Source: Amycolatopsis sp. DSM 110486 (GTDB lineage: Bacteria; Actinomycetota; Actinomycetes; Mycobacteriales; Pseudonocardiaceae). Taken from it: a stretch of 64,000 nt of DNA. Below, piece by piece: positions 1 to 64,000 of this stretch; the first letter of the stretch is position 1, and each line of letters opens with the position of its first letter. The position numbers were made by a program, and so were the translations under genes. The stretch covers positions 10,223,001 to 10,287,000 of the forward strand of contig NZ_CP080519.1 of assembly GCF_019468465.1 (NCBI RefSeq), written 5' to 3'. The notes under the pieces were generated by a model that was given only the letters and a program-made list of their open reading frames with translations, was not told where the DNA came from and made no database searches.

Positions 1-1463
1 ACCGTGGCGTTGGTGTTGGCCGAAGGAACCGAGGGCATGACCGACGCATCGGCCACGCGAAGACCTTCGATCCGGTGAACGCGCAGTTGCGTGTCCACGA
101 CCGCGGTGTCGTCGTCTCCGATGCGGCAGGTACCGACCGGGTGGAAGTAGGTCAGCAAGCTGAGCCGGATGTAGTTGCGGATTTCCTCGTCGCTGTTCAC
201 GTCCGGGCCCAGGGAACACTTCTTCGCCGCGCCAGTCCTTGAAAGCGTTCGCGCGTCCCATTTCCCGCGCCAGACGCAATCCGGCGACCATGACGTCGAC
301 GTCGTGGTCGTCCGTGTAGTACCGCGGATCGATCCGGGGCCGGTCCGCCGGGTCGCCGGACCGCAGTCGCAGCGTTCCACGGCTGCGCGGGAGCATCGCC
401 GAGAACACGACCGAGTACAGCCCGTCCGGGCCGGGCAAGGCAGGCCCGTAGAGGGGAATGTCGGAGAACAGGAACTGCAGGTCGGGCCCCTCGAGCCCGG
501 ACCTGCTGCGCAGCAGACCGATCACCCCGCTGTGGTTGTGTTCCATCGGGGGCAACGGCTGCGTCGGCCGGTAGGTGACCTGCGACAGAGAATGGTCGTG
601 CAGGTTCAGCCCGACACCCGGAAGCTCGCGCACCGGTTCGATGCCCATCTCGGTCAGGTGGGACTTGGGTCCGATCCCCGAGAGCAGCAGGAGCTGTGCG
701 GACCCGATCGTGCCGGAACTCAGGACGACCTCCCCCGCACTCGACGCGATGACCACGTCGTTCCCGGCGCGGTACTCGACGCCCATCGCGCGGCCATTTC
801 GGACGATCACCCGGTGCACAAGGGTGTCGGTGAGGATGGTCAGGTTCGGCCGGTCCAGTGCGGGCAGCAGGTAGGCGTCCGCGGCGCTCTGCCGCCTCCC
901 GTTGACGATGTTGAGGTCGGCGCGGCCAAACCCTTCTTCCGCGCCACCGCTGACGTCGGTGGCCAGTGGGTGTCCCACTTCGGCCGCGGCTGCCAGGCCG
1001 GCCTCCATGATCGGGTGGAGGGGTTCGGCCGGCCCCGGAGTCAGAGGACCGTCGGTTCCGCGCAGAGAGGGGTCCCGGCCCGGCACGTTTTCGCTGCGCC
1101 GGAAGTACGGGAGGAGATCCTGGAAACCCCAGCCGCGCGCGCCGGTTCGCGCCCAGTCGTCGTAGCTCGTGTGGTGGCCACGCACGAAGAACATCGCGTT
1201 GATCGACGAGGAACCGCCCAGCACCCGTCCGTGCGGAAACGGCAGCGAAATCCCGTTCGCGCCCTGCGGTTCGGTCGTGTCCGCCCAGTCCGCGTCAGTG
1301 CCGAAAAGCATGGGCCACGCGGGAGGGACGGCCGAGAGGTCGGGCGCGTGCCGGGAACCTGCTTCCACCAGGAGCACGCGCACGTTCGGTCCTCCGACAG
1401 GCGCGCGGCCAGCACGGAGCCGGCCGTTCCCGCACCCACAACGATGTAGTCGTAATCCGTCAC
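1..1463 (-). pseudogene. GMC-family FAD-dependent alcohol/choline-type dehydrogenase, frameshifted and cut by the window edge
   Basis: A GTG start at 1463 sits behind an AAGGGAA ribosome site and gives VTDYDYIVVGAGTAGS, the GMC dinucleotide-binding motif. About 23 codons in, the frame is lost: near 1388-1390 one base is missing, so the expected DPNVRVLLVEAG reads on only after a +1 jump. The second frame is open from there to about 215. It carries HGRVLGGSSSINAM, the FAD-pyrophosphate region and GTIGSAQLLLLSGIGP. Near 211-217 one extra base shifts the frame again, after which HPVGTCRIGDDD (catalytic His) and the start of the NTNA motif follow. Both lesions are single bases that cancel overall, so this is either a recent pseudogene or two assembly errors. 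Roughly 30 C-terminal residues lie outside the window. The gene probably follows the hydrolase at 1582-2421 in one transcript. Substrate unknown. Confidence 0.8.
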
Positions 1464-1527
1464 GATGATGGTTCCCTTTTCCGGCTTGGTCGGAGCAGGA
1501 AAAATGCAAGCCTGCTGCGGACATGGG

Positions 1528-1561
1528 GAGCACCGGGCCGCGGTCACGCGACCCGGTGCTC
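1528..1561 (-). terminator. Hairpin between the hydrolase and the GMC gene
   Basis: GAGCACCGGG at 1528-1537 pairs perfectly with CCCGGTGCTC at 1552-1561 around a 14-base loop. It lies just past the stop of the hydrolase on the minus strand and before the GMC start, so it could end or attenuate transcription between them. No clear U-tract follows. Confidence 0.45.
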
Positions 1562-1581
1562 GGATCTCGTCGCCGCGGCGG

Positions 1582-2421
1582 TCAGTCGCGGAGAAAGTCC
1601 AGGACCTGCTGGACGAACAGCTGGGGGTACTGGAAGAGCGCGCCGTGACCGGCGTCCGGGTAGATGCCCAGCTGGGCATGGGGCAGCACGTGCGCGAGGT
1701 TGACCGAGCTGATGGTCGGAATCATGATGTCGTCGTCACCGTTGATCACCAGAGCGGGCTGCGAGACGTTCGCGAGGCCGGTCGGCGAACTGCTCTGCTC
1801 CCATTTGGCCAGTGCGGTGGCCTGGGCCCCGATGGTCTCGTTGGTGACCGCGGCGTCCCGGTCGGTGGTGCGCTCGTCGAGCCGAGCGAGGAACGCGTCG
1901 GCCGCGGCCTGGCTGGCGTCGGTCTGCGAGAAGAACAGGACGTGCTTCGGGTGCCTGCCCGTGGCGGTGGCCTTTTCGACCGAAGTCTGCAGCACGCCGA
2001 ACGCGTTGGCCGGTCCCGCATCGCCCGCCGGCGACGTGCCGGCCAGGATCAGGCGGCGGACCAGAGCCGGCTCCTGCTGAACGAAGGCCTGCGCGACCAT
2101 GCCACCCAGAGAGAAGCCCAGCAGGTCAACGCTGGTCAGGCCAAGCGCCTGCACGAAGGCAACGGCGTCAGCGGCCATGGCCTCGACGCTGTCGGGCGTG
2201 GTGCCGCCCGAAGCGCCCACTCCGCGCAGGTCCACCAGGATGACATGGCGCTCGGCGGCCAGGCCGTCGACCACGGTGGGATCCCAGTCGTCGAGGTTGG
2301 CCGTGAAGTGGTGCAGCAGGACGACCGGAACACCCGATCCGGCGCCGATTTCCCGATAGGCGAAGGGCGTTCCGTCGACGTCCACCGTGCGGGTGGGGGC
2401 CTCGTTGTGGCTTGTAGACAT
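1582..2421 (-). CDS. Alpha/beta-fold hydrolase
   Basis: A 279-residue alpha/beta hydrolase. The oxyanion region HHF lies near residues 37-39, the nucleophile elbow is GFSLGG with Ser104, an acidic residue sits in INGDDD (about 229-231) and the catalytic His is in YPDAGHG (His259), so the triad is complete. No signal peptide is visible, which suggests a cytoplasmic esterase, lactonase or C-C hydrolase; the substrate cannot be read from sequence. The ATG at 2421 is chosen because GAGGTACGAGGA precedes it; an upstream in-frame start at 2466 would add 15 residues of atypical composition. It is divergent from the TetR gene at 2546 across a tandem operator and followed by the GMC oxidoreductase, suggesting TetR-controlled oxidation/hydrolysis of one compound. 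Confidence 0.85.
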   Translation of the reverse strand: MSTSHNEAPTRTVDVDGTPFAYREIGAGSGVPVVLLHHFTANLDDWDPTVVDGLAAERHVILVDLRGVGASGGTTPDSVEAMAADAVAFVQALGLTSVDLLGFSLGGMVAQAFVQQEPALVRRLILAGTSPAGDAGPANAFGVLQTSVEKATATGRHPKHVLFFSQTDASQAAADAFLARLDERTTDRDAAVTNETIGAQATALAKWEQSSSPTGLANVSQPALVINGDDDIMIPTISSVNLAHVLPHAQLGIYPDAGHGALFQYPQLFVQQVLDFLRD

Positions 2422-2469
2422 GGGTGGTCCTCGTACCTCTCGTTGTTCGGGGCAGTGACCCGTCATGGA

Positions 2470-2500
2470 ATAACGGTCGCTATATAACGATCGCTATCGT
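2470..2500. promoter_or_regulatory. Tandem/palindromic operator between hydrolase and tetR
   Basis: Two adjacent 14-bp direct repeats, ATAACGGTCGCTAT (2470-2483) and ATAACGATCGCTAT (2484-2497), differ at one base. The second contains the dyad ACGAT-N4-ATCGT (2487-2500). They sit in the short divergent gap, overlap AT-rich promoter-like sequence, and most likely bind the adjacent TetR protein. Confidence 0.6.
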
Positions 2501-2545
2501 ATGGTGGTGGCAGCGTGAAGGCAAGTGGGAAGACGAGGACTCGAC

Positions 2546-3139
2546 GTGCGTTACCCGAAAGACCACAAGGAGACGGCACGCGCCGCGATCCTGACCGCGG
2601 CCGCTCGCCCGCTGAAGGAGAAAGGCTTCCACGGAGTCGGTGTCGACGGCCTCGCGGCAGCGGCCGACGTGACCTCGGGGGCGATCTACTCCAACTTCGG
2701 CAGCAAGGAGGCGTTCCTCCAGCAGGTGGTGGAGGAGCAGCTCGGCGTCGAGTTCACCGTGATCGACGCCCCCGACCCGGACGAGCGCCGGCGTCGTCTC
2801 GTGGAGTTCCTCCAGTTCTACCTGAGCGACGAGCACTGCGCGGCAATCGCGGACGGGTGTCTCATGCCGGCGCTCAGCGGAGACGTCGCGCGCGCGAGTG
2901 AGGCGGTTCGGGAGACGTACGAGCGTCGGATGGCGGCCCTGGTCGAGTTGCTCACTCCGGCCATGCCCGGCTCCCCGGACGAGCAGACAGAACGCGCGTG
3001 GGCACTGGTCGCCTCGGTCGTCGGCGCCGTCACGATCGCACGCGCTCTCCCGTCGGGCGAACGAAGCCGCGCCATCCGTGCGGCCACGCTTCGTTGCGTC
3101 ACCGCCGCAATTGACGGCGGTGGCAGCACTTCTCCCTGA
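2546..3139 (+). CDS. TetR/AcrR-family transcriptional regulator
   Basis: A 197-residue TetR repressor. The N-terminal helix-turn-helix spans about residues 10-50 (VDGLAAAADVTSGAIYSNFG followed by SKEAFL), and the C-terminal helical part is the ligand/dimer domain. GTG at 2546 is preferred because VRYPKDHKE is the usual opening of this subfamily and GACGAGGAC lies five to six bases upstream; a GTG at 2525 would add seven residues. Divergent from the hydrolase and GMC oxidoreductase, with a tandem operator between, so it probably represses both them and itself until a ligand binds. Ligand unknown. Confidence 0.88.
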   Translation: MRYPKDHKETARAAILTAAARPLKEKGFHGVGVDGLAAAADVTSGAIYSNFGSKEAFLQQVVEEQLGVEFTVIDAPDPDERRRRLVEFLQFYLSDEHCAAIADGCLMPALSGDVARASEAVRETYERRMAALVELLTPAMPGSPDEQTERAWALVASVVGAVTIARALPSGERSRAIRAATLRCVTAAIDGGGSTSP

Positions 3140-3250
3140 TCGACCGGACAACCGAGCGTGCGCAGGAGGATGACCGGGCTCGAGCCGCCGGTTACCCTCA
3201 GCGGATACCGCCGCCGCGAGGCGAGCTGACGGCGAAGGCGAGGCTCCGCT

Positions 3251-4840
3251 GTGGACATCCACCCAACAGACATCCCCTTGGGCTGCGTTGTCGACGGGTT
3301 GACCGGCCTGTGTTCGGCGCCGGGCGCGACAGCACGGCAGCTCGAACGTGGGGTTCGCGCGGTGGTGGTATCGGATCCCACGGACTCGGTCCAGAGCGCC
3401 GGCGCCGGCAGCGGACACATCGTGGTCCTCACCGGTGTGGACGGGTCCGAGCCGCCCGGACCGGAGGGGATCCGACTGCTCAGTGCGGGCGTCGCGGCGC
3501 TCGTGCTCAAGGCGAGCACCGAGCTCGACCGTGCCTGGCAAACGGACGAAGGCCCCGCTGTGCTGGTCGCCGAGCGGAAACTCCCGTGGCTGGATTTCCT
3601 TTCCGCGATCTCCAGCACCGTGGGGACGAATGCCGGTCCGGCAGCGGCTGGTGCTTCGTTGTCGGAGCTCGTGGACGACCTGGCGGGTGAGGTCGGCGCG
3701 AACATCCTGGTCGAAGACATCGCGGGCCACGTGCTTGCGCATTCGGCAAGCGGTGAGCAGATCGACGACTGGCGGCGCGACGCGATCCTGGCGAAGCGGT
3801 CGGTGTGGCCGACGTCGGTTCTGCTCCGGCGGCACGGAGTGCAACCGCGGGCGATGGCCGGAGGCACGCCCATCCGGTTCACCATGCCCGGGGCGCGGGA
3901 TCGGCTCGTGGCCGAGCTTCCCGGAGATCGAGCGGTGAGCGGTTACATCTGGGCTGCGTTGCCCTGGCCGGAGCTGACAGAGGACGAGGTCCAGGCGCTC
4001 GCGGAGTCGATCCGCCGAGCGACCGCCGAGATGGGGCGAGCAGTGTCCCTGCTCGGGACCGGCCGGCGCGCGGAGTCGGCGCGGCGTACCGCGCTGGTGC
4101 GTTCGGCGCTCGAGCACCCCGACGCCACGACTCTCAACCGGATCGGGTTGGCACCGGCTTCGCAAGTCGTCGTGTTCGCTGCCCGCTTTCCCACTCCCGC
4201 CGACGGCCCGGACGAGCTCGATCGGCTCCGCGCCCGGCTTGAGACCGACCGGGATTCCCGCATCGTCGTCGTGCTCGACGACGTCCTCGCGGTCATCGAT
4301 CGCGCCGACGACAAGCTCCGCGACCGGACAGGTTCATCCATCACCAACACCGGCGCGACGGCAACCGTGGTCGAAGGCCCGGCCGCAGAACTCGGGGCAC
4401 TGTTCGAACGCGCGCGTGCCGTGTTGGAGGAGGCGCCGCGACTTCCACGGCTCTACGAGGTGCGCCATGTGTGGGGAGCGCTGTGTCTGCGAACTCTCGC
4501 CGCACGCCCCGAGGACGACACCTGGGGTTCAGGCGGTGCCCTGCCACTGTTGCGCCACGACGCGGAGCACGGCACCGCTTACGTCCTGACTCTTCGCCGT
4601 TATCTCGAGCACTTCGGCGACGTCAAAGCGACTGCGCGCGGGCTCGGGGTACATCCCAACACCATTCGATACCGCCTCGGCGTGATCCGGAAGATGCTCG
4701 ACGTCGACCTGGACAATCCGGACAACCGGCTGGTTCTGCACCTCCAGCTCGCGGTGCTGGAACGGCGGGGCGCCGGGCTCGCTCCGGCGCCCCGTCATCA
4801 GTCCCGTGTCGCCTCGAGCTCGTCGAGGACAGCCGGCTGA
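3251..4840 (+). CDS. PucR/CdaR-family transcriptional regulator
   Basis: A 529-residue regulator with an unassigned N-terminal sensory region, a central CdaR/GGDEF-like region (about 280-410) and a C-terminal PucR-type helix-turn-helix. The diagnostic end reads GDVKATARGLGVHPNTIRYR followed by LGVIRKML (about residues 457-485) and a leucine-rich tail. Such proteins activate purine, amino-acid, sugar-acid or polyamine catabolic genes. Its 3' end overlaps the convergent permease gene by 43 bp. The permease and the enolase-superfamily gene just beyond are the obvious targets, by context only. GTG at 3251 follows GGCGAGG. Confidence 0.85.
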   Translation: MDIHPTDIPLGCVVDGLTGLCSAPGATARQLERGVRAVVVSDPTDSVQSAGAGSGHIVVLTGVDGSEPPGPEGIRLLSAGVAALVLKASTELDRAWQTDEGPAVLVAERKLPWLDFLSAISSTVGTNAGPAAAGASLSELVDDLAGEVGANILVEDIAGHVLAHSASGEQIDDWRRDAILAKRSVWPTSVLLRRHGVQPRAMAGGTPIRFTMPGARDRLVAELPGDRAVSGYIWAALPWPELTEDEVQALAESIRRATAEMGRAVSLLGTGRRAESARRTALVRSALEHPDATTLNRIGLAPASQVVVFAARFPTPADGPDELDRLRARLETDRDSRIVVVLDDVLAVIDRADDKLRDRTGSSITNTGATATVVEGPAAELGALFERARAVLEEAPRLPRLYEVRHVWGALCLRTLAARPEDDTWGSGGALPLLRHDAEHGTAYVLTLRRYLEHFGDVKATARGLGVHPNTIRYRLGVIRKMLDVDLDNPDNRLVLHLQLAVLERRGAGLAPAPRHQSRVASSSSRTAG

Positions 4841-6225
4841 GCGGATCGGACCGAGTTCCGGCGACGCAACTGGTGCACCGCGCCCAGTGCGCACGCGAGG
4901 ACCGTCACTCCGATGCTCATCACCGTCGACCCGCGGTTGCCGGGATCGAACAGGAAGCCCACCAGCACGGCAAACAACGCGGCGACCACGACGATGCCGA
5001 GCACCGGGTGTCCCCACATCCGGACCTGGAGCGCTTCCGTTTGCGACGCGGTCATGCGGAAACGCGCCTTGATCTGCGTCAGGGCGATCGCCAGATAGAC
5101 GACGAGCGCCATCCCGCCGATCGAGCTCAGCAGGAAAGTGAAAACCGTCTCGGTCGGCAGGAAGTAGTCGGCCGCCACGGTGACAAAACCACCGCAGGAC
5201 GCGGTGAGGATCGCCAAATGCGGTACGCCGCGCTTCGTGGTCCGCATCAGGCCGCGCGGCGCCTGCTGGTGCGTCGCCAGTCCGAACACCATTCGCGAAC
5301 TCGCGTAGATGCCCGAGTTGAGGTTCGAGAGCACGGCGGTGATGATGGCGATCTCCATGACCGCGGACGCGCCGGGTATCCGCAGGTGTTCCAGCACCGC
5401 GACGAACGGCGCCGATGCGACGGCCGGGGAGTCGGAAGGCAACAGGGTCACGATGATCGCGATCGATCCGATGTAGAAAATCAGGATCCGCAGCACGACC
5501 GAGCGCATCGCTTTCCGCAGCGTGTAGGCGGCGTTCTTCGTTTCGCCGGCGGCGACCGTGACGACCTCCGTGCCGAAGTAGGAGAACATCACGACGAGCG
5601 CGGCGACGACGACGCTGCCGATCCCGCTGGGGAAGAATCCGCCGTGTCCGGTCAGGTTCTCCAACCCGGGCGAGGATGTCCCCGGCAGGATCCCGAAGAC
5701 GGCGAGCACGCCGATGGCGAGGAAGGCGACGATGGTCACCACTTTGACCAGAGCGAACCAGAACTCGAGCTCGCCGAACAGGCCGACCGCCACGAGGTTG
5801 ACGCCGGTCATCGCCACCACGAAAACCAGAGCGAACAACCACGGTGGAACGGCCGGCACCAGATTGCTGAGGATGGACGCCGCCGCGGTCGCCTCGAAGC
5901 CGGCGGTCACGATCCAGATGTAGGCGTAGACGTACCCGACCGCGATCCCCGCCCACGCACCGAATTCACGAGTGGCGTAGGCCGAGAAGGACCCCGTGTC
6001 CGGCGAGTGGACCGCCATTTCGGTCAGCATGCGCATGATCAGCACGACCAGCAGTCCGACAGCGGCGTACGCGACCAGAACGCCGGGGCCGGCCGTCTTG
6101 ATGGCGCTCCCGGACCCGACGAAAAGTCCGGCCCCGATCACGCCGCCGAGCGAGATCATGCTGACTTGCCGAGAGTTGAGCCGGCGCTTCAGGCCGGCTC
6201 CGGATTCTTTGGTTGTTTCGCCCAT
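4798..6225 (-). CDS. Amino-acid permease, APC superfamily (AAT/GabP-like)
   Basis: A 475-residue integral membrane protein with about twelve hydrophobic segments. The first segment carries the APC signature GGVIGAGLFVGSGSAIKTAG, and the conserved loop TEMAVHSPDTGSFSAYA follows segment 2, as in GABA, proline and aromatic amino-acid permeases. It should import an amino acid or related amine by cation symport; the exact substrate cannot be read. ATG at 6225 is followed by a short charged N-terminus (MGETTKESGAGLKRRLNSRQ) typical of the family. The enolase-superfamily gene 82 bp upstream on the same strand probably shares its transcript, and the PucR gene is convergent. Confidence 0.88.
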   Translation of the reverse strand: MGETTKESGAGLKRRLNSRQVSMISLGGVIGAGLFVGSGSAIKTAGPGVLVAYAAVGLLVVLIMRMLTEMAVHSPDTGSFSAYATREFGAWAGIAVGYVYAYIWIVTAGFEATAAASILSNLVPAVPPWLFALVFVVAMTGVNLVAVGLFGELEFWFALVKVVTIVAFLAIGVLAVFGILPGTSSPGLENLTGHGGFFPSGIGSVVVAALVVMFSYFGTEVVTVAAGETKNAAYTLRKAMRSVVLRILIFYIGSIAIIVTLLPSDSPAVASAPFVAVLEHLRIPGASAVMEIAIITAVLSNLNSGIYASSRMVFGLATHQQAPRGLMRTTKRGVPHLAILTASCGGFVTVAADYFLPTETVFTFLLSSIGGMALVVYLAIALTQIKARFRMTASQTEALQVRMWGHPVLGIVVVAALFAVLVGFLFDPGNRGSTVMSIGVTVLACALGAVHQLRRRNSVRSAQPAVLDELEATRD

Positions 6226-6306
6226 CTTGTTCTCCTGGCTCTGTTCTGCGCCGGTGGTGCGCGCGGGATCGAAGCCCCCCTTGAGCTGATCGGGTCCCGG
6301 CGGTCG

Positions 6307-7455
6307 TCAGACCGCGACCGAAATCCCGGTTCCCGGCCGCACGTTCGCGAACTCCGCCCTGATCTCGGCCGGCAGGCCCACCCCGAGCCCCGGTGCTCGC
6401 GGAGGCGCGACGGAACCCCCCTCGATCTGCAGAACGCCGTCGAGCAGCCTGGTCATCAGCGGGTTGTCGTAGGTGCAGAACTCCACGAGCTCGATGCTCG
6501 GATTGGCGAACGCCGCGTGATAGTTCGCCATGATCGCGATCGCTGATCCCCAGGTGTGCGGTACGACTCGGAGGCCGTGCGACTCGGCCAGCGTCACGAC
6601 CGCGTTGAGCTCACCGATCCCGCCGACAATCGTCGCGTCGGGTTGCAGAACGTCCACTCCGCGGCTGTTGGCCAGCGCCCGGAAGTCGGCTCGGGAGGTA
6701 TACGTCTCGACGCCGGCGAGGGGAACGTCGACTTTGCGGCGCAGCTCGGCATAACCGGCGTGGTCATCGGCCGGACGGGGCTCTTCGAACCACTCGGCGT
6801 CCAACGCCGACAGACGGCGTCCGATCTGGACCGCTTCCTGGAACGTCCACGGCGTCGCGACTGTGCCCTGCGCACCGTCGAGCGCGAACCGCGTTCCGGG
6901 CAGGAGAACGTCCGCGACCCGATCGAGCAGCTCGAGGGTCTCCGGCACAGTCGGTCGCGCCCTGACCTTGACCAGGTCGAACCCGGCCTCCTGCTGAGCA
7001 CGCACCTGCTCGACGACGGCGGCGACGGTCGGGCCCAGCCCGGTGCTCGCGTAGGCGCGAACCCGCTCGTGGGCCAGGCCTCCGAGCAGTCGCCACAAAG
7101 GCACGTGCTGCTCCTGCGCGAGCAGGTCCCACGCCGCCACCTCGAGCGCGGAGATGACGCCCACCGGCAGGCCGCCGCGCGCCCAGAACCTCGTGCTCCG
7201 CACAAGCAGGTCCCGCAGCGCGGCCGCGCTGCTCAGTCGTTTGCCGACCACCAGCGGCCGCATCGTTTCGACGATGCTGCTCACGGCCGTCACGGCGGCC
7301 GTCGCCTGCGTCACCTCACCGAGGCCGACCAAGCCGTCTTCGGTCTCGACCTCGACGATGGCGTGGTCGAACCCGTGGAACACACCTCCCAGCCACGGAA
7401 TCGGCTCCGGCAGAGGCGCGCTCAGGGCAACCAGACGTACGTCTGTGATCTTCAC
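6307..7455 (-). CDS. Mandelate racemase/muconate lactonizing enzyme family protein
   Basis: A 382-residue enolase-superfamily enzyme: N-terminal capping domain (about 1-120), then a TIM-like barrel. The barrel has FDLVKVRAR, where the usual K-x-K is K-x-R, then the metal ligands Asp in FALDGAQG, Glu in EWFEEP and Glu in LAGVET. Late strands carry QPDATIVGG and VVPHTWGS, an Asp and His arrangement typical of the mandelate racemase subgroup (racemases and acid-sugar dehydratases). The reaction should start with proton abstraction alpha to a carboxylate. With an amino-acid permease beside it, a racemase or dehydratase for the imported compound is reasonable but unproven. GTG at 7455 is preferred because it is the usual family start; an in-frame start at 7485 adds ten atypical residues. 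Confidence 0.85.
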   Translation of the reverse strand: MKITDVRLVALSAPLPEPIPWLGGVFHGFDHAIVEVETEDGLVGLGEVTQATAAVTAVSSIVETMRPLVVGKRLSSAAALRDLLVRSTRFWARGGLPVGVISALEVAAWDLLAQEQHVPLWRLLGGLAHERVRAYASTGLGPTVAAVVEQVRAQQEAGFDLVKVRARPTVPETLELLDRVADVLLPGTRFALDGAQGTVATPWTFQEAVQIGRRLSALDAEWFEEPRPADDHAGYAELRRKVDVPLAGVETYTSRADFRALANSRGVDVLQPDATIVGGIGELNAVVTLAESHGLRVVPHTWGSAIAIMANYHAAFANPSIELVEFCTYDNPLMTRLLDGVLQIEGGSVAPPRAPGLGVGLPAEIRAEFANVRPGTGISVAV

Positions 7456-7609
7456 TCTCTGGACCTTTCGACACCGGCGAACCACTCACGGTTGAACGGA
7501 CGGAGTATGCGGAGTGTCGAACGACCAGGTCATTCGCTTGTGTTACAGGAAATGGGGCGAGCTTCTTGTGCGGATTTCCAAACGACCGCCGGGGAGATCA
7601 AGACCGGTA

Positions 7610-7638
7610 CTAGCAATCTTCGCTAGCTCCTGCTAACT
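7610..7638. promoter_or_regulatory. Operator upstream of the ArsR-MMPL operon
   Basis: CTAGC at 7610-7614 and GCTAG at 7622-7626 form an inverted repeat with a 7-bp spacer, and a third half-site GCTAA follows at 7632-7636. The block ends about 27 bp before the ArsR start, where an autoregulatory winged-helix repressor would bind. Confidence 0.5.
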
Positions 7639-7664
7639 TCTCTTTGCATGTGCAGGGTTTCACT

Positions 7665-8000
7665 ATGAGCAGCTCTGTGCCGACCGGGGACGAGCTCGTG
7701 CAGATCCTCGCGACGCTGGCCAACCCTCACCGGTTGCGGGTGATCGCGGCACTGAGCCGTGAGCGCAACTACGTCAGCAGGCTGGCGCGCGAGCTGGGCA
7801 TCAGTCGCGCGCTGCTGCAGGTTCACCTGCGGAAGCTGGAAGCGGCCAACCTGGTGTCGGCGCGGATGGAGCTCTCGGAAGACGGGAAAGCAATGAAGTT
7901 CTACGAGGTGCGGCCATTCGTGCTGGACCTGACACCTGAAGCCGTGGTGGTCGCGGTCCGCACGCTGACCACGCCCGGCGAATCGGAAGGAACCCGGTGA
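7665..8000 (+). CDS. ArsR-like winged-helix transcriptional regulator
   Basis: A 111-residue one-domain regulator. TLANPHRLRVIAALSRERNY opens the winged helix, LARELGISRALLQVHLRKLE is the recognition helix-turn-helix, and the wing follows. No CxC metal motif is present, so it is not a classical metal sensor. ATG at 7665 has AGGG seven bases upstream; a TTG at 7644 would add MHVQGFT. Its stop overlaps the next ATG (TGATG), so it is translationally coupled to the small membrane protein and lies in front of the MMPL exporter, which it probably represses from the inverted repeats at 7610-7638. Confidence 0.85.
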   Translation: MSSSVPTGDELVQILATLANPHRLRVIAALSRERNYVSRLARELGISRALLQVHLRKLEAANLVSARMELSEDGKAMKFYEVRPFVLDLTPEAVVVAVRTLTTPGESEGTR

Positions 8001-8236
8001 TGGATCGCAACTTGCAGGAACTGGCCGGCGTGATCGGGATGTTCGCGCTGGTCATCGTGATCACGGCCACGCAGATCGGAGCGGTCCGGCGGGAGAAGGC
8101 GCGGCGCGTTCGCGATGACGACTACCGCAAGCTCGCCGAGGAAGGCCTCGCCTCGCTGCGGAACATCGAACGACAGCTCACCGAGATGAGGACCCAGATG
8201 AACTCCGTCGAACGGATCCTGCAGCAGGTCGAGTAG
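8000..8236 (+). CDS. Small single-span membrane protein with coiled-coil tail
   Basis: A 78-residue protein of unknown family. Residues about 8-28 are strongly hydrophobic (AGVIGMFALVIVITATQIGA) and form one membrane span. A basic stretch (RREKARRVR) follows, which would place the C-terminus in the cytoplasm. The rest is a charged heptad-like helix (LRNIERQLTEMRTQMNSVER) suited to coiled-coil contact. ATG at 8000 shares its first base with the stop of the ArsR gene. Lying between a regulator and an RND exporter, it may be an accessory subunit of the exporter; this rests on position only. Confidence 0.75.
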   Translation: MDRNLQELAGVIGMFALVIVITATQIGAVRREKARRVRDDDYRKLAEEGLASLRNIERQLTEMRTQMNSVERILQQVE

Positions 8237-8247
8237 TCACAAGAAGT

Positions 8248-8281
8248 CCTGGGCCGCCGAGCTGCCACTCGACGGCCCAGG
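8248..8281 (+). terminator. Hairpin between the small membrane gene and the MMPL gene
   Basis: CCTGGGCCG (8248-8256) pairs with CGGCCCAGG (8273-8281), with extra pairing (CGAG/CTCG) inside. The stem ends about 73 bp before the MMPL start. It may be a partial terminator that lowers exporter expression relative to the regulator; there is no clear U-tract. Confidence 0.4.
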
Positions 8282-8354
8282 TGAGCGAAGACGCACCGAA
8301 CTCGCCCGCGGGCGAGCACTCAACGGAACCGTCCTCACGAAAGGACAGTATTTC

Positions 8355-10568
8355 ATGCTGCCTACCGACAGCAGCCGCACCGGCGCGCCGTCACCATCTC
8401 AACAGCAACGCAGAGAAACACTCGCCGAACGGATCTCCGCGTGGTCCGTGCAGCACCGCGCGCCGGCGATCATCGGTTGGCTCGCACTGGTCGCACTTGC
8501 CCTGCTCATCAGCGCCGTTGCCCCGGGTGAGGGCGCACGCGCCGTGGACCCGGGCGAGTCGGGTCGCGCCGAAGTCGCCCTCGATGCGCAAGGAAAGCAC
8601 GAGCCCGTGCGGGAGAACGTGCTGGTGCAGCCAGAAAGCGACGGACGAGCGCCGTTCTCGGCCAACCCGGCAGTCCGCGCCGCGACCGGTGATCTGGTCG
8701 CGACACTTCGAGCCGTACCGGGAGCGGTGGCCGAAGTCCTTTCGCCGCTGGATGATTCGAGCCGGATTTCCGGCGACGGCCGGTCCGGCCTCGTCACCTT
8801 CGTGCTCGCAGGCCCCGACGACCAGGTCTCGGCTCATTACCGGGCTGCCACCGAGGCCGTCGGGCAGGTGGCCGCACGCCATCCGCAGGCGCGGCTCGCC
8901 CAGGCAGGTGACGTGAGCCTGAACGACGTGGTCAACGACTCCCTCGGCCACGACGTCGAGCGCGCCGGGCTCATCTCGTTGGTGCTCACCCTGGCGATTC
9001 TGCTGATCGTGTTCGGCGCGCTGGTCGCCGCCGTCCTGCCCGTGCTGCTGGCCATGACCGCCGTGGCGGGTGCGTTCGGGCTGCTCGGGGTGATCGACAA
9101 GGCGGTGCCCGTCAACAGCGCGGTGAACGCGATCGTGCTGCTCATCGGGATGGCGGTGGGAGTCGATTACACCCTCTTCTCGCTCCGTCGGGTCCGCGAG
9201 GAACGCGCTGCCGGACACACTGACGACGAGGCACTGAGGATCACCGCCCGAACGTCCGGACGCGTCATCGTTGTTTCCGGGGTGACGGTGATCCTCTGTT
9301 TGTCCGCCATGCTGTTCACCGGCCTGGACAACCTGCGGGGTGCCGGTCTGGGTACCGCCGTCGTGGTGGCCGCCGCGATGGCCGGCGCGGTGACGTTCCT
9401 GCCGGCGCTCATTTCGCTGCTGGGTCCGAGAATCGACCGCGGACGCCTGCCGTGGATCGGCCGCCGGCGAACGGCCGCAGCCGAATCCCGGGCCTGGTCG
9501 GTGGTGGTCCGCACCGTGGTCCGGCGCCCACTGGCCTGGGGCGGCGCAGCCGCACTGGTGCTCATCATTGCCGCGCTGCCCGCGTCTGACATGCGGTTGG
9601 AAGACGCCGGTGCCCTGCACAGCGTGCCCCGCAGTGTTCCCGCGATGGACGCGGCGATCCGGGTCAACGAAGCGTTTCCCGGCGTGATCGCGCCCGCGAA
9701 GATCGTTGTCTGGGACGACGACGGCGGCGTCGTCGACAAAGCCGGAGTTGCGCAAGCGCTGGCAGGCCTTGGCCGGCGCGTAACCACGAGCGGCGGCTTG
9801 CTTTCCCAGCCAATCACCACCGTCACGGTGGGCCGCGCCCTGGTGGTCCGGGTGCCACTGGCCGGTTCCGTGACCGACCCAGAATCCTATCGAGCGCTGG
9901 AGGACCTGAGGACCGACATTCTGCCGGCCACCTTCGGGAAGGTGAGTGGCATCCAGTATGCCGTCACCGGCAAAACGGCGATCGCCTACGACTTCACGGC
10001 CGTGCTGTCCGGGCGGATTCCGATCGTCTTCGCCGCCGTGCTCCTGATGGCATTCGTCCTGCTGGCCGTGTCCTTCCGCTCGATCGCGATCCCGATCATC
10101 TCGATCGTGCTCAACCTGCTGTCCATCGGCGCCGCCTACGGCGCACTGACCTGGATCTTCCAGGACGGTCACCTCTCGTCCGTCTTCGGTTTCACCAGTT
10201 ACGGCGGTGTGGTCTCGTGGCTGCCGATGTTCCTCTTCGTCATGCTGTTCGGGCTGAGCATGGACTACCACGTCTTCATCCTGAGCCGGGTCCGCGAACG
10301 GCGCGAGAGCGGAATGGACCTGCGCGAAGCGATCGTGAGCGGGATCGGGCGCAGCGCCGGCGTCGTGACGAGCGCGGCCGTGATCATGACCGCGGTCTTC
10401 GGCGTCTTCGTCATGCTCAACGCGATCGAGTACAAAATGCTGGGCTTGAGCATGGCCGTCGCAGTGCTTGTCGACGCTACCCTCGTCCGCGGAGTGCTAC
10501 TCCCCGCCGCGTTGGCACTCCTGCCTCCACGGTCTTGGAAGCCGTCACGGTGGACGCGGCCCGGATGA
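8355..10568 (+). CDS. MMPL-family RND transporter
   Basis: A 737-residue proton-driven exporter with the RND layout of two halves, each one membrane segment, an outside loop and five more segments. The proton-relay Asp-Tyr pairs of MmpL proteins are both present: GMAVGVDYTLF near residue 270 and GLSMDYHVFILSRVRERRES near 635. The length is close to that of the actinomycete ActII-3/MMPL drug and lipid exporters. Likely cargo is a lipid, siderophore or drug; it cannot be told from sequence. The ATG at 8355 follows AAAGGA. It closes the ArsR / small membrane protein / MMPL operon. Confidence 0.9.
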   Translation: MLPTDSSRTGAPSPSQQQRRETLAERISAWSVQHRAPAIIGWLALVALALLISAVAPGEGARAVDPGESGRAEVALDAQGKHEPVRENVLVQPESDGRAPFSANPAVRAATGDLVATLRAVPGAVAEVLSPLDDSSRISGDGRSGLVTFVLAGPDDQVSAHYRAATEAVGQVAARHPQARLAQAGDVSLNDVVNDSLGHDVERAGLISLVLTLAILLIVFGALVAAVLPVLLAMTAVAGAFGLLGVIDKAVPVNSAVNAIVLLIGMAVGVDYTLFSLRRVREERAAGHTDDEALRITARTSGRVIVVSGVTVILCLSAMLFTGLDNLRGAGLGTAVVVAAAMAGAVTFLPALISLLGPRIDRGRLPWIGRRRTAAAESRAWSVVVRTVVRRPLAWGGAAALVLIIAALPASDMRLEDAGALHSVPRSVPAMDAAIRVNEAFPGVIAPAKIVVWDDDGGVVDKAGVAQALAGLGRRVTTSGGLLSQPITTVTVGRALVVRVPLAGSVTDPESYRALEDLRTDILPATFGKVSGIQYAVTGKTAIAYDFTAVLSGRIPIVFAAVLLMAFVLLAVSFRSIAIPIISIVLNLLSIGAAYGALTWIFQDGHLSSVFGFTSYGGVVSWLPMFLFVMLFGLSMDYHVFILSRVRERRESGMDLREAIVSGIGRSAGVVTSAAVIMTAVFGVFVMLNAIEYKMLGLSMAVAVLVDATLVRGVLLPAALALLPPRSWKPSRWTRPG

Positions 10569-10749
10569 CCTGCGAACTGGCCGAAGCAAGGCTTTGTGAA
10601 CTGCCATCCTGTGGCGTCTGCCGGATCAGCGCTGAACTGCGCTCGGCTGCAGTCAACCGCAAGAGCCATCCAGGGTTTTCTCGATAACGGCAGGCCAGGG
10701 CGTATGTGTGGACCATTCTGGCAGTGAGGGGGCGCGTCTTCGCAGGAGG

Positions 10750-10890
10750 ACCGACGCGGATGTGGTCCTCATCGACGGTGTCCGCTCCGCCGGCGCCATC
10801 ACGGAAATCCGGACCGTGATCGGCGACAAACCGTTGCTGTTCAACCAGATCGCGGGCGGCAAGTCGGCACGTTTGTCCCTGCCCGACTCG
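10750..10890 (+). pseudogene. Remnant of an isocitrate-lyase/PEP-mutase family gene
   Basis: One frame reads DADVVLIDGVRSAGAITEIR and then IGDKPLLFNQIAGGKSARLS. This matches the late barrel strands of PEP mutase/methylisocitrate lyase proteins: an ADVLFVEA-like strand, then PLLANMVEGGKTP-like. The rest of the roughly 280-residue enzyme is missing on both sides, no start or ribosome site is present, and a strong hairpin follows at 10902. It is a leftover of about 45 codons. The whole 10569-11015 gap otherwise holds only this, the hairpin and the promoter at 10967. Confidence 0.6.
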
Positions 10891-10901
10891 GCGCCTGACC
10901 C

Positions 10902-10937
10902 CGGGGCCGGCCGGATCCGTTCTTCCGGCCGGCCCCG
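10902..10937. terminator. Strong GC-rich hairpin
   Basis: CGGGGCCGGCCGG at 10902-10914 pairs perfectly over 13 bp with the segment 10925-10937 around a 10-base loop. It lies after the MMPL gene and the PEP-mutase remnant and just before the leaderless promoter at 10981, so it probably shields the next operon from read-through. Confidence 0.65.
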
Positions 10938-10966
10938 CCCGGCGATCGAGCAAAGAACCCATCGCA

Positions 10967-11016
10967 ATCGTCAGCTTATGTTGACACCTCGGCATCGTCA
11001 GCTTATGTTGACGAGA
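10967..11016 (+). promoter_or_regulatory. Leaderless promoter with duplicated dyad operator
   Basis: A 19-bp sequence, ATCGTCAGCTTATGTTGAC, occurs exactly at 10967-10985 and 10994-11012. Each copy contains the dyad GTCA-N8-TGAC. The first copy supplies TTGACA (10981-10986) and the second supplies TATGTT (11004-11009), a consensus -35/-10 pair with a 17-bp spacer. The expected start of transcription falls on the A of the ATG at 11016, so the mRNA should be leaderless. Binding at both copies would cover both promoter elements. Confidence 0.75.
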
Positions 11017-11240
11017 TGAAGACACGAGCGGAGATCGCCGAGAGCGCGGCCAGTTCCGACCCCGACGTCGGATTGCGGGCGGTGGCGGCGCTGCGGGCGC
11101 TGGCGGAGGAACTGGAGACACTGCAGGTGGACCGGGCGCGCCTGTCGGGGTGGTCGTGGCAGGACATCGCGGCCCGGCTCGGCGTGAGCAAGCAGACGGT
11201 GCACCGCAAGCACGGCCGCAGAATCCGGGGGCCGAAATGA
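11016..11240 (+). CDS. Small helix-turn-helix protein, putative autoregulator
   Basis: A 74-residue protein. The N-terminal half is a charged helix-rich region (LRAVAALRALAEELETLQVD), and the C-terminal half is a helix-turn-helix, GWSWQDIAARLGVSKQTVHR at about residues 45-64, ending in a basic tail. ATG at 11016 has no ribosome site and sits where the consensus promoter should start transcripts, so it is probably translated leaderless. Its stop overlaps the next start as ATGA. It likely binds the duplicated 19-bp operator upstream and controls itself and the Clp-N-domain gene. Confidence 0.85.
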   Translation: MKTRAEIAESAASSDPDVGLRAVAALRALAEELETLQVDRARLSGWSWQDIAARLGVSKQTVHRKHGRRIRGPK

Positions 11241-11791
11241 GGAACCGGCAGTTCGCTGAGGACGCCCGCGCTCTCGTACGGATGGCACAGGAACGCGCCC
11301 GCACGCTCGGACACCCCGGGATCGGCTCCGAGCACCTGCTCTTCGCGGTCGCGGACGCACCCACCCGAGTAGGCGAGGTGGCCCGGGAGTACGGCTTGAC
11401 TCCCGACGGCGTCGCCACCCAAACCGACCGGCTCCTGGCCAGGCCACGCCGGGCGTTCGACAACGTGGACGCCGAGGCGCTCGCCGCGATCGGCATCGAC
11501 CTGGACGCGGTGCGGGAAGCGCTCGAGACCAATTTCGGCCCCATCCCGCCACCCTGGCCGCTGACCCGGCGTCCGCGGCTACCAGGACACCTGCCGATCA
11601 CCGGTCGGGCCCGGTCCTGTCTGCGGGCCGCGGTCACCGAGGCCGGGCGCCGTGGCGTGTCCCCCGCCGGGGCCAGTCACCTCGGCGCTGTCGTGGTCGG
11701 CACGTCCGGCGGGATGGTGCCGCCGATCCTGACCGCCCTCGGTATCTCCGCGCCGGCACTCCGGACGGCGCTTCTCGAACGCACCTGGTGA
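11237..11791 (+). CDS. Clp N-terminal-domain protein (ClpC adaptor-like, no ATPase)
   Basis: A 184-residue protein made of Clp-N repeats without AAA+ modules. The first repeat (about 1-75) has the ClpC-like ARALVRMAQERARTLGHPGI and GSEHLLFAVA. A second, poorer repeat covers about 110-184 (GRARSCLRAAVTEAGRRGVS, then SHLGAVVVG). In ClpC/ClpA this domain receives substrates and adaptors, so a free copy may act as adaptor, decoy or sensor of damaged protein. It overlaps the HTH gene by four bases (ATGA), so the two are translationally coupled, and a small membrane protein follows after 4 bp. The exact role is unknown. Confidence 0.85.
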   Translation: MRNRQFAEDARALVRMAQERARTLGHPGIGSEHLLFAVADAPTRVGEVAREYGLTPDGVATQTDRLLARPRRAFDNVDAEALAAIGIDLDAVREALETNFGPIPPPWPLTRRPRLPGHLPITGRARSCLRAAVTEAGRRGVSPAGASHLGAVVVGTSGGMVPPILTALGISAPALRTALLERTW

Positions 11792-11795
11792 CGTC

Positions 11796-12086
11796 ATGAC
11801 CCTCCGGAACCGCCAGGCCCTGTGGTGGCTGCTCGCGACAGGCGTGGCCGCCTGGGCCGGCAGCTGGCGCATCATCCACTTGGAAGTGACCCGCTGGCAC
11901 CATCTGGACTCACGCCTGCGCTTCACTCCGCCGCCCGCGCCTCCCGGCGGTCCGGCTCCCCACGCCGGACTACCGGTGATCATGGCCCTCGCGGTCGCCG
12001 GAGCCGCCCCGCTGGTGTCCATCGTGGTCATCACACTCCTGCTCGCACGTCCGTCCGCAAAGGACAAAAAGCACGCAGCCGGCTGA
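11796..12086 (+). CDS. Small two-span membrane protein
   Basis: A 96-residue protein of no recognised family. A first hydrophobic segment lies near residues 8-27 (ALWWLLATGVAAWAGSWRII). A proline-rich linker (FTPPPAPPGGPAPHAG) follows, then a second span near 60-84 (VIMALAVAGAAPLVSIVVIT). The end is basic (KDKKHAAG). It begins four bases after the Clp-N-domain gene, so it belongs to the same operon and may tie the HTH/Clp-N module to the membrane; that is inference. It is convergent with the glycosyltransferase gene; the 146 bp between show nothing distinctive. Confidence 0.7.
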   Translation: MTLRNRQALWWLLATGVAAWAGSWRIIHLEVTRWHHLDSRLRFTPPPAPPGGPAPHAGLPVIMALAVAGAAPLVSIVVITLLLARPSAKDKKHAAG

Positions 12087-12232
12087 CGTCGTCTCGGGTC
12101 AGTCGTGGCCGAAGCCGGAGCAGCCATGGTTCGAGAGTGCCCCGTCCCGCAGCCGGTGTCCGCCGATGTGGCCGCGATGTCGCTGTGCTCTGGCCGAATT
12201 CGATGATCCACGGGAGCATCCGCTGCGCCCGG

Positions 12233-13438
12233 TCACGAGCTTTGCGCAACAGACGGTTGGCGCCCCTCGATCTCCGCCGGTTGCGCCGCACCGCATGCGT
12301 GGCGGTACACGGAAACGAAGCTCTCGAGTGTGTCGGCGAGGTCGTGGCGGGCCACGAGCGCTCGGCTGGCCGCGCCCATCGACGCGCGGGCGCCCGGGTC
12401 GCCGGCCAGCTCGTCCAGCCTGATGGCAAGCGCGTCGATGTCGCCCGGCGGGTAGAGGTGGCCGTTGACGCCGGGGTGGACCAGGTGCGGCAGCGCCATC
12501 GCGTCGGCCGCGACGACGGGCAGGCCGGCGGCCATCGCTTCCATGGTTGCGATGCTCTGCAGTTCGGCGGTGCCAGGCATGCAGAAGATCTGGCAGCAGG
12601 CGTAGATGCGGACCAGGTCGGCGTCCGGGACGAAGCCATGGAAGCAGACGCGGTCGGCCACGCCGAGTTCGGTGGCGAGGCTCATGAGCGTGGGGCGGCA
12701 TGAGCCGTCGCCGACGATTTCGGCGCGCAGGCGCGGCAGGCGGGCGACGGCGCGGACGAGTTCGTCGACGTTCTTCTCCGCGTCGAGGCGGCCGACGAAC
12801 AGGGCGGCGACGTCACCCGTGGCGGGTGTGGCGCGCTCCGCGTAGTGGGCAAGGTCGATCCCGCACGAGATGACGCGGACGGGACGTTCGAGTCCGTTGC
12901 GCGCCAGCAGTTCGGCGGCCCGCGGTGTCGGCGTCGTAACGGTCCCGACCGTGCGGTACACGCGAACCAGGTCGCGCCAGCCGACGCGGATCAGCGCGCG
13001 CCGGAGGGACTGCGGCAGCCGGACGTAGCCGAGGAGGTTCTCGGGCATGAAGTGGTTGGTCGCGACGGTCGGGATGCCCCGGCCTCGCGCGGCTGCGAGC
13101 AGGGCGCGCCCGACGGAGAAGTGGGATTGGACGTGCACGACGTCGGGCCGGACCCGGTCCAGCACGTCCTCCGCGGCCTGGCGGGCGCCGCCGGGCGTGC
13201 TGATCCGGAACGTCGGGTGGAAGGGCGTCCCGAAGGCGCGGGCGTCGTGGATGGTGAGGCGGCCGTGGTCCGTGTCGTCGCCGCGGGTCCGGGGTCGCAG
13301 CACGTGCACGTCGTGTCCGAAGTCGGCCAAGCCGTGGGCGAGCCGGGCGGTGAAGTGGGCGGCTCCGTTGATATCGGGCGGGAACGTGTCGGCGCCGAGC
13401 AGGATCCGGAGGCCGGAGGTGGGGCGCGAGTCGGGCAT
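12233..13438 (-). CDS. GT4 glycosyltransferase, internal start product
   Basis: The ATG at 13438 is preceded by AAGGA with six-base spacing and starts a 401-residue GT-B fold protein of normal family length (MPDSRPTSGLRILLGADTF). The N-terminal Rossmann half has HDVHVLRP and DVVHVQSHFSVGRALL. The C-terminal half holds the nucleotide-sugar site, with Arg and Lys in GRLDAEKN and the Glu in ATMEAMAAG. Family role: a retaining transferase using GDP-mannose or UDP-sugar on a lipid acceptor at the inner membrane face. It is listed separately because it may be produced alone as well as fused to the membrane domain. Confidence 0.7.
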   Translation of the reverse strand: MPDSRPTSGLRILLGADTFPPDINGAAHFTARLAHGLADFGHDVHVLRPRTRGDDTDHGRLTIHDARAFGTPFHPTFRISTPGGARQAAEDVLDRVRPDVVHVQSHFSVGRALLAAARGRGIPTVATNHFMPENLLGYVRLPQSLRRALIRVGWRDLVRVYRTVGTVTTPTPRAAELLARNGLERPVRVISCGIDLAHYAERATPATGDVAALFVGRLDAEKNVDELVRAVARLPRLRAEIVGDGSCRPTLMSLATELGVADRVCFHGFVPDADLVRIYACCQIFCMPGTAELQSIATMEAMAAGLPVVAADAMALPHLVHPGVNGHLYPPGDIDALAIRLDELAGDPGARASMGAASRALVARHDLADTLESFVSVYRHACGAAQPAEIEGRQPSVAQSS

Positions 13439-14272
13439 GGGGGGTTCCTTGTCGTGTTCGGAGGGACCGCTGAGGGAGCCCGCCAGCACGAGCACGCCGA
13501 GCACGGCGGCCAGCGCCAGGACGAGGCGTGCTGCGGCGAGTGCCGGCAAGAGGTGAGGTGCTTCGCCGTAGAGCACCTGGTCAGCGACGACGGCGGTGAG
13601 AGGGTCGAGCACTGTCGTGGCGGCAACCACGACGGCGGTGGGCCCGGCGGCGTGGGCCTGCTGAAGCAGCCAGCCGCCACCGCCGATCAGCACTCCGCCC
13701 GCGAGCGCGAAACCGGCCGCGGTCGGCAGATGGGACAGGCTGAGCACGGCCGCCCGCATCACCGCGGCGCCGAGGCCGAACAGCACGGCTGCGGCGGCAG
13801 CGCGCCCGAGGCAGCGCGCACGGCCCCGGCACGCGAGCCCCGCCGCGGCCACCACCGGACCGGCCAGCACCGCGAGCACGACCGCGCTCGCGGTGATGTG
13901 CGCGGGTGGGGTCGGCGCGGACGCCGAGGTGAGCACGAATCCGGCGACAGCGACGCAGACGACCGCGGCGGCGACGCCGATCCGGCGTGAGGTCGCCGCA
14001 CCTCGGCCGGCAAGCACGGTCAGCACGAGGCTGAGCACCCCGAGCGGCTGGACGACGGCCAGGGGCGCGAGCGACAACGCGGTCAGGTGCAGGGCGGTGC
14101 CGGTGACGCCGAGGAGGACCCCCGCCTGCCACGTTCGTGACCGGGCCAGCCGCGCGAGCTTGACCCGGCCCGTGACGCTGCTCCGGGTCTGGACGGCGTT
14201 GTGCTGCAGGGCAACGGATCCCGCGAAGAAGCAGGCACCGAGCAGTGCGAAGGCGACGGCGAGGAGGGTCAT
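12233..14272 (-). CDS. Fusion of a DMT-type membrane transporter and a GT4 glycosyltransferase
   Basis: One uninterrupted frame of 679 residues. Residues 1 to about 265 are a DMT/NIPA-like membrane domain with eight or nine hydrophobic segments (MTLLAVAFALLGACFFAGSV at the start). Residues about 279-679 are a complete GT4 glycosyltransferase: LLGADTFPPDINGAAHFTAR at its start, VGRLDAEKN at the donor site, and SIATMEAMAAGLPVVAADA. Elsewhere such domains are usually separate genes, and here AAGGA plus an ATG (13438) remain inside the frame, so glycosyltransferase alone may also be made. ATG at 14272 overlaps the DUF998 stop as ATGA. The glycosyltransferase resembles actinomycete mannosyltransferases of envelope glycolipids; the substrate is not proven. 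Confidence 0.8.
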   Translation of the reverse strand: MTLLAVAFALLGACFFAGSVALQHNAVQTRSSVTGRVKLARLARSRTWQAGVLLGVTGTALHLTALSLAPLAVVQPLGVLSLVLTVLAGRGAATSRRIGVAAAVVCVAVAGFVLTSASAPTPPAHITASAVVLAVLAGPVVAAAGLACRGRARCLGRAAAAAVLFGLGAAVMRAAVLSLSHLPTAAGFALAGGVLIGGGGWLLQQAHAAGPTAVVVAATTVLDPLTAVVADQVLYGEAPHLLPALAAARLVLALAAVLGVLVLAGSLSGPSEHDKEPPMPDSRPTSGLRILLGADTFPPDINGAAHFTARLAHGLADFGHDVHVLRPRTRGDDTDHGRLTIHDARAFGTPFHPTFRISTPGGARQAAEDVLDRVRPDVVHVQSHFSVGRALLAAARGRGIPTVATNHFMPENLLGYVRLPQSLRRALIRVGWRDLVRVYRTVGTVTTPTPRAAELLARNGLERPVRVISCGIDLAHYAERATPATGDVAALFVGRLDAEKNVDELVRAVARLPRLRAEIVGDGSCRPTLMSLATELGVADRVCFHGFVPDADLVRIYACCQIFCMPGTAELQSIATMEAMAAGLPVVAADAMALPHLVHPGVNGHLYPPGDIDALAIRLDELAGDPGARASMGAASRALVARHDLADTLESFVSVYRHACGAAQPAEIEGRQPSVAQSS

Positions 14273-14898
14273 CGGGCCGCCGTCCGCACCACGAGCGCGA
14301 TGGTCACCAGGGTGCCGAGCTCGGCGGCGAGCGCGACTCGTTCGAGCAGTCCCTGGGGCAGCTCGGAGACGAACTGCGCGATCCCGAACGCCGCTGCGGT
14401 GGCGAAGGCCAGCCGGCCGCACGAGCGGATCCGCGGTGCGTGACGGGACCAACGGGGGTCGGCGCGCAGGAGCCGTACCAGCGCACGGCAGGCCAGCGGA
14501 AGGCACGCGAACAGCACGGCGCCGCCGAAGCGGTGGATTTCGCCGTGCACCGTGACGACGGTGGTGCTGGGGTTTTCCTGGAACAGCAGGACGAGGAACA
14601 GCCCGGCCACCCACAGTCCGAAGAGGACGGACACCGCACGGTCGCGCGGCAACCCCGCCAGGTGCGCTGCGACGACGAGGGCGATCCCGCCGGCGAGCAC
14701 GAGCAGCACCGCGATCGTGAACAGGCCTCGGCCCCAGCGGTGCAGCGCGTAGTCACTGACGGGATCGCGGAACGGGTCGACGCGCTGCGCGAACCCGATG
14801 GTCAGCCCACCCACCAGCGCTAACGCGGCCGTCCACAGTCCGATCGCGGTCCACGCGATGGGGCTGATCCGCGCCGGCCGAGGCGAAGTGGTCCTCAC
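14269..14898 (-). CDS. DUF998-type membrane protein
   Basis: About 209 residues with six hydrophobic segments, starting PRPARISPIAWTAIGLWTAA. The conserved DUF998 feature is DPVSDYALH after the first span. Function is unknown in the family. The start is uncertain: GTG at 14898 or 14907. It ends in a four-base overlap with the transporter-glycosyltransferase fusion and follows the histidine kinase gene after about 56 bp, so all four minus-strand genes look like one envelope-related transcript. Confidence 0.75.
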   Translation of the reverse strand: MRTTSPRPARISPIAWTAIGLWTAALALVGGLTIGFAQRVDPFRDPVSDYALHRWGRGLFTIAVLLVLAGGIALVVAAHLAGLPRDRAVSVLFGLWVAGLFLVLLFQENPSTTVVTVHGEIHRFGGAVLFACLPLACRALVRLLRADPRWSRHAPRIRSCGRLAFATAAAFGIAQFVSELPQGLLERVALAAELGTLVTIALVVRTAAR

Positions 14899-14954
14899 TC
14901 CGCCCACGATCGTGAGCCTGGATGAGGAAATGATGAAGATCGAGCCCGGTTTGG

Positions 14955-16361
14955 TTAAGAACCGCGGACAGGTGCCGCACACGGCAGGGTCAGCTCGAAG
15001 CGAGCCCCGCCGCACTCGCCGTTCGACGCGGTCACCCGGCCGTGGTGCTGCGCGACGACCTGCTGCACGATGGCCAGCCCAAGCCCGGAGCCGGGCAGTG
15101 AACGAGCGGACGCCGCCCGGTAGAAGCGTTCGAACACGTGCGGCAGGTCGGTGTCGGGGATGCCCGGGCCCTCGTCGGTCACCACGAGGTGCGCTTCGCC
15201 CGGCTCGGCGGTGAGGGTGACGGACACGGTGCCGCCGGCGGGACTCCACTTGGCGGCGTTGCCCAGGATGTTCAGCACCGCGCGCTCGAGCGCGGCCGGC
15301 CGGCCCCGGACCACGGAGGCTTCGGCGGACAGGTCGAACCCGATCCCGGGCGCGTGTGGCCGCGCGCGGTCCACCGCCGTACGCACGAGGTCGTCAAGCT
15401 CTACGTCTTCCACGCCTTCGGGTGAACGGTCTCCCGTGGCCAGCTCCACCAGCTCGCCGACCAGGTCGGTGAGCTCTGCGGACTGCGTGTCGAGGTCGGC
15501 CAGCAGGCGGGCGTGGTCGTCCGAGGGCAGCCCGGACCGGGTCTGCGCGTGGATGAGCAGCTCGATGTTGTTGCGCAGGCTGGCCAGCGGCGTGCGCAGC
15601 TCGTGGCCGGCATCCTCGACCAGGCGGCGCTGTTCGTCGCGCGAGGTGGCCAGCGCGGCGAGCATCTCGTTGAACGACTCGGCCAGTTTCGCCAGCTCGC
15701 CCCGGCCCTCGACGGTGATCTCGGCCGCCAGAGCCTGGGTGCGGGCGACCTCGCCGGCCGCCGCGGTCAACGTGTCGACCGGGCGCAACGCCGTTTTCGC
15801 CACCGCGCGGCCGATGAGCGCGGCGACCAGGACACCGGCGAAGCCGACCAGCAGTTCCCACAGCCCGAGATCGGCCAGAGTGTGCTCGACACCCTCCGAA
15901 TCGCGGGCGACCTGCACCGCGCCGCCGTCCGGACGCGCGGCGATCCAGACGCGGTAACGGTCCGAACCGATCTTGTCGACCTCGGAGCCGACCGAGATCC
16001 CCCCGGCGGCGACTTGCCGCGCCGGCGCGCCGACCGGAAAAGTGCTCACTTCCCCGGCGGCCCCGGTGGGCGCGCCGGCGGCGTCGAGGAACTGGACGGT
16101 GAGGCCGATGCCGTGGTCCGGGTCGGTGCTGCGCCCGTCACGGTCGGCCGAGCGCAAGGTGGCCAGCGCGTCGGCCGGCGACGCGGACTTCGCGGCCACC
16201 TGGGCGTAGGCCTGCAATTGCGCGTCGAACTGCCGGTACAGGCTCGCCTGCGTCACCAGCCACGAGGTGAGCGACACGGCGACCACCGCCACGGCGACCG
16301 CTGCCACCACGAGCACGGTCAGCCGGGCCCGCAACGTCAGCTCCGGGAGCCGCCGTTTCAC
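14955..16361 (-). CDS. Sensor histidine kinase, MprB-like
   Basis: A 468-residue membrane kinase. Two spans (about 10-32 and 162-182) flank an extracellular sensor loop. A HAMP domain follows, then a HisKA domain with the phospho-His in EDAGHELRTPLASLRNNIEL. The ATPase domain has the N box NILGNAAKWSP, G1 DEGPGIPDTD, F box FERFYRA and G2 GSGLGLAIVQ. All catalytic boxes are intact. The ATG overlaps the response-regulator stop by four bases, giving coupled synthesis of the pair. The layout and order resemble MprAB-type envelope-stress systems. Confidence 0.92.
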   Translation of the reverse strand: MKRRLPELTLRARLTVLVVAAVAVAVVAVSLTSWLVTQASLYRQFDAQLQAYAQVAAKSASPADALATLRSADRDGRSTDPDHGIGLTVQFLDAAGAPTGAAGEVSTFPVGAPARQVAAGGISVGSEVDKIGSDRYRVWIAARPDGGAVQVARDSEGVEHTLADLGLWELLVGFAGVLVAALIGRAVAKTALRPVDTLTAAAGEVARTQALAAEITVEGRGELAKLAESFNEMLAALATSRDEQRRLVEDAGHELRTPLASLRNNIELLIHAQTRSGLPSDDHARLLADLDTQSAELTDLVGELVELATGDRSPEGVEDVELDDLVRTAVDRARPHAPGIGFDLSAEASVVRGRPAALERAVLNILGNAAKWSPAGGTVSVTLTAEPGEAHLVVTDEGPGIPDTDLPHVFERFYRAASARSLPGSGLGLAIVQQVVAQHHGRVTASNGECGGARFELTLPCAAPVRGS

Positions 16362-17050
16362 AAAGGGTCCTCACGCAACACGTAGCCGACGCCGCGCACG
16401 GTGTGCAGCAGCCGGGGCTCTCCCCCGGCCTCGAGCTTGCGGCGCAGCGAGCCGACGTAGACGTCGAGGCCGTTGGACGCCGCGCCGAAGTCGTATCCCC
16501 AGACCTGTTCGAACATCACCGCGCGGGTCAGCACGTGGCGCGGGTTGCGCAGGAAGGTCTCCAGCAACGAGAACTCGGTTCGGGTGAGGCGAAGCGGCCT
16601 CGACCCCCGAGCGACCTCCCGGGTCGAGGAGTCCAGCACCAGATCGGCGAACGACAGCGGTGGCGGCAGCTCCGTCGCGGCGGAGGCGTAGTCCGTGCGA
16701 CGCAGCAGAGCGCGGACCCGGGCGAGCAGCTCCTGCAACGCGAACGGCTTGACCAGGTAGTCGTCGGCACCGGCATCCAGGCCGGCCACCCGGTCATCGA
16801 TGCCGGTGCGGGCCGTGAGCATCAGGATCGGGACGTGGTTGCCTTCGGCCCGCAGCAGCCGGCAGCTGTCGATGCCGCCGAGGACCGGCATGGTCACGTC
16901 GAGGATCACCCCGTCCGGCCGCTGCGACCTGACCAGCTCCAGCCCACGCGCCCCGTCCGACGCGACCGACACCGTGTAGCCCTCGAACCGCAGGGTGCGC
17001 GACAGCGAGTCCCGTAGCGCGGCTTCGTCATCGACGATCACGACGTGCAC
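16358..17050 (-). CDS. OmpR-family response regulator, MprA-like
   Basis: A 230-residue two-domain regulator. The receiver domain has the acidic pair in VDDEA, the phospho-Asp in GVILDVTMPVLGG, the Thr in MLTAR and the Lys in DYLVKPF. The C-terminal winged helix (about 135-228) contains LTRTEFSLLETFLRNPRHVL and SLRRKLE. GTG at 17050 is preferred because GGAGG lies five to six bases upstream. It probably binds the 11-bp direct repeats at 17093-17130 and drives both its own operon and the divergent PAP2 phosphatase. Confidence 0.92.
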   Translation of the reverse strand: MHVVIVDDEAALRDSLSRTLRFEGYTVSVASDGARGLELVRSQRPDGVILDVTMPVLGGIDSCRLLRAEGNHVPILMLTARTGIDDRVAGLDAGADDYLVKPFALQELLARVRALLRRTDYASAATELPPPLSFADLVLDSSTREVARGSRPLRLTRTEFSLLETFLRNPRHVLTRAVMFEQVWGYDFGAASNGLDVYVGSLRRKLEAGGEPRLLHTVRGVGYVLREDPL

Positions 17051-17092
17051 TCGCGCCTCCGGGTCTCTTTCACGCAAGTTACCGACGGGTGG

Positions 17093-17130
17093 CTGAGCGG
17101 ACCGTCAGCGCACGGTTAGCGGCCGGTTAA
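17093..17130. promoter_or_regulatory. 11-bp-spaced direct repeats, likely response-regulator site
   Basis: The pentamers CTGAG (17093), GTCAG (17104), GTTAG (17115) and GTTAA (17126) start exactly 11 bp apart between the divergent response-regulator and PAP2 genes. OmpR-family winged helices bind direct half-sites one helical turn apart, so this is the natural binding site for the adjacent regulator. Confidence 0.5.
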
Positions 17131-17197
17131 ATCCGCTTGCGAAGTCGTTGACCTCGGTCGAACGTCCCGTTGAGCGTCGAGAACTTACAGTCGATTC

Positions 17198-17902
17198 GTG
17201 CACGAAACCGCGGAACCGGAGACCGGCGGCCGGGTGCTCGCCCCGGCCGTCGTCGCCGGAGTCGCGACGCTGGTCTTCCTGCTGTTGACGGTCTCCGCGA
17301 CCGGAACCCTGCCCTGGACGAAGGGATTCGACCTCGCCGTGCACTCGTGGCTCGTCGCGCACCGCTGCGCCGCGGTGGTCTCGTTCGCCGCAACCTTGAC
17401 GAGCACCGCGTCCTCGGCGTTCGCCGTCCCGGCGGTGTTCCTCGCCGCGATCGCCCTGACGCGAGGCTCGCTCGGCGCCCGCCTGGCGCGTGCTGCTTGG
17501 GTCACCGGGGTCGTCGGATTGGGCGTGTTGTGCCGGTACGGGCTCTCCGCGCTGATCGCGCGGCCACGACCTCCCGAGGCCGACTGGGCCGTCACCGCGT
17601 CGGGCCAGTCGTTCCCCTCGGGCCACACCGCGGACGCGATCCTGGCGGCGGGCATGCTCGCGTGGCTCGCGGCGCAACGGTTGCACGACCGGCCGGTGCT
17701 GCGCGCGACCGTGTGGATCGTCGCGGGCACCTACGTGGCGGCGATCGCGTGGACGCGGGTGTACCTCGGCGTCCACTGGCCCACCGACGTGATCGGCAGC
17801 ATCGCCTTCGGGACCGCGTGGCTGTGCGGCGCTCTCGTCGTCCGCCGAGCGCTGCTCTCCGGCGGCCGTTCCGGCGCGAAGCCGTCCTCCGCGCCCGACT
17901 GA
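17198..17902 (+). CDS. PAP2-family membrane phosphatase
   Basis: A 234-residue membrane protein with about six spans. The lipid phosphatase motifs are in order: RYGLSALIARPRPP (motif 1), FPSGHTADAI (motif 2, His) and TRVYLGVHWPTDVIGS (motif 3, catalytic His and Asp; Thr replaces the usual Ser). Such enzymes dephosphorylate undecaprenyl diphosphate, phosphatidate or polyprenyl-sugar carriers at the outer membrane face. It is divergent from the response regulator with the 11-bp repeats between, so co-regulation with the glycosyltransferase operon is likely. GTG at 17198 starts MHETAEPETGG. The 155 bp downstream to ectD hold no clear feature. Confidence 0.88.
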   Translation: MHETAEPETGGRVLAPAVVAGVATLVFLLLTVSATGTLPWTKGFDLAVHSWLVAHRCAAVVSFAATLTSTASSAFAVPAVFLAAIALTRGSLGARLARAAWVTGVVGLGVLCRYGLSALIARPRPPEADWAVTASGQSFPSGHTADAILAAGMLAWLAAQRLHDRPVLRATVWIVAGTYVAAIAWTRVYLGVHWPTDVIGSIAFGTAWLCGALVVRRALLSGGRSGAKPSSAPD

Positions 17903-18057
17903 GCTGAGGTCGTGTCGGTCTCGGAATCCGTTCCGGTGGCGCGGAAAACGGTGACCGCAAGGAAAAGTCCGGAGCGGGGCCCCCAGGCATGGGGCGGCCA
18001 CGCAGACGAGCAATACGATCCCTGCTACCACAGAGGGCCGCGACCGCCTCGAGAACG

Positions 18058-18966
18058 TCAGTGCGTGGGCATGAGGGGCGTGAAGTCGCGGGCGGCAACG
18101 AACGGGGGACGCGGCGAGGCAGCGGCATACGGTTCCCGCAAGGTGTTCTCCACGCTGTTGAAGACCACGAACACATTGGAACGCGGGTAGGGAGTGATGT
18201 TGTTGGCGGATCCGTGCATGAGGTTGGCGTCGAACCACAGCGCGTGCCCGGCAGGACCGGTGAACTGGTTGATCCCGTGGGCCGCTGCCAGGCGCGCGAT
18301 CGTGGTCTCGTCGGGCACGCCGACCTGTTGTTCCTTGAGTGAATCCCGGTAATGGTCCCCGGGGGTGGCACCGGCGCACTGCGCGAACTCCCGGTGGGAA
18401 CCGGGCATCACCATGAGGCCGCCGTTGAAGGGGTGGTTGTCCGTCAGTGCCAGTGACAGGCTGACCGCGCGGGGAACGGGCATGCCGTCTTCGGCGTGCC
18501 AGGTCTCGAAGTCGGAGTGCCAGTAGAAACCCTTGCCGCGGAAGCCGGGCATGCAGTTGATCCGGCTCTGGTGCACGTACACCTCCGAGCCGAGCAGTTG
18601 CCGGGCCCTGTCCAGCACACGGGGATCGCGCACCAACCGTGCGATGAGCGGGCTCATGCGGTGGACTTCGAAGATCGACCGCACTGCCCCGGAAGCCTTC
18701 TCCCGCACCACGCGTTCGTCCGCTGCCAGCGTCTCGTCGGCGCAGAGCCGATCCAGCTCCGCACGCAGCAGGTCCAGTTCCTCTTCCGTGACCGACGACG
18801 GGACGATCGAAAATCCCCGTTCGGCGTGAGCGGCCAGCTCGGCCGGGGTGAACGGCTCGCGCAGCCGACCCGGCCACACCGCGGGCACCTCGCGGCGCAG
18901 CAGCGCCGGTTCACCGCCGATCCGCGTCGGATATCTGTCTTCGGTCGTGGTGCCCGTCGTCGTCAT
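18058..18966 (-). CDS. ectD: Ectoine hydroxylase
   Basis: A 302-residue non-haem Fe(II)/2-oxoglutarate dioxygenase that converts ectoine to 5-hydroxyectoine, a compatible solute. The EctD signature is present: GFYWHSDFETWHAEDGMP with iron ligands His150 and Asp152, the third ligand His251 in DANLMHGSANN, and RSNVFVVFNSVEN near the C-terminus. Length and ligand spacing match characterised EctD. GGAAGGA precedes the ATG at 18966; an upstream open stretch to 19251 lacks family similarity. No ectABC genes are adjacent, so the synthesis genes must be elsewhere or ectoine is imported. Confidence 0.93.
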   Translation of the reverse strand: MTTTGTTTEDRYPTRIGGEPALLRREVPAVWPGRLREPFTPAELAAHAERGFSIVPSSVTEEELDLLRAELDRLCADETLAADERVVREKASGAVRSIFEVHRMSPLIARLVRDPRVLDRARQLLGSEVYVHQSRINCMPGFRGKGFYWHSDFETWHAEDGMPVPRAVSLSLALTDNHPFNGGLMVMPGSHREFAQCAGATPGDHYRDSLKEQQVGVPDETTIARLAAAHGINQFTGPAGHALWFDANLMHGSANNITPYPRSNVFVVFNSVENTLREPYAAASPRPPFVAARDFTPLMPTH

Positions 18967-19162
18967 CCCAGTTCCTTCCATTCCACGGCAGGGCGAGTAC
19001 CCCCGAACCCGAGTAGAATCCACATTAACGTGAAAATTCCTGCGACCGGCAGCGCTCACCCGCCTTGGCGCGGCATGCCGTCCTGAAACAGCACTGGTAA
19101 ACAGTCGGGCTGATCGACGATTTCTTCGCAGGCACCCGTCGCATGCTTGCGTAACTCGGGAC

Positions 19163-19201
19163 CCGGCCCGGGCCGCGGATCGATTTCGGCGACCGGGCCG
19201 G
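19163..19201. terminator. Hairpin in the ectD upstream gap
   Basis: CCGGCCCGG (19163-19171) pairs with CCGGGCCGG (19193-19201). It lies past the stop of the minus-strand gene ending at 19360 and upstream of ectD, so it probably ends the former's transcript. The remainder of 18967-19359 should hold the ectD promoter; an AT-rich stretch at 19010-19040 is the likeliest place, but no clear -35/-10 pair is seen. Confidence 0.4.
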
Positions 19202-19359
19202 TGCCGTGAAAAGTTCGTCGTGGAAAGCTGCGTGAGCCGCCGCGGACTCACGAGAGAATGTTTCCCTCGGGATCCTCACCTCACCAGGTCCGTGACTTTC
19301 CCACTCGGGAAACAAGACCACGATTCCTTCTACGTCGACTTCATTGCCGCGCGGGCCGG

Positions 19360-19827
19360 TCAGCGTTTCGTGGTGATCGTGGTGACCGGCAGGCCGAACC
19401 GGCGCTCTGCTTGGTGCGGCAGGTCGGCCCGGAGCCAGCGGGAGGCGCGCCGGGGCAGCGTGGCCACGATGATCTCGTCGATCTCGCGGCCCGCGAGCAC
19501 CTTCTCGATGGCTTCGAGCGGCCGGGCGCTCCCGAGGTCGCCGTCCGCCTGAACCTTCCGCTCGGCGAGGTCGGCGAGCACCTGGTCCAGCCGTTGCCGG
19601 GCCTGCGCTGTCGCCTCCTCGTCGGAGGCAGGTCGACCGAAGTCCATCACCACGCTGGGCATCGGCATCAAGCCGCCGGCGGCGGGCACCGTGTGGTAGT
19701 GCACGGCGGCGGTGTTCGGGACGAGCACGTAGAAGGAACTCGGCCCCGCCTCGATTCTCTTGTGGAGCTCGTTCTGCAGCTCCGGACCCAGGAGGGTCTG
19801 GTTCGCTACCACGAGGTAACTGCGCAT
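19360..19827 (-). CDS. Conserved USP-like small protein
   Basis: A 155-residue protein with an alternating strand/helix pattern. It opens MRSYLVVANQTLLGPELQNE and has VLVPNTAAVHYH, then a long helix and GREIDEIIVATLPRRASRWL near the end. This resembles universal-stress-protein-like folds found beside permeases in actinobacteria; no nucleotide-binding G-x2-G-x9-G motif is clear. Function unknown. ATG at 19827 is preferred; a GTG nine bases earlier is possible. It follows the ROK operon on the same strand after about 200 bp that show nothing distinctive. Confidence 0.7.
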   Translation of the reverse strand: MRSYLVVANQTLLGPELQNELHKRIEAGPSSFYVLVPNTAAVHYHTVPAAGGLMPMPSVVMDFGRPASDEEATAQARQRLDQVLADLAERKVQADGDLGSARPLEAIEKVLAGREIDEIIVATLPRRASRWLRADLPHQAERRFGLPVTTITTKR

Positions 19828-20023
19828 GAAGACCACCCACTCGGTCAGCCCTTGACACGCTGTGAAATCTCATGATAAGTCGCCGCACGTGCCGTGGTCT
19901 ACGGGCCAAGGGCCGCGACGGTCGCCTTCGAGACCAGGCGGAACCCGCGCACCGCCCGGGCCAAGACGTCCACAAAGGACTTGCCGGTAGAAAATCCCGA
20001 CCGACGCCCCGAACCCGCCGGGC

Positions 20024-21028
20024 TCACCGCAGATGGGACAGGTCGGCGGCGCCCACGAGTCCGGCCTCGTTGCCCAGCTCGGCGATCCGCACCTTCGCGG
20101 TCGGGCGGTGTCCGCGGCCGGTGAGGTTCTTGCGGAAGACGGCCTCCGTCGGCGCGCGGAGAATTTCCCCGGCCTCGCACACGCCGCCGGCGATGACGAA
20201 CATGCCCGGGTCGAGGATCGCGGCCAGCGCGGCCATCCCGCGCCCGAGCCATTTGCCCAGCTCGTCGAAGCAGTTCAGGGCGGTCACGTCGCCGGACCGT
20301 GCGGCCTCGGTGACGATGTGGCCGGTGATGCCCGCCGGACGCCCCCCGGCGAGCCGCAGCAGCTCCGGGGCCATCGAGGGCGCGACGGTCGCCTGCTCCT
20401 GCGCCTCGAGTACGAGCGCACGCCCGCTGCCGTACTGCTCCCAGCAGCCGTGCAGGCCGCATCCGCAGCGCCGTCCGTCGGGGACGATGGTGAAGTGCCC
20501 GATCTCGCCGGCCAGCCCGTAGCGGCCCCGGAAAAGCTTCCCGTCGAGGACGACACCGCCGCCGATCCCGGTACCGATGGTCAGGATGACGACGTGGGTC
20601 TCGCCGCGGGCGGCGCCGAACCGGGCCTCGGCCCACGCGGCGGCGTTGGCGTCGTTCTCCACGATCACCGGCATGCCGAGCCGGTCCTCCAGCGATTCCC
20701 GCAAATGCTCGTCCCGCCAGGCGAGGTTCGGCGCGAACATCACGGTCGAACGCTTCTCGTCGACGAAACCCGCCGCGCCGAGGCCGACCCCGACCACGGT
20801 GTACTCGCTGGTCAGCTCGCGAACGGCGTCGGCGATGGACTCCTGGGTCTTCGACGGGTCGTCGGCGGGGGTCGGACGCCGGGTGCGGGCGACGATGTGC
20901 CCGCCCTCGTCGACCACCCCCGCGGCGATCTTGGTGCCGCCGATGTCGACGCCGATGGCGAGCGTCCCCTCAGGGGCTTCGCGGACTGCCAGGGGAACCG
21001 TCTCCGCTGCCGGCGCCTGGGCGTTCAC
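20024..21028 (-). CDS. ROK-family glucokinase
   Basis: A 334-residue ROK kinase. After a short variable N-terminus come the phosphate-binding motif GVDIGGTKIAAG, the sugar site VENDANAAAWAE, the second phosphate loop GTGIGGGVVLDG and the ROK zinc site CGCGLHGCWEQYGSG. It should phosphorylate glucose with ATP. Its GTG start overlaps the phosphatase/mutase stop by four bases (GTGA). It ends the operon of sugar importer, GH65 fusion and mutase, so it would trap the free glucose released by the GH65 domain as glucose 6-phosphate. Confidence 0.92.
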   Translation of the reverse strand: MNAQAPAAETVPLAVREAPEGTLAIGVDIGGTKIAAGVVDEGGHIVARTRRPTPADDPSKTQESIADAVRELTSEYTVVGVGLGAAGFVDEKRSTVMFAPNLAWRDEHLRESLEDRLGMPVIVENDANAAAWAEARFGAARGETHVVILTIGTGIGGGVVLDGKLFRGRYGLAGEIGHFTIVPDGRRCGCGLHGCWEQYGSGRALVLEAQEQATVAPSMAPELLRLAGGRPAGITGHIVTEAARSGDVTALNCFDELGKWLGRGMAALAAILDPGMFVIAGGVCEAGEILRAPTEAVFRKNLTGRGHRPTAKVRIAELGNEAGLVGAADLSHLR

Positions 21029-21813
21029 GACGCCCGCCCGGCCAGCACGTGACGCCCGAGCGCCGCGACGTCGATCTCGTCGAGGGAGGTCACCACGAGG
21101 TCGGCCCGCGCGGCCGCGAGCAGCGCCTCGTCGTCGGCCCTGGCGACACCGAGCGCCGCCATCCTGCCGGCCTTGGCTGCCTCGATGCCGCTGGCTGCGT
21201 CCTCGACGACGAAGCAGTCTTCGGGGGCGACGCCGAGTTCGGCCGCGCCGGTCAGGAAGATCTCCGGGTGTGGCTTGCCGTGGGCGAAGTCGCGGCCCGA
21301 GATGTCGGCGTCGAAGGAGTCGAGCAGGCTCAGTCCGGGCGTCACGAAGTCGTGGGAAAGGCCGTTCTGCGCAGCGAAGGTGTCGAGGCGGATCTGCCGC
21401 AGGAAGAGCCCGGCGTTCTTCGACGACGACGCCGCCGCGGTCGGGATGCCCGCGGCCTTCACCGCGAGGACGAAGCGCAGCGCGTCGGGGTAGGCCTCGA
21501 ACTCGCCGGCCTCGATGAGCTTGATGACCATGTCCTGTTTGTGCGCACCGTAGACCTCGACGCGCGCCTTCGCGTCGGGGACCTCGAAGTACTCGAGGGC
21601 GGCCAGCGCTCCGGCGGCCCGGGGTTTGCCGGACATCACTTGCTGGTAGACCTGGGGAGTGAAGCGGTCGTCCGACCACGTTGTCCGCTCGCGGATGTCG
21701 GCCCACTCGGTCTCCATCAGCTCGCGCAGCGAGTCCTTCCAGGCCCGCTCGTGCGGGGAGTCGACGAGCACGCCGTCGACGTCGAAGATCGCGCCCTCAA
21801 AGCCCTTCGCCAT
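21025..21813 (-). CDS. Beta-phosphoglucomutase-like HAD enzyme
   Basis: A 262-residue HAD protein. FDVDGVLVDSPHERAW holds the nucleophile Asp and general acid Asp, then come a cap domain, AAASSSKN (motif II), HGKPHPEIF (motif III Lys) and FVVEDAASGIEAAKAG (motif IV). This is the beta-phosphoglucomutase pattern, converting beta-glucose 1-phosphate to glucose 6-phosphate. Its first 17 bases overlap the GH65 fusion gene, so the two are coupled. In Mycobacterium tuberculosis Rv2006 the comparable HAD domain is fused in front of the trehalose-phosphatase/GH65 part; here it is a separate gene. Confidence 0.88.
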   Translation of the reverse strand: MAKGFEGAIFDVDGVLVDSPHERAWKDSLRELMETEWADIRERTTWSDDRFTPQVYQQVMSGKPRAAGALAALEYFEVPDAKARVEVYGAHKQDMVIKLIEAGEFEAYPDALRFVLAVKAAGIPTAAASSSKNAGLFLRQIRLDTFAAQNGLSHDFVTPGLSLLDSFDADISGRDFAHGKPHPEIFLTGAAELGVAPEDCFVVEDAASGIEAAKAGRMAALGVARADDEALLAAARADLVVTSLDEIDVAALGRHVLAGRAS

Positions 21814-24800
21814 GGTGACTCCCTTCCGCGTGGCCCGGGTGGCTCTCCACCGTCGCCGGCCTGGGCTCGTGGGACAGGGTGAAGATCCGGCTGTCCCCCG
21901 CCCCGAGCTCGTGGACCTCGTCTCCGACGCCGACGAAGACCGGCCCGCGGAAGCCCTGGGGAAGCGCGAAGACGGTCAGCTCGTCGCCCGTGATCGACAC
22001 CCGAAGCGGTACGCCGCGGTACTGCATCGAGAAAACCAGGCCGTCGAGCCGGTTGAGCTGGGTCGGCGCGAAGTACAGCACGCCGTCCCGCACCGCGCTG
22101 CCGACGTAGTAGCGCTGCAGCAGGTCCAAGGTCCCGGACATGACACCCATGTGGATGCCTTCCTTGGTCGTTCCTCCTTGGACGTCACCGATGTCGCTCT
22201 CCAGCGCCACGATGAACCGGTCCCAGGAACTCTTCGGGTCCAGCGCGGCGAGCACGCCGGCGTGGGTGACGAGACTCAGCGTCGAACCGTGGGAGGTGCG
22301 CCGGTCGTAGTAGTCGATCGTGCGCCGGGTCAGCTCCGCATCGTGCTCGTAGCCGAGCCGGCGGAAGAGAGTGCGTAGCTCCTCGTCGGAGAACAGGAAG
22401 AACAACATGACCGCGTCGGCCTGCTTGGCCAGTTTGAACCGGTCGGGTTCTTCGCCCTCAGCCTTGAGGATCCGGTCCAGCCGCTGGATGTTGGCATGTT
22501 CGGCCCGGTAGTGCTCCCAGTCGAGTTCGTCCAGGTCCAGGTAACCCTCGAATTGGCTGATGATGCCGTCCGGGTGGAACGGCACGTACATCTTGCGGCT
22601 CATCTCGTCCCACGTGTGCAGCTCGTCGTCGGTCAGTCCGAGGCGGGCGCGCAGCGCGGCGCGGCGGCTGGCCGGCAAGAGCCTCAGCACCCGCGGAGCG
22701 GTGTCGGCGATCCAGGCCACCATCACGTTGGTGTAGGCGTTGTTGCGCAAACCGCCTTCTTCGCTGCCGGGATAGCGCTCGTGGAACTCGTCGGGTCCCA
22801 TCACGCCGTGGATCTCGTAGCGGTCGCGCTCCGGGTCGTACCGGGCGATCGAGGCCCAGAACCGTGCGATCTCGAGCATCAGCTCGGCGCCGTAGTCGCG
22901 CAGGAACTCCCGGTCGTCGGTGGCCTGGTAGTACTGCCAGACGTTGTAGAAGATGGCCGCGTTGACGTGGCGCTGGTTGTGGCTCAGGTCGGGGTCCCAC
23001 TGGCCGGAGAGCGGGTTGAGGTGGACGACCTGGGTCTCTTCGGTGCCGTCACTGCCGCTCTGCCACGGGAACATCGCGCCCTGGAAGCCCGCTTCCCGGG
23101 CAGCCGCGCGGGCCTCGGTGAGCCTGCGATAGCGGTAGAGGAGCAAGCCGCGGGTGATGCCGGGCAGCCGGAAGTTGAGGAACGGGTAGATGAAGAGCTC
23201 GTCCCAGAACACGTGCCCGCGGTAGGCCTCGCCGTTGAGCCCCCGGGCCGGGACACCCGCGTCGTGCCGTGCGGTGTGCCGGGAGCAGACCTGCAACACG
23301 TGCGCCACGTGGAACCGCAGCAGCAGTTCGACCCGTGGTTCCCGTGGGAGCTCGAGGTCGCACACCTCCCACAGCTCCTTCCACGCCGAAGCGTGCTCCA
23401 CCAGTGCCCCGGCGAAGTCCGGGTAGCGCAGGACGCCCCGGCCCGCGGCCGCCAGCGTCTCGGTGATCGCGTTGTCGTGCGAGGTGAACAGCGACACCAT
23501 CTTCTCCACCCGAACCGGCCGGCCTCGCGTCACGTCGAAGGTGATGACCTGCTGGATGTAGTCATCCATCTGATCCAGGGTGCGCTCCACCGGAAGCTGC
23601 TCACCGTCGAGGAAGACGCGGGTGCGGGCGGCCTCGGTGACATAGATGTCCGACTGTCGGGTCTGCACCTTCAGCGCGATGGTCTCGGGACCGAAAGTGC
23701 GCGGGGACACCGGGTCGAGGTGACGTCCCTCCAGCTCGCGGTAGCGGGCGACCATCTGATTGGTCACCCGGCCGTCCAGCCCGGAGATCACCTCGACGCG
23801 ACCCGACCAGTTCTCGGGCGTCAGCGTCCACTCGATGCCGGCCTGGTGGCTGTGGGCCATGCTCACGAAGCGGCGGCTGCGCAGTGTCGTCTCCCGGCCG
23901 GCGCGGTCGCGGAAGCGCAGGACGCGCTGAACGGTCGCGAGCCGGATGTCGTAGGAGTGCTCGTAGGAGATCAGTTCGACGTTGCCGAGCCTGATCGCCT
24001 CCTCGCCCTCGATGCGCAGCTTGAGCACCAGCCAGTTCGGCAGGTTGACCAGGTCCTCGTTCTGCACCGGGCGTCCCCCGAGGATGGTGGTTTCCCGATT
24101 GAAGCCACCGTGCGCGTAGGTGCCCGGGTAGTGGACTTTGTCGGCGTCCTCCCACTCGGCCGCACCGCGGGTGCAGAAGTATCCGTTGCCCGTCGACGTC
24201 AGCGACTCCCGCAGACCCTCGACGCCGGGGTCGAAGTGGTCGTAGACGAGCACGCAATCGGACCCGGACTCCCCCTCGTCCGGGGCCTGGCCCTCGCCGA
24301 CGGCCAGAGTGGACAGCAGCTGGGCCACTTCTTCCGGGGAGGAGAGGATGAAGTCGGCCGACGTGTTCCGATCGCCCACTTCGGGATCATCGGCCGTGCC
24401 GACGAAGATGCCGGCTCCCCCGCGACCGGCCAGTGCCCGGAACGCATCCTCGTCGGTGATGTCGTCGCCGAGGTAGATCGGGACCACGTCCGGCGAGTCC
24501 AGGTGCAGGTCGCGGAGCAGGTGGAGCACGGCCTTGCCCTTGTGCCAGTCGATCTTCGGCTGAAGCTCGTAGACCATCTTGCCGGGCGTCATCTTCAGCC
24601 GGTCCGGATGCTCGGCGAGGAGGGTCTCGACCACGGTGGCGATCCGTTGGCGCCGGTCCGGATCGACGCGTCGGTAGTGCACCGCGACCGAGGCCTTCTT
24701 CGGTTCGATCACCACGCCCGGGATCGAGCCGGTTTCGGTGCGCAGGCGATCGGTGACCTCACCGATGACGTCCTCGAACCCGCTCGCGGCATCGTGCTGG

Positions 24801-25120
24801 ATCTCGCCCGCGGCCGGGCTCCAGATGTCGAAGCCGTGGCTGCCGGCGACCACCAGGTCGTCGATCCCCATCAACCGCTGCACGTCGAGCCGGTCACGCC
24901 CGCTGACCACACAAACCGGGCAGCGCATCGCCAGCGCCCGCACCGTGTCCCGCATGCGGTCGGAGATCAGGGCGTCCTCGGGGTGGTCCACGATCGGGGC
25001 CAGCACACCGTCGTAGTCGAGGAACACCGCCGGGCGCCGTCCGGCCAGCCGCTGCGCGAACCGATCACCGTCACGCAACGCGTGGGGAAGTTCTCGGACC
25101 GTCGACGTCGGCTCGGTCAT
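21797..25120 (-). CDS. Trehalose-6-phosphate phosphatase / GH65 glycoside phosphorylase fusion
   Basis: A 1107-residue two-enzyme protein. Residues about 20-270 are an OtsB-type HAD phosphatase with intact motifs: FLDYDGVLAPI, VVSGRDRLDV, KIDWHKGKAV and YLGDDITDEDAF. Residues about 290-1100 are a GH65 protein: N-terminal super-sandwich, then the (alpha/alpha)6 barrel with the catalytic Glu in MGPDEFHERYPGS near residue 777. RTSHGSTLSLVTHA near 950 is the phosphate-site region of GH65 phosphorylases. Likely role: phosphorolysis of trehalose or another alpha-glucobiose to beta-glucose 1-phosphate and glucose, with trehalose-6-phosphate dephosphorylated by the N-terminal half. Similar to Rv2006 without its first HAD domain. 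It starts 2 bp after the MFS importer gene. Hydrolysis instead of phosphorolysis cannot be excluded. Confidence 0.88.
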   Translation of the reverse strand: MTEPTSTVRELPHALRDGDRFAQRLAGRRPAVFLDYDGVLAPIVDHPEDALISDRMRDTVRALAMRCPVCVVSGRDRLDVQRLMGIDDLVVAGSHGFDIWSPAAGEIQHDAASGFEDVIGEVTDRLRTETGSIPGVVIEPKKASVAVHYRRVDPDRRQRIATVVETLLAEHPDRLKMTPGKMVYELQPKIDWHKGKAVLHLLRDLHLDSPDVVPIYLGDDITDEDAFRALAGRGGAGIFVGTADDPEVGDRNTSADFILSSPEEVAQLLSTLAVGEGQAPDEGESGSDCVLVYDHFDPGVEGLRESLTSTGNGYFCTRGAAEWEDADKVHYPGTYAHGGFNRETTILGGRPVQNEDLVNLPNWLVLKLRIEGEEAIRLGNVELISYEHSYDIRLATVQRVLRFRDRAGRETTLRSRRFVSMAHSHQAGIEWTLTPENWSGRVEVISGLDGRVTNQMVARYRELEGRHLDPVSPRTFGPETIALKVQTRQSDIYVTEAARTRVFLDGEQLPVERTLDQMDDYIQQVITFDVTRGRPVRVEKMVSLFTSHDNAITETLAAAGRGVLRYPDFAGALVEHASAWKELWEVCDLELPREPRVELLLRFHVAHVLQVCSRHTARHDAGVPARGLNGEAYRGHVFWDELFIYPFLNFRLPGITRGLLLYRYRRLTEARAAAREAGFQGAMFPWQSGSDGTEETQVVHLNPLSGQWDPDLSHNQRHVNAAIFYNVWQYYQATDDREFLRDYGAELMLEIARFWASIARYDPERDRYEIHGVMGPDEFHERYPGSEEGGLRNNAYTNVMVAWIADTAPRVLRLLPASRRAALRARLGLTDDELHTWDEMSRKMYVPFHPDGIISQFEGYLDLDELDWEHYRAEHANIQRLDRILKAEGEEPDRFKLAKQADAVMLFFLFSDEELRTLFRRLGYEHDAELTRRTIDYYDRRTSHGSTLSLVTHAGVLAALDPKSSWDRFIVALESDIGDVQGGTTKEGIHMGVMSGTLDLLQRYYVGSAVRDGVLYFAPTQLNRLDGLVFSMQYRGVPLRVSITGDELTVFALPQGFRGPVFVGVGDEVHELGAGDSRIFTLSHEPRPATVESHPGHAEGSHHGEGL

Positions 25121-25122
25121 CG

Positions 25123-26580
25123 TCAGGCCATCTCCTCCAGCTCACGCCCCTTCGTTTCCTTGACGTACTTGATCACGAAGAAGATCGACACGAAGGCGAA
25201 GAACGTGTAGACGCCGTAGGCAAGTCCCAGCCCGACATCCGACAGCGCGGGGAAGGTCGTGGAAATGGCGAAGTTGGCCAGCCACTGCGCCGCCGCGGCG
25301 ACGGACAAGGCCATGGCGCGGATCTTGTTGCTGAACATCTCACCGAGCAGCACCCACACCACCGGGCCCCACGTCGCTCCGAAGAACACGACGTAGACGT
25401 TGGCGGCGATGAGCGCGATCGGCGCGGCCGAACCCAGGTCCGGCGTGCCGTTCACGATCGGCGCGGTGCCGAAGAGCAGGGCGAGGACGCCCAGACAGAC
25501 GAACTGGCCGATCGAGCCGATCAGCAGCAGTGGCTTGCGGCCGATCCGGTCGACCAGTGCGATGGCGATGACCGTGGTGAGGATGTTGGTCACCGACGTG
25601 ATCACGGTGATCGCCAGTGCGTTCTGCTCGCTGAACCCCACGGCCTGCCACAGCACCGAGGAGTAGTAGAAGATCACGTTGATGCCGGTGAACTGCTGGA
25701 AAACCGACAGTCCGATGCCGATCCAGACGATCGGCAGCAACCCCAGCCTCGGGCCACGGACGGTCACGAAGCCGGTGCGTTCGTTCTTTCCTTTGACCGT
25801 CCGGATGATCTCCGTGATCTTCGCGTCGACGTCTCCGCCGACGAACCGCCGCAGCACCTCTGCCGCTCTGGCCAGCTGCTCCTTCTGGACCAGGTGCCGC
25901 GGCGACTCCGGGATCGTCAAGGCCAGGAGGCCGTAGGCGAGGGCGGGAATCAGCAGCGACAGGAACATCCACCGCCAAGTCGCGAGGCCGAACCACAGAG
26001 GATCCGACGCCCCGCCCGATCCGGCGACCAGTGCGAAGTCCACGAGTAACGCCACGAAGATGCCGGACACGATGGCCAGCTGCTGCAGCGAGCCCAGCCT
26101 GCCGCGCAGGTGCGCCGGCGAGATCTCCGCGATGTAGGCGGGCGCGATCACGGATGCCGCGCCGACCCCGAGACCTCCGACGAGCCGCCAGAACGCGAGC
26201 TCCCAGATCGAGAACGAGAAGCCGCTGCCCAGCGCGCTGATGGCGAACGCGATCGCGGCGAGCCACATGACGCGGATCCGGCCGTAGCGGTCCGCGATCC
26301 CGCCCGCGAACCAGGCGCCGATCGCGCAGCCGATCAGCGCCGCGGCGACGGCGAACCCGAGGACGAAGGGCGACGCGTTGAAGGTTTCCCCGACAGCCTT
26401 GACGGCGCCGTTGATCACCGCGGTGTCGTAGCCGAAGAGGAAACCGCCGAGCGCCGCCGTCGCGGCGACGAGCACGGTGCGCCCGGTACTCGGGGTGGGA
26501 TAGCTGATCCGATGGGCAGGATTGCCCTGCTGCCAAGAGGGTTCGCTCGACGGTGGCTGTTCGCCCGGTGTGGTCCCCAC
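25123..26580 (-). CDS. MFS sugar porter
   Basis: A 485-residue major facilitator with twelve spans and sugar-porter signatures: GGFLFGYDTAVINGAVKAVG in segment 1, DRYGRIRVM in loop 2-3, PAYIAEISPAHLRGRLGSLQ after segment 4, PESPRHLV before the central loop, QQFTGINVIFYYSS in segment 7 and DRIGRKPLLL. It should import a sugar or disaccharide with H+. GTG at 26580 is chosen because GGGGAGG lies seven bases upstream; a start at 26637 would add 19 residues. It is the first gene of the coupled alpha-glucoside operon. Confidence 0.92.
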   Translation of the reverse strand: MGTTPGEQPPSSEPSWQQGNPAHRISYPTPSTGRTVLVAATAALGGFLFGYDTAVINGAVKAVGETFNASPFVLGFAVAAALIGCAIGAWFAGGIADRYGRIRVMWLAAIAFAISALGSGFSFSIWELAFWRLVGGLGVGAASVIAPAYIAEISPAHLRGRLGSLQQLAIVSGIFVALLVDFALVAGSGGASDPLWFGLATWRWMFLSLLIPALAYGLLALTIPESPRHLVQKEQLARAAEVLRRFVGGDVDAKITEIIRTVKGKNERTGFVTVRGPRLGLLPIVWIGIGLSVFQQFTGINVIFYYSSVLWQAVGFSEQNALAITVITSVTNILTTVIAIALVDRIGRKPLLLIGSIGQFVCLGVLALLFGTAPIVNGTPDLGSAAPIALIAANVYVVFFGATWGPVVWVLLGEMFSNKIRAMALSVAAAAQWLANFAISTTFPALSDVGLGLAYGVYTFFAFVSIFFVIKYVKETKGRELEEMA

Positions 26581-26689
26581 ATGGACCTCCCCTGCGTGAG
26601 GGTCTCCGAGGCGGTCTGCGCTCGACGGCTCCCTCACACCTCCCTACAGGGTGTGTCCTAATTCACATTCCGTCAAGAGGGCGGTCGCC

Positions 26690-26705
26690 TGCGCAAATTT
26701 GCACA
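26690..26705. promoter_or_regulatory. Dyad upstream of the sugar operon
   Basis: TGCGCAAATTTGCACA contains the perfect 10-bp palindrome GCAAATTTGC and extends to a TG/CA dyad of 16 bp. It sits about 110 bp upstream of the MFS start in the 26581-26901 gap, where a sugar-responsive repressor could act. A TTGACG at 26672-26677 (minus strand) may be a -35 element. Nothing else is evident in the gap. Confidence 0.4.
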
Positions 26706-26901
26706 CGAGCGCCGCATTATCCGGCTGCACCGTTTCCCGGCACACGGTCACGAACACGACCGGCCGACCGCAACTTTCCTACCGAGGAGAGGCCGGTGCT
26801 GTTGTTCGGCTGGAATACCCTGATTGGCGCCGGTATGGGAATTGACCTTGTCGGATTAGCCGCCGGAAAAGTCAAAGGAGCGGCCTTCCCGTCGCAAAGG
26901 G

Positions 26902-27495
26902 GTGCCCCTCTTCGGTCTGTGCCAGAGTCAGCCCCACCCATCGTCGTACTGCGGCGACCAGCCGGGGCCAGGGTTGGCCGGGGCCACGGTTCGCCTGGTC
27001 CGGGTGAAGCCGGACACGGGCACTCGCCCGGATGCTGCACTGGTGGGGAGGTTCGAGCGGAAACCGTTGCCGAAGCAGGACGCCCGCGGCACGTCACGCG
27101 TCGTGCACGCCGCTGACCTGCGTATCGAAGCGTGGGGACCGACGCGGGAAGCGTGTCTGACGGAAGCCGTCCGAGCGCTGGTGGAGAGTTTCGCCCGGAC
27201 ACGTCTGCACCGCGGGTCCGCGGCCTGGTCGTTCGAGGTCTGCGGCCCGACGGACGGTTCGGTGCTGGTCGCGTTGCTCGACAAGGTCATCCTCATGATG
27301 CGGACTCGGAGCCTGATCCCGGTCACCGCGGAAGGGATCGTCGTGGACGGCTCGACGGTGCGGCTGCGCTGCCAGATGACCGACCTCGGCGCCGTCATCC
27401 CGACCGGGGCGATTCCGAAGGCCGTGTCCCGGCGGGAGGTCCGGTGCGAGCGCACCGAACGCGGCTGGTGGTGCGCGGCCCGGATCGATGTCTGA
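26902..27495 (+). CDS. Archease-family protein
   Basis: A 197-residue protein whose last 130 residues match archease, the RtcB RNA-ligase activator: SRVVHAADLRIEAWGPTREA with the metal-binding His69 and Asp72, DKVILMMRTRSLIPV, KAVSRREVRCERTERGWWCA, and a terminal Asp in ARIDV. The family core starts around residue 65, so the first 60 residues are an extension or the true start is later (for example GTG at 27042). No rtcB gene is in this window. The 130 bp between its stop and gatD show nothing distinctive. Confidence 0.72.
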   Translation: MPLFGLCQSQPHPSSYCGDQPGPGLAGATVRLVRVKPDTGTRPDAALVGRFERKPLPKQDARGTSRVVHAADLRIEAWGPTREACLTEAVRALVESFARTRLHRGSAAWSFEVCGPTDGSVLVALLDKVILMMRTRSLIPVTAEGIVVDGSTVRLRCQMTDLGAVIPTGAIPKAVSRREVRCERTERGWWCAARIDV

Positions 27496-27626
27496 GTCGC
27501 GGTGAAGTCAGGCGACTCCGTGCCTGCGCCCTGGAGATTTCACCCCGGTGCAACGCCGACGGTTCCGGCTACCGGCCGTGCTTCGTGCTGCGGTGGTCCG
27601 ACGCGAGCGCCGGGTGTCCTGGGGTA

Positions 27627-28349
27627 TCACCACCGTGGGCCGTGCATCGCTGCGCGCAATCGTTCTTCCCGCAAGGCCTCGACCTCCGGCAGGGCCAGCG
27701 GCGATGGCGGGGTGCCGAGCACCCATTCCAGTAGCCGGTCGGCCAGCGCGGGGTTGCGCGCCAGCACCGGGCCGTGGAGGTAGGTCGCCAGTACCCGGCC
27801 GGTTCCCGCGCCCTCTGTGCCATCCCCGTTGCCGACGCCGGCGCGTACCGAGCCGAGCGGACAGCTGCCGGGGCCGACGAGCGTGCGGCCGAGGTGGTTC
27901 TCGAAGCCGGTGAGGGGCTGTGCCGTCAGCTCGGGTCTGACGTCGACGACGATTTCCCCCACCGCGCGCCCCCGCCCGGGAGACGTCACTACGTCGAGCA
28001 GACCAAGCCCACGATGGGAGACGTTGTCGGGCGTCGTGAAGTTCATGCCGAGGACCTGAAGTCCGGCGCAGACGCCGAACACCACGGCACCTCGCGTGAC
28101 CGCCCGCTGCAGTCCGGGATGCTCGTGCAGGTGCGCCGTCGCAAGAGCTTGAGCATCGTCTTCGCCGCCGCCCAGCAAGTACAGGTCGAGCGAGCACGGC
28201 ACCGCCTCGCCGTGGCGGGTCTCCGTCACGCTCGCGGCGATGCCCCGCCACTGCAATCGCCGCCGCAGCACTTGGGCGTTGCCGCCGTCGCTGTAGGTGC
28301 CGAGGATGTCGGGCAGCAGCACCCCGATACGGACGGCTGACTCAGTCAT
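27627..28349 (-). CDS. gatD: Lipid II isoglutaminyl synthase, glutamine amidotransferase subunit
   Basis: A 240-residue class I glutaminase-like protein with nucleophile Cys94 in FGVCAGLQVLG and His192 in ATYLHGPVLARNP, matching the Staphylococcus GatD Cys94/His189 arrangement. It releases ammonia for MurT to amidate the alpha-carboxylate of D-Glu in lipid II. ATG at 28349 overlaps the murT stop by eight bases, the usual murT-gatD coupling. An upstream start at 28592 would read out of frame through murT and is rejected. Confidence 0.93.
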   Translation of the reverse strand: MTESAVRIGVLLPDILGTYSDGGNAQVLRRRLQWRGIAASVTETRHGEAVPCSLDLYLLGGGEDDAQALATAHLHEHPGLQRAVTRGAVVFGVCAGLQVLGMNFTTPDNVSHRGLGLLDVVTSPGRGRAVGEIVVDVRPELTAQPLTGFENHLGRTLVGPGSCPLGSVRAGVGNGDGTEGAGTGRVLATYLHGPVLARNPALADRLLEWVLGTPPSPLALPEVEALREERLRAAMHGPRW

Positions 28350-29625
28350 CGCCGAGCTGCTGCCGGAGATCACGGAAAGCCGTGTAGTTCGCGACGAGCT
28401 CGACCGGGCCGGGCGGCAGCAGTGAGGCGACCGCCGCGAGCGGACGGGGGCAGAGCGTGTGCCGCACCTCGGCGTAAGTGAGGCGCACGGCCAGATCGGT
28501 CGCCCGTTCACCGGCGGCCACGACCTGCCGTCCACGCAGCTGCTCGAACCGCACGTCCCACAACCACGACATGTCCCGCCCGTCGGCCTCACCGCTGTTC
28601 ACCGCGATCACGACCGGCGACCGGGAGTCGAGCAGCGGCAGTGTTTCCTCCCAGCAGGCCGGGTTCTTCGCCAGCATCACCCGCACACTGCGCCCGGACA
28701 CCCAAGCCTGGCGGTAGCGGCCGGCGACGTCGGCGATCGGACGCAGTCGCGCGACGGCGACCTCCGGCGAGACACCGAGCCGAGCGGCGGTGGCCACCGC
28801 GATCGCGGCGTTCGCGGCGTTGGCGCGGCCCGGCAGGCGGAGGCCGAGCGTGATCTTCGAGCCCCCGATGGTTTCCACGGCATCACCGGTCAGAGTCCAC
28901 AGCGGATCCGGCCGGGTAAGACCACACGCACAGTGCCAGCAGGTGTTGTGCCTGACCACGGCTCGGCCGCATCGGGCGCAGGCCACGGCGTCGGCGTGCC
29001 ACCGCTGTCCCGCGCCGACCCACACGGGGTGAGCGGAGCCAAGGGCGGCCGAGGTGACCAGTGGGTCGTCGCAGTTGGCGACCACGGTCGTGTCCGGCAA
29101 TGCCGCGGCGACCGCCCGCAACGCCCGTTCGGTCGTCCGAACCTCGCCGACCCGGTCCAGCTGGTCTCGGCTGAGGTTGAGCAGCACGAGGCAGGCCGGG
29201 TGCACCTGCGCGGCGACGGCGGGCACGTAGGTCTCGTCGACTTCGAGGACCGCCAGGGGGGCGCGATGTTTGTCCACCAGGGCGGCGACTACCCCGTCGG
29301 TCATGTTCGCGCCGTCGCTGTTCGTGGCGACCTGGCCCAGCGTCTCCAGGATCCGGCTGAGCATGAGCGCGGTGGTGGTCTTGCCGTTGGTGCCGGTCAC
29401 CAGCACCACTGTCCGACCGCCGCCGATCCGGCTCAGCACGCGAGGATCCAGTGTGAGTGCGATCCGCCCGCCGATGACGCCGCCGTTGCCGAGACCCATT
29501 CCCCGCGAGATCGCCGCGCCGAGCCGCCCGGCCGCGACCGCCAGCCGCGTTCGCGCCGGGAGCCGGCGCGGCACGGGCGGCAGGACGGCTTGCTTGCCGA
29601 CGACGCACGGTGAATCGGGGCTCAC
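28342..29625 (-). CDS. murT: Lipid II isoglutaminyl synthase, Mur-ligase-like subunit
   Basis: A 427-residue Mur-ligase-like protein: ATP P-loop VTGTNGKTTTALML, central domain with AVLEVDETYVPA and LLNLSRDQLDR, an inserted Cys4 zinc ribbon (CARCGRAVVRHNTCWHCACG) typical of MurT, and the C-terminal MurT domain (AKNPACWEETLPLL). With GatD it amidates lipid II, which affects cross-linking and lysozyme resistance. GTG at 29625 follows AAGGAGG with seven-base spacing; the frame is open to 29754 but without a better start. Confidence 0.93.
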   Translation of the reverse strand: MSPDSPCVVGKQAVLPPVPRRLPARTRLAVAAGRLGAAISRGMGLGNGGVIGGRIALTLDPRVLSRIGGGRTVVLVTGTNGKTTTALMLSRILETLGQVATNSDGANMTDGVVAALVDKHRAPLAVLEVDETYVPAVAAQVHPACLVLLNLSRDQLDRVGEVRTTERALRAVAAALPDTTVVANCDDPLVTSAALGSAHPVWVGAGQRWHADAVACARCGRAVVRHNTCWHCACGLTRPDPLWTLTGDAVETIGGSKITLGLRLPGRANAANAAIAVATAARLGVSPEVAVARLRPIADVAGRYRQAWVSGRSVRVMLAKNPACWEETLPLLDSRSPVVIAVNSGEADGRDMSWLWDVRFEQLRGRQVVAAGERATDLAVRLTYAEVRHTLCPRPLAAVASLLPPGPVELVANYTAFRDLRQQLGDD

Positions 29626-30221
29626 GCACAGCCTCCTTCGCGCTTGGTCGGGCAAATAACCGTCACCCCTCGTCGCCTGGCCGTGCGAGGGCGCTGAGAG
29701 CGCGGTGACGACGGCACGTCCGGTGCGAACCGGCGGCGCGTTCCGTTGGCCCATCCGGGACTGAGAGTACGTCGGACCGCATCAGTGCGCGCTCAAGAAA
29801 GGTCGACAGAACGCTGTCTCGTTATCCCTTTTTGTCCGTTTCGGCCACCGACTTGCCGCCGTCTGCCAACCCGCAATCGTCCTCAACGCAGTGAATCACC
29901 GGGACCGCAGCATTTTCAGACCTGCTCCAGCTGTACCCGGCCCAGACGCGGCGGGCAGATGTCGTGCCGCACCCGTAGATGTCCGGGCCACCGGCCGCAT
30001 TCGTCGCCACGACGGCCGGCCTGAGCGAGCCGTGCTCAACGAACGCCGCAGGTCGCCCGTGATCGGTCGCGCGGAACCGGTTCGGACGGCGGACCACCGC
30101 AACAGACCTGGCTCGGCAGCACGGCCACAGGGAAACGCTCGGCTGGGAGTCCCAGCCGAGCGTTGCGCCACTGTCGGTCGACACCGAACGAAGTCCGGCC
30201 TCGCTGAAACCCCTCCGCAGG
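29626..30221. other. Intergenic region between formamidase 3' end and murT
   Basis: About 600 bp without a supportable gene. It must contain the murT promoter near its right-gene side (29640-29830, including a short AT-rich stretch at 29810-29835) and the strong hairpin at 30134-30164. Several open frames here lack ribosome sites and family similarity. Confidence 0.6.
30134..30164 (-). terminator. Terminator hairpin after formamidase
   Basis: AACGCTCGGCTGGGA (30134-30148) and TCCCAGCCGAGCGTT (30150-30164) form a perfect 15-bp inverted repeat around one base. It lies 57 bp past the formamidase stop on the minus strand, the expected place for its terminator. Confidence 0.75.
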
Positions 30222-31469
30222 TCAGGACGCGACCGCGCACTGTCCGCGATCGGCCCTCACCGGGCCTTCGCTCGTCGGGCGCACGTCGAAATCGAAGATC
30301 TCCGTGGGCACGTAGAGCGTGCAACACGCGTTGGGGATGTCCACGATGCCGCTGATCCGGCCCTCGATGGGCGCCGAGCCGAGCAGCAGGTAGGCCTGTT
30401 CACCAGTGAATCCCCACTTCTTGAAGTACTCCACCGCGTTCAGGGCCGCATTGCGGTAGGCCATGGTGGCGTCGAGGTAGAGGTTCTCGTCGGTCTCCCG
30501 GTCCACCGAGATGCCCACGAACGACAGGAACTCGGAATACCGGGGTTCGACGTTTCCCGGCATGAACACCGGATTCGTGGTGATGCCGTACTTCTCCATG
30601 CCGCCTTTGATGAGGTCGACGTGGAAGTCGATGTACCCGCCCATCTCGATGGCGCCACAGAAGGTGATCTCGCCGTCGCCCTGGCTGAAGTGCAGATCTC
30701 CGCCGGAGAACTTGGCGTCGTCGACGTAGACCGGGTAGAAGACCCGCGATCCCCGGGTGAAGTTCTTGATGTCGTGGTTCCCACCGTTCTCCCGGGCCGG
30801 CACCGTGCGGGCGCCCTCGCTGGCGATGTGCTCCGCGGTCGACCTGTCGGCCGTTCCGGCGAGCGTCCCGTCGAGCAACGGCGGCAGGCCCAGCGGCGGT
30901 ACGCGGTCGGGCTCGCGGGCGACCAGCGCCCGCTCCCTGCGGTTCCACCGCTGGAGCAGCTCGGCCGACGGCGCGGTGCCGAACAGGCCGGGGTGGGTGA
31001 TTCCGGTGTACCGGATGCCCGGCAGGTGGCGCGAGGTGGCCTGCTGACCGTGGAAGTCCCAGATCGCCTTGTAGGCGTCGGGGAAGTAGTCGGTCAGGAA
31101 CCCGCCGCCGTTGGCCTTGGCGAACACCCCGGTGTAGCCCCAGCCCTGCCCCGGCGCGTCGCCCGTCTCCTGCGGAACCGGGCCGAGGTCGAGGATGTCG
31201 ACGACGAGCAGGTCACCGGGCTGGGCGCCCTCGACGCCGATGGGACCGCTGAGCATGTGGCAGCGCGACAGGTCGACGTCCCGCACGTCGTTGGCCGAGT
31301 CGTTGTTGCCGAGCTGGGCGTCGGTCCATTCCCGGCACTCCACGCGGAACTCCTGCCCGGGACGGACCATCGCGGCGACCGGTACATCCGGGTGCCACCG
31401 GTTGTGGCCCGGCACCGCCTGGTCGCGCATGGATTTCGTCTGGTCGACACTGAACACTACTTCTGGCAT
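30222..31469 (-). CDS. fmdA: Formamidase (acetamidase/formamidase family)
   Basis: A 415-residue FmdA-type amidase that hydrolyses formamide to formate and ammonia. Recognisable blocks are GHNRWHPDVPVAAMVRPGQE near the N-terminus, NDVRDVDLSRCHMLSGPIGV, GYTGVFAKANGGGFLTDYFP, GNHDIKNFTRGSRVFYPVYV and SQGDGEITFCGAIEMGGYID; length equals characterised FmdA. AGAGGAG precedes the ATG at 31469. It is transcribed alone; no formamide channel or fmdB lies beside it. Likely function is nitrogen scavenging. Confidence 0.92.
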   Translation of the reverse strand: MPEVVFSVDQTKSMRDQAVPGHNRWHPDVPVAAMVRPGQEFRVECREWTDAQLGNNDSANDVRDVDLSRCHMLSGPIGVEGAQPGDLLVVDILDLGPVPQETGDAPGQGWGYTGVFAKANGGGFLTDYFPDAYKAIWDFHGQQATSRHLPGIRYTGITHPGLFGTAPSAELLQRWNRRERALVAREPDRVPPLGLPPLLDGTLAGTADRSTAEHIASEGARTVPARENGGNHDIKNFTRGSRVFYPVYVDDAKFSGGDLHFSQGDGEITFCGAIEMGGYIDFHVDLIKGGMEKYGITTNPVFMPGNVEPRYSEFLSFVGISVDRETDENLYLDATMAYRNAALNAVEYFKKWGFTGEQAYLLLGSAPIEGRISGIVDIPNACCTLYVPTEIFDFDVRPTSEGPVRADRGQCAVAS

Positions 31470-31902
31470 GCGAATTCTCCTCTGTTTGCGGGCCTTTGAT
31501 CTGGCTCGCCCGCCGTTCTCGGGTCAGTACCTGTGAACCTCCTGGTCATATCGGCGACGTTCGACAGAAAAACCGACGCCTGAATTTACGAAAAAATTGA
31601 GTTCGTCGACGATGTGAAATTCTGAAAAAAGACCTTCGCTGTTCGGCGATCCGTACCCACGCCCCGAGGCAGGCATCGACGACTCCGGCCGGCGCTGATC
31701 GCCACTGCGGTTGCGGTCGCCACATCGACTGCTTGCGGGCTACTTTCCGTGACGGCCCGGGCGGACTCACGAGGACGTTCGGTCACTCCCGAGACCAGGA
31801 CGGCACTGGCCCGACGCCGCATCTTGAACGGGATCGCGCTGTACGCAGCGTATTCGCAGGTCGCGCAGGGATGTCAAGGGCAACGAAAAACCACGCACCG
31901 GC
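31470..31902. other. Intergenic region upstream of fmdA
   Basis: About 430 bp without a supportable gene. The part next to fmdA (31555-31640) is clearly AT-richer than its surroundings and should hold the fmdA promoter; no conserved riboswitch or tRNA fold was recognised. Confidence 0.5.
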
Positions 31903-31931
31903 TTGACTTAAGGTATATCGTTTCGTTATCT
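31903..31931 (+). promoter_or_regulatory. Promoter for the zinc-ribbon/glycolate oxidase genes
   Basis: TTGACT (31903-31908) and TTATCT (31926-31931) are separated by 17 bp. The spacer and -10 carry an imperfect dyad, AAGGTATATCG against CGTTATCTT, which could be an operator. Transcription would start near 31938, about 64 bp before the zinc-ribbon gene. Confidence 0.55.
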
Positions 31932-32001
31932 TGCCTCGTCCTGCACCGGCTGCCCCTTACGGGCGTCGAAGCAATGCTGATCAAGAAATCGGTGGAGCGT
32001 C

Positions 32002-32178
32002 GTGGAAGCGAAGTCCGACGACGACGGCTCGATGGAGTTCGTCGTCCTCACCGCGTGGGAATGCGCCAGCTGCGAGGTCGCCGGGCGGACTCCGCCGGGG
32101 AAGGCGGTCGAGTGCTGGAGTTGCGGCGGCTCGGTCGTGATCACCGCACGGCCCAGCATCCGGCGCTTGGCCGGGTAG
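32002..32178 (+). CDS. Small zinc-ribbon protein
   Basis: A 58-residue protein starting with GTG at 32002 behind GGTGGAG. It has a Cys4 knuckle pair: Cys21 and Cys24 in WECASCEVAG, Cys38 and Cys41 in ECWSCGGS, a C-x2-C-x13-C-x2-C ribbon, then a basic tail VVITARPSIRRLAG. The N-terminus carries an acidic DDDG stretch before MEFVVLTAWE. No function is assigned. It lies between a good promoter and glcD, so it may be co-transcribed with the glycolate oxidase genes; an internal ATG at 32032 lacks a ribosome site. Confidence 0.7.
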   Translation: MEAKSDDDGSMEFVVLTAWECASCEVAGRTPPGKAVECWSCGGSVVITARPSIRRLAG

Positions 32179-32350
32179 CCGCACGCGGCCCCACCTGCGG
32201 TTTCCTCCGCGACCCAGGAGGCGCTGTCCGTCGCCCGAGGACCCGAGTTGACTGGCCTTCCGGACCGTCTTACGGTGCCGAAAGGCAGAGTTTACTTTCT
32301 GTAGCTCAAAGCCGTCCGGATCCACAGTCAAGCGGGCTGGGAGGGCGCGC

Positions 32351-33838
32351 ATGACGACCTACGAGCCACGAGATGTGCGACCGCGGATCGCGGCGCTGAC
32401 CGAGCGCCTGCGGGCGGCGCTGGGTCCTGATTCGGTCATCGACGATCACCAGCGGCTGCGTACCTACGAGTGCGACGGCCTCGCGCACTACAAGGTCACT
32501 CCCGCGCTCGCCGTGCTCGCTCGGGACAGTGCCGCCGTCGTGGAGACCGTGCGTGCCTGCGCCGAGGCCGAGGTGCCGTTCGTCGCGCGCGGATCCGGCA
32601 CGGGCCTCTCCGGTGGTGCGCTGCCGCGCGCCGACGGGGTCCTCATCGTCACCTCGCGGATGCGGCACATCATCGAGATCGACCGGGAGAACCAGCGTGC
32701 GGTGGTCGAGCCAGGGGTGATCAACCTGGACGTTTCCCGGGCCGCCAAGCCCGAGGGCTACTACTACGCGCCGGATCCCTCGAGCCAGCAGGTGTGCTCG
32801 ATCGGCGGCAACGTCGCGGAGAACTCGGGTGGCGCGCACTGCCTGAAGTACGGTTTCACCACCAACCACGTCACTGGCATCACCTTCGTGACCGCGGACG
32901 GCGAAGCCGTGCGGCTCGGCGGCAAGGCGCCGGATCCGACCGGGTACGACCTGCTCGGGGCCATCGTGGGTTCGGAAGGCACGCTCGGCATCGCCACCGA
33001 GGTGACGGTGCGGCTCACCCGGCTGCCGGAAGCGGTCCGCACGTTGCTCGCGGCCTTCCCGAGCACCGACGACGCCGGCGCGGCCGTTTCGGAGATCATC
33101 GGCGCCGGAGTCGTGCCCGCGGCGATCGAGATGATGGACGCGCTGGCGATCGAGGCGGCCGAAGCCGCCGTGCACTGTGACTACCCCGGTGGTGCGGGTG
33201 CGGTGCTGATCGTCGAGCTGGACGGACCGGCCGACGAGGTCGAGCGGCAGTTCGAGGAGGTCGAGCGGCACTGCCGCACGCACCGGGCCTTCGAGATCCG
33301 CATCGCGAAGGACGACGTGGAGCGCGCGTTGTTCTGGAAGGGGCGCAAGTCGGCGTTCGCCGCCGTCGGGAGGATCAGTCCCGACTACATCGTCCAGGAC
33401 GGTGTCATCCCGCGCACCGCGTTGCCCGAGGTGCTGCACCGGATGACGGAGCTCTCGCGCAGCAGCGGCGTCCGGGTCGCCAACGTCTTCCACGCCGGGG
33501 ACGGCAACCTGCACCCGCTGGTGCTGTTCGACGACGCGGTGCCCGGCGAAGCCGAGCGCGCCGAGGAGGTTTCGGGGGCGATCCTCGACCTCTGCATCGA
33601 GTACGGCGGATCGATCACCGGCGAGCACGGCGTCGGGTCGGACAAGGCGAAGTTCATGCCGCGGATGTTCACCGAGGCGGACCTCGACACGATGCAGTTG
33701 GTGCGCTGCGCCTTCGATCCGGCCGGACTGGCCAATCCCGGCAAGGTGTTCCCGACGCCGCGCTTGTGCGGTGAGGTGCCAGGCCGGCACAAGGGCGCGC
33801 ATCCCTTGCAGGAAGCCGGAATCGCCGAGGTCTTCTGA
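32351..33838 (+). CDS. glcD: Glycolate oxidase, FAD-linked subunit GlcD
   Basis: A 495-residue FAD-linked oxidase. The N-terminal PCMH-type FAD domain contains FVARGSGTGLSGGALPRADG, SSQQVCSIGGNVAENSGGAH and GSEGTLGIATEVTVRL. The C-terminal FAD-oxidase domain contains the motif NVFHAGDGNLHPLVLFDD and GSITGEHGVGSDKAKFM. With GlcE and GlcF it oxidises glycolate or D-lactate to the 2-oxo acid and passes electrons to the respiratory chain. Its TGA overlaps the glcE ATG by one base. Confidence 0.93.
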   Translation: MTTYEPRDVRPRIAALTERLRAALGPDSVIDDHQRLRTYECDGLAHYKVTPALAVLARDSAAVVETVRACAEAEVPFVARGSGTGLSGGALPRADGVLIVTSRMRHIIEIDRENQRAVVEPGVINLDVSRAAKPEGYYYAPDPSSQQVCSIGGNVAENSGGAHCLKYGFTTNHVTGITFVTADGEAVRLGGKAPDPTGYDLLGAIVGSEGTLGIATEVTVRLTRLPEAVRTLLAAFPSTDDAGAAVSEIIGAGVVPAAIEMMDALAIEAAEAAVHCDYPGGAGAVLIVELDGPADEVERQFEEVERHCRTHRAFEIRIAKDDVERALFWKGRKSAFAAVGRISPDYIVQDGVIPRTALPEVLHRMTELSRSSGVRVANVFHAGDGNLHPLVLFDDAVPGEAERAEEVSGAILDLCIEYGGSITGEHGVGSDKAKFMPRMFTEADLDTMQLVRCAFDPAGLANPGKVFPTPRLCGEVPGRHKGAHPLQEAGIAEVF

Positions 33839-35109
33839 TGAGCGGGCCCGATCCGGCGGCGCTGGACGCGCTGTGCGCGGCGACCGCGAAGCACGCCCGG
33901 CCCGCGGCGGCGGGTGACGAGGTCGACGGCATCGCGCCGGCGTTGGTCGCGGCACCGGGCAGCACCGCGGAAGCGGCGGACGTCCTGCGGATCGCCGCTG
34001 ACTACGGGCTCGCCGTCGTCGTCCGGGGCTCGGGGACGAAACTCGGCTGGGGGCAGCGGCCCGCGAAGGCCGACCTGATCGTGGACACCGGCCGCATGGA
34101 CCGCGTCGTCGAGCACCGCTCCGGCGACCTTGTCGTTCACGTGGACGCGGGCCTCCGCCTCGCGACGCTGCAGGACCGCCTCTCCCCCGCGGGTCAGCGG
34201 CTGGCCGCGGATCCCGTGGTGCCGCCTGGCGCGGCCGACGCCGGAACGGTCGGCGGGCTCATCGCGACCGCCGCTTCCGGCCCGCTGCGCTTCTCCCACG
34301 GTGCGGTGCGCGACCTGCTCATCGGCATCACGGTCGTCCGAGCCGACGGTGTGGTGGCGAAGGCCGGCGGAAAGGTCGTGAAGAACGTCGCGGGTTACGA
34401 CCTGGGCAAGCTGTTCGCCGGTTCCTGGGGAACGCTCGGCCTGGTCACCGAGGCGGTGTTCCGGCTGCACCCGCGACCGGCGCTGGCCCGCTGGGTCGTG
34501 GTGCCGGTGGACTCGACAGGCGTCGCGTACGAGCGTCTGCGGCGGGTGCTGCACGCCCAGCTCGTGCCGAACGCGGTCGAACTCGACCGGCCGGCCGGCG
34601 CGACGGGGACGCTCGCGGTGCTCGTCGAGGGCATTCCGCAGGGAGTCGCCGGCCGGGTCGAGAAGTTCCTCGAACTGCTCGGGGCCGGCGCCGAACCGCG
34701 CGAAGCCGCGCCGCAGTGGTGGGGCCGAGCCCCGTGGCAGCGAGGCGACGTGGCCCTGCGCCTCACGCACCGGATCACCGGCCTGCCGGCTTTGCTGAAC
34801 GCGCTCGACGAGCAGGCGCGGCGTCACGGTGTACCGGTCTCGGCCCGTGGTTCGGCCGGCGTCGGTCTCCTGTACGCCGCGGTGCCGGGCGCCGTCGAGC
34901 CCGCCGTGATCGCCGAGCTGGTCCAGGTCTTGCGCGACCGGTCGGCCACCTGGGGTGGGGACGTCGTCGTGCTGGACGCTCCGCCTGCGGTCAAGGCGGC
35001 TCTCGACCCGTGGGGACCGGTGCGAGGAGTGAGCCTGATGCGCCGGGTGAAGGACCAGTTCGACCCCGAACACCGGCTCGCTCCCGGTCGCTTCGCCGGA
35101 GGGATCTAG
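33838..35109 (+). CDS. glcE: Glycolate oxidase, FAD-binding subunit GlcE
   Basis: A 423-residue FAD-binding protein related to GlcD: VVVRGSGTKLGWGQRPAKAD, PVVPPGAADAGTVGGLIATA, GGKVVKNVAGYDLGKLFAGS and a C-terminal MRRVKDQFDPEHRLAPGRFA. ATG at 33838 overlaps the glcD stop (TGATG). It ends in TAG at 35107-35109, which is part of the CTAG target of the IS element, so the coding sequence itself is intact. The GGAGGG at 35098-35103, inside its last codons, was the ribosome site for glcF before the insertion. Confidence 0.92.
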   Translation: MSGPDPAALDALCAATAKHARPAAAGDEVDGIAPALVAAPGSTAEAADVLRIAADYGLAVVVRGSGTKLGWGQRPAKADLIVDTGRMDRVVEHRSGDLVVHVDAGLRLATLQDRLSPAGQRLAADPVVPPGAADAGTVGGLIATAASGPLRFSHGAVRDLLIGITVVRADGVVAKAGGKVVKNVAGYDLGKLFAGSWGTLGLVTEAVFRLHPRPALARWVVVPVDSTGVAYERLRRVLHAQLVPNAVELDRPAGATGTLAVLVEGIPQGVAGRVEKFLELLGAGAEPREAAPQWWGRAPWQRGDVALRLTHRITGLPALLNALDEQARRHGVPVSARGSAGVGLLYAAVPGAVEPAVIAELVQVLRDRSATWGGDVVVLDAPPAVKAALDPWGPVRGVSLMRRVKDQFDPEHRLAPGRFAGGI

Positions 35110-36027
35110 GGCATGTCTGACAAAGCCTTGGTCCAGGTGATCACGGCATGGAGGACTACTGCGGAGCGGTAGACGATGGCCAACTTGTCGAAGCGGGTGG
35201 CCAGGCCGCGCCATTGTTTGAGCAGGTTGAAGCCGCGTTCGACGACGTTGCGGCCTTGGTAGTCGACCGGGTCGAACGCTGGTGGGCGGCCGCCTCGTGA
35301 ACCCCGCCGTGCGCGGTGCCCGACCTGATCGGCAGGTTCGGGGATCACGGCGGTGATGCCGCGGGTGCGCAAGTGCCCGCGGATCGCTCGCGAGGAGTAG
35401 GCCTTGTCGCCCCGGACCCGGTCGGGACGGGTGCGCGCCCGGCCACGCCCCATTCGAGCGACGCGCAGATGTCGCATCAGGTGCGGAAACATCGGCGCGT
35501 CCCCGGCTTGGCCGGGCCCGACCAGAGCTACCAGCGGCCGCCCGTTGCCGTCGACGAGGTGGTGAACTTTGGTGCTCCAGCCTCCGCGGGAGCGGCCGAT
35601 CGCGTGATCAGGCGGCTCGGCGAGCAGATCCGTGTAATTCGACCCAGCCCCCCGTGACACGCCTGACGTTGGTGGCGTGCTGATGCGCCCGCGCGATCGT
35701 GGAATCCACCGACACCGCCCAGTCGATCTGCCCGGCCGCGTCCGCGGCGGTGAGCAGCCGCTGCAGCACCATGTCCCACGTGCCGTCCCCCGCCATCCGG
35801 CGATGCCAGGTCCAGATCGTCTGCCACGAACCAAACACCTCGGGCACGTCCCGCCACGCGATCCCACACCGATATCGGTAGACGATCCCCTCCACCATCG
35901 CCCGCGCATCCGAAAACGGACGACCCCGCTTACCGGTCCGCGCCGGCAACAAGTCTTTGATCAACGCCCACTGCTCGTCTGACAGCAACTGAAACCGCGA
36001 CACGACCGACAGCATCCCAGCTGCCAC
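35106..36027 (-). CDS. IS5-family transposase, two overlapping frames (orfA/orfB)
   Basis: OrfA runs 36027 (or ATG 36015) to 35608 and has the N-terminal DUF4096-type domain (FQLLSDEQWALIKDLLPART, YRYRCGIAWRDVPEVFGSW) and the first catalytic Asp in SVDSTIARAHQHA. OrfB continues in another frame from about 35653 to 35106: GRSRGGWSTKVHHLVDG, second Asp in VRGDKAYSSRAIRGH, and Glu in NVVERGFNLLKQWRGLATR. A run of six G on the coding strand (35648-35653) lies where the frames meet, so a programmed slip probably makes the fusion. The orfB stop TAG uses bases of the duplicated CTAG target. The DDE triad is intact. Confidence 0.88.
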
Positions 36028-36050
36028 AGACGATGTTTGTCAGACACGCC
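35110..36050 (-). mobile_element. IS5-family insertion sequence
   Basis: A 941-bp element. Its ends are GGCATGTCTGACAAAG (35110 on) and, inverted, GGCGTGTCTGACAAAC (ending 36050), matching over 15 of 16 bases. It is flanked by direct CTAG copies at 35106-35109 and 36051-36054, the usual 4-bp IS5 target. It carries one transposase in two overlapping frames. Joining the flanks restores GGAGGG-ATCTAG-ATG, a tight glcE/glcF junction. Confidence 0.9.
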
Positions 36051-36054
36051 CTAG

Positions 36055-37371
36055 ATGTCCGAACCTGCCTTCGATGACCACCACCCGCCGTCGGCGGCGC
36101 TCGTCGGTGACTGCGTGCACTGCGGGTTCTGCCTGCCGACCTGCCCCACGTACACGTTGTGGGGCGAGGAGATGGACTCTCCACGCGGGCGGATCTACCT
36201 GATGGAAATGGGCCTCGGCGGCGAGCCGATGACACCGGAGATGGTGCAGCATTTCGACGCCTGCCTCGGCTGCATGGCCTGTGTGACCGCGTGTCCGTCC
36301 GGGGTGCAGTACGACAAGCTCATCGAAGCCACCCGTGCGCAGGTGGAGCGGCGTCACCACCGCCCCGCGCGCGACCGGCTGATGCGCCGCGCGATCTTCA
36401 GCGTCTTCCCGTACGCCAAGCGGTTGCACGCCTTGCGCGGTCCGCTGCGGGCCTATCAGGCCACCGGCCTCAGCCGCTGGTTGCGGCGCGGCCGCTTGCT
36501 GCGCAGGACTTTCCCGGCGCTGGCTGCGCTGGAGTCGCTGGCACCCGAGCTCGAGCCGTTCGAGCAGGTGCCGGAACAGTCTTCTGCCCAGGGTGCGAAG
36601 CGAGGCACCGTCGGCATGCTCCTGGGCTGCGTGCAGCGGGAGTTCTTCCCCGGCGTCAACGCGGCGACCGCCCGCGTGCTGACCGCGGAGGGCTTCGACG
36701 TGATCGCGCCCGCCGGGCAGGGGTGCTGCGGTGCGCTGAGTGTCCACAATGGCCGGGAGGAGGAGGCGCAGTCCTTCGCCCGCAAGCTGATCGACACCTT
36801 CGCGGCGGCGGGGGTCGAGCAGGTCGTGGTCAACGCCGCCGGCTGTGGTTCGGCGATGAAGGAGTACGCGGACCTCCTCGCCGACGACCCCGTCTACGCC
36901 GAGCGCGCGCGAGGATTCGCCGAGGGCGTCCGCGACATCACGGAATTCCTCGTGGAGCGGGGAACGGTGGCCACCCGCCACCCTCTGCCGGTCATGATCG
37001 CGTACCACGACGCCTGCCACCTCGGGCACGCGCAGGCGATCCGCACGCAGCCCCGCGCGCTCTTGCGGGACATCCCGGAGCTTCTGCTGCGGGAGATCGC
37101 CGAAGCCGAACTGTGCTGTGGTTCCGCGGGGATCTACAACATCCTGCAGCCCGAGGCCGCGGGGGAACTCGGGGACCGCAAGGCGCGCAACGTTCTCGCC
37201 ACCGGCGCACCCCTGCTGGTGACGGCCAACCCGGGCTGCCTGATGCAGCTGGCCGCGTCCGCCGAGCGCCTCGGCGCGCAGCTGAAGGTCGCCCACACCG
37301 TCGAGGTCCTCGATGCCTCGATCCGTGGCCTGGCAGCGGACGCTGTCGGGAGGTCCCGCTCCGGGGCGTAA
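36055..37371 (+). CDS. glcF: Glycolate oxidase iron-sulfur subunit GlcF
   Basis: A 438-residue protein with two [4Fe-4S] motifs, CVHCGFCLPTCPTY near residue 20 and CLGCMACVTACPSG near 70. Two CCG-type cysteine-rich domains follow (GQGCCGALSVHNG, AELCCGSAGIYN, with YHDACHLGHAQ between). It carries electrons from GlcD/GlcE to quinone. The reading frame is complete from ATG 36055, which directly follows the IS target copy. However, the bases now upstream (IS end) contain no purine-rich ribosome site; the original one is 945 bp away at the end of glcE, so expression is probably weak or lost. Confidence 0.93.
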   Translation: MSEPAFDDHHPPSAALVGDCVHCGFCLPTCPTYTLWGEEMDSPRGRIYLMEMGLGGEPMTPEMVQHFDACLGCMACVTACPSGVQYDKLIEATRAQVERRHHRPARDRLMRRAIFSVFPYAKRLHALRGPLRAYQATGLSRWLRRGRLLRRTFPALAALESLAPELEPFEQVPEQSSAQGAKRGTVGMLLGCVQREFFPGVNAATARVLTAEGFDVIAPAGQGCCGALSVHNGREEEAQSFARKLIDTFAAAGVEQVVVNAAGCGSAMKEYADLLADDPVYAERARGFAEGVRDITEFLVERGTVATRHPLPVMIAYHDACHLGHAQAIRTQPRALLRDIPELLLREIAEAELCCGSAGIYNILQPEAAGELGDRKARNVLATGAPLLVTANPGCLMQLAASAERLGAQLKVAHTVEVLDASIRGLAADAVGRSRSGA

Positions 37372-37414
37372 GCCGGCAAATCCCAGGTTGTCGTCCTCAA
37401 CGATGAGGTGACAC

Positions 37415-39145
37415 ATGTACCAGCAGATTCTCGACCCCGTCGCGGGTTCGCTCGCTTGGTCGTCGCTCGTGGCGGCTGTCCCGCTCATCGTGCTGTTCGT
37501 CCTGCTCGGCATCCTCCGGATGACGGCGTGGCTCGCGGCACTGATCTCACTCGCGGTCGCGCTCGGGGTGGCGATCTTCGTCTACCCGATGCCGGCAGGC
37601 CCGGCGTTCCTGGCGGCGGCCGAAGGTGCCGCGTTCGGGTTCTTCCCCATCCTGTGGATCGTCATCAACGCGATCTGGATCTACAACATGACGGTCCACA
37701 CCGGACACTTCGACGTGCTGCGCCGCTCGTTCTCGCGGGTCAGCGACGACCAGCGGATCCAGGGCGTGATCGTCGCGTTCTCGTTCGGTGCGCTGCTCGA
37801 AGCGTTGGCCGGGTTCGGCACCCCGGTCGCCATCACCAGCGTCATGCTGATCGCGCTGGGCTTCCGGCCGTTGAAGGCCGCGGTCGTCGCACTCGTCGCC
37901 AACACCGCACCCGTCGCCTTCGGCGCGCTCGCGGTGCCGATCACCACGCTGGCCACCGTCACCGGCCTGCCGCTGCACGACCTGTCCGCGATGGTCGGAC
38001 GCCAGACCCCGCTGCTGGGGTTCGTCGTCCCGCTCGCGCTCGTGTTCATCATCGACGGCACCCGCGGGGTCCGCCAGACCTGGCCCGTGGCGCTCGTCTG
38101 CGGCGTGGTCTTCGCCGTCGCGCAGTTCGCGATCTCGAACTACGTGAGCGCACCGCTCACCGACATCGTCGCGTCGCTGCTGAGCGCCGGCGCAGTCGTG
38201 CTGTTCCTGCGGTTCTGGCGGCCGGTCGAGGGGTTCACCGAGACCGGCGGACCTGAGGTCACCCGCACCGGCGCGGGCGCGGACGGGCGCGCGGAGGCGG
38301 CGGCGACCTCGACCGCCACGATCGACCGGCAGGCGCCCCGGGCGGGCCGCGACGGTCCACCGAGCGGAAGCGGCGACGGTGACACCGAAGCCGGCCGCCG
38401 CGACAGCGGCGCCGAGGTGTTCCGCGCCTACTCGCCCTACCTGATCATCATCGTGGTGTTCGGGCTCGCGCAGATCCCGGCGATCCAGCACGCGCTCACC
38501 AGCGTCACGCGCACCTTCGCCTGGCCAGGCCTGCACATCACATCCGCGAGCGGGAAGGTGTCAACGCTGCCGATGTTCAAGTTCGACTGGCTCGCCGCGG
38601 CCGGCACGCTGCTCATCATCGCCGGGCTGCTCACCATTCCCGTGATCCGGATCCGGCCCGCGACCGCGCTGCACATCTACTTCGCCACGTATCGCCAGCT
38701 CGCTCCCGCAATCGTGACCGTGATGGCCGTGCTCGCGCTCGCCTACGTCATGAACGCGAGCGGGCAGACCACGACACTCGGCACCTGGATGGCCGGTGCC
38801 GGCGGGATCTTCGCGCTCATTTCGCCGATCCTGGGCTGGCTGGGCGTCGCCGTGACCGGCTCGGACACGTCGTCGAACTCGTTGTTCGGCGCGCTGCAGG
38901 TGGTTGCCGCACAGAAGGCCGAGCTGAGCGCCACCCTGCTCGCCGCCGCGAACTCGTCCGGCGGGGTGCTCGGCAAGATGATCAGCCCGCAGAACCTCGC
39001 CATCGCCGCGGCGGCGGTGGGTATGTCCGGGCGGGAGGGCGATCTCTTCCGCAGGGTGTTCCTCTGGAGCGTGCTCTTCCTCGCGGTGATGTGCGTGCTC
39101 GTCTACCTGCAGTCCACCGCTGTGCTCTCGTGGATGGTGCCCTGA
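37415..39145 (+). CDS. L-lactate/glycolate permease, LctP family
   Basis: A 576-residue membrane protein with about 13 spans. LctP-family blocks include FSFGALLEALAGFGTPVAIT, ALGFRPLKAAVVALVANTAP and VTGSDTSSNSLFGALQVVAA near the C-terminus. A charged low-complexity loop lies between about 280 and 335. It should import glycolate or lactate with H+. GATGAGG precedes the ATG, 43 bp after glcF; as the last gene of the glc cluster it supplies the substrate of GlcDEF. The 238 bp after it hold no clear element. Confidence 0.9.
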   Translation: MYQQILDPVAGSLAWSSLVAAVPLIVLFVLLGILRMTAWLAALISLAVALGVAIFVYPMPAGPAFLAAAEGAAFGFFPILWIVINAIWIYNMTVHTGHFDVLRRSFSRVSDDQRIQGVIVAFSFGALLEALAGFGTPVAITSVMLIALGFRPLKAAVVALVANTAPVAFGALAVPITTLATVTGLPLHDLSAMVGRQTPLLGFVVPLALVFIIDGTRGVRQTWPVALVCGVVFAVAQFAISNYVSAPLTDIVASLLSAGAVVLFLRFWRPVEGFTETGGPEVTRTGAGADGRAEAAATSTATIDRQAPRAGRDGPPSGSGDGDTEAGRRDSGAEVFRAYSPYLIIIVVFGLAQIPAIQHALTSVTRTFAWPGLHITSASGKVSTLPMFKFDWLAAAGTLLIIAGLLTIPVIRIRPATALHIYFATYRQLAPAIVTVMAVLALAYVMNASGQTTTLGTWMAGAGGIFALISPILGWLGVAVTGSDTSSNSLFGALQVVAAQKAELSATLLAAANSSGGVLGKMISPQNLAIAAAAVGMSGREGDLFRRVFLWSVLFLAVMCVLVYLQSTAVLSWMVP

Positions 39146-39383
39146 ACCTGATGACGCCGGGAGTGCTCGATCGGCACGGACGACAATCGCGTGAACCGTT
39201 CGACGGGGCACTCCTCCCGCTCAGTGGGCAGGTGCAGCCGGTCGTCACAAAGATCTTCTGCTGAGAATCCGTCGCGGTTAGCGTGAGCCAGGTTACTAGT
39301 TCCGAGTTCGTGCCGATGTCGCCGCTGCCGGCTGCCACGACGCGCCGGAACGAGAGCGTTCGACCGACAATTTGGGGGTTTCC

Positions 39384-39821
39384 ATGCCGCGCCCGTACGC
39401 CAGCGGAGTCGTCGCCGCGCCTGTCGAAAAGGTCTGGGCCCAGGTCCGCGCATTCGGCGACGTGTCCGCCTTCCTGCCGGCAGTCGGCCACAGTGAGATC
39501 GCCGACGGCGTCGACGGGCAGGTCGGAGCCGTCCGGAGGCTGACCCTCGATGCGGGTGGTGACCCCTTCGACGAACGGCTGCTCGTCCTCGACGACCCTG
39601 GTCGCACGCTCACCTACGCGTTCACCGGGGCGAATCCGTTCGGCGTGCGCCGCTACGTTTCGACGGTCCGGGTCAGCCCGGTCACCGACACCGGCGAGTC
39701 CTTCGTCGAGTGGTGGGCGGAGTACGACGCCGACGCTGGTCAAGAGGAAGAGCTCGACCGCACCTTCGCCCAGGACGTGTACGGCAGCGGCATCGCCGGG
39801 CTACGGAAGCTGCTCGCCTGA
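39384..39821 (+). CDS. SRPBCC/START-like small-molecule binding protein
   Basis: A 145-residue polyketide-cyclase/START-like protein: SGVVAAPVEKVWAQVRAFGD opens the fold, VGAVRRLTLDAGGDPFDERL forms the central strands, and the C-terminal helix is EEELDRTFAQDVYGSGIAGL. Such proteins bind a hydrophobic ligand in a helix-grip pocket; no catalytic residue is defined. ATG at 39384 follows GGGGG; an in-frame start at 39372 is possible. Alone on its transcript or with the VOC gene 123 bp on. Confidence 0.82.
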   Translation: MPRPYASGVVAAPVEKVWAQVRAFGDVSAFLPAVGHSEIADGVDGQVGAVRRLTLDAGGDPFDERLLVLDDPGRTLTYAFTGANPFGVRRYVSTVRVSPVTDTGESFVEWWAEYDADAGQEEELDRTFAQDVYGSGIAGLRKLLA

Positions 39822-39944
39822 CCGGACGGGGCAGGTCGCGGGCGTAGACAGGTTCGCCCCGCTATCTCACCTCAGGTCGATGGCGGGCACGATCGCCGGC
39901 CCGGAGCCCCTTTTCGATACCGATCAAGGAACGGAGTCGCTCAC

Positions 39945-40346
39945 ATGGCTTTCCCCGGCCTGCAGCACGTCGCGATCACGGTTTCGGACCTCGAGCGCAG
40001 CACCGAGTGGTACAGCCGCCTGTTCGATGCCGAACCCGTACTCGACGAGGACGAAGAAGGCGGCGAGTTCCACCACACGGTCTTCGCCCTCGACGGCGGA
40101 ATGCTCTTCGGTCTGCACACCCACCCTGGCCGTGAGTCGAAGGACCGCTTCGTCGAGACGCGCACCGGCCTCGACCACGTGGGCTTCGCACTCTCTGGCC
40201 TCGCGGAGCTCGAGCAGTGGCGCGATCGCCTCGACGAGCTCGCCATCACCCACGGTGGCATCAAGAAGGCGCATTACGGCTCGGGCGTCTCCTTCCGCGA
40301 CCCCGACAACATCGCTCTCGAGTTCTTCATCGCACCGGGGACATGA
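39945..40346 (+). CDS. VOC-family (glyoxalase/dioxygenase-fold) protein
   Basis: A 133-residue protein with two beta-alpha-beta-beta-beta modules. Candidate metal ligands are His8 in LQHVAITVSDLERS, His near 65 in LFGLHTHP, His in GLDHVGFALS and Glu in NIALEFFIAP, so a metal site is plausible. The Phe-rich ending (SFRDPDNIALEFF) is common in glyoxalase-like proteins. The substrate is not known. The neighbouring SRPBCC gene is on the same strand. Confidence 0.85.
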   Translation: MAFPGLQHVAITVSDLERSTEWYSRLFDAEPVLDEDEEGGEFHHTVFALDGGMLFGLHTHPGRESKDRFVETRTGLDHVGFALSGLAELEQWRDRLDELAITHGGIKKAHYGSGVSFRDPDNIALEFFIAPGT

Positions 40347-40475
40347 CCATCGATCCCTGCCGGCTCGTTCGTCCTGTCTCGCCGTAGTCGGAAACGCGGA
40401 ATTGTCGGTCGCGACGCGCGCTGGATCGACCTGGCTGGGTACTTGCCGTTTGGCGCGGAGTCGACGGACGAGGTC

Positions 40476-40503
40476 ACTGGTTCGATCGCAGTATCGCGCA
40501 CCA
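40476..40503 (+). other. tRNA 3'-end fragment, probable attachment-site remnant
   Basis: The bases 40476-40503 read like the T arm, acceptor strand and CCA of a tRNA: ACTGG-TTCGATC-GCAGT followed by ATCGCGC-A-CCA. The T stem has one mismatch against an expected GAATCC loop, and no matching 5' half or anticodon arm precedes it. Integrative elements of actinomycetes carry such tRNA 3' ends at their att sites. An integrase-like fragment lies just beyond. Confidence 0.5.
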
Positions 40504-40520
40504 GCTAAAATCGCAGGTCA

Positions 40521-40554
40521 GAAGCCCCGTCCCTCCTCGGAGGGTCGGGGCTTC
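40521..40554. terminator. Strong hairpin beside the tRNA fragment
   Basis: GAAGCCCCG (40521-40529) pairs with CGGGGCTTC (40546-40554), and CCCTCC pairs with GGAGGG inside after one T-T mismatch. It stands where terminators usually sit between tRNA-derived att sites and integrase genes. Confidence 0.65.
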
Positions 40555-40575
40555 AGCCGTCAGATGGCGATGATC

Positions 40576-40750
40576 CGGCGATGGCCCCAGCCGCGCCCGC
40601 CACTCCCCCGCCCCGGGCTCGTCAAGCTCGATCCCGTCGCACGCCGGCCGCCAGAACCAAATCCGGAAGTTCGACCGCTGGCAGGGATGTGCCTCCGGCG
40701 TCGACAAGACGAAGGGGCGCCGGCGGCTGTCCATCAGCTCCGCGCTCGAA
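40576..40750 (-). pseudogene. Fragment of a tyrosine-recombinase integrase
   Basis: One minus-strand frame reads AELMDSRRRPFVLSTPEAHP then QRSNFRIWFWRPACDGIELD. This resembles the stretch of actinomycete integrases before the catalytic HxLRH box (typically RRSNFRRRVWRPACDG). The frame breaks soon after GEWRARLG, and neither the catalytic RHRY residues nor a start is present. It points towards the tRNA fragment, as an integrase gene beside its att site would. Confidence 0.55.
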
Positions 40751-41003
40751 TGAAACCTTTCAACAGGGCGACCTAACCAGGGTTTCCCGGGGTTGTCAAC
40801 GGCGGACAATTCCGAGTTCACGGTGGCCGGTGATTCCGTTCCGCGTGACGCGAACTCCACTTCCCGATTCCTGCGGGTGTCGCAGGCTCGCGGCGAAGAA
40901 TCCCGCGCTTCCCCGCCGCATCCTGAACCGATTCCGCCATGCGAAGGCGATGTTTGACGCTTGACAACGATCACGGGGAAGCTGGAAACTGGAGTGGCTC
41001 GAG

Positions 41004-41017
41004 TTGAAACGTTTAAA
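41004..41017. promoter_or_regulatory. LacI-type operator upstream of the glycosidase
   Basis: TTGAAACGTTTAAA is a near-perfect dyad centred on CG and resembles the LacI-family box TGAAACGTTTCA. It lies about 470 bp upstream of the glycosidase start, downstream of a TTGACA-like element (40963-40968), suggesting sugar-dependent control. Confidence 0.5.
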
Positions 41018-41484
41018 TGATTCGAACCCTCAACGGAGAGGCCAGAGTGCGCACAGCACCATCGCGGGTGTACCGCACCGGCCGGAAGGAGCGCCGGCTT
41101 GCTGTCGCGGACGCCTGGTCGCAGGCGCCGTTGCGTGACGGCATCGAGCCCGCCGGGCGACCCTCACCCGCATGTCACCGATGGACGATCGATGTCCGCG
41201 ACCAGATTCGCGGGCACTGCGCAGCGCGGCTGGCGACGCACTGTCGGCACCGGATCCGCTCACGCCCGCTCTCGAGGCCATCACCATAGGGAAGAGCCCT
41301 CCGCCCGCCGGCGCGGCTACGCGCGCGGGTGACCAGGCCGTCGATGGTGGCGTGCCCATGCCCTGGTCAACGCGACCAGGTCCACCCCCATCGCCGGCAA
41401 CTGCTTCCAGCCGTACCGCATCGCAACATTCCGAGATCCATTCACTGAAGCAAGATCCGTTCCCCGCCTGCCCCAGGAGGACTG
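41018..41484 (+). other. Long leader or gap upstream of the glycosidase
   Basis: About 465 bp between the LacI-type dyad and the glycosidase ATG. Short open frames here lack ribosome sites and family similarity. If transcription begins near the dyad, this is an unusually long 5' leader; no known riboswitch fold was recognised. Confidence 0.4.
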
Positions 41485-44400
41485 ATGGAAGACAGCAAGC
41501 CCGGCTTCGACCGGAGAGATTTCCTCAAGATCAGCGGTGGTGTCGGCATGGCGCTGGCGCTCTCCGGTGTGGTCGGTGCCGGCTCCGCCGCGGCTTCGTC
41601 GTCGTCGAGTGTCGCCGACAAGTTCATCAAGGCCCAGCACGCGCTGCTGGACGACCCGGAGGGCAAGTACCGGCCGGGCACGCGGTGGTGGCTGGCCGAA
41701 GGGCTGCACACCGACGCGACCATCAAGGCCGACATGAAGACCCTCCACGACATGGGCATCGGCTCGGTCGAGATCGTCTGCATGCCCGAGCCCAATGTGG
41801 ACAGTGACCTGAGCGACACGGTCTTCGTCAGCAACACCACGGGAATGACCCCGCAGCAGATCTACAGCTGGGGCTCTGATGAGTGGAAGAACGACACGAA
41901 GCTCATCATCCAAGAGGCCAACAGGTACGGCATGGGCTTCTCCATGACCAGCGGCACCCACTGGGCGAACGCGAACCTGCCGATCGCGAACCTGAAGTTC
42001 GACGACGACGGCGCCGGCAAGGCACTGGGCTACGCCATCCAGACCACCACCGGCGGCACCGCGTTCAGCGGCACGCTGAAGCGCTCGGTGATGACGGTGG
42101 CCGGAACCGTGCGGCAGGACCTGATCTCCGTGGTCGCGGTCCAGCGAGCAGCTGGCAACACCGGCTCGGTCACCGCCGACGGCAGCATCTCCGGCACCAT
42201 GAGCTACACCGACACGTCGGTCGTGCTGACCGGCAAAGTCACCCTCAACGGCACCCCGGTCACGCCGAGCACGATGAAGGACCTCACCGGCAAGGCTAGC
42301 TATTCCCTGAACTGGACGCCGGCGGCAGGCACGGGAACGTGGGACATCTACGCGTTCTGGATGCAAGCGACCGGCCAGGCGCCGACACCTTCGTCCACGA
42401 CGAACGTGACCATCAACTACATCGACCCAGCCGGCATGCAGGACTTCATCAACTACTACCGCAACCACGTCTTCAACGACCGTGAGCTGAAGAATGCCAT
42501 CGTCGACAACGGCCGCGGCGAGATGTACATGGACTCGCTGGAAATCTCGACCAGCAACTCCAACGGCGGCGAATTCTGGGGCTCCTCCCTCATGAGCGAG
42601 TTCCAGAAGCGCCGCGGGTACAGCCTCGAACCACACCTGCCGTACGTCATCAGGAAGGACGGCAGGGCGGGCTTGACCTCATTCCTGGTCGTCGGAGCCG
42701 ACCAGGTCGCGGTGGACAAGGTTCGCAACGACTTCTTCGAGACGATCACCGACATGTACACCGACAATGTTCTCAAGCCGCTCCGGGCCTACCTGAACAA
42801 CGACATGAACATGAAGCTGCGGGCCGAGATCTCCTACAACGTGGGTTATGAGATCACCACGCCGGCCCAAGGGGTGGACTATGTAGAGACCGAAAATCTT
42901 GATTTCGGGAACCAGGTGGATTCGCAGCGGACGCTGGCGGGCGCGGCCCACACTCACGGGTTGCGGTACTCCAGTGAGACCGGGGCGATCAGTGGCGAAA
43001 ACTACACCTGGGGCCAGGACCGGTTCATGCAGATCATCAACACCCAGTTCGCCTCCGGCGTCAGCCACACCGTATTCCACGGCTACGCGAGCATTTCCGG
43101 CGCCGACTCCCACGACCCTTCGAACCCCTGGGACGGCACCTACTGGCCGGGCCACGAAGGCATGTACGCCCGGTACTCGGAGCGGTGGGGGCCGCGCCAG
43201 CCGGAGTCCACGCAGTACACCGACTACATGCCGATGATCGCCCGCACCCAGGCCGTGCTGCAACAGGGCAAGCCGCAAATGGACCTGGCGGTGGTGCGCA
43301 CCGACTACGCCTTCAACAGCGACCACCCCCACCCCGACTTCATGCGGCACCGGAGGGCCAACTACTTCAAGGACCTCGAACTGCAGGACAACGGGTACAC
43401 CTACGAATACTTCGCACCCGAGATCCTTGAGAACAAGAGCGTCAAGTACAGCAAGACCGACGGTCTGATTCCCGAAAACGTCGGCTACCAGGCCGTCGTC
43501 ATCTACCAGGACTCGATCCGGCTGAAAAGCGCCCAGGCGATCTACGATCTGGCCCGGCAAGGTCTGCCTGTTGTCATCGTCAACGGTCTGGTCGAGACGT
43601 TGAGCGCGACCAGGAACTACTTGAACGCCAAGGCGGCGGTCCACACCCTCGGCAACGACGGTACCGACGCCGACCTGGCGAAGGTGATGGCCCGGCTGAA
43701 GAAGCTCGCGAACGTCAGGGAGGTCAACGCGAACGTCCCCCAGAGCGCGACCACCCCCGACCCGAACGCCGAGGACTACGAAGAGAAGTACTACTACGGC
43801 AAAACCGGGGTCTACGACGCCCTGAAGCGACTCGGAGTGCGGCCACGCGCCGAATACGCCAAGCCGAACCAGACCGTGCTCACGGCCATGCGCAGGACCA
43901 AGGACACGCTGTACCTGTGGGCCTACAACTACATGGAGAAGCGCGGTGACTACTTCAACAATCCGATCGATTCGGAGACCGTGACGACGACCATCAGCGT
44001 CGACGCGATCGGCAAGCCCTACCGCATCAACACCTGGTCGAGCCGCATTGAGGCACTCGCCCTGTACAACTCCTCCGGCGGACGCACCTCGTTCGACGTG
44101 ACTCTCGCGCCCGGCGAGACCACGGTGATCGCCATAGACCTGAAAACCAAGGCCGCCGCGCCCCTGCGCAACACCAACGCCCCACAGGGCGTCGTGACCG
44201 CCGACGGCGTGGCCATCCTCGCCACCGACTCGGGCACCTACACCGCCAAGCTGGCCGACGGCTCCACCGTGACCAAGAAGATCTCCGTACCGGCCAACGT
44301 CAACCTGACGAACGCGCAGTGGAACCTGGTCCTCAACAGCTGGACGCCCGGGGACAAGGTGACCTTGACCGAGGCACGCCAGGGCTACACCACCAAAGAG

Positions 44401-44880
44401 GTGTACTTCACCACGAAGAAGTCCGACATCAACGTGGGCACGACCCAGCTCATCCCCTGGAAGGACATGACGTTCACGGCGCAGAATCCGGCGTCGGTAT
44501 CCGGTGTCGGCACCTACAGCACCACGTTCCGCTTGCCCAGTTCGTGGAATGCCTCGAACGGTGCCTACCTGAACATCGGCTCCACGGGTGGCGCCCTGGC
44601 CCAAGTCTGGGTCAACGGCAAGAAGATCCCCGGCTACGACTTCATCGCCGGGCGCATCGACGTCAGCCCCGCCCTGAAGGCCGGCACCAACGCGATCAAG
44701 ATCGAGGTATCGAGTTCGCTGCGCAACCAGATGAGGGCCTTGGGCTACCCCAACCTGCCCGCCGCCAACACCGTCGCCGGTGCCGTGGCGTCCTACGGCC
44801 TGCAAGGCAACGTCTCACTCGAGACCTTCACCATCGCAGTCGTCGAACACCCGGGTCACCCACACGAGGCCGGGCAGTGA
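41485..44880 (+). CDS. Tat-exported glycoside hydrolase, GH106 (alpha-L-rhamnosidase)-like
   Basis: A 1131-residue exported enzyme. The N-terminus has a Tat signal, DRRDFLKISGG plus a hydrophobic stretch, with likely cleavage after AGSAAA near residue 38. The start of the mature part, PGTRWWLAEGLHTDATIKAD then MGIGSVEIVCMPE, fits the GH106-type TIM-barrel opening (RPWW..P....di..L....G..G.EI). The C-terminal 130 residues form a galactose-binding-like sandwich (VGTYSTTFRLPSSW, GGALAQVWVNGKKIPGYD, KAGTNAIKIEVSSSLRN). It should trim rhamnosyl or related sugars from plant polysaccharide or glycoside outside the cell. AGGAGG precedes the ATG. Family assignment is from pattern only. Confidence 0.8.
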   Translation: MEDSKPGFDRRDFLKISGGVGMALALSGVVGAGSAAASSSSSVADKFIKAQHALLDDPEGKYRPGTRWWLAEGLHTDATIKADMKTLHDMGIGSVEIVCMPEPNVDSDLSDTVFVSNTTGMTPQQIYSWGSDEWKNDTKLIIQEANRYGMGFSMTSGTHWANANLPIANLKFDDDGAGKALGYAIQTTTGGTAFSGTLKRSVMTVAGTVRQDLISVVAVQRAAGNTGSVTADGSISGTMSYTDTSVVLTGKVTLNGTPVTPSTMKDLTGKASYSLNWTPAAGTGTWDIYAFWMQATGQAPTPSSTTNVTINYIDPAGMQDFINYYRNHVFNDRELKNAIVDNGRGEMYMDSLEISTSNSNGGEFWGSSLMSEFQKRRGYSLEPHLPYVIRKDGRAGLTSFLVVGADQVAVDKVRNDFFETITDMYTDNVLKPLRAYLNNDMNMKLRAEISYNVGYEITTPAQGVDYVETENLDFGNQVDSQRTLAGAAHTHGLRYSSETGAISGENYTWGQDRFMQIINTQFASGVSHTVFHGYASISGADSHDPSNPWDGTYWPGHEGMYARYSERWGPRQPESTQYTDYMPMIARTQAVLQQGKPQMDLAVVRTDYAFNSDHPHPDFMRHRRANYFKDLELQDNGYTYEYFAPEILENKSVKYSKTDGLIPENVGYQAVVIYQDSIRLKSAQAIYDLARQGLPVVIVNGLVETLSATRNYLNAKAAVHTLGNDGTDADLAKVMARLKKLANVREVNANVPQSATTPDPNAEDYEEKYYYGKTGVYDALKRLGVRPRAEYAKPNQTVLTAMRRTKDTLYLWAYNYMEKRGDYFNNPIDSETVTTTISVDAIGKPYRINTWSSRIEALALYNSSGGRTSFDVTLAPGETTVIAIDLKTKAAAPLRNTNAPQGVVTADGVAILATDSGTYTAKLADGSTVTKKISVPANVNLTNAQWNLVLNSWTPGDKVTLTEARQGYTTKEVYFTTKKSDINVGTTQLIPWKDMTFTAQNPASVSGVGTYSTTFRLPSSWNASNGAYLNIGSTGGALAQVWVNGKKIPGYDFIAGRIDVSPALKAGTNAIKIEVSSSLRNQMRALGYPNLPAANTVAGAVASYGLQGNVSLETFTIAVVEHPGHPHEAGQ

Positions 44881-44909
44881 TCTTCCCGCCGCCCTGATCG
44901 CGACAACCA

Positions 44910-44951
44910 CGGGGATGGTCCCGCCGTTCACCAACGGCGGGACCATCCCCG
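44910..44951. terminator. Bidirectional terminator
   Basis: A perfect 19-bp inverted repeat (44910-44928 with 44933-44951; core GGGGATGGTCCCGCCGTT) with loop CACC lies between the convergent glycosidase and SDR genes and can serve both. Confidence 0.85.
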
Positions 44952-45069
44952 TACCGTCGACGTCGCACTCGACAAGTCTGCCGATCCCTCCGCGACCTCG
45001 AGCCGATTCACGCCGGCGGCCACACCGGGTTCACCGCATCAGGTGCAATCCGTCCACAATGTCCACGGG

Positions 45070-45909
45070 TCAGGAAATCGTGGTCGTCCGGCTGAGCGAC
45101 TCCCACGTGGTGACGTCGGCCAGCAGTGCCTCGTTGTGCTGGCGCAGGCCGTCGATCGCGTCTTCACCGAGGAGGAAATGCAGCGGCGGGTTCTCGGACT
45201 CGAGGACCTTCACGATCGCCGCGGCGCCCTTGACCGGATCGTTCGGTTCCTGGCCCACGACGTTCTTGACCATCTGCCGCAGTGCGCCCGAGGTCGCGTG
45301 GTAGGCGGGGTTCTCGGGGGTCCACTGCAGACTGGTGCTGAACTGGGTGCGGAACATCCCCGGTTCCACCACCATGACCCGGATGCCGAGAGGGGTCAGT
45401 TCGAGCGACAGCGCCTCGCCCAGAGACTTGAGCGCGTGCTTGGTGGCGTTGTAGCCGCTCAGGCCCGGGAAGGTAATCAGGCCGCCGATGGAGCTCATGA
45501 CCACGATCGTGCCGTTCCCCTGCTCGCGCATCACGGGGAGGACGGCCTGGGTCAGCTGCACAGCACCGAAGTAGTTGACGTCGAACATGCTGCGCAAGTA
45601 CTCGACCGGGGTTTCCTCGACGGCACCGATCACGCTGACCCCGGCGTTGTTCACCAGCACGTCGATGCGGCCGAACACGGCCAGCGTCGCGTCGACCGCG
45701 GCGCGGATGGACGCCGGGTCCGTGACATCCATCGCCGCGGTGCTGACCCGGTCGCCTCCGACCTCCGCGAGGTCCGCGAGGGTCTCGGGGCGGCGCGCTG
45801 TCGCCATCACGCGGTCGCCGGCGGCCAGCGCGGCCCGCACGAGCTCGCGGCCGAAGCCGCTGGAGCAGCCGGAGATCAGCCAGACGCGGCCCGGTGTTTC
45901 GTTCGTCAT
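45070..45909 (-). CDS. Short-chain dehydrogenase/reductase
   Basis: A 279-residue SDR of the oxidoreductase subclass with long C-terminus. Cofactor motif GCSSGFG (TGxxxGxG type, preceded by WLIS), DVTD, NNAGVS, catalytic Ser in VMSSIGG and Y-x3-K in YNATKHALKSLGEA. The Arg in ATARRPE after strand 2 suggests NADP(H). Substrate unknown. ATG at 45909 is chosen because GAGAGG lies seven bases upstream; ATG 45915 is too close. Divergent from the LysR gene, its likely regulator. Confidence 0.9.
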   Translation of the reverse strand: MTNETPGRVWLISGCSSGFGRELVRAALAAGDRVMATARRPETLADLAEVGGDRVSTAAMDVTDPASIRAAVDATLAVFGRIDVLVNNAGVSVIGAVEETPVEYLRSMFDVNYFGAVQLTQAVLPVMREQGNGTIVVMSSIGGLITFPGLSGYNATKHALKSLGEALSLELTPLGIRVMVVEPGMFRTQFSTSLQWTPENPAYHATSGALRQMVKNVVGQEPNDPVKGAAAIVKVLESENPPLHFLLGEDAIDGLRQHNEALLADVTTWESLSRTTTIS

Positions 45910-46009
45910 TCCCATGCCTCTCACGTTCGTGTTTACCGAGGTCAATGGTCGTCTCGAGAGCTCGGTGCCGTCCAACACCGGTTACCTGTCGTGGTTGTAG
46001 GATTTTCCT

Positions 46010-46912
46010 GTGAGCCCTGATCTACGGCAGCTGAGGTACTTCGTCGCCGTCGCCGAGGAGTCCAGCTACACGCGGGCGGCCGAGCAGCTCCTGATCAGTC
46101 AGCAGTCGTTGTCGCAGCAGATCACCTTGCTGGAGCGCATGCTGGGCGCCAAGCTCTTCGACCGCGACACCCGTGGCACCAGTCTGACCGCGATCGGCGC
46201 GCTGTTCCTCCCCGAGGCCCGTGCGGTGCTCGCCCGGGCGGACGAAGCGTTCGATCTGGTGGCCCGGGCCACGCGCGGCGAAGTCGGCAGCCTGCGCCTC
46301 GCGTTCCTCGCGACCACGACGAACTACCTGCTGCCGCCGGTGGTGCGCGCGGTCCGGCAACGGCTGCCCGGGCTCCGGCTGACGACAGAGGAGACGACGA
46401 TCGCCCCGCTGGTCGACGGGTTGCAAAAAGGACGCTACGACGTCGCGTTCACGCGACCGCCGCTCGTGGCCGGTCTGGAATCCCGGACACTCGTGGTCGA
46501 ACCGGTGTGCGCCGTCCTGCCCGAAGATCACCCGCTCGCCGACCGCCCCGAACTGACGCTCTCCGAGCTGGCCGGCGAGCGCTGGGTCCTGACCCCGCGC
46601 AGCTCGTGGGAGCCGTGGCACCAGGCGTTCGACAGCTCCTTCCAGGCCGCCGGATTCACCCCTGACGTGGTCCACCGGGACGCCAGCGTGCAGGCGCTGC
46701 TCGGGTTCGTCGCGGCCGGAACCGGGATCACGCGGCTCGCCCAGTCGGCCAGCAGCCTGCGTCGCTCCGGTGTGGTGTTCGTGCCGATCACCGGAGAGTT
46801 CGTCTCCACCGAGATGGTCTGGCTGGCGGGCAACGACTCCGCCGCGCTGCACGCACTGCTCGACGTCGTCACCGACGTCGCCGCCTCGACCGACTTCGCC
46901 GAGGCCGGCTGA
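46010..46912 (+). CDS. LysR-family transcriptional regulator
   Basis: A 300-residue regulator. The N-terminal winged helix is the LysR pattern (LRQLRYFVAVAEESSYTRAA, then LLISQQSLSQQITLLERMLG). The rest is the substrate-binding-like sensor domain (LRLAFLATTTNYLLPPVVRA, VQALLGFVAAGTGITRLAQS). It is divergent from the SDR with about 100 bp between; CAAC and GTTG arms at 45976-45999 may be part of its site. It likely controls the SDR with a small aromatic or acid co-inducer, by family habit. Confidence 0.9.
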   Translation: MSPDLRQLRYFVAVAEESSYTRAAEQLLISQQSLSQQITLLERMLGAKLFDRDTRGTSLTAIGALFLPEARAVLARADEAFDLVARATRGEVGSLRLAFLATTTNYLLPPVVRAVRQRLPGLRLTTEETTIAPLVDGLQKGRYDVAFTRPPLVAGLESRTLVVEPVCAVLPEDHPLADRPELTLSELAGERWVLTPRSSWEPWHQAFDSSFQAAGFTPDVVHRDASVQALLGFVAAGTGITRLAQSASSLRRSGVVFVPITGEFVSTEMVWLAGNDSAALHALLDVVTDVAASTDFAEAG

Positions 46913-46929
46913 CCCGCGGGCACCATCGG

Positions 46930-47883
46930 TCAGGCGGCGGCCCGTTCTCGGATCTCCACCGCCTTCTCGAGCATCTGCCCTGTGCTGGTGAACCAGTCCT
47001 GCAGGTTCAGGTCCACGATGAGCTCGTCCGCGCCGGCCTCTTCGGCCGTGTGGATGTCTTCCAGGATCTGATCGAGCGTGCCGACGAACGCCGATCGGTC
47101 GGATCCGGCCGGACGGTCGGTGAAGGTGACGTTCCCCACCACGACCAGCTCCATCCGGCTCGTGTCCCGGCCGTACCCGGCAGCCATTTCCCGGATGCGG
47201 TCCCAGTTCTCGCGCAATGCCGCGGCTCCGGCCGGCCCTGGTGTGGTGAGCAGCGGCAGCCAGCCGTCCGCACGTTTCGCGATGCGCTCCAGGGCCGTGG
47301 AACTGGAGCTGCGACCCAGATTGCTGGCACCGCCGGCGAGCATAACGGGGATTTTCGAAGCAGGCTTGGGCAGGACCGAGGCCTTGTCGATGACGACGCG
47401 CGGACTCCGGATGGTCACCGGGTCCGGGCCCCACACGGCATCGAAGACGTCCAACGTCTCGTCGAGGAACCGGCCGCGATCCGCTCGGGTGGCGCCCGTC
47501 GCCCGGAGCACGTCGCTGGACCAGCCGGCGCCCATGCCCGCGATGACGCGGCCGCCGCTGATCTGGTCGACCGTGGCCAACGCCTTCGCCAGCGGGACGG
47601 GGGTGTGGAGGGCCGCGATCAGAACGGCCGTACCGAGGCGCACCCGCTCGGTCACCACCGCCGCGGCCGTGAGAACCGCCAGGGGGTCGGCGGTCTGCCG
47701 CCCGCTTTCCGGCCACGGCACGTTCGGCGGCGCATACGGTTCGATGGGCGTCTCCGGGAACAGCAACTGTTCATAGGTCCACAAGCTCGCGTATCCGGCC
47801 GCTTCCGCCGTTCTGGCCGCTTCGACCACGTCGTGTTGCAGATCCACTCCCAGTCGCTGGGGCAGGCGAAGTCCGAGTTTCAT
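46930..47883 (-). CDS. LLM-class flavin/F420-dependent oxidoreductase
   Basis: A 317-residue luciferase-like TIM-barrel protein: LGLRLPQRLGVDLQHDVVEA, EAAGYASLWTYEQLLFPETP, LGTAVLIAALHTPVPLAKAL and GRVIAGMGAGWSSDVLRATG, the typical F420 or FMN-binding blocks. It should reduce or oxidise a small organic substrate; identity unknown. Its promoter seems to be the MerR-type one at 47942-47962, shared with the divergent MerR gene, so an inducer sensed by MerR controls it. Confidence 0.88.
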   Translation of the reverse strand: MKLGLRLPQRLGVDLQHDVVEAARTAEAAGYASLWTYEQLLFPETPIEPYAPPNVPWPESGRQTADPLAVLTAAAVVTERVRLGTAVLIAALHTPVPLAKALATVDQISGGRVIAGMGAGWSSDVLRATGATRADRGRFLDETLDVFDAVWGPDPVTIRSPRVVIDKASVLPKPASKIPVMLAGGASNLGRSSSSTALERIAKRADGWLPLLTTPGPAGAAALRENWDRIREMAAGYGRDTSRMELVVVGNVTFTDRPAGSDRSAFVGTLDQILEDIHTAEEAGADELIVDLNLQDWFTSTGQMLEKAVEIRERAAA

Positions 47884-47941
47884 TCGAAACCTCCAAGGTA
47901 GCGGTGGTTGTTGTGGCGATCCCTACCGCAAGTCTCAACAC

Positions 47942-47962
47942 TCACATCAATGTGAAGGTCAA
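47942..47962. promoter_or_regulatory. MerR-type operator/promoter
   Basis: TCACAT-CA-ATGTGA (47942-47955) is a perfect dyad, followed at once by GGTCAA (47957-47962), which is TTGACC on the minus strand. A dyad directly after a -35 box is the classical MerR-family arrangement, here pointing towards the LLM gene. Confidence 0.6.
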
Positions 47963-47977
47963 GGTAGTCTGGAGCAC

Positions 47978-48370
47978 ATGAGAATCGGAGAACTAGCGGA
48001 GCGCACCGGCGTATCCCGTCGGCTACTGCGCTACTACGAGGAGCAGGGACTGCTCGCGCCCAACCGCTCCCTCAACGGTTACCGTGAGTACGGCGAGCCG
48101 CACGTGGACGTCGTCCAGCAGATCAAGGGACTGCTCGATGCCGGCCTCCCGACCCGCATCATCCAGCAGCTCCTGCCGTGCCTGGACAAGCCGCGCACCA
48201 TCTACGCGCCGTTCGTGACGCCCGAGATGATCGTCACACTTCAACACGAGCAAGCCCGGCTGTCCGAACGCATCGAATTCCTGACCCGCAACCGAGACGC
48301 CATCGCCGACTACCTCGGCACCGTTCTCACCGTCAGCGAACGCCGGGAACAGGACCACGTTCTGAACTGA
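47978..48370 (+). CDS. MerR-family transcriptional regulator
   Basis: A 130-residue MerR protein: RIGELAERTGVSRRLLRYYE followed by EQGLLAPNRSLNGYREY is the winged-helix DNA-binding domain, then a dimerising helix (ERIEFLTRNRDAIADYLGTV). No metal-binding Cys pair is present, so it senses an organic or redox signal. It is divergent from the LLM oxidoreductase gene with a MerR dyad between and should regulate both. Confidence 0.9.
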   Translation: MRIGELAERTGVSRRLLRYYEEQGLLAPNRSLNGYREYGEPHVDVVQQIKGLLDAGLPTRIIQQLLPCLDKPRTIYAPFVTPEMIVTLQHEQARLSERIEFLTRNRDAIADYLGTVLTVSERREQDHVLN

Positions 48371-48430
48371 CGAGCGTCGGGAACAGAAGGCGCGACCTTG
48401 AAAAGTTTCCCGCTCGATCGACGGCTCATG

Positions 48431-48853
48431 TCAGGCGATGGCCGCATAGGCGCTCACGTGCTCGATGCGCATCCGCACGAGCAGCATGCCGGGAACACTG
48501 TTGCGTTCGCCGAACTCGCGCGCACGGTCCTCGCCCATGTATCGCGCCGCGATGCTGGTCGCCCAGGTGCGCAACTCTCCGGGGTCCTCGGAGATGTCCG
48601 TGTGTCCCCACAGGACAGCGTGGGAGTAGGGAGCCACCTCGTCGTCGACGCAGACCGCGGCCCGTCCGTCGCGGATGAGGTCGTGGGCTTTCACCGTCAC
48701 GTTCTCCGTGGTGAACACGAGATCATCGCCGTCAAGGAGGAACCACACGGGTGCGATGTGCGGGGCACCGTCCGCGCGCACGGTGGCCACCTTGCCCGTG
48801 CGGGTGCCTTCCGCGATGAAGGCTTTCCACTCGTTCTCTTCCATTTCGGTCAT
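48431..48853 (-). CDS. PPOX-class F420/FMN-dependent enzyme
   Basis: A 140-residue split-barrel protein of the pyridoxamine-phosphate-oxidase-like class: GKVATVRADGAPHIAPVWFL, VFTTENVTVKAHDLIRDGRA and PYSHAVLWGHTDISEDPGEL. The family reduces substrates with F420H2 in actinobacteria. The start is unclear: ATG 48853, 48865 or 48898. It stands alone, convergent with the MerR gene; the 308 bp between it and the LuxR gene hold the divergent promoters but no clear motif. Confidence 0.82.
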   Translation of the reverse strand: MTEMEENEWKAFIAEGTRTGKVATVRADGAPHIAPVWFLLDGDDLVFTTENVTVKAHDLIRDGRAAVCVDDEVAPYSHAVLWGHTDISEDPGELRTWATSIAARYMGEDRAREFGERNSVPGMLLVRMRIEHVSAYAAIA

Positions 48854-49206
48854 GCCGGCCAGCATCCGTCCGCGCCGCGGCAGACGCAATGCTGCCACCG
48901 CGTTTCAATGGCCCTGACCTGCGAAAACGCGTGATGTGGAGCACTCGGCGCGAGTGGGCCGCTCACGGCTGACGTCGGGCGGAACGGCGGAGTCCACAAT
49001 AGACTGTGGCAACGCGGATGCGGGAGTGGACACCCTGTCCTGCAAGCCACGCCGTTGATTCATCACCGGCAGTCAGCGTGCCGGCCCGGGCACCACAATT
49101 ACCTCGGGGATCGTCCCACGCGAACCATCGCGCCATAAACTGGTCCTCCGCGGCAGCGCCACGTCGACGTGGGTCAGCCGCGGATCTGGTGGACGGAGGC
49201 GATCAG

Positions 49207-51966
49207 GTGCTGCTGGGCCGGCACCGAGAGTGCGCAACGCTCGACAGGCTCGTCGGAGCCGTCCGGGCGGGGCAGGGCCGTGCACTGCTGCTGGTCGGCG
49301 AACCCGGTGCGGGCAAGACCGCGCTGCTGCGGTACGCCGCCGCTCACGCCGCGGAGTGCCGGGTGTTGCGCACGGCCGGCGTCGAGGCCGAGATGGAACT
49401 GCCGTTCGCCGGGCTGCACCAGCTGTGCGTGCCCCTGCTGGACAAGCTGGACACGCTGCCGGCACCGCAGCGTCAGGCGCTGAGCACTGCCTTCGGCCTG
49501 ACCGCGGGTTCGGCGCCGGACCGGCTCCTCGTCGGGCTGGCCGTGCTGGGCCTGCTGGCCGACGCCGGGGCCGAGCGTCCGCTGGTGTGCCTGATCGACG
49601 ACTTGCAGTGGCTCGATCACGCTTCAACTCATGCGTTGGCGATCGCGGCGCGCAGGCTGTTCGCCGAATCCGTGGGCTTGATCTTCGCGACGCGAGAACA
49701 GATGCCGGCTGCCGTGTTGATCGGCGTCACCGAGCTGCCGGTCCTGGGTCTGCCCGCCGGGGATGCCCGGGCCCTGTTGCGGACGGCGCTGCCGGGGCCG
49801 GTGGACGAGCGCGTGGTGGAACAGATCGTCGCGGACGCCGGGGGAAATCCGCTGGCGTTGCTGGAGTTGCCGCGGAGCATGCCGCCCTCGGAACTCGCCG
49901 GCGGATTCGGCCTGCCGGCCGCCCGGGATTCGCCGGGCCGGATCGAGGCGAGTTTCCAGGAGCGGGTCATGCGATTGCCGGAAGCGTCCCGGTGGCTTCT
50001 GCTGGTCGCGGCGGCCGACCCGCTCGGCGACGCGGTGCTGGTGTGGAGTGCCGCCGAACGGCTGGGTGTGGGGGTCGACGCGGCAGCCCCCGCGGTGTCG
50101 GCGGGCCTCGTCGAATTCGGCGCGCGGGTGGGGTTCCGGCACCCGCTCGTGCGCTCGGCGGTATACGACGGTGCCACGGAGCAGCAGCGGCAGCGTGCCC
50201 ACCGGGCGCTCGCGGAGTGCACGAACCCCGAGTCCGATCCGGACCGCAGGGCGTGGCACCGGGCCCGGGCCGTCGCCGGGCCGGACGAGGAGGTCGCGGC
50301 CGAGCTGACCCGGTCGGCGACCCGTGCGCAGGCCCGAGGCGGCCTTCCCGCCGCGGCGGCGTTCCTGGCTCGTGCCGTCGAGCTGACCCGCGACCCGGTG
50401 AGCCGGGCGGAGCGGGCGCTCACCGCCGCGCGGGCGGCGTTCGACGCGGGCGCGCCCGAGATGGCGCTCGGCCTGCTGTCGGTGGCACAGGCGGGCCGCT
50501 TCGACGACCTGCGCCACGCGAAGGTCAACCTGCTCAGAGCCGAGGTGGCGTTCGCGGTCAGCCGGGGTGCGGAGGCGCCCATGCTGCTGCTCAAGACCGC
50601 TCAGCAGCTGGAGTCGTTCGACACGCGCCTGGCCAGAGACACCTATTTGCAGGCCCTGTCGGCAGCGCGGTTCGCGCTCCACCTCGCGGTCGGCGGCAAC
50701 GTCGTGGAGGTGGCGGAAGCGGCCCGGCGCGCGCCCGCCCCGCCGGGCCCGCCCACCCCGGCGGACCTGCTCCTCGACGGCCTGGCCGCTCGCGACACCG
50801 GTGAGCTCGCGGCCGGCAGCGAACTGTTGAAACGGGCCCTGCGGGCGTTCTGCGACGAGGCCGACGCCGGCGTGGACGAGCTGAGCTGGCTCTGGCTGGC
50901 CGGCACTACCGCACCCGACCTGTGGGACTACCGGAGCTGGGAGCGGCTCGCGACGCACCACGTTGAGCGGGCCCGTGCGGCCGGGGCGCTCACCACGTTG
51001 CCGCTGGCCGTGACCTCGCGGGTGGCGGTGCACGTGGTCCTGGGCGAGCTGGCCGAGGCCGCCGCGCTGGTCGGTGAGATCGACGTGCTGGCCGAGGCGA
51101 TCGGCGTCGGCCTCGCGCCTTACGGAGCGGTCATGCTCGCCGCTTGGCAGGGCCGCGAGGAAGAGACTTCGGCGATGGTCGCCGCCACCCGCGGCGAGGT
51201 GCTGGCTCGCGGTGAGGGCGCCGGCGCGCAGATCTACGCGTGGGCGGAGGCGCTGCTGGGCAACAGCGTGGGCCGCTACGCCGACGCGGTGGCCGCAACC
51301 GACCTCGCGGGGCAGGAACAGCTGCTGGTCGGAGCCGGCCTGTGGATGTTGGCCGAACGCGTCGAAGCGACGGCCCGGAACGGGCAGCCGGATGAAGCCG
51401 CCCAGGCGTTCCGACGGCTTTCGGCGCACACCAGGGTCAGTGGCACCGAATGGGCACTCGGCATCGAGGCCCGCTGCCGGGCACTGGTCACCGAAGGCTC
51501 GGTCGCCGAGGACAACTACGTGGAGTCCGTCGAACGGCTCGGCCGGACGCGCGTGCGTGGCGAACTGGCCAGAGCCCACCTGCTGTACGGCGAGTGGCTG
51601 CGCCGCAACCGGCGGCGGCGGGCCGCGCGCGAGCAGCTGCGGACCGCACACCGCCTGTTCACGGAGATGGGGATGGCCGCGTTCGCGCGCCGGGCGGAGC
51701 GGGAGCTGCGTCCGGGCGGGGAACTGCCGCGCCGGCCCGCTGTCGAAGGAAGTTCCGAGCTCACCGCGCAAGAAGTGCAGATCGCCTGGCTGGTGCGGGA
51801 AGGACTGTCGAATGCCGAGATCGGGACACGGCTGTTCCTCAGTCCGCGCACGGTGGAATGGCACCTGGGCAAGGTCTTCGGCAAGCTCGGCGTCACGTCG
51901 CGCAAACAGCTGCGCACGTGGGCGAAGCCGGCCCACCCCGGGCCCGACCGAGGCCGACCGGGGTGA
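49207..51966 (+). CDS. Large ATP-binding LuxR-family regulator (LAL)
   Basis: A 919-residue LAL regulator. An AAA/STAND ATPase domain has Walker A GEPGAGKT (31-38) and Walker B PLVCLIDDLQWLD (near 118). A long helical TPR-like middle (about 330-830) follows. The C-terminal LuxR helix-turn-helix is near 850-910 (LTAQEVQIAWLVREGLSNAE, then LSPRTVEWHLGKVFGKLGV). GTG at 49207 is preferred because GGAGG lies seven bases upstream and the family starts at LLGRHRE; the frame is open to 49006. It runs 42 bp ahead of the molybdoenzyme operon, its probable target. Confidence 0.9.
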   Translation: MLLGRHRECATLDRLVGAVRAGQGRALLLVGEPGAGKTALLRYAAAHAAECRVLRTAGVEAEMELPFAGLHQLCVPLLDKLDTLPAPQRQALSTAFGLTAGSAPDRLLVGLAVLGLLADAGAERPLVCLIDDLQWLDHASTHALAIAARRLFAESVGLIFATREQMPAAVLIGVTELPVLGLPAGDARALLRTALPGPVDERVVEQIVADAGGNPLALLELPRSMPPSELAGGFGLPAARDSPGRIEASFQERVMRLPEASRWLLLVAAADPLGDAVLVWSAAERLGVGVDAAAPAVSAGLVEFGARVGFRHPLVRSAVYDGATEQQRQRAHRALAECTNPESDPDRRAWHRARAVAGPDEEVAAELTRSATRAQARGGLPAAAAFLARAVELTRDPVSRAERALTAARAAFDAGAPEMALGLLSVAQAGRFDDLRHAKVNLLRAEVAFAVSRGAEAPMLLLKTAQQLESFDTRLARDTYLQALSAARFALHLAVGGNVVEVAEAARRAPAPPGPPTPADLLLDGLAARDTGELAAGSELLKRALRAFCDEADAGVDELSWLWLAGTTAPDLWDYRSWERLATHHVERARAAGALTTLPLAVTSRVAVHVVLGELAEAAALVGEIDVLAEAIGVGLAPYGAVMLAAWQGREEETSAMVAATRGEVLARGEGAGAQIYAWAEALLGNSVGRYADAVAATDLAGQEQLLVGAGLWMLAERVEATARNGQPDEAAQAFRRLSAHTRVSGTEWALGIEARCRALVTEGSVAEDNYVESVERLGRTRVRGELARAHLLYGEWLRRNRRRRAAREQLRTAHRLFTEMGMAAFARRAERELRPGGELPRRPAVEGSSELTAQEVQIAWLVREGLSNAEIGTRLFLSPRTVEWHLGKVFGKLGVTSRKQLRTWAKPAHPGPDRGRPG

Positions 51967-52008
51967 CTCCCGGGTCCGGCGACGGCCGCCGCGGCCCACT
52001 CTGAACGG

Positions 52009-52545
52009 ATGACCTCTACGCCCAAGCTGAGCACGGCGTCGCGGACTCTCGCCCCAGGCGCCACCGAGACCACCACGGCACTCGTCGTGAACGGAGAACC
52101 GAGGGTGGTGGTCGCCGACTCGCGCGTCACGCTGCTCGACGCTCTGCGTGACCGGCTGGACCTCACGGGCACGAAGAAGGGCTGTGACCAGGGCGCGTGT
52201 GGCGCGTGCACGGTGCTCGCCGACGGGCACCGGGTGCTTTCGTGCCTGACGCTCGTCGCCCAATGCGAAGGCCGTGAGGTGACCACCATCGAGGGGCTCT
52301 CCCGCGACGGGCGCGCGCACCCGATGCAGGATGCGTTCGTCCGGCACGACGCATTCCAGTGCGGCTACTGCACACCCGGCCAGATCATGTCGGCCGTGGC
52401 ACTGCTGGCCGAAGGCCGCGCGAAGACCGACGAGGACATCCGCGAGTTCATGAGCGGGAACCTCTGCCGCTGCGCCGCATACCCCAACATCGTGGCCGCG
52501 ATCCGGGAAGTGGCGGACATCGGAGGTACCGATGCGCGCGTTTGA
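52009..52545 (+). CDS. Molybdoenzyme 2Fe-2S subunit (xanthine dehydrogenase/YagT-like)
   Basis: A 178-residue subunit with two [2Fe-2S] domains: ferredoxin-like CDQGACGACTVLADGHRVLS plus its fourth Cys, then the helical domain with CGYCTPG and CRC. It passes electrons from the molybdenum site to FAD. A non-conserved N-terminal extension of about 25 residues lacks a clear Tat RR motif. The next gene starts 14 bases before its stop. Confidence 0.92.
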   Translation: MTSTPKLSTASRTLAPGATETTTALVVNGEPRVVVADSRVTLLDALRDRLDLTGTKKGCDQGACGACTVLADGHRVLSCLTLVAQCEGREVTTIEGLSRDGRAHPMQDAFVRHDAFQCGYCTPGQIMSAVALLAEGRAKTDEDIREFMSGNLCRCAAYPNIVAAIREVADIGGTDARV

Positions 52546-53518
52546 GTACGTCCGGACGTCCGAGGTAGGCGACGCGCTGGCGGCATCGGAGCGCGCCGGC
52601 GCCGCCTACCTCGCCGGAGGCACCACCCAGGTCGACCTGATGAAAGACGGAGTCCTCGCACCCGATCGACTGGTCGACATCACCCGGCTGCCGCTGCGCG
52701 GGGTCCTCGGCACCGGGCACTCGCTGCACGTCGGCGCACTGACCACAATGGAGGAGCTGGCCGCGGATCCGCTCGTCACGCACCGGCTGCCCGTGGTGCG
52801 CGAGGCGCTCCTGCTCGGAGCCTCCGTGCAGCTGCGGAACATGGCCACGATCGGCGGCAACCTCCTGCAGCGCACGCGCTGCCGCTACTTCCGCGACCCG
52901 GCGGTCGCCGCCTGCAACAAGCGTGCGCCGGGCTCCGGCTGCGCCGCCGTCGCCGGACCCGCCCGGATGCACGCCATCCTCGGCGTCAGCGAGCGGTGCA
53001 TCGCCCTGCACGCGTCCGACCTCGCCGTGGCCCTGGTGGCGCTGGACGCCGTGGTGCACCTTGAGAGCGCCCGGGGAACGCGGACCGTGCCGCTTACGGA
53101 GTTCTACCTGGAGGCGGGCACGACGCCGAGCTCCGAAACCGTGCTGGCACACGGTGAGCTGATCACGGAGGTCGAGATCCCGCTGTTGCCGGAGACCATG
53201 CGCTCGGGCTACCTGAAGGTCCGGGACCGGGTGTCGTACGAGTTCGCCCTGGTCTCGGTGGCGGCAGCTCTCGAGATCGAGGACGGAGTCGTGAGCAAGG
53301 CGAGGATCGGCCTCGGCGGCGTCGGTTCGAAGCCCTGGCGGGCCCTGGCGGCCGAGGAGGTGCTGCGAGGCGCGCCGGCGACCGAGGCGAGCTACCGCGA
53401 GGCCGCGGACGCCGCGGTCACCGGGGCGTGGACCGTGCCGGGCACCGCGTTCAAGGTCGAGCTGGCCGAGCGGGCTCTGGTCCGGCAGCTCCAGACGGTA
53501 TCGGAGATGTCCCGATGA
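52532..53518 (+). CDS. Molybdoenzyme FAD-binding subunit (YagS-like)
   Basis: A 328-residue FAD subunit: AAYLAGGTTQVDLMKDGVLA and SVQLRNMATIGGNLLQRTRC are the FAD-binding motifs of the CoxM/YagS family. An insertion with three Cys after the FAD motif (TRCRYFRDPAVAACNKRAPG then SGC) matches the extra [4Fe-4S] loop of YagS. It overlaps both neighbours, so subunits are made together. Confidence 0.9.
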   Translation: MRAFEYVRTSEVGDALAASERAGAAYLAGGTTQVDLMKDGVLAPDRLVDITRLPLRGVLGTGHSLHVGALTTMEELAADPLVTHRLPVVREALLLGASVQLRNMATIGGNLLQRTRCRYFRDPAVAACNKRAPGSGCAAVAGPARMHAILGVSERCIALHASDLAVALVALDAVVHLESARGTRTVPLTEFYLEAGTTPSSETVLAHGELITEVEIPLLPETMRSGYLKVRDRVSYEFALVSVAAALEIEDGVVSKARIGLGGVGSKPWRALAAEEVLRGAPATEASYREAADAAVTGAWTVPGTAFKVELAERALVRQLQTVSEMSR

Positions 53519-55722
53519 CCACCTTCCAGGCGCTGCCGTTCATCGGCGCCGGGCTCAACCGGGTCGACGGACCCCGCAAAGTCAGCGGTCAGGCGCCCTA
53601 CTCGTCGGACTTCAGCGCGCCCGGACAAGTGCACGCCGTCCTCGTACGGAGCACCATCGCGGCGGGCCGGATCACCGCGATCGACGCGGCCACCGCCGAA
53701 GCGGCACCCGGAGCGGTGAAGGTGTTCAGCCATCTGAACGCACCCTCGCTGGCGCGGGGGCCGATGACCCCACTGGGCTCGTCGCCGCCGGCTCCGCTGC
53801 AGGACGACCGCGTGCTGCACCACGGGCAGCACGTCGCGCTGGTCGTCGCGGAGACCCGCGAACAGGCCGATGCGGCCGCGGCCCTGGTGCGCGTCGAGTA
53901 CGCGGCCGCCGAACCGGTCCTCGACCCGGAAGATCCTCGTGCGGTCATCGTCGACAACCCGTGGGGCCTGGACCGCGAGCGAGGTGACCTCGCGGCGGGT
54001 CTGGCCGCGGCGCACGTGACGGTCGAGGCCGAATACGCCACGTCGGACAACACCAACAACCCGCTGGGCCTGTTCGCCACGCTCGCCGAGTGGGAAGGCG
54101 ATCGGCTCACGGTGCACGACTCGACGCAGTGGCCGTCGATGGTGCAGGAGACGCTCGCGGTGGTCTTCGGCCTGCCCGAGGAGTCGGTGCGGGTGCTCAG
54201 CCCGTTTGTCGGCGGCGGATTCGGTGCCGGTCTGCGGGCGTGGCCGCACGTGATCCTCGCCGCGATGGCGGCACGTGAACTGGGCCGGCCGGTGAAGCTC
54301 GTACTGACCCGGCCGCAGATGTTCACTTCGGTCGGCCACCGGCCCAAAGGCGTCCAGCGGGTGCGGCTCGGCGCGAGCGCCGACGGCCGTCTGCTGGCGC
54401 TGGAGCACCGCAGCCGCTCGCTGCTGGCCGTCGAGGACGACGACTACGAACCCTTCGCAGCGGGCTCGGCCGTGGCCTACGCCTGCCCGAACGTCCGCAC
54501 GTGGGACCAGCAGGTGCGGGTGAACATCCCGGCGCCGGTGTCGATGCGGGCGCCGGCCGAGGCACAGGGGAACTTCGCGCTCGAATCCGCGATGGACGAA
54601 CTGGCGCTGGCACTCCGCATGGACCCGGTGGACCTGCGGCTGCGCAACTACGCCGACACGCATCCCGCGCTGGGCCTGCCGTGGTCGGGCAAGGCATTGC
54701 GGGAGTGCTGCACCGTGGGCGCCGAGCGGTTCGGATGGTCCCGGCGCCCGGCCGAGCCGCGCACCCTGCGCGACGGGCACTGGCTGGTCGGCCAGGGCAT
54801 GGCGGGCGTGAGCTACCCGTGGTACCAAGCGCCGTGCTCGGCACGAGCGACGGTGGCGGCCGACGGGCAGGCCACCGTCAGCAGCGCGGCCATCGACATC
54901 GGCACAGGTACCTACACGGTGATGACCCAGCTCTCGGCGGAGCTGCTCGGCTTACCACCGGAGCGAGTGCGTTTCGAGCTTGGCGACTCGGACCTGCCGA
55001 AGGCACCCCAGGCGGGCGGGTCCGGCCTCACCGGCGCGCTCGGCTCGGCCGTCCACGACGCATGTGCGCGGTTGCTCGGCGCGCTGCTCGACCTCGTGCG
55101 CGACGACGCCCGATCGCCATTGCGCGGCAGTGACCCCGCGGACGTGGTCGCCGCCGGCGGACGGCTCCGGCGGCGCGACGAGCCGGAGCGCGCCGAAACC
55201 TACACCGCCATCCTGGCCCGCCACGGACTGCCGGACCTCTCCGCCGAAGGGAGCAGCACCCCGGCCGATCCCCGTGACCTCGGCATGGCACCCGCGGGCG
55301 CGTTCGGAGCGCACTTCGCCGAGGTCCGGGTCGACGAGGACCTCGGCCTGGTCCGCGTGACGCGCGTGGTGTCGGTGATCGACGGTGGCCGCATTCTCAA
55401 CGAGAAGACGTCCACCAGCCAGATCATCGGCGGCGTGATCGGCGGCATCGGCATGGCGCTGTTCGAGGACACGGTCACCGACCCGACCACCGGCCGCATC
55501 ACGAACGCGACCTTCGGCGACTACCTCGTCCCCGTGCACGCGGACATCCCCGACATCGACGTCACCTTCGTCGGCGAGCCCGACCGCATGAACCCGATCG
55601 GGACCAAAGGGGTCGGCGAGGTCGGCTTGGTGGGCGTGGCTGCCGCGGTCGCCAACGCGGTGCACCACGCAACCGGGGTACGAGTGCGGTCCCTGCCGAT
55701 CACCCTGGACGCACTGCTGTGA
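53515..55722 (+). CDS. Molybdoenzyme large subunit (aldehyde/xanthine dehydrogenase family, YagR-like)
   Basis: A 735-residue molybdopterin-binding subunit. GAGLNRVDGPRKVSGQAPYS opens domain 1, SPFVGGGFGAGLRAWPHVIL and SMRAPAEAQGNFALESAMDE are pterin/substrate motifs, and TKGVGEVGLVGVAAAVANAV carries the catalytic Glu. Order and lengths (178/328/735) match YagTSR aldehyde oxidoreductases. ATG at 53515 overlaps the FAD-subunit stop as ATGA. Substrate may be an aldehyde or N-heterocycle; no maturation factor gene is adjacent. Confidence 0.92.
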   Translation: MTTFQALPFIGAGLNRVDGPRKVSGQAPYSSDFSAPGQVHAVLVRSTIAAGRITAIDAATAEAAPGAVKVFSHLNAPSLARGPMTPLGSSPPAPLQDDRVLHHGQHVALVVAETREQADAAAALVRVEYAAAEPVLDPEDPRAVIVDNPWGLDRERGDLAAGLAAAHVTVEAEYATSDNTNNPLGLFATLAEWEGDRLTVHDSTQWPSMVQETLAVVFGLPEESVRVLSPFVGGGFGAGLRAWPHVILAAMAARELGRPVKLVLTRPQMFTSVGHRPKGVQRVRLGASADGRLLALEHRSRSLLAVEDDDYEPFAAGSAVAYACPNVRTWDQQVRVNIPAPVSMRAPAEAQGNFALESAMDELALALRMDPVDLRLRNYADTHPALGLPWSGKALRECCTVGAERFGWSRRPAEPRTLRDGHWLVGQGMAGVSYPWYQAPCSARATVAADGQATVSSAAIDIGTGTYTVMTQLSAELLGLPPERVRFELGDSDLPKAPQAGGSGLTGALGSAVHDACARLLGALLDLVRDDARSPLRGSDPADVVAAGGRLRRRDEPERAETYTAILARHGLPDLSAEGSSTPADPRDLGMAPAGAFGAHFAEVRVDEDLGLVRVTRVVSVIDGGRILNEKTSTSQIIGGVIGGIGMALFEDTVTDPTTGRITNATFGDYLVPVHADIPDIDVTFVGEPDRMNPIGTKGVGEVGLVGVAAAVANAVHHATGVRVRSLPITLDALL

Positions 55723-55920
55723 CACAACGGGGGTGGGCCTCCCCTATCGGGATGCTCACCCTCGGCTCAGGCTGGGTGGATCGTGGAACCGGCCGGCCGT
55801 GGTGGGCATCGGCGACCAGCTTCACTGTCCTGCTCGACCGGCTGCTCAGCGGCCGGCGTACAGCGGTGCACCGTCACCCTGATTGAAGTACCGACCGAGC
55901 GATGCCACCGACTCGGCTCG

Positions 55921-55955
55921 GTCTGCGCCTCGAACGCACCGATCGAGGCGCAGAC
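55921..55955. terminator. Bidirectional terminator
   Basis: GTCTGCGCCTCGA (55921-55933) pairs perfectly with TCGAGGCGCAGAC (55943-55955) around a 9-base loop, between the convergent molybdoenzyme operon and membrane-protein gene. Confidence 0.75.
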
Positions 55956-56005
55956 GACGCTCGCGCGTGTAGTCCTCGGCCCGACGGAGCCCGCGTTGGT
56001 TCCCC

Positions 56006-57199
56006 TCAGCGGACGAATCCGGGAAGCAACCCGAGCGCAGGGACCACCGCTGCCGTGCACACCGTCATGGACACGACGTTGCCCACGAAGGGGTGGAACG
56101 CGTCCGGGAGCCTTCGTGAGGTGTACGCGGCGAGGGGCGGAGCGAGGATCGCGCCCAGGACGGCGCCGCCCACGATGGTCGGGACGGTGGGGCCGTAGGT
56201 GAGCACTACGGCGGGTGCGACGGAGACCAGGGGGACAAAAGTCGGGTACCAGCCGTGTCGGGCCCACTGGCGGCGGTAGAGCAGGACGCCGAGCGTCGAG
56301 GTCAGGACCTGGGTGGTGAGCAGTGCCGGGAGCAGCGCGGTGCCGTGCGCCGGGGTCAGCGGGTTGAGCAGGTACGTGAGCAGCGTGCCGACGAGCAGGC
56401 CGGCCGAGCTGATTTCGTTGCCGTGGAACGGTGCTTCGGTGAAGTCGGCAAGTACGCGGCGGACGACCCACGCAGGTCCTTGGCGTGACGGATCGACCGG
56501 ATCGGGTGCCGGTGTCGGCAGCTGTGGGAACCACGGCAGTATCCGGCACAGCGGGAACGCGAGCAGCGCACTGAGCCACATCCCACTGGCGGTGCCGATC
56601 GAGGTGGGCAGCCCCAGTGGGTAGCACACGAACTGGACCAGTCCGATCGCGATCGGCGTCGTCAGCATGACACCGAGGACCGCGCCGGTGAGGGCCACCC
56701 GCCAGCCCGGCCCGTAGATCAGCACGACCGCGGGCGGGATCGACACGAACGCGACGAACGTCGGCTGCCACGCGCCCGTGGCGGGGATCGTCCAGCCCCA
56801 CGCGAGGTTCGACAGCAGCAGCCCGAGCAGCGCCGATCCGGTGAGCCACGGCCACAACCCGGTGCCGGCAGCGATCGGGAACCCGGCCCAGCGGCGCCGC
56901 CGGGTCGCCGCGACGTGGGCGATCCAGCCGCCGGCGAGCAGGCCGAGCCCGCCGAGATCGGTTTTGAACGACTGCGCCTCGGTCGTGTCGCCGAGGCACC
57001 AGCGCAGGAACGGGGGAATCCGGGCGTACGCCTGCTCCTGCCACACGTCGTAGCCGGGAAGCACGTGCGGCAGCGAGCTACCGGCCGCCGAGAGCAGGTG
57101 AGCGAGGCCGGCGGTCACGGCCACGAGCGCACCGCCGGCGAGCCAGCGGCCCAGCGCGCCGGGAGCGCGCCCGACGGGCGGTGCGGGGAGCGTGGTCAT
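56006..57199 (-). CDS. Membrane protein with internal duplication, function unknown
   Basis: A 397-residue protein with about eight to ten spans and no family I recognise. Two halves repeat: WQPTFVAFVSIPPAVVLIYG followed by PGWRVALTGAVLG (about 165-200), and WYPTFVPLVSVAPAVVLTYG followed by TIVGGAVLG (about 315-350). Each repeat ends in a second P-rich span. Between the halves lies a charged loop, PAPDPVDPSRQGPAWVVRRV. This symmetry is typical of small-molecule transporters. ATG at 57199; convergent with the molybdoenzyme operon and divergent from the DJ-1/AraC regulator. Confidence 0.78.
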   Translation of the reverse strand: MTTLPAPPVGRAPGALGRWLAGGALVAVTAGLAHLLSAAGSSLPHVLPGYDVWQEQAYARIPPFLRWCLGDTTEAQSFKTDLGGLGLLAGGWIAHVAATRRRRWAGFPIAAGTGLWPWLTGSALLGLLLSNLAWGWTIPATGAWQPTFVAFVSIPPAVVLIYGPGWRVALTGAVLGVMLTTPIAIGLVQFVCYPLGLPTSIGTASGMWLSALLAFPLCRILPWFPQLPTPAPDPVDPSRQGPAWVVRRVLADFTEAPFHGNEISSAGLLVGTLLTYLLNPLTPAHGTALLPALLTTQVLTSTLGVLLYRRQWARHGWYPTFVPLVSVAPAVVLTYGPTVPTIVGGAVLGAILAPPLAAYTSRRLPDAFHPFVGNVVSMTVCTAAVVPALGLLPGFVR

Positions 57200-57600
57200 G
57201 TCGCCGGTGATCGGCGAACGGCCGAGAAACGTGGCACCGCTTTCCTTATCGACCCGGTTCGTTCCCCCACGCTGATCTGCCCGACCCGAAGTCGGCGTGA
57301 AACCGGATCAACCTGGTTTCGCGTGATTCCGGTGTCTGTCCTTCGCGTTGTCGTCGACGAGTTTCCTGCTGGTTCGACGAGGGGGTCGGCCGACCGAGCA
57401 GGAAGCGTTGCCCTACCACGACTTCCGGGCGGACTCTGTCAGTCTGCCGGCAGTGGTGAGCTGTGCTGCAGAGCGAAAACCGACCGGGTTCCCACAGATC
57501 CGGACATCGGTTCGGCATGGGGAGCCAGGGATGCAACGCTTCGGACAACCCGGCGCTTCGGCAACCGCGCGCCGGGTTCGACGATTGCGAGGTCAGGTCA
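57200..57600. other. Divergent regulatory region of the DJ-1/AraC cluster
   Basis: About 400 bp between two divergent genes. It contains the 17-bp motif TCCCACAGATCCGGACA at 57490-57506, which recurs exactly (inverted) at 59499-59515, and the short palindrome CTGCCGGCAG at 57446-57455. No other feature is evident. Confidence 0.6.
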
Positions 57601-58563
57601 GTGCCCAGCTCGAGGAACGTGGTGTTCGTCATCTTCGACGGGGTGAAAAGCCTGGACGTGGCCGGGCCGGCAGAGGTCTTCGCCGAAGCGAACCTCTTCG
57701 GGGCGGACTACTCGCTGTCCTATGTGTCACCTTCGGGTGAGGCCGTGGCCACCTCGACCGGGTCGACCATGCCCGTCGACGGTCCCGCCGCCAGCGTGGC
57801 GCGCGCGGACACCGTCGTGGTCTGCGGCGGCGATGTCCTTGTCGGCGCCCCCATCGATCCCGAGCTCGTGGCTGCCATCCGGGTGCTTCGCGAGCGGACC
57901 CGCCGGCTCGTCTCCATTTGCACGGGATCCTTCGCCCTGGCCACCGCGGGCGCGTTGTCCGGGCGTCGGGCAACCACACATTGGCGCCACGCGCAGCTTT
58001 TCGCTCGTGCGTTCCCGGACGTCGACGTCCTCCCGGATGCTCTCTTCGTCGAGGACCGAGGTGTGTTCACGTCGGCGGGGGTGTCCGCCGGGATCGACCT
58101 CGCCCTGGCCTTGGTCGAGGCCGACAACGGCCCTGACCTCGCGCGTGCCGTTGCTCGAAACCTTGTCGTTTTCATGCAACGCCCCGGTGGCCAGTCGCAG
58201 TTCTCTGCCCCTCTGGAGATCAAGCCCGCGCGGACGCCGACGCTGCGAGACGTCGTCGATCTCATTTCCGCGGACCCCGGCCTGGATCACAGCGCCGGCC
58301 GGCTCGCCGACCGGGTCGGGGTGAGCGCTCGGCACCTCATCCGGCTCTTCCAGGCGGAGTTCGACATGACGCCCGCGAGATATGTCGAGAAAGTCAGGCT
58401 TGATCACGCGAAGTCGCTGCTGGATTCAGGACACAACGTCGAAGAGGCGGCGGCGGGCGCGGGATTCGGGAGCCCGGAGACGATGCGCCGCACCTTTGTG
58501 GCTCGATTGGGGCTCTCGCCGAGTCAGTATCGCGACCGGTTCAAGAGCACGGGCAGGCCATAG
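57601..58563 (+). CDS. GlxA-like regulator: DJ-1/PfpI domain plus AraC helix-turn-helix
   Basis: A 320-residue regulator. The N-terminal DJ-1/PfpI-like domain (about 5-170) opens RNVVFVIFDGVKSLDVAGPA and keeps a Cys at the nucleophile elbow (SICTGSFALATAGALSGRRA). The C-terminal AraC domain (about 215-315) has both helix-turn-helices: LADRVGVSARHLIRLFQAEF and AAAGAGFGSPETMRRTFVAR. Family members sense small nitrogen compounds such as arginine, carnitine or glycine betaine. GTG at 57601 follows GAGG and matches the family start; the frame stays open to 57463. It probably acts at the 17-bp motif upstream of itself and of the M24 gene. Confidence 0.88.
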   Translation: MPSSRNVVFVIFDGVKSLDVAGPAEVFAEANLFGADYSLSYVSPSGEAVATSTGSTMPVDGPAASVARADTVVVCGGDVLVGAPIDPELVAAIRVLRERTRRLVSICTGSFALATAGALSGRRATTHWRHAQLFARAFPDVDVLPDALFVEDRGVFTSAGVSAGIDLALALVEADNGPDLARAVARNLVVFMQRPGGQSQFSAPLEIKPARTPTLRDVVDLISADPGLDHSAGRLADRVGVSARHLIRLFQAEFDMTPARYVEKVRLDHAKSLLDSGHNVEEAAAGAGFGSPETMRRTFVARLGLSPSQYRDRFKSTGRP

Positions 58564-58575
58564 AATTCGTGCCGG

Positions 58576-59310
58576 TCATCCGGTCGAGAAATTCAGTGCC
58601 AAGCGAAGTGCCTTGCCCAGTGGTTTCGGAACGAGCAGCGACATTCGACCGCCGGGTAGTTCTTCGGCGTTTCGGCGAGCCAGTGCCGAAAGAGTGCGGT
58701 GGATGTCGTGGGACGGGTACAGGACATAGGCTTGACCTATGGCCCCGGGCGGCAGCTGCCACCTGCGGATACCGGCAAGATCGGCCATGGCACCGGCTTG
58801 GACGTAGTAGCCGATCGGGTCCGTGGACCTGTCGAGGCCGGGTGTCGCGTGCGCGACCACGGCATCGGCGGCTTCGAGGGCTCTGCGGCGCGGCGCGCCG
58901 GCGCGGTCGAAAACCTCGAGAACGGTGTCCGCAGATCGCCGCGTGAAATCCTCTCCGGGCACGCTGACGAGCATTCCCGAGTCGTGCAGCAGTGCCGTTA
59001 CGAAGAGAAGTTCCGCATCGACCTCGGTCTGGTCCGCCTGGGCCAACGCTGTGCCGAGCAGCCAGGTTCGGTAGCCGTGGAAGAGAAGCGTGGTGCCTTG
59101 TTTCTTGGCCATCTCGACAGCGGTGCTCGCGACTTCGGTGTCGGGAACGTCCGGAAAGAGGCTTTCCGTCGAGTGTGGCCGGTTCATCGGCCACGTGATG
59201 AAACCACCGATCGTCTCCAGGAGGAATTTTCGCATGCCGGCGCGGACGGACGAACGCTCGGCGCGAGTCAGTACGCCGTTCGTTTCGCAGACCCAGTCGT
59301 AACTGGCCAT
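58576..59310 (-). CDS. HD-domain hydrolase (cyanamide-hydratase-like)
   Basis: A 244-residue HD-domain protein. Metal ligands are visible as His78 (LLFHGYRTWLL), His109-Asp110 (VTALLHDSGML) and probably His154 (DAVVAHATPGL). The order FPDVPDTEVAS, HGYRTW, LLHD and the late YYVQAGAMADLAGIRRWQLP resemble the Ddi2/cyanamide hydratase group, which adds water to cyanamide to give urea, but many relatives have other substrates. ATG at 59310 lacks a strong ribosome site. Convergent with the regulator (12 bp apart) and divergent from the M24 gene across an inverted pair of the shared motif. Confidence 0.8.
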   Translation of the reverse strand: MASYDWVCETNGVLTRAERSSVRAGMRKFLLETIGGFITWPMNRPHSTESLFPDVPDTEVASTAVEMAKKQGTTLLFHGYRTWLLGTALAQADQTEVDAELLFVTALLHDSGMLVSVPGEDFTRRSADTVLEVFDRAGAPRRRALEAADAVVAHATPGLDRSTDPIGYYVQAGAMADLAGIRRWQLPPGAIGQAYVLYPSHDIHRTLSALARRNAEELPGGRMSLLVPKPLGKALRLALNFSTG

Positions 59311-59448
59311 CGCTGACGACGAAGTAACTGAGGTCGATCCACTTGCTGCGTCGCCGCTTGCGCACACGAGGGCTCCAGTGAGACGGGGGATTCCTGCTTC
59401 CAGCTTTGGTGATCGGCAAAGTCCCGGCCAGGCGATGGGTGACCGGCA

Positions 59449-59515
59449 TCCCACAAATTCGGACGCGACTGCGCCGGATCGGCAAGGTGGTCCGATTCTG
59501 TCCGGATCTGTGGGA
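59449..59515. promoter_or_regulatory. Inverted pair of the cluster motif
   Basis: TCCCACAAATTCGGACG (59449-59465) on the plus strand faces TCCCACAGATCCGGACA on the minus strand (59499-59515). The second copy is identical over 17 bp to 57490-57506; the first differs at three bases. The pair lies between the divergent HD and M24 genes. Confidence 0.65.
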
Positions 59516-59605
59516 TTTTCGTCAGGTTCTGCTCTTCAGTGCCGTACCTGGCTCGCAGACGCTGGTGCTGATCAACATCGACGCCACCACCGGAGGCACC
59601 GGACC

Positions 59606-60502
59606 TTGACCCGCGAACTGTTTACCGAAGAAGAACTCGTTGCGTTCAAGGCGGCTCAACGTCTCGCCTTCGACGCGACGGTCGCGATCGAAGCCGAATT
59701 GCACGAAGGGATCACCGAGCAGCAGGCGGCCGGGAAGCTCGAGCGCTGGCTTCGTGCGCGTGGCGTTTCCCACTTCTTCCACTACGGCTTCGTCTGGTTC
59801 GGCGACCGTACTCGGTTCCTGGACTTTCCGCCGCTTCCCCGTCGGGTGCGAGACCTCTTCGAGGCCAAACCGGTTCGTGGCAGTGGACATTATCGGCCGA
59901 GCGGTCGCCGGTTGACTCAGGGCGATGCGGTCATTCTCGATATCGGCCCCATCTATCGGCGTGGAGCCGCCGATATCGGGTACTCTTGCACACTCGGCGA
60001 GCCGACGGAAGAATTCCACGAAACCCGAATGGCACTCGCCGCCTTTCGTCCGATGATTCTGGAGATGGTGCGCAATGGCGATGCCCAGGCCAGGATCGAC
60101 AAAGCGGTGGACGAGTACACCCAAGATCACGGTTATGTGAACATCCACTCGATGTACCCCGGGTCCGCGATCGCGCACCGCGTCGGCCGAGTGCCCGGTC
60201 TGCGGTTGCCGACGTTCAATGTGAAGGGTTTCAGCCCGCAGACGGTCAGCTATCTGGCGGGCGACGTCGTCGGATCGGCTCTACGCCTGGACGTTCGCGC
60301 CGCGCCCTTCTGGAAACCGAAGTCCGACCGGCCGTGTGAGCCGGGTTTGTGGGCGTTCGAGCCGCACATCGGCCGCGGCGACGTCGGCGCGAAATGGGGC
60401 GAGGTTCTCGTGGTGACCGAGGACACCGCGTACTGGCTCGACGACGACCTGCCGCACGTTCGCTATTGGGCTGATCACGATGTTGTCCAGGACGCTTCCT
60501 GA
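59606..60502 (+). CDS. M24-family metallohydrolase (aminopeptidase P/creatinase fold)
   Basis: A 298-residue pita-bread-fold protein without the N-terminal creatinase domain. All five metal ligands are present: Asp112 (VILDIGPIY), Asp123 (GAADIGYS), His191 (AIAHRVGRV), Glu252 (WAFEPHIG) and Glu266 (KWGEVLVV). It is probably a dimetal peptidase or amidinohydrolase; the atypical surroundings (YRPSGRRLTQGDAVILDIGP) suggest a specialised substrate. TTG at 59606 is chosen because GGAGG (59592-59596) is just upstream; no better start exists before LTRELFTEEELVAF. It is followed after 77 bp by the broken FAD oxidoreductase. Confidence 0.85.
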   Translation: MTRELFTEEELVAFKAAQRLAFDATVAIEAELHEGITEQQAAGKLERWLRARGVSHFFHYGFVWFGDRTRFLDFPPLPRRVRDLFEAKPVRGSGHYRPSGRRLTQGDAVILDIGPIYRRGAADIGYSCTLGEPTEEFHETRMALAAFRPMILEMVRNGDAQARIDKAVDEYTQDHGYVNIHSMYPGSAIAHRVGRVPGLRLPTFNVKGFSPQTVSYLAGDVVGSALRLDVRAAPFWKPKSDRPCEPGLWAFEPHIGRGDVGAKWGEVLVVTEDTAYWLDDDLPHVRYWADHDVVQDAS

Positions 60503-60579
60503 GTGGTGACAGCGCCGCGCCGGCCTTGTCCGACCGGCCCGGTTTCCCGATATTCACAGTTCACCAGGAGAAATACCAT

Positions 60580-61733
60580 GACCTTCGACGATTCTTCTTT
60601 GCCGCCGGTGCTGCCTGATGACGCCGCGTCCCTGGCTGGTGATCGACGCCGTCAGCCACACGGCCCGGGTCGGCGCCGGGGCGTTGTGGGCCGAGGTCGT
60701 TGCGGAAGCGGCGAAGGTCGGACTGGCCCCGCTCAACGGGTCGAATCCCACGGTGGGAGTCTCCGGTTACACCCTCGGCGGCGGCCTCAGCCCGACGCTG
60801 GGCCGCTCCCACGGCTACGCTGCCGACCACGTGCGCTCGCTCGAGGTGGTGACCGCGGACGGCGAACTGCGCCACGTCGACCCCGAGTCCGAACCCGAAC
60901 TGTTCTGGGCGCTGCGCGGCGGAAAGGGCAACTTCGCCGTGGTGACCGCGTTGGAGTTCGACTTGTTCCCGGTGCCCCGCCTCTACGGCGGCGCCCTCTA
61001 CTTCCCCGGTGAGCGGATGGCCGACGTGCTGCAGGCCTGGGCCGACTGGCACCCGGGCACACCGGAGACCATGGTCTCGTCGTTCGCCGTGCTGCGGCTG
61101 CCACCGCTGCCCGAACTGCCCGAGCCGCTGCGCGGGGCGTTCTCGGTGTCTCTGCGGTTCGCGTACAACGGCACGGCCGAGGACGGCGAGCGCATGGTGG
61201 CTCCATTGCGGACAGTGGCTCCGGCGATCCTCGACACCGTGCGGGACATGCCGTACAGCGAGGTCGCGTCGATCCACAACGAGCCGACCGAGCCGTTGCC
61301 CTACTACGAGAGGGGCATCATGCTGCGAGAGTTCCCCGCGGAGGCACAGGAAAAGCTCATCGAACTCGTCGGCCCGGAATCCGACACCACCATGTGGATC
61401 GCCGAACTGCGTGCGCTGGGCGGGGCGTGGGACCGCGAGCCGGCAGTGCCCAACGCCGTGGCAACCAGGGGCCTGCCATACAGCCTGCTGGGCGTCGAGG
61501 TCGGTCCGCTGTCGCAGGAAAACCAGCTCAAGAAGTCGGTCGCCGCACTGCTCGAGGGCATGCGGCCCTGGCAAAGCGACCGGCGGCTGGTCAACAACCT
61601 CGCCCCCGAAGAGGCTTTCGACGCTGCCGCGATCTACGGACCGGAGCGCTACGAACGCCTCGCGGCCGTCAAGTCGACGTATGACCCGGGCAACATGTTC
61701 CGGGTAAACCACAACGTGGTGCCGGCGGACTGA
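60580..61733 (+). pseudogene. FAD-dependent (berberine-bridge-like) oxidoreductase lacking its N-terminal FAD domain
   Basis: A good ribosome site and ATG (60580) give MTFDDSSLPPVLPDD, then the frame goes out of register. The other frame, from about 60620 to 61733, is the rest of a BBE-type oxidase: VIDAVSHTARVGAGALWAEV, GVSGYTLGGGLSPTLGRSHG, FWALRGGKGNFAVVTALEFD and the BBE tail (YGPERYERLAAVKSTYDPGN). About 85 residues between LPDD and VIDAV, including the PCMH loop and the His that anchors FAD, are missing. An internal out-of-frame deletion is the simplest reading. ATG 60618 could still start a truncated 371-residue protein. Confidence 0.75.
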
Positions 61734-61838
61734 ACAGGCGTGCTGCGTGAGCACCTGTGCCCCTTGAGGTGACGGTCACTTCGTCCGGGCTGTCGCGCCC
61801 GACACACTCGGGCCCACTCTGCGGATGTCGTCCTATAT

Positions 61839-61858
61839 TCAAATGTACGTACATTTGA
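61839..61858. promoter_or_regulatory. Perfect 20-bp palindrome, TetR-type operator
   Basis: TCAAATGTACGTACATTTGA is perfectly self-complementary and lies 50 bp upstream of the disulfide-reductase start. Its TGTACGTACA core is typical of TetR-family operators. No TetR gene is adjacent within the window. Confidence 0.75.
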
Positions 61859-61908
61859 GTGGGTCCCCGAGGGGAACCCCGACGCACAGCGCAGCCAGGA
61901 GGAGAGCA

Positions 61909-63273
61909 ATGTCCACCGTGGACTCCACGCACTTCGATCTCGTCGTGATCGGATTCGGCAGAGGGGGCAAAACACTGGCCGCCGCGATGGGGCGGCGCGG
62001 CAAGCGTGTCGCCGTGATCGAGCGGTCGGCGCAGATGTACGGCGGTACCTGCCCCAACGTCGGGTGCGTGCCCACCAAGTCGCTGATCCACCACGCCGAA
62101 ACCGGTACCGGCCACGGCGAAGCCGTCGGAAAGACGCGGAACCTGACCACGAGGCTGCGCGGCATCAACTTCTCCACCCTCGACTCGATCGACTCCGTCA
62201 CGGTCCTCACCGGACGGGCCGCGTTCGTCGACCCCAAAACGGTGGAGGTCAGCGCCGGCGACGAACGCCTGACCGTGACCGGCGACACCATCATCATCAA
62301 CACCGGGGCCGAGCCCGTCCTGCCCGCCATCCCCGGGTTCGCCGACAGCAACCGCGTTCACACGAGCACCGACCTCATCGGGCGAGACAACCTCCCGCGC
62401 AGGTTGGCCGTGCTCGGCGGTGGGCACGTGGGCATCGAGTTCGCGTCGATGTTCGCGCAGTTCGGCAGCGAGGTGACGGTGCTCGACCAGGCGCCGCGCA
62501 TCCTGGGCCGCGAGGACGACGCCGTCGCGGCGGCCGCGGAACAGGTGCTGGCCGACACCCGAGTCCGGTTCGTTCTCGGCGCTCAGGTCACCCGGTTGTC
62601 CGAGACGGCCGAGGGCGCCCGACTCGACTATCGCCAGGGTGAAGACGGCAGCACAATCGTCGTCGACGCCGTGCTGGTCGCGGCCGGCCGCAAGCCCGCC
62701 ACGGAAGGCCTGCGCTTGGACCTCGCGGGTGTGGCGACCACGGCCGGCGGTGCGGTCGAAGTGGACGATCGGCTGCGCACCAGCCAGCCCCACATCTTCG
62801 CGGTCGGCGACGTCAAGGGCGGACCGCAGTTCACCTACGTCTCCCTCGACGACAGCAGGATCGTCGCCGACCAGCTCGCCGGCCTCGGCACCCGATCCAC
62901 TGCCGACCGCGTGCACATCCCCTACACGCTCTTCCTGACGCCCCCCTTGGCACGAGTGGGACTCACCGAACGGGAGGCGCGCGAGCAGGGGTACGCGGTG
63001 AAGGTGGCGGAAAAAGCGGTCGCGGACATCGTGGCGATGCCCAAAGCGAAGATCCTCGGAGAAACCCGGGGGCTGATGAAATTCGTGATCGACGCGAAGA
63101 CGGACCAGATCCTCGGCGCCGCCTTGCTGAGCGTCGACGCGCAGGAGCTGATCAACCTGGTCACGCTGGCCATGCGGCACGGGGTGACCGCCGCGGATCT
63201 GCGCGACGGGATCTACACACACCCGTCGTCGACTGAAGCCTTCAACGAAGTGCTGGCCGCTACGCGGAGCTGA
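61909..63273 (+). CDS. RclA-like pyridine nucleotide-disulfide oxidoreductase
   Basis: A 454-residue FAD/NAD(P) flavoenzyme: FDLVVIGFGRGGKTLAAAMG at the FAD site, redox pair Cys48/Cys53 in GGTCPNVGCVPTKSLIHHAE, second nucleotide site VLGGGHVGIEFASMFAQFGS, FAVGDVKGGPQFTYVSLDD, and the C-terminal dimer motif THPSSTEAFNEVL. CVPTKSLIHHAE and the HPS (not HPT) ending resemble RclA, which reduces reactive chlorine or hypothiocyanous products, more than mycothione reductase. AGGAGG precedes the ATG at 61909; a start at 61825 would run through the operator and is unlikely. Control by the palindrome is probable. Confidence 0.88.
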   Translation: MSTVDSTHFDLVVIGFGRGGKTLAAAMGRRGKRVAVIERSAQMYGGTCPNVGCVPTKSLIHHAETGTGHGEAVGKTRNLTTRLRGINFSTLDSIDSVTVLTGRAAFVDPKTVEVSAGDERLTVTGDTIIINTGAEPVLPAIPGFADSNRVHTSTDLIGRDNLPRRLAVLGGGHVGIEFASMFAQFGSEVTVLDQAPRILGREDDAVAAAAEQVLADTRVRFVLGAQVTRLSETAEGARLDYRQGEDGSTIVVDAVLVAAGRKPATEGLRLDLAGVATTAGGAVEVDDRLRTSQPHIFAVGDVKGGPQFTYVSLDDSRIVADQLAGLGTRSTADRVHIPYTLFLTPPLARVGLTEREAREQGYAVKVAEKAVADIVAMPKAKILGETRGLMKFVIDAKTDQILGAALLSVDAQELINLVTLAMRHGVTAADLRDGIYTHPSSTEAFNEVLAATRS

Positions 63274-63436
63274 CGCGGGCCCCTTCATCTTCTGCCCCGG
63301 TACTTGACCCATCGGACCAGCGGGGATGTACTGGTAGCGGCGATGGATCCCGCCGGGGCCACACGGCCCGAACCGCCGGATGCGACGGCTGATGGCTTCC
63401 TGGACGATGCGTGCTGCAGCGGACCGGGAGGACGTC

Positions 63437-63799
63437 ATGACGACAACCAATCACTTTCTGCGATTGTCGATCTTCCTTGGCGATGGGGACACCTGGCACC
63501 ACCGGCCACTGGACGTCGAGATCGTGTTCCGCGCGCGCCGGGCGGGCTTGGCCGGGGCGAGCGTGTTTCGCGGGATCGCCGGTTACGGCGCGAACTTGCG
63601 CATCCACACGCAACGTCGGCTGCCGCTCGGCGCAGACCTGCCGTTGCTGATCGTCATCGTCGACTCGCCCGAGAAGATCCGGGAGTTCCTGCCACAGCTG
63701 GATGACCTCGAGCTCACCGCGCCGGTGGTGATCGACGAGCTCGAGTCCCATCCCTTCACGGTCCAGCGGTGGCCACCCACTCGAGAGGGAGTGCGATGA
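63437..63799 (+). CDS. DUF190-domain protein, first of a tandem pair
   Basis: A 120-residue PII-like DUF190 protein: FLRLSIFLGDGDTWHHRPLD, RARRAGLAGASVFRGIAGYG, then PLLIVIVDSPEKIREFLPQL. Genes of this family usually sit beside crcB fluoride-channel genes. GGGAGG precedes the ATG at 63437. It overlaps the next DUF190 gene by four bases (ATGA). Confidence 0.85.
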   Translation: MTTTNHFLRLSIFLGDGDTWHHRPLDVEIVFRARRAGLAGASVFRGIAGYGANLRIHTQRRLPLGADLPLLIVIVDSPEKIREFLPQLDDLELTAPVVIDELESHPFTVQRWPPTREGVR

Positions 63800-64000
63800 C
63801 GATGCAGCTCACGGGAACCGCGTTGCGCATGACGATCCTCATCGGCGAAGACGACCTCTGGCAGCACACACCGCTGCACCGCGAGATCCTCGACCGCGCA
63901 CGCAAGGCCGGCCTCGCCGGGGCCACGGTGCTGCGCGGCTGCGAAGGGTACGGCCTGCACCGCATGATCCACACGACACGGCTACTGAGCATGGCCGATC
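63796..64000 (+). CDS. DUF190-domain protein, second copy, cut by the window edge
   Basis: The first 68 residues of a second DUF190 protein: LRMTILIGEDDLWQHTPLHR, RARKAGLAGATVLRGCEGYG and LHRMIHTTRLL. It repeats the layout of the preceding gene with about half the residues shared in the visible part, so the pair is a tandem duplication. ATG at 63796 overlaps the first copy's stop. The remaining roughly 40 residues, and perhaps crcB, lie beyond the window. Confidence 0.85.
   Translation, partial: MTMQLTGTALRMTILIGEDDLWQHTPLHREILDRARKAGLAGATVLRGCEGYGLHRMIHTTRLLSMAD

What the first reader, a model, noticed from the sequence alone, without database searches (positions are those of the whole stretch)
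57490..59515. A 17-bp motif recurs exactly in both control regions of a DJ-1/AraC, HD, M24 and FAD gene cluster
TCCCACAGATCCGGACA is found about 95 bp upstream of the GlxA-like regulator (57490) and, inverted, upstream of the M24 gene (59499-59515). A third copy with three differences faces it at 59449. A 17-bp exact repeat only in the two intergenic gaps of one cluster suggests a dedicated operator. The enzymes (cyanamide-hydratase-like HD hydrolase, M24 metallohydrolase, BBE oxidase) with a regulator type that senses small nitrogen compounds suggest an undescribed nitrogen-compound catabolic regulon.
Basis: partly seen in the sequence, partly recalled or inferred. Interest (0 to 1): 0.72.

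Follow-up and report, generated by a model that had tools for sequence, protein, structure and literature searches.

The report
Shared regulator switch before HD-enzyme genes
The repeated 17-base sequence is the core of a control site that actinomycete bacteria repeatedly place, in one fixed direction, in front of genes for an HD-type enzyme, often beside a DJ-1/AraC-type regulator; here a second, unrelated enzyme gene has picked up the same switch.

Summary
The motif is real: exact at 57490-57506 (+) and 59499-59515 (-), 3 mismatches at 59449-59465. These are the only exact copies in a 10.98-Mb genome, Amycolatopsis-like. It is conserved in four loci of three species, the HD/M24 pair always 50 bp apart. 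The 17-mer is the core of a 25-bp element, GAC-N6-CCCAC-RR-AT-YY-GGAC, with two GTC half-sites 21 bp apart, as in Pseudomonas ArgR/CdhR operators. It is not private to this cluster: of 33 HD genes beside diverged GlxA genes, 24 carry it upstream, all 24 in one direction; of 41 HD genes fetched by HD similarity, 12 do, all in that direction; reversed controls 0 of 33 and 0 of 41. Distant M24 homologs lack it (0 of 14), so M24 was probably recruited locally. The BBE gene is N-terminally truncated; nothing here tests nitrogen-compound sensing. Best reading: an autoregulated GlxA-type operator controlling HD and, in this lineage, M24. Binding, effector and sign of control are inferred. New variant of a known operator type.

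The parts
57482..57506 (+). Operator R: 25-bp element GACCGGGTTCCCACAGATCCGGACA upstream of the GlxA regulator; its TGTCC...GTGGG...GTC reading points to the divergent membrane-protein gene
   Evidence: PWM score 35.1 (a training site); core kept in L051 and, with 2 differences, in L053
59441..59465 (+). Operator HD: GACCGGCATCCCACAAATTCGGACG; TGTCC-type reading points to the HD gene
   Evidence: PWM score 32.3 (a training site); kept in 4 of 4 loci with 2-4 differences from the 17-mer
59499..59523 (-). Operator M24: GACGAAAATCCCACAGATCCGGACA; TGTCC-type reading points to M24; 50 bp from operator HD, inverted
   Evidence: PWM score 40.1 (a training site); kept in 4 of 4 loci with 0-2 differences and unchanged 50-bp spacing
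57601..58563 (+). GlxA-type regulator: DJ-1/PfpI domain (6-173) and AraC HTH_18 (235-313), start GTG
   Evidence: Pfam PF01965 83.6 bits, PF12833 86.1 bits
58576..59367 (-). HD-domain protein of the cyanamide-hydratase-like group; start GTG 59367 proposed (ATG 59310 is the shorter alternative)
   Evidence: TIGR03401 30.3 bits, below cut-off; AlphaFold model of the 244-aa form pLDDT 88, best PDB match yeast Ddi2; start:
59606..60502 (+). M24-family metalloenzyme (prolidase/aminopeptidase fold), start TTG with GGAGG ahead
   Evidence: PF00557 72.5 bits; D112 D123 H191 E252 E266 invariant in 17 sequences
56006..57199 (-). Membrane protein of unknown family, divergent from the regulator; only a possible regulon member, because operator R points at it from about 280 bp
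   Evidence: No Pfam/NCBIfam match; kept at this place in L051 and L053; 1 of 11 distant homologs has a marginal site, 9.2

Best explanation
The 17-mer is the conserved core of a 25-bp (or longer) operator recognised by the GlxA-type (DJ-1 domain plus AraC domain) regulator encoded at 57601-58563. One operator lies before the regulator (autoregulation, and perhaps the divergent membrane-protein gene). Two outward-facing operators lie between the divergent HD and M24 genes. The regulator most likely activates HD and M24 when its DJ-1 domain binds a small effector. The operator-HD link is widespread in actinomycetes; M24 was added in this Amycolatopsis lineage together with its own operator copy. 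Shown here by sequence: the sites, their conservation, the 21-bp repeat, the fixed orientation, the link to GlxA and HD genes. Inferred: that this protein binds them, activation instead of repression, and the effector.
For: Conservation in 4 loci of 3 species with constant 50-bp spacing; pair architecture in 3 of 390 genomes of the family and only at these loci. 11 of 11 sites share an outer GAC. Diverged GlxA loci: 18 of 56 have a site above 9.1 within 300 bp upstream of GlxA; reversed 0 of 59; column-permuted matrices mean 0.61, max 11. Core-only matrix: GAC at one offset in 6 of 11 and G[AC]C in 10 of 11; at the other 22 offsets together GAC once and G[AC]C 11 times, at most 4 at one offset. 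HD genes: 24 of 33 and 12 of 41 have the site, all in one orientation, reversed 0 of 33 and 0 of 41; the closest regulator homologs (69-72%), without a site before GlxA, carry it before HD, 5 of 5. Distant M24 homologs 0 of 14, membrane-protein homologs 1 of 11 (9.2). Known GATR operators share half-site core and period (passages).
Against: No binding or expression data. 17 other GlxA-type places at E<=1e-20 lie in the same genome, so the cognate protein is not certain. 9 of 33 GlxA-linked HD genes have no site above threshold in the 400 bp before them (two of these have it before the GlxA-HD pair), 29 of 41 HD genes fetched by HD similarity lack it, and 9 of the 12 that have it show no GlxA gene within the fetched 1.5 kb. 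38 of 56 GlxA genes have no site within 300 bp upstream. One permuted matrix reached 11 hits, one a best score of 18.1, and one reversed stretch reached 13.9 with the less specific core-only matrix. Operator R is oriented opposite to the regulator gene. No -10/-35 was established.
Confidence: 0.8

Rival explanations
1. The operator is real but is read mainly by a paralogous GlxA regulator, or by several of them as a shared network, not by the neighbouring gene product.
For: The genome has 18 GlxA-type places at E<=1e-20, this one included. Related sites precede paralogs: 17.1 at -68 of the 48% paralog, and 30.1 before an OsmC-like gene beside the 49% paralog in three species. A second HD-M24 locus (L052) has no regulator beside it, and 9 of 12 HD genes with the operator in the second set have no GlxA within 1.5 kb.
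Against: Only this cluster has the exact 17-mer in the genome; L052's genome carries the regulator 1.3 Mb away; site and regulator are kept together in 3 of 3 loci that have the regulator.
Confidence: 0.14
2. The regulator is a repressor at these sites: occupancy blocks HD and M24 until an effector releases it.
For: AraC-type proteins can repress from such sites (general knowledge); operator R is oriented differently to its gene than the operators of HD and M24, so at least one promoter may be repressed.
Against: Fixed orientation and fairly constant distance before HD genes (24 of 24 one way; 23 of 24 start 94-149 bp before the HD match, one 322 bp) is what activators need; CdhR activates from direct repeats (passages of PMC5806209).
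Confidence: 0.18
3. The exact repeat is only a recent copy of a promoter segment (or mobile-element remnant) with no regulatory role.
For: Loci show duplication and decay: a second HD-M24 copy (L052), fragments of regulator and M24 with sites in L051, an orphan site in L178.
Against: Flanks of the three sites differ while cores stay alike in 3 species; diverged GlxA/HD loci keep the same element in the same orientation.
Confidence: 0.03

Closest known systems
GATR/AraC regulators of Pseudomonas (CdhR, GbdR, SouR, ArgR) and their operators
   Same: Operator is a direct repeat of GTC half-sites with a 21-bp period (CdhR: GGTCGC half-sites with a 15-bp spacer, PMC5806209; ArgR: TGTCGCN6GNAA in tandem 5 bp apart, second repeat generally weaker, PMC10963909; passages seen). 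CdhR and GbdR are AraC proteins of the GATase-1 subfamily, CdhR's target operon is divergent and it affects its own expression. The variant in one order-level relative, TGTCGC...GTGGG (L223), starts like the ArgR half-site.
   Different: Half-site here TGTCC-N6-GTGGG; targets are HD and M24 enzymes; actinomycetes; an inverted pair of operators between divergent enzyme genes. The regulator is below the NCBIfam cut-offs for GbdR (136.4/480) and FtrA (225.7/425). That ArgR has a GATase1-like domain is recalled, not seen.
Yeast Ddi2 cyanamide hydratase (HD superfamily)
   Same: Best fold match of the HD model (6dka, E 9e-7, TM 0.63); H78, H109, D110 align with the Ddi2 H...HD stretch.
   Different: 19% identity; invariant D177 at the spacing where Ddi2 has T157 in place of the last Asp (passages of PMC8177086); below the TIGR03401 cut-off.
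M24 metallohydrolases (prolidase, aminopeptidase P, methionine aminopeptidase, ectoine hydrolase DoeA)
   Same: Fold and the five expected metal ligands (ligand pattern recalled).
   Different: 12-21% identity in the 50 listed structure matches; model confidence modest (pLDDT 74); no PDB chain at profile E<=1e-10.
AraC regulator MSMEG_0307 of the nat operon, Mycobacterium smegmatis (PMC4266540, passages)
   Same: An actinobacterial AraC-family protein with a mapped motif at its own operon.
   Different: Described site is a 20-bp palindrome; the text has no mention of DJ-1, PfpI or GlxA.

Membership tests
GlxA/GATR-type AraC regulators | N-terminal DJ-1/PfpI (GATase1-like) domain plus C-terminal AraC HTH | tested here: met
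   PF01965 and PF12833 above cut-off
GlxA/GATR-type AraC regulators | Operator is a direct repeat of GTC half-sites about 21 bp apart | tested here: met
   Autocorrelation of the 11 own sites peaks at 21; core-only test, G[AC]C at that one offset in 10 of 11
GlxA/GATR-type AraC regulators | Protein binds the operator and responds to a small molecule | not testable with these tools
   Needs gel shift/footprint and ligand screen
FtrA or GbdR orthologs | Score above the NCBIfam equivalog cut-off | tested here: not met
   225.7 against 425 and 136.4 against 480 bits
Cyanamide hydratase family TIGR03401 | Score above the curated cut-off | tested here: not met
   30.3 against 109.85 bits
Ddi2-type cyanamide hydratase | H...HD zinc site with Thr in place of the last Asp | tested here: inconclusive
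   H78/H109/D110 kept, but invariant D177 lies at the matching spacing; position inferred from spacing, not from a residue-level structural alignment
M24 metallohydrolases | Five metal ligands D, D, H, E, E | tested here: met
   D112 D123 H191 E252 E266 invariant in 17 of 17; which residues are ligands is recalled knowledge of the family
BBE-type flavin oxidases (FAD_binding_4 + BBE) | Complete N-terminal FAD-binding half | tested here: not met
   ORF starts at profile position 96 of 453 and at residue 85 of mitomycin radical oxidase 9r43

The most novel reading that the evidence does not exclude
Actinomycetes share a so far undescribed regulatory code: GlxA-type regulators read a 21-bp-repeat operator (TGTCC-N6-GTGGG-N6-GTC) that is placed in one direction before genes of HD enzymes, next to the regulator or far from it, forming a GlxA-HD regulon across several families; unrelated enzymes (here M24, elsewhere an OsmC-like protein) join by gaining this element. 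The pairing of a DJ-1 sensor with one HD enzyme group points to one unknown class of small substrates.
Probability: 0.7. Interest if true: 0.62.

Novelty: new variant of a known kind. Interest (0 to 1): 0.52.

Why it matters
GlxA-type regulators are numerous in actinomycetes (18 places at E<=1e-20 in this genome alone), yet in the searched library (open-licence PubMed Central papers only) I found no paper that gives an operator for one linked to an HD enzyme. A sequence code with fixed polarity lets one predict targets by pattern, and the recurrent pairing with one HD enzyme group gives a concrete handle (the regulator's effector should be a substrate or product) for assigning chemistry to an orphan enzyme group.

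Tried and rejected
Rejected: chance; recent promoter copying without function; BBE as a member; the RclA-like flavoprotein 61909-63273 as a member: it stays near in the four loci but no site scoring above 11 lies before it in the window. First conclusion corrected: after I took the closest regulator homologs (69-72%) to lack the operator; one search showed it before the HD gene.

Led nowhere: first genome-contig scan with the M24 alignment (0 relatives); the second gave 8 loci in which no HD or regulator homolog was found. Solved-structure search for M24 at 1e-10: none. The PDB profile search for HD ranked two designed repeat proteins above Ddi2; these are short repeated matches. Paper searches gave nothing on the point. 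Promoter hexamers near the sites were looked at by eye only and not claimed. Loose pattern scans gave many weak places (91 and 142 in this genome, 23 and 51 for the backward patterns); the excess over the backward pattern was not explained, and 16 of 37 inspected places looked coding by third-position GC.

Limits: the matrix was trained on 11 sites of this cluster and its orthologs; threshold 9.1 is the 99% point of 400 reversed random 530-bp pieces, used on 300- and 400-bp stretches. Loci within a genus are not independent; 30 distinct site sequences lie behind the 36 upstream-HD hits, and 3 of the 12 positive loci of the second set are also in the first. Of the six HD seed sequences five come from GlxA-linked loci. 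Searches listed more places than they delivered as loci; only the 59 delivered were scanned. The second HD set is L024-L050 and L068-L081, 41 loci; L021-L023 (orthologs), L067 (own) and L082 (present in the first set as L232) were left out. Distances before HD run to the start of the tblastn match, not to a mapped start codon. The labels OsmC-like and TetR are recalled from the sequence, not searched.

Full report
Observation. TCCCACAGATCCGGACA is exact at 57490-57506 (+) and 59499-59515 (-); a 3-mismatch copy is at 59449-59465 (+). In the 10.98-Mb genome these two are the only exact copies; none has one mismatch, three have two, fifteen have three.

Genes. Regulator 57601-58563: DJ-1/PfpI plus AraC HTH. 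HD protein 58576-59367 (-): no Pfam hit (244-aa form), weak cyanamide-family hit, model pLDDT 88 whose best PDB match is yeast Ddi2. A GTG start at 59367 with GGAG ahead is likelier than ATG 59310; the gaps between the loci within that stretch are 15 and 3 bases long. M24 protein 59606-60502: expected metal ligands invariant. The BBE ORF 60618-61733 lacks its N-terminal part. Between core and start codon lie 94 (regulator), 81 (HD, new start) and 90 (M24) bases.

Conservation near by. Of 80 genomes of the genus (own included), 43 have some HD-protein match, but only G010 (two copies, 90 and 85%) and G056 (81%) have a close one besides the own genome; the rest are at 35% identity or less. The four loci keep the HD/M24 site pair with 50-bp spacing; the three loci with a regulator keep the third site. 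The pair architecture (up to 3 mismatches) was found in 3 of 390 genomes of the family, only at these loci. The 11 sites share an outer GAC, giving GAC-N6-CCCAC-RR-AT-YY-GGAC, with single departures at two of the less strict positions.

The element is a regulator-family operator. A 25-bp matrix from the 11 sites was scanned upstream of GlxA genes. In the three genomes, 6 of 39 paralog upstream regions (300 bp) score above 9; permuted matrices give a mean of 0.48, at most 4, though one reached a single best score of 18.1. The best is a 48% paralog with a site at -68 in two species (17.1) and a weaker one in the third (8.2). For the 59 GlxA loci delivered, 18 of the 56 with <80% identity have a site above 9.1 within 300 bp, 13 above 14; reversed sequences 0 of 59; permuted matrices mean 0.61, max 11. 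Counting also sites before the adjacent HD gene, 34 of 56 loci have one, 18 of 29 outside the genus.

Half-sites. With a core-only matrix that does not contain the outer box, 11 of 56 loci exceed the best reversed score (13.9; the next reversed are 9.4). GAC stands at one offset in 6 of these 11 and G[AC]C in 10; at the other 22 offsets together GAC appears once and G[AC]C 11 times, at most 4 at one offset. That offset puts the two GAC (GTC) boxes 21 bp apart. Autocorrelation of the 11 own sites peaks at 21 bp with a second peak at 10 bp (in the wider set the matrix itself favours 21). CdhR has GGTCGC half-sites with a 15-bp spacer and ArgR TGTCGCN6GNAA repeated with 5 bp between (passages of PMC5806209 and PMC10963909): the same half-site core and 21-bp period.

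Link to HD genes and polarity. 33 of the 56 GlxA genes have an HD-family gene within the fetched flank. 24 of these 33 HD genes have a site above 9.1 in the 400 bp before them, all 24 with TGTCC...GTGGG...GTC reading towards HD; 2 more (L216, L217) have it before the GlxA-HD pair, pointing the same way. Of 41 HD loci fetched by HD similarity, 12 have it, all 12 in that orientation; 9 of these 12 have no GlxA gene within 1.5 kb. Reversed controls: 0 of 33 and 0 of 41. Three positive loci occur in both sets; there are 30 distinct site sequences. Five homologs at 69-72% identity have no site before GlxA but each has one before HD (24.8-28.5). Against this: 9 of 33 and 29 of 41 show none above threshold; five of the nine have their best sub-threshold match at the same place and orientation.

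What M24 and the membrane protein add. 14 distant M24 homologs have no site above threshold and no GlxA gene in the fetched flank; of 11 membrane-protein homologs one reaches 9.2. So M24 probably joined the regulon in this lineage with its own operator copy; the membrane protein is only a candidate, because operator R points to it from about 280 bp. Low third-position GC of the HD and M24 reading frames (0.71 and 0.70, frames longer than the genes, against 0.88-0.90 in neighbours) and the sparse distribution suggest acquisition by transfer (inference).

Mechanism. Most likely the regulator dimer binds the 21-bp direct repeat, strong half-site distal and weak half-site next to the promoter, and activates HD and M24 in response to an effector sensed by the DJ-1 domain, while the site before its own gene gives autoregulation. 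Binding, sign and effector are inferred. The enzyme pair does not by itself say nitrogen catabolism: the HD protein is outside the curated cyanamide family, and Asp177 hints at another metal site than that of Ddi2.

Verdict. On checking, confidence in the main reading was lowered slightly, from 0.82 to 0.80, because most operator-bearing HD genes of the second set have no GlxA gene beside them, which leaves more room for paralogs.

Noticed in passing
window 61839-61858: Perfect 20-bp palindrome TCAAATGTACGTACATTTGA just before the RclA-like flavoprotein gene (61909-63273), unlike the GlxA operator; looks like a separate operator.
   Followed up: no
window 60579-61733: BBE/mitomycin-radical-oxidase-like gene with its N-terminal part missing; a short start-codon-led stretch upstream is in another frame, so probably a decayed gene; only a fragment matches in L051.
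   Followed up: partly
L051:9191-10008 and 11449-12116: In A. carbonis copy 1 the M24 match is split over two frames, and 2 kb on lie fragments of a second regulator (first 40 residues) and M24, with a site scoring 27.2 before the regulator fragment.
   Followed up: partly
L113:7960-7984, L114:4124-4148, L115:4183-4207: Site scoring 30.1 before an OsmC-like gene beside a 49% GlxA paralog in three species; in L214/L215 a related site (25.8) is before an HD gene followed by the OsmC-like gene and GlxA. In L113-L115 about 150 bp around the site are almost unchanged, more than a 25-bp operator needs.
   Followed up: partly
L026, L032, L034, L035, L036, L037, L043, L044 (HD upstream regions): Eight HD genes of the genus carry strong sites (22.8-31.3) without a GlxA gene within 1.5 kb, while one search lists a GlxA gene at 51-54% identity elsewhere in each of these genomes; several of those (L204, L205, L207, L209, L210, L211, L213) have no site of their own: possible control in trans.
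   Followed up: partly
L178:1527-1551 (G010:C1:7203026): Orphan site, one mismatch, with the same flank as the M24 operator, but no cluster gene recognised after it; probably a remnant.
   Followed up: partly
window 52532-55722: FAD and molybdenum subunits of an aldehyde/xanthine-dehydrogenase-type enzyme (PaoC-like) just upstream of the cluster; no match in L051-L053.
   Followed up: partly
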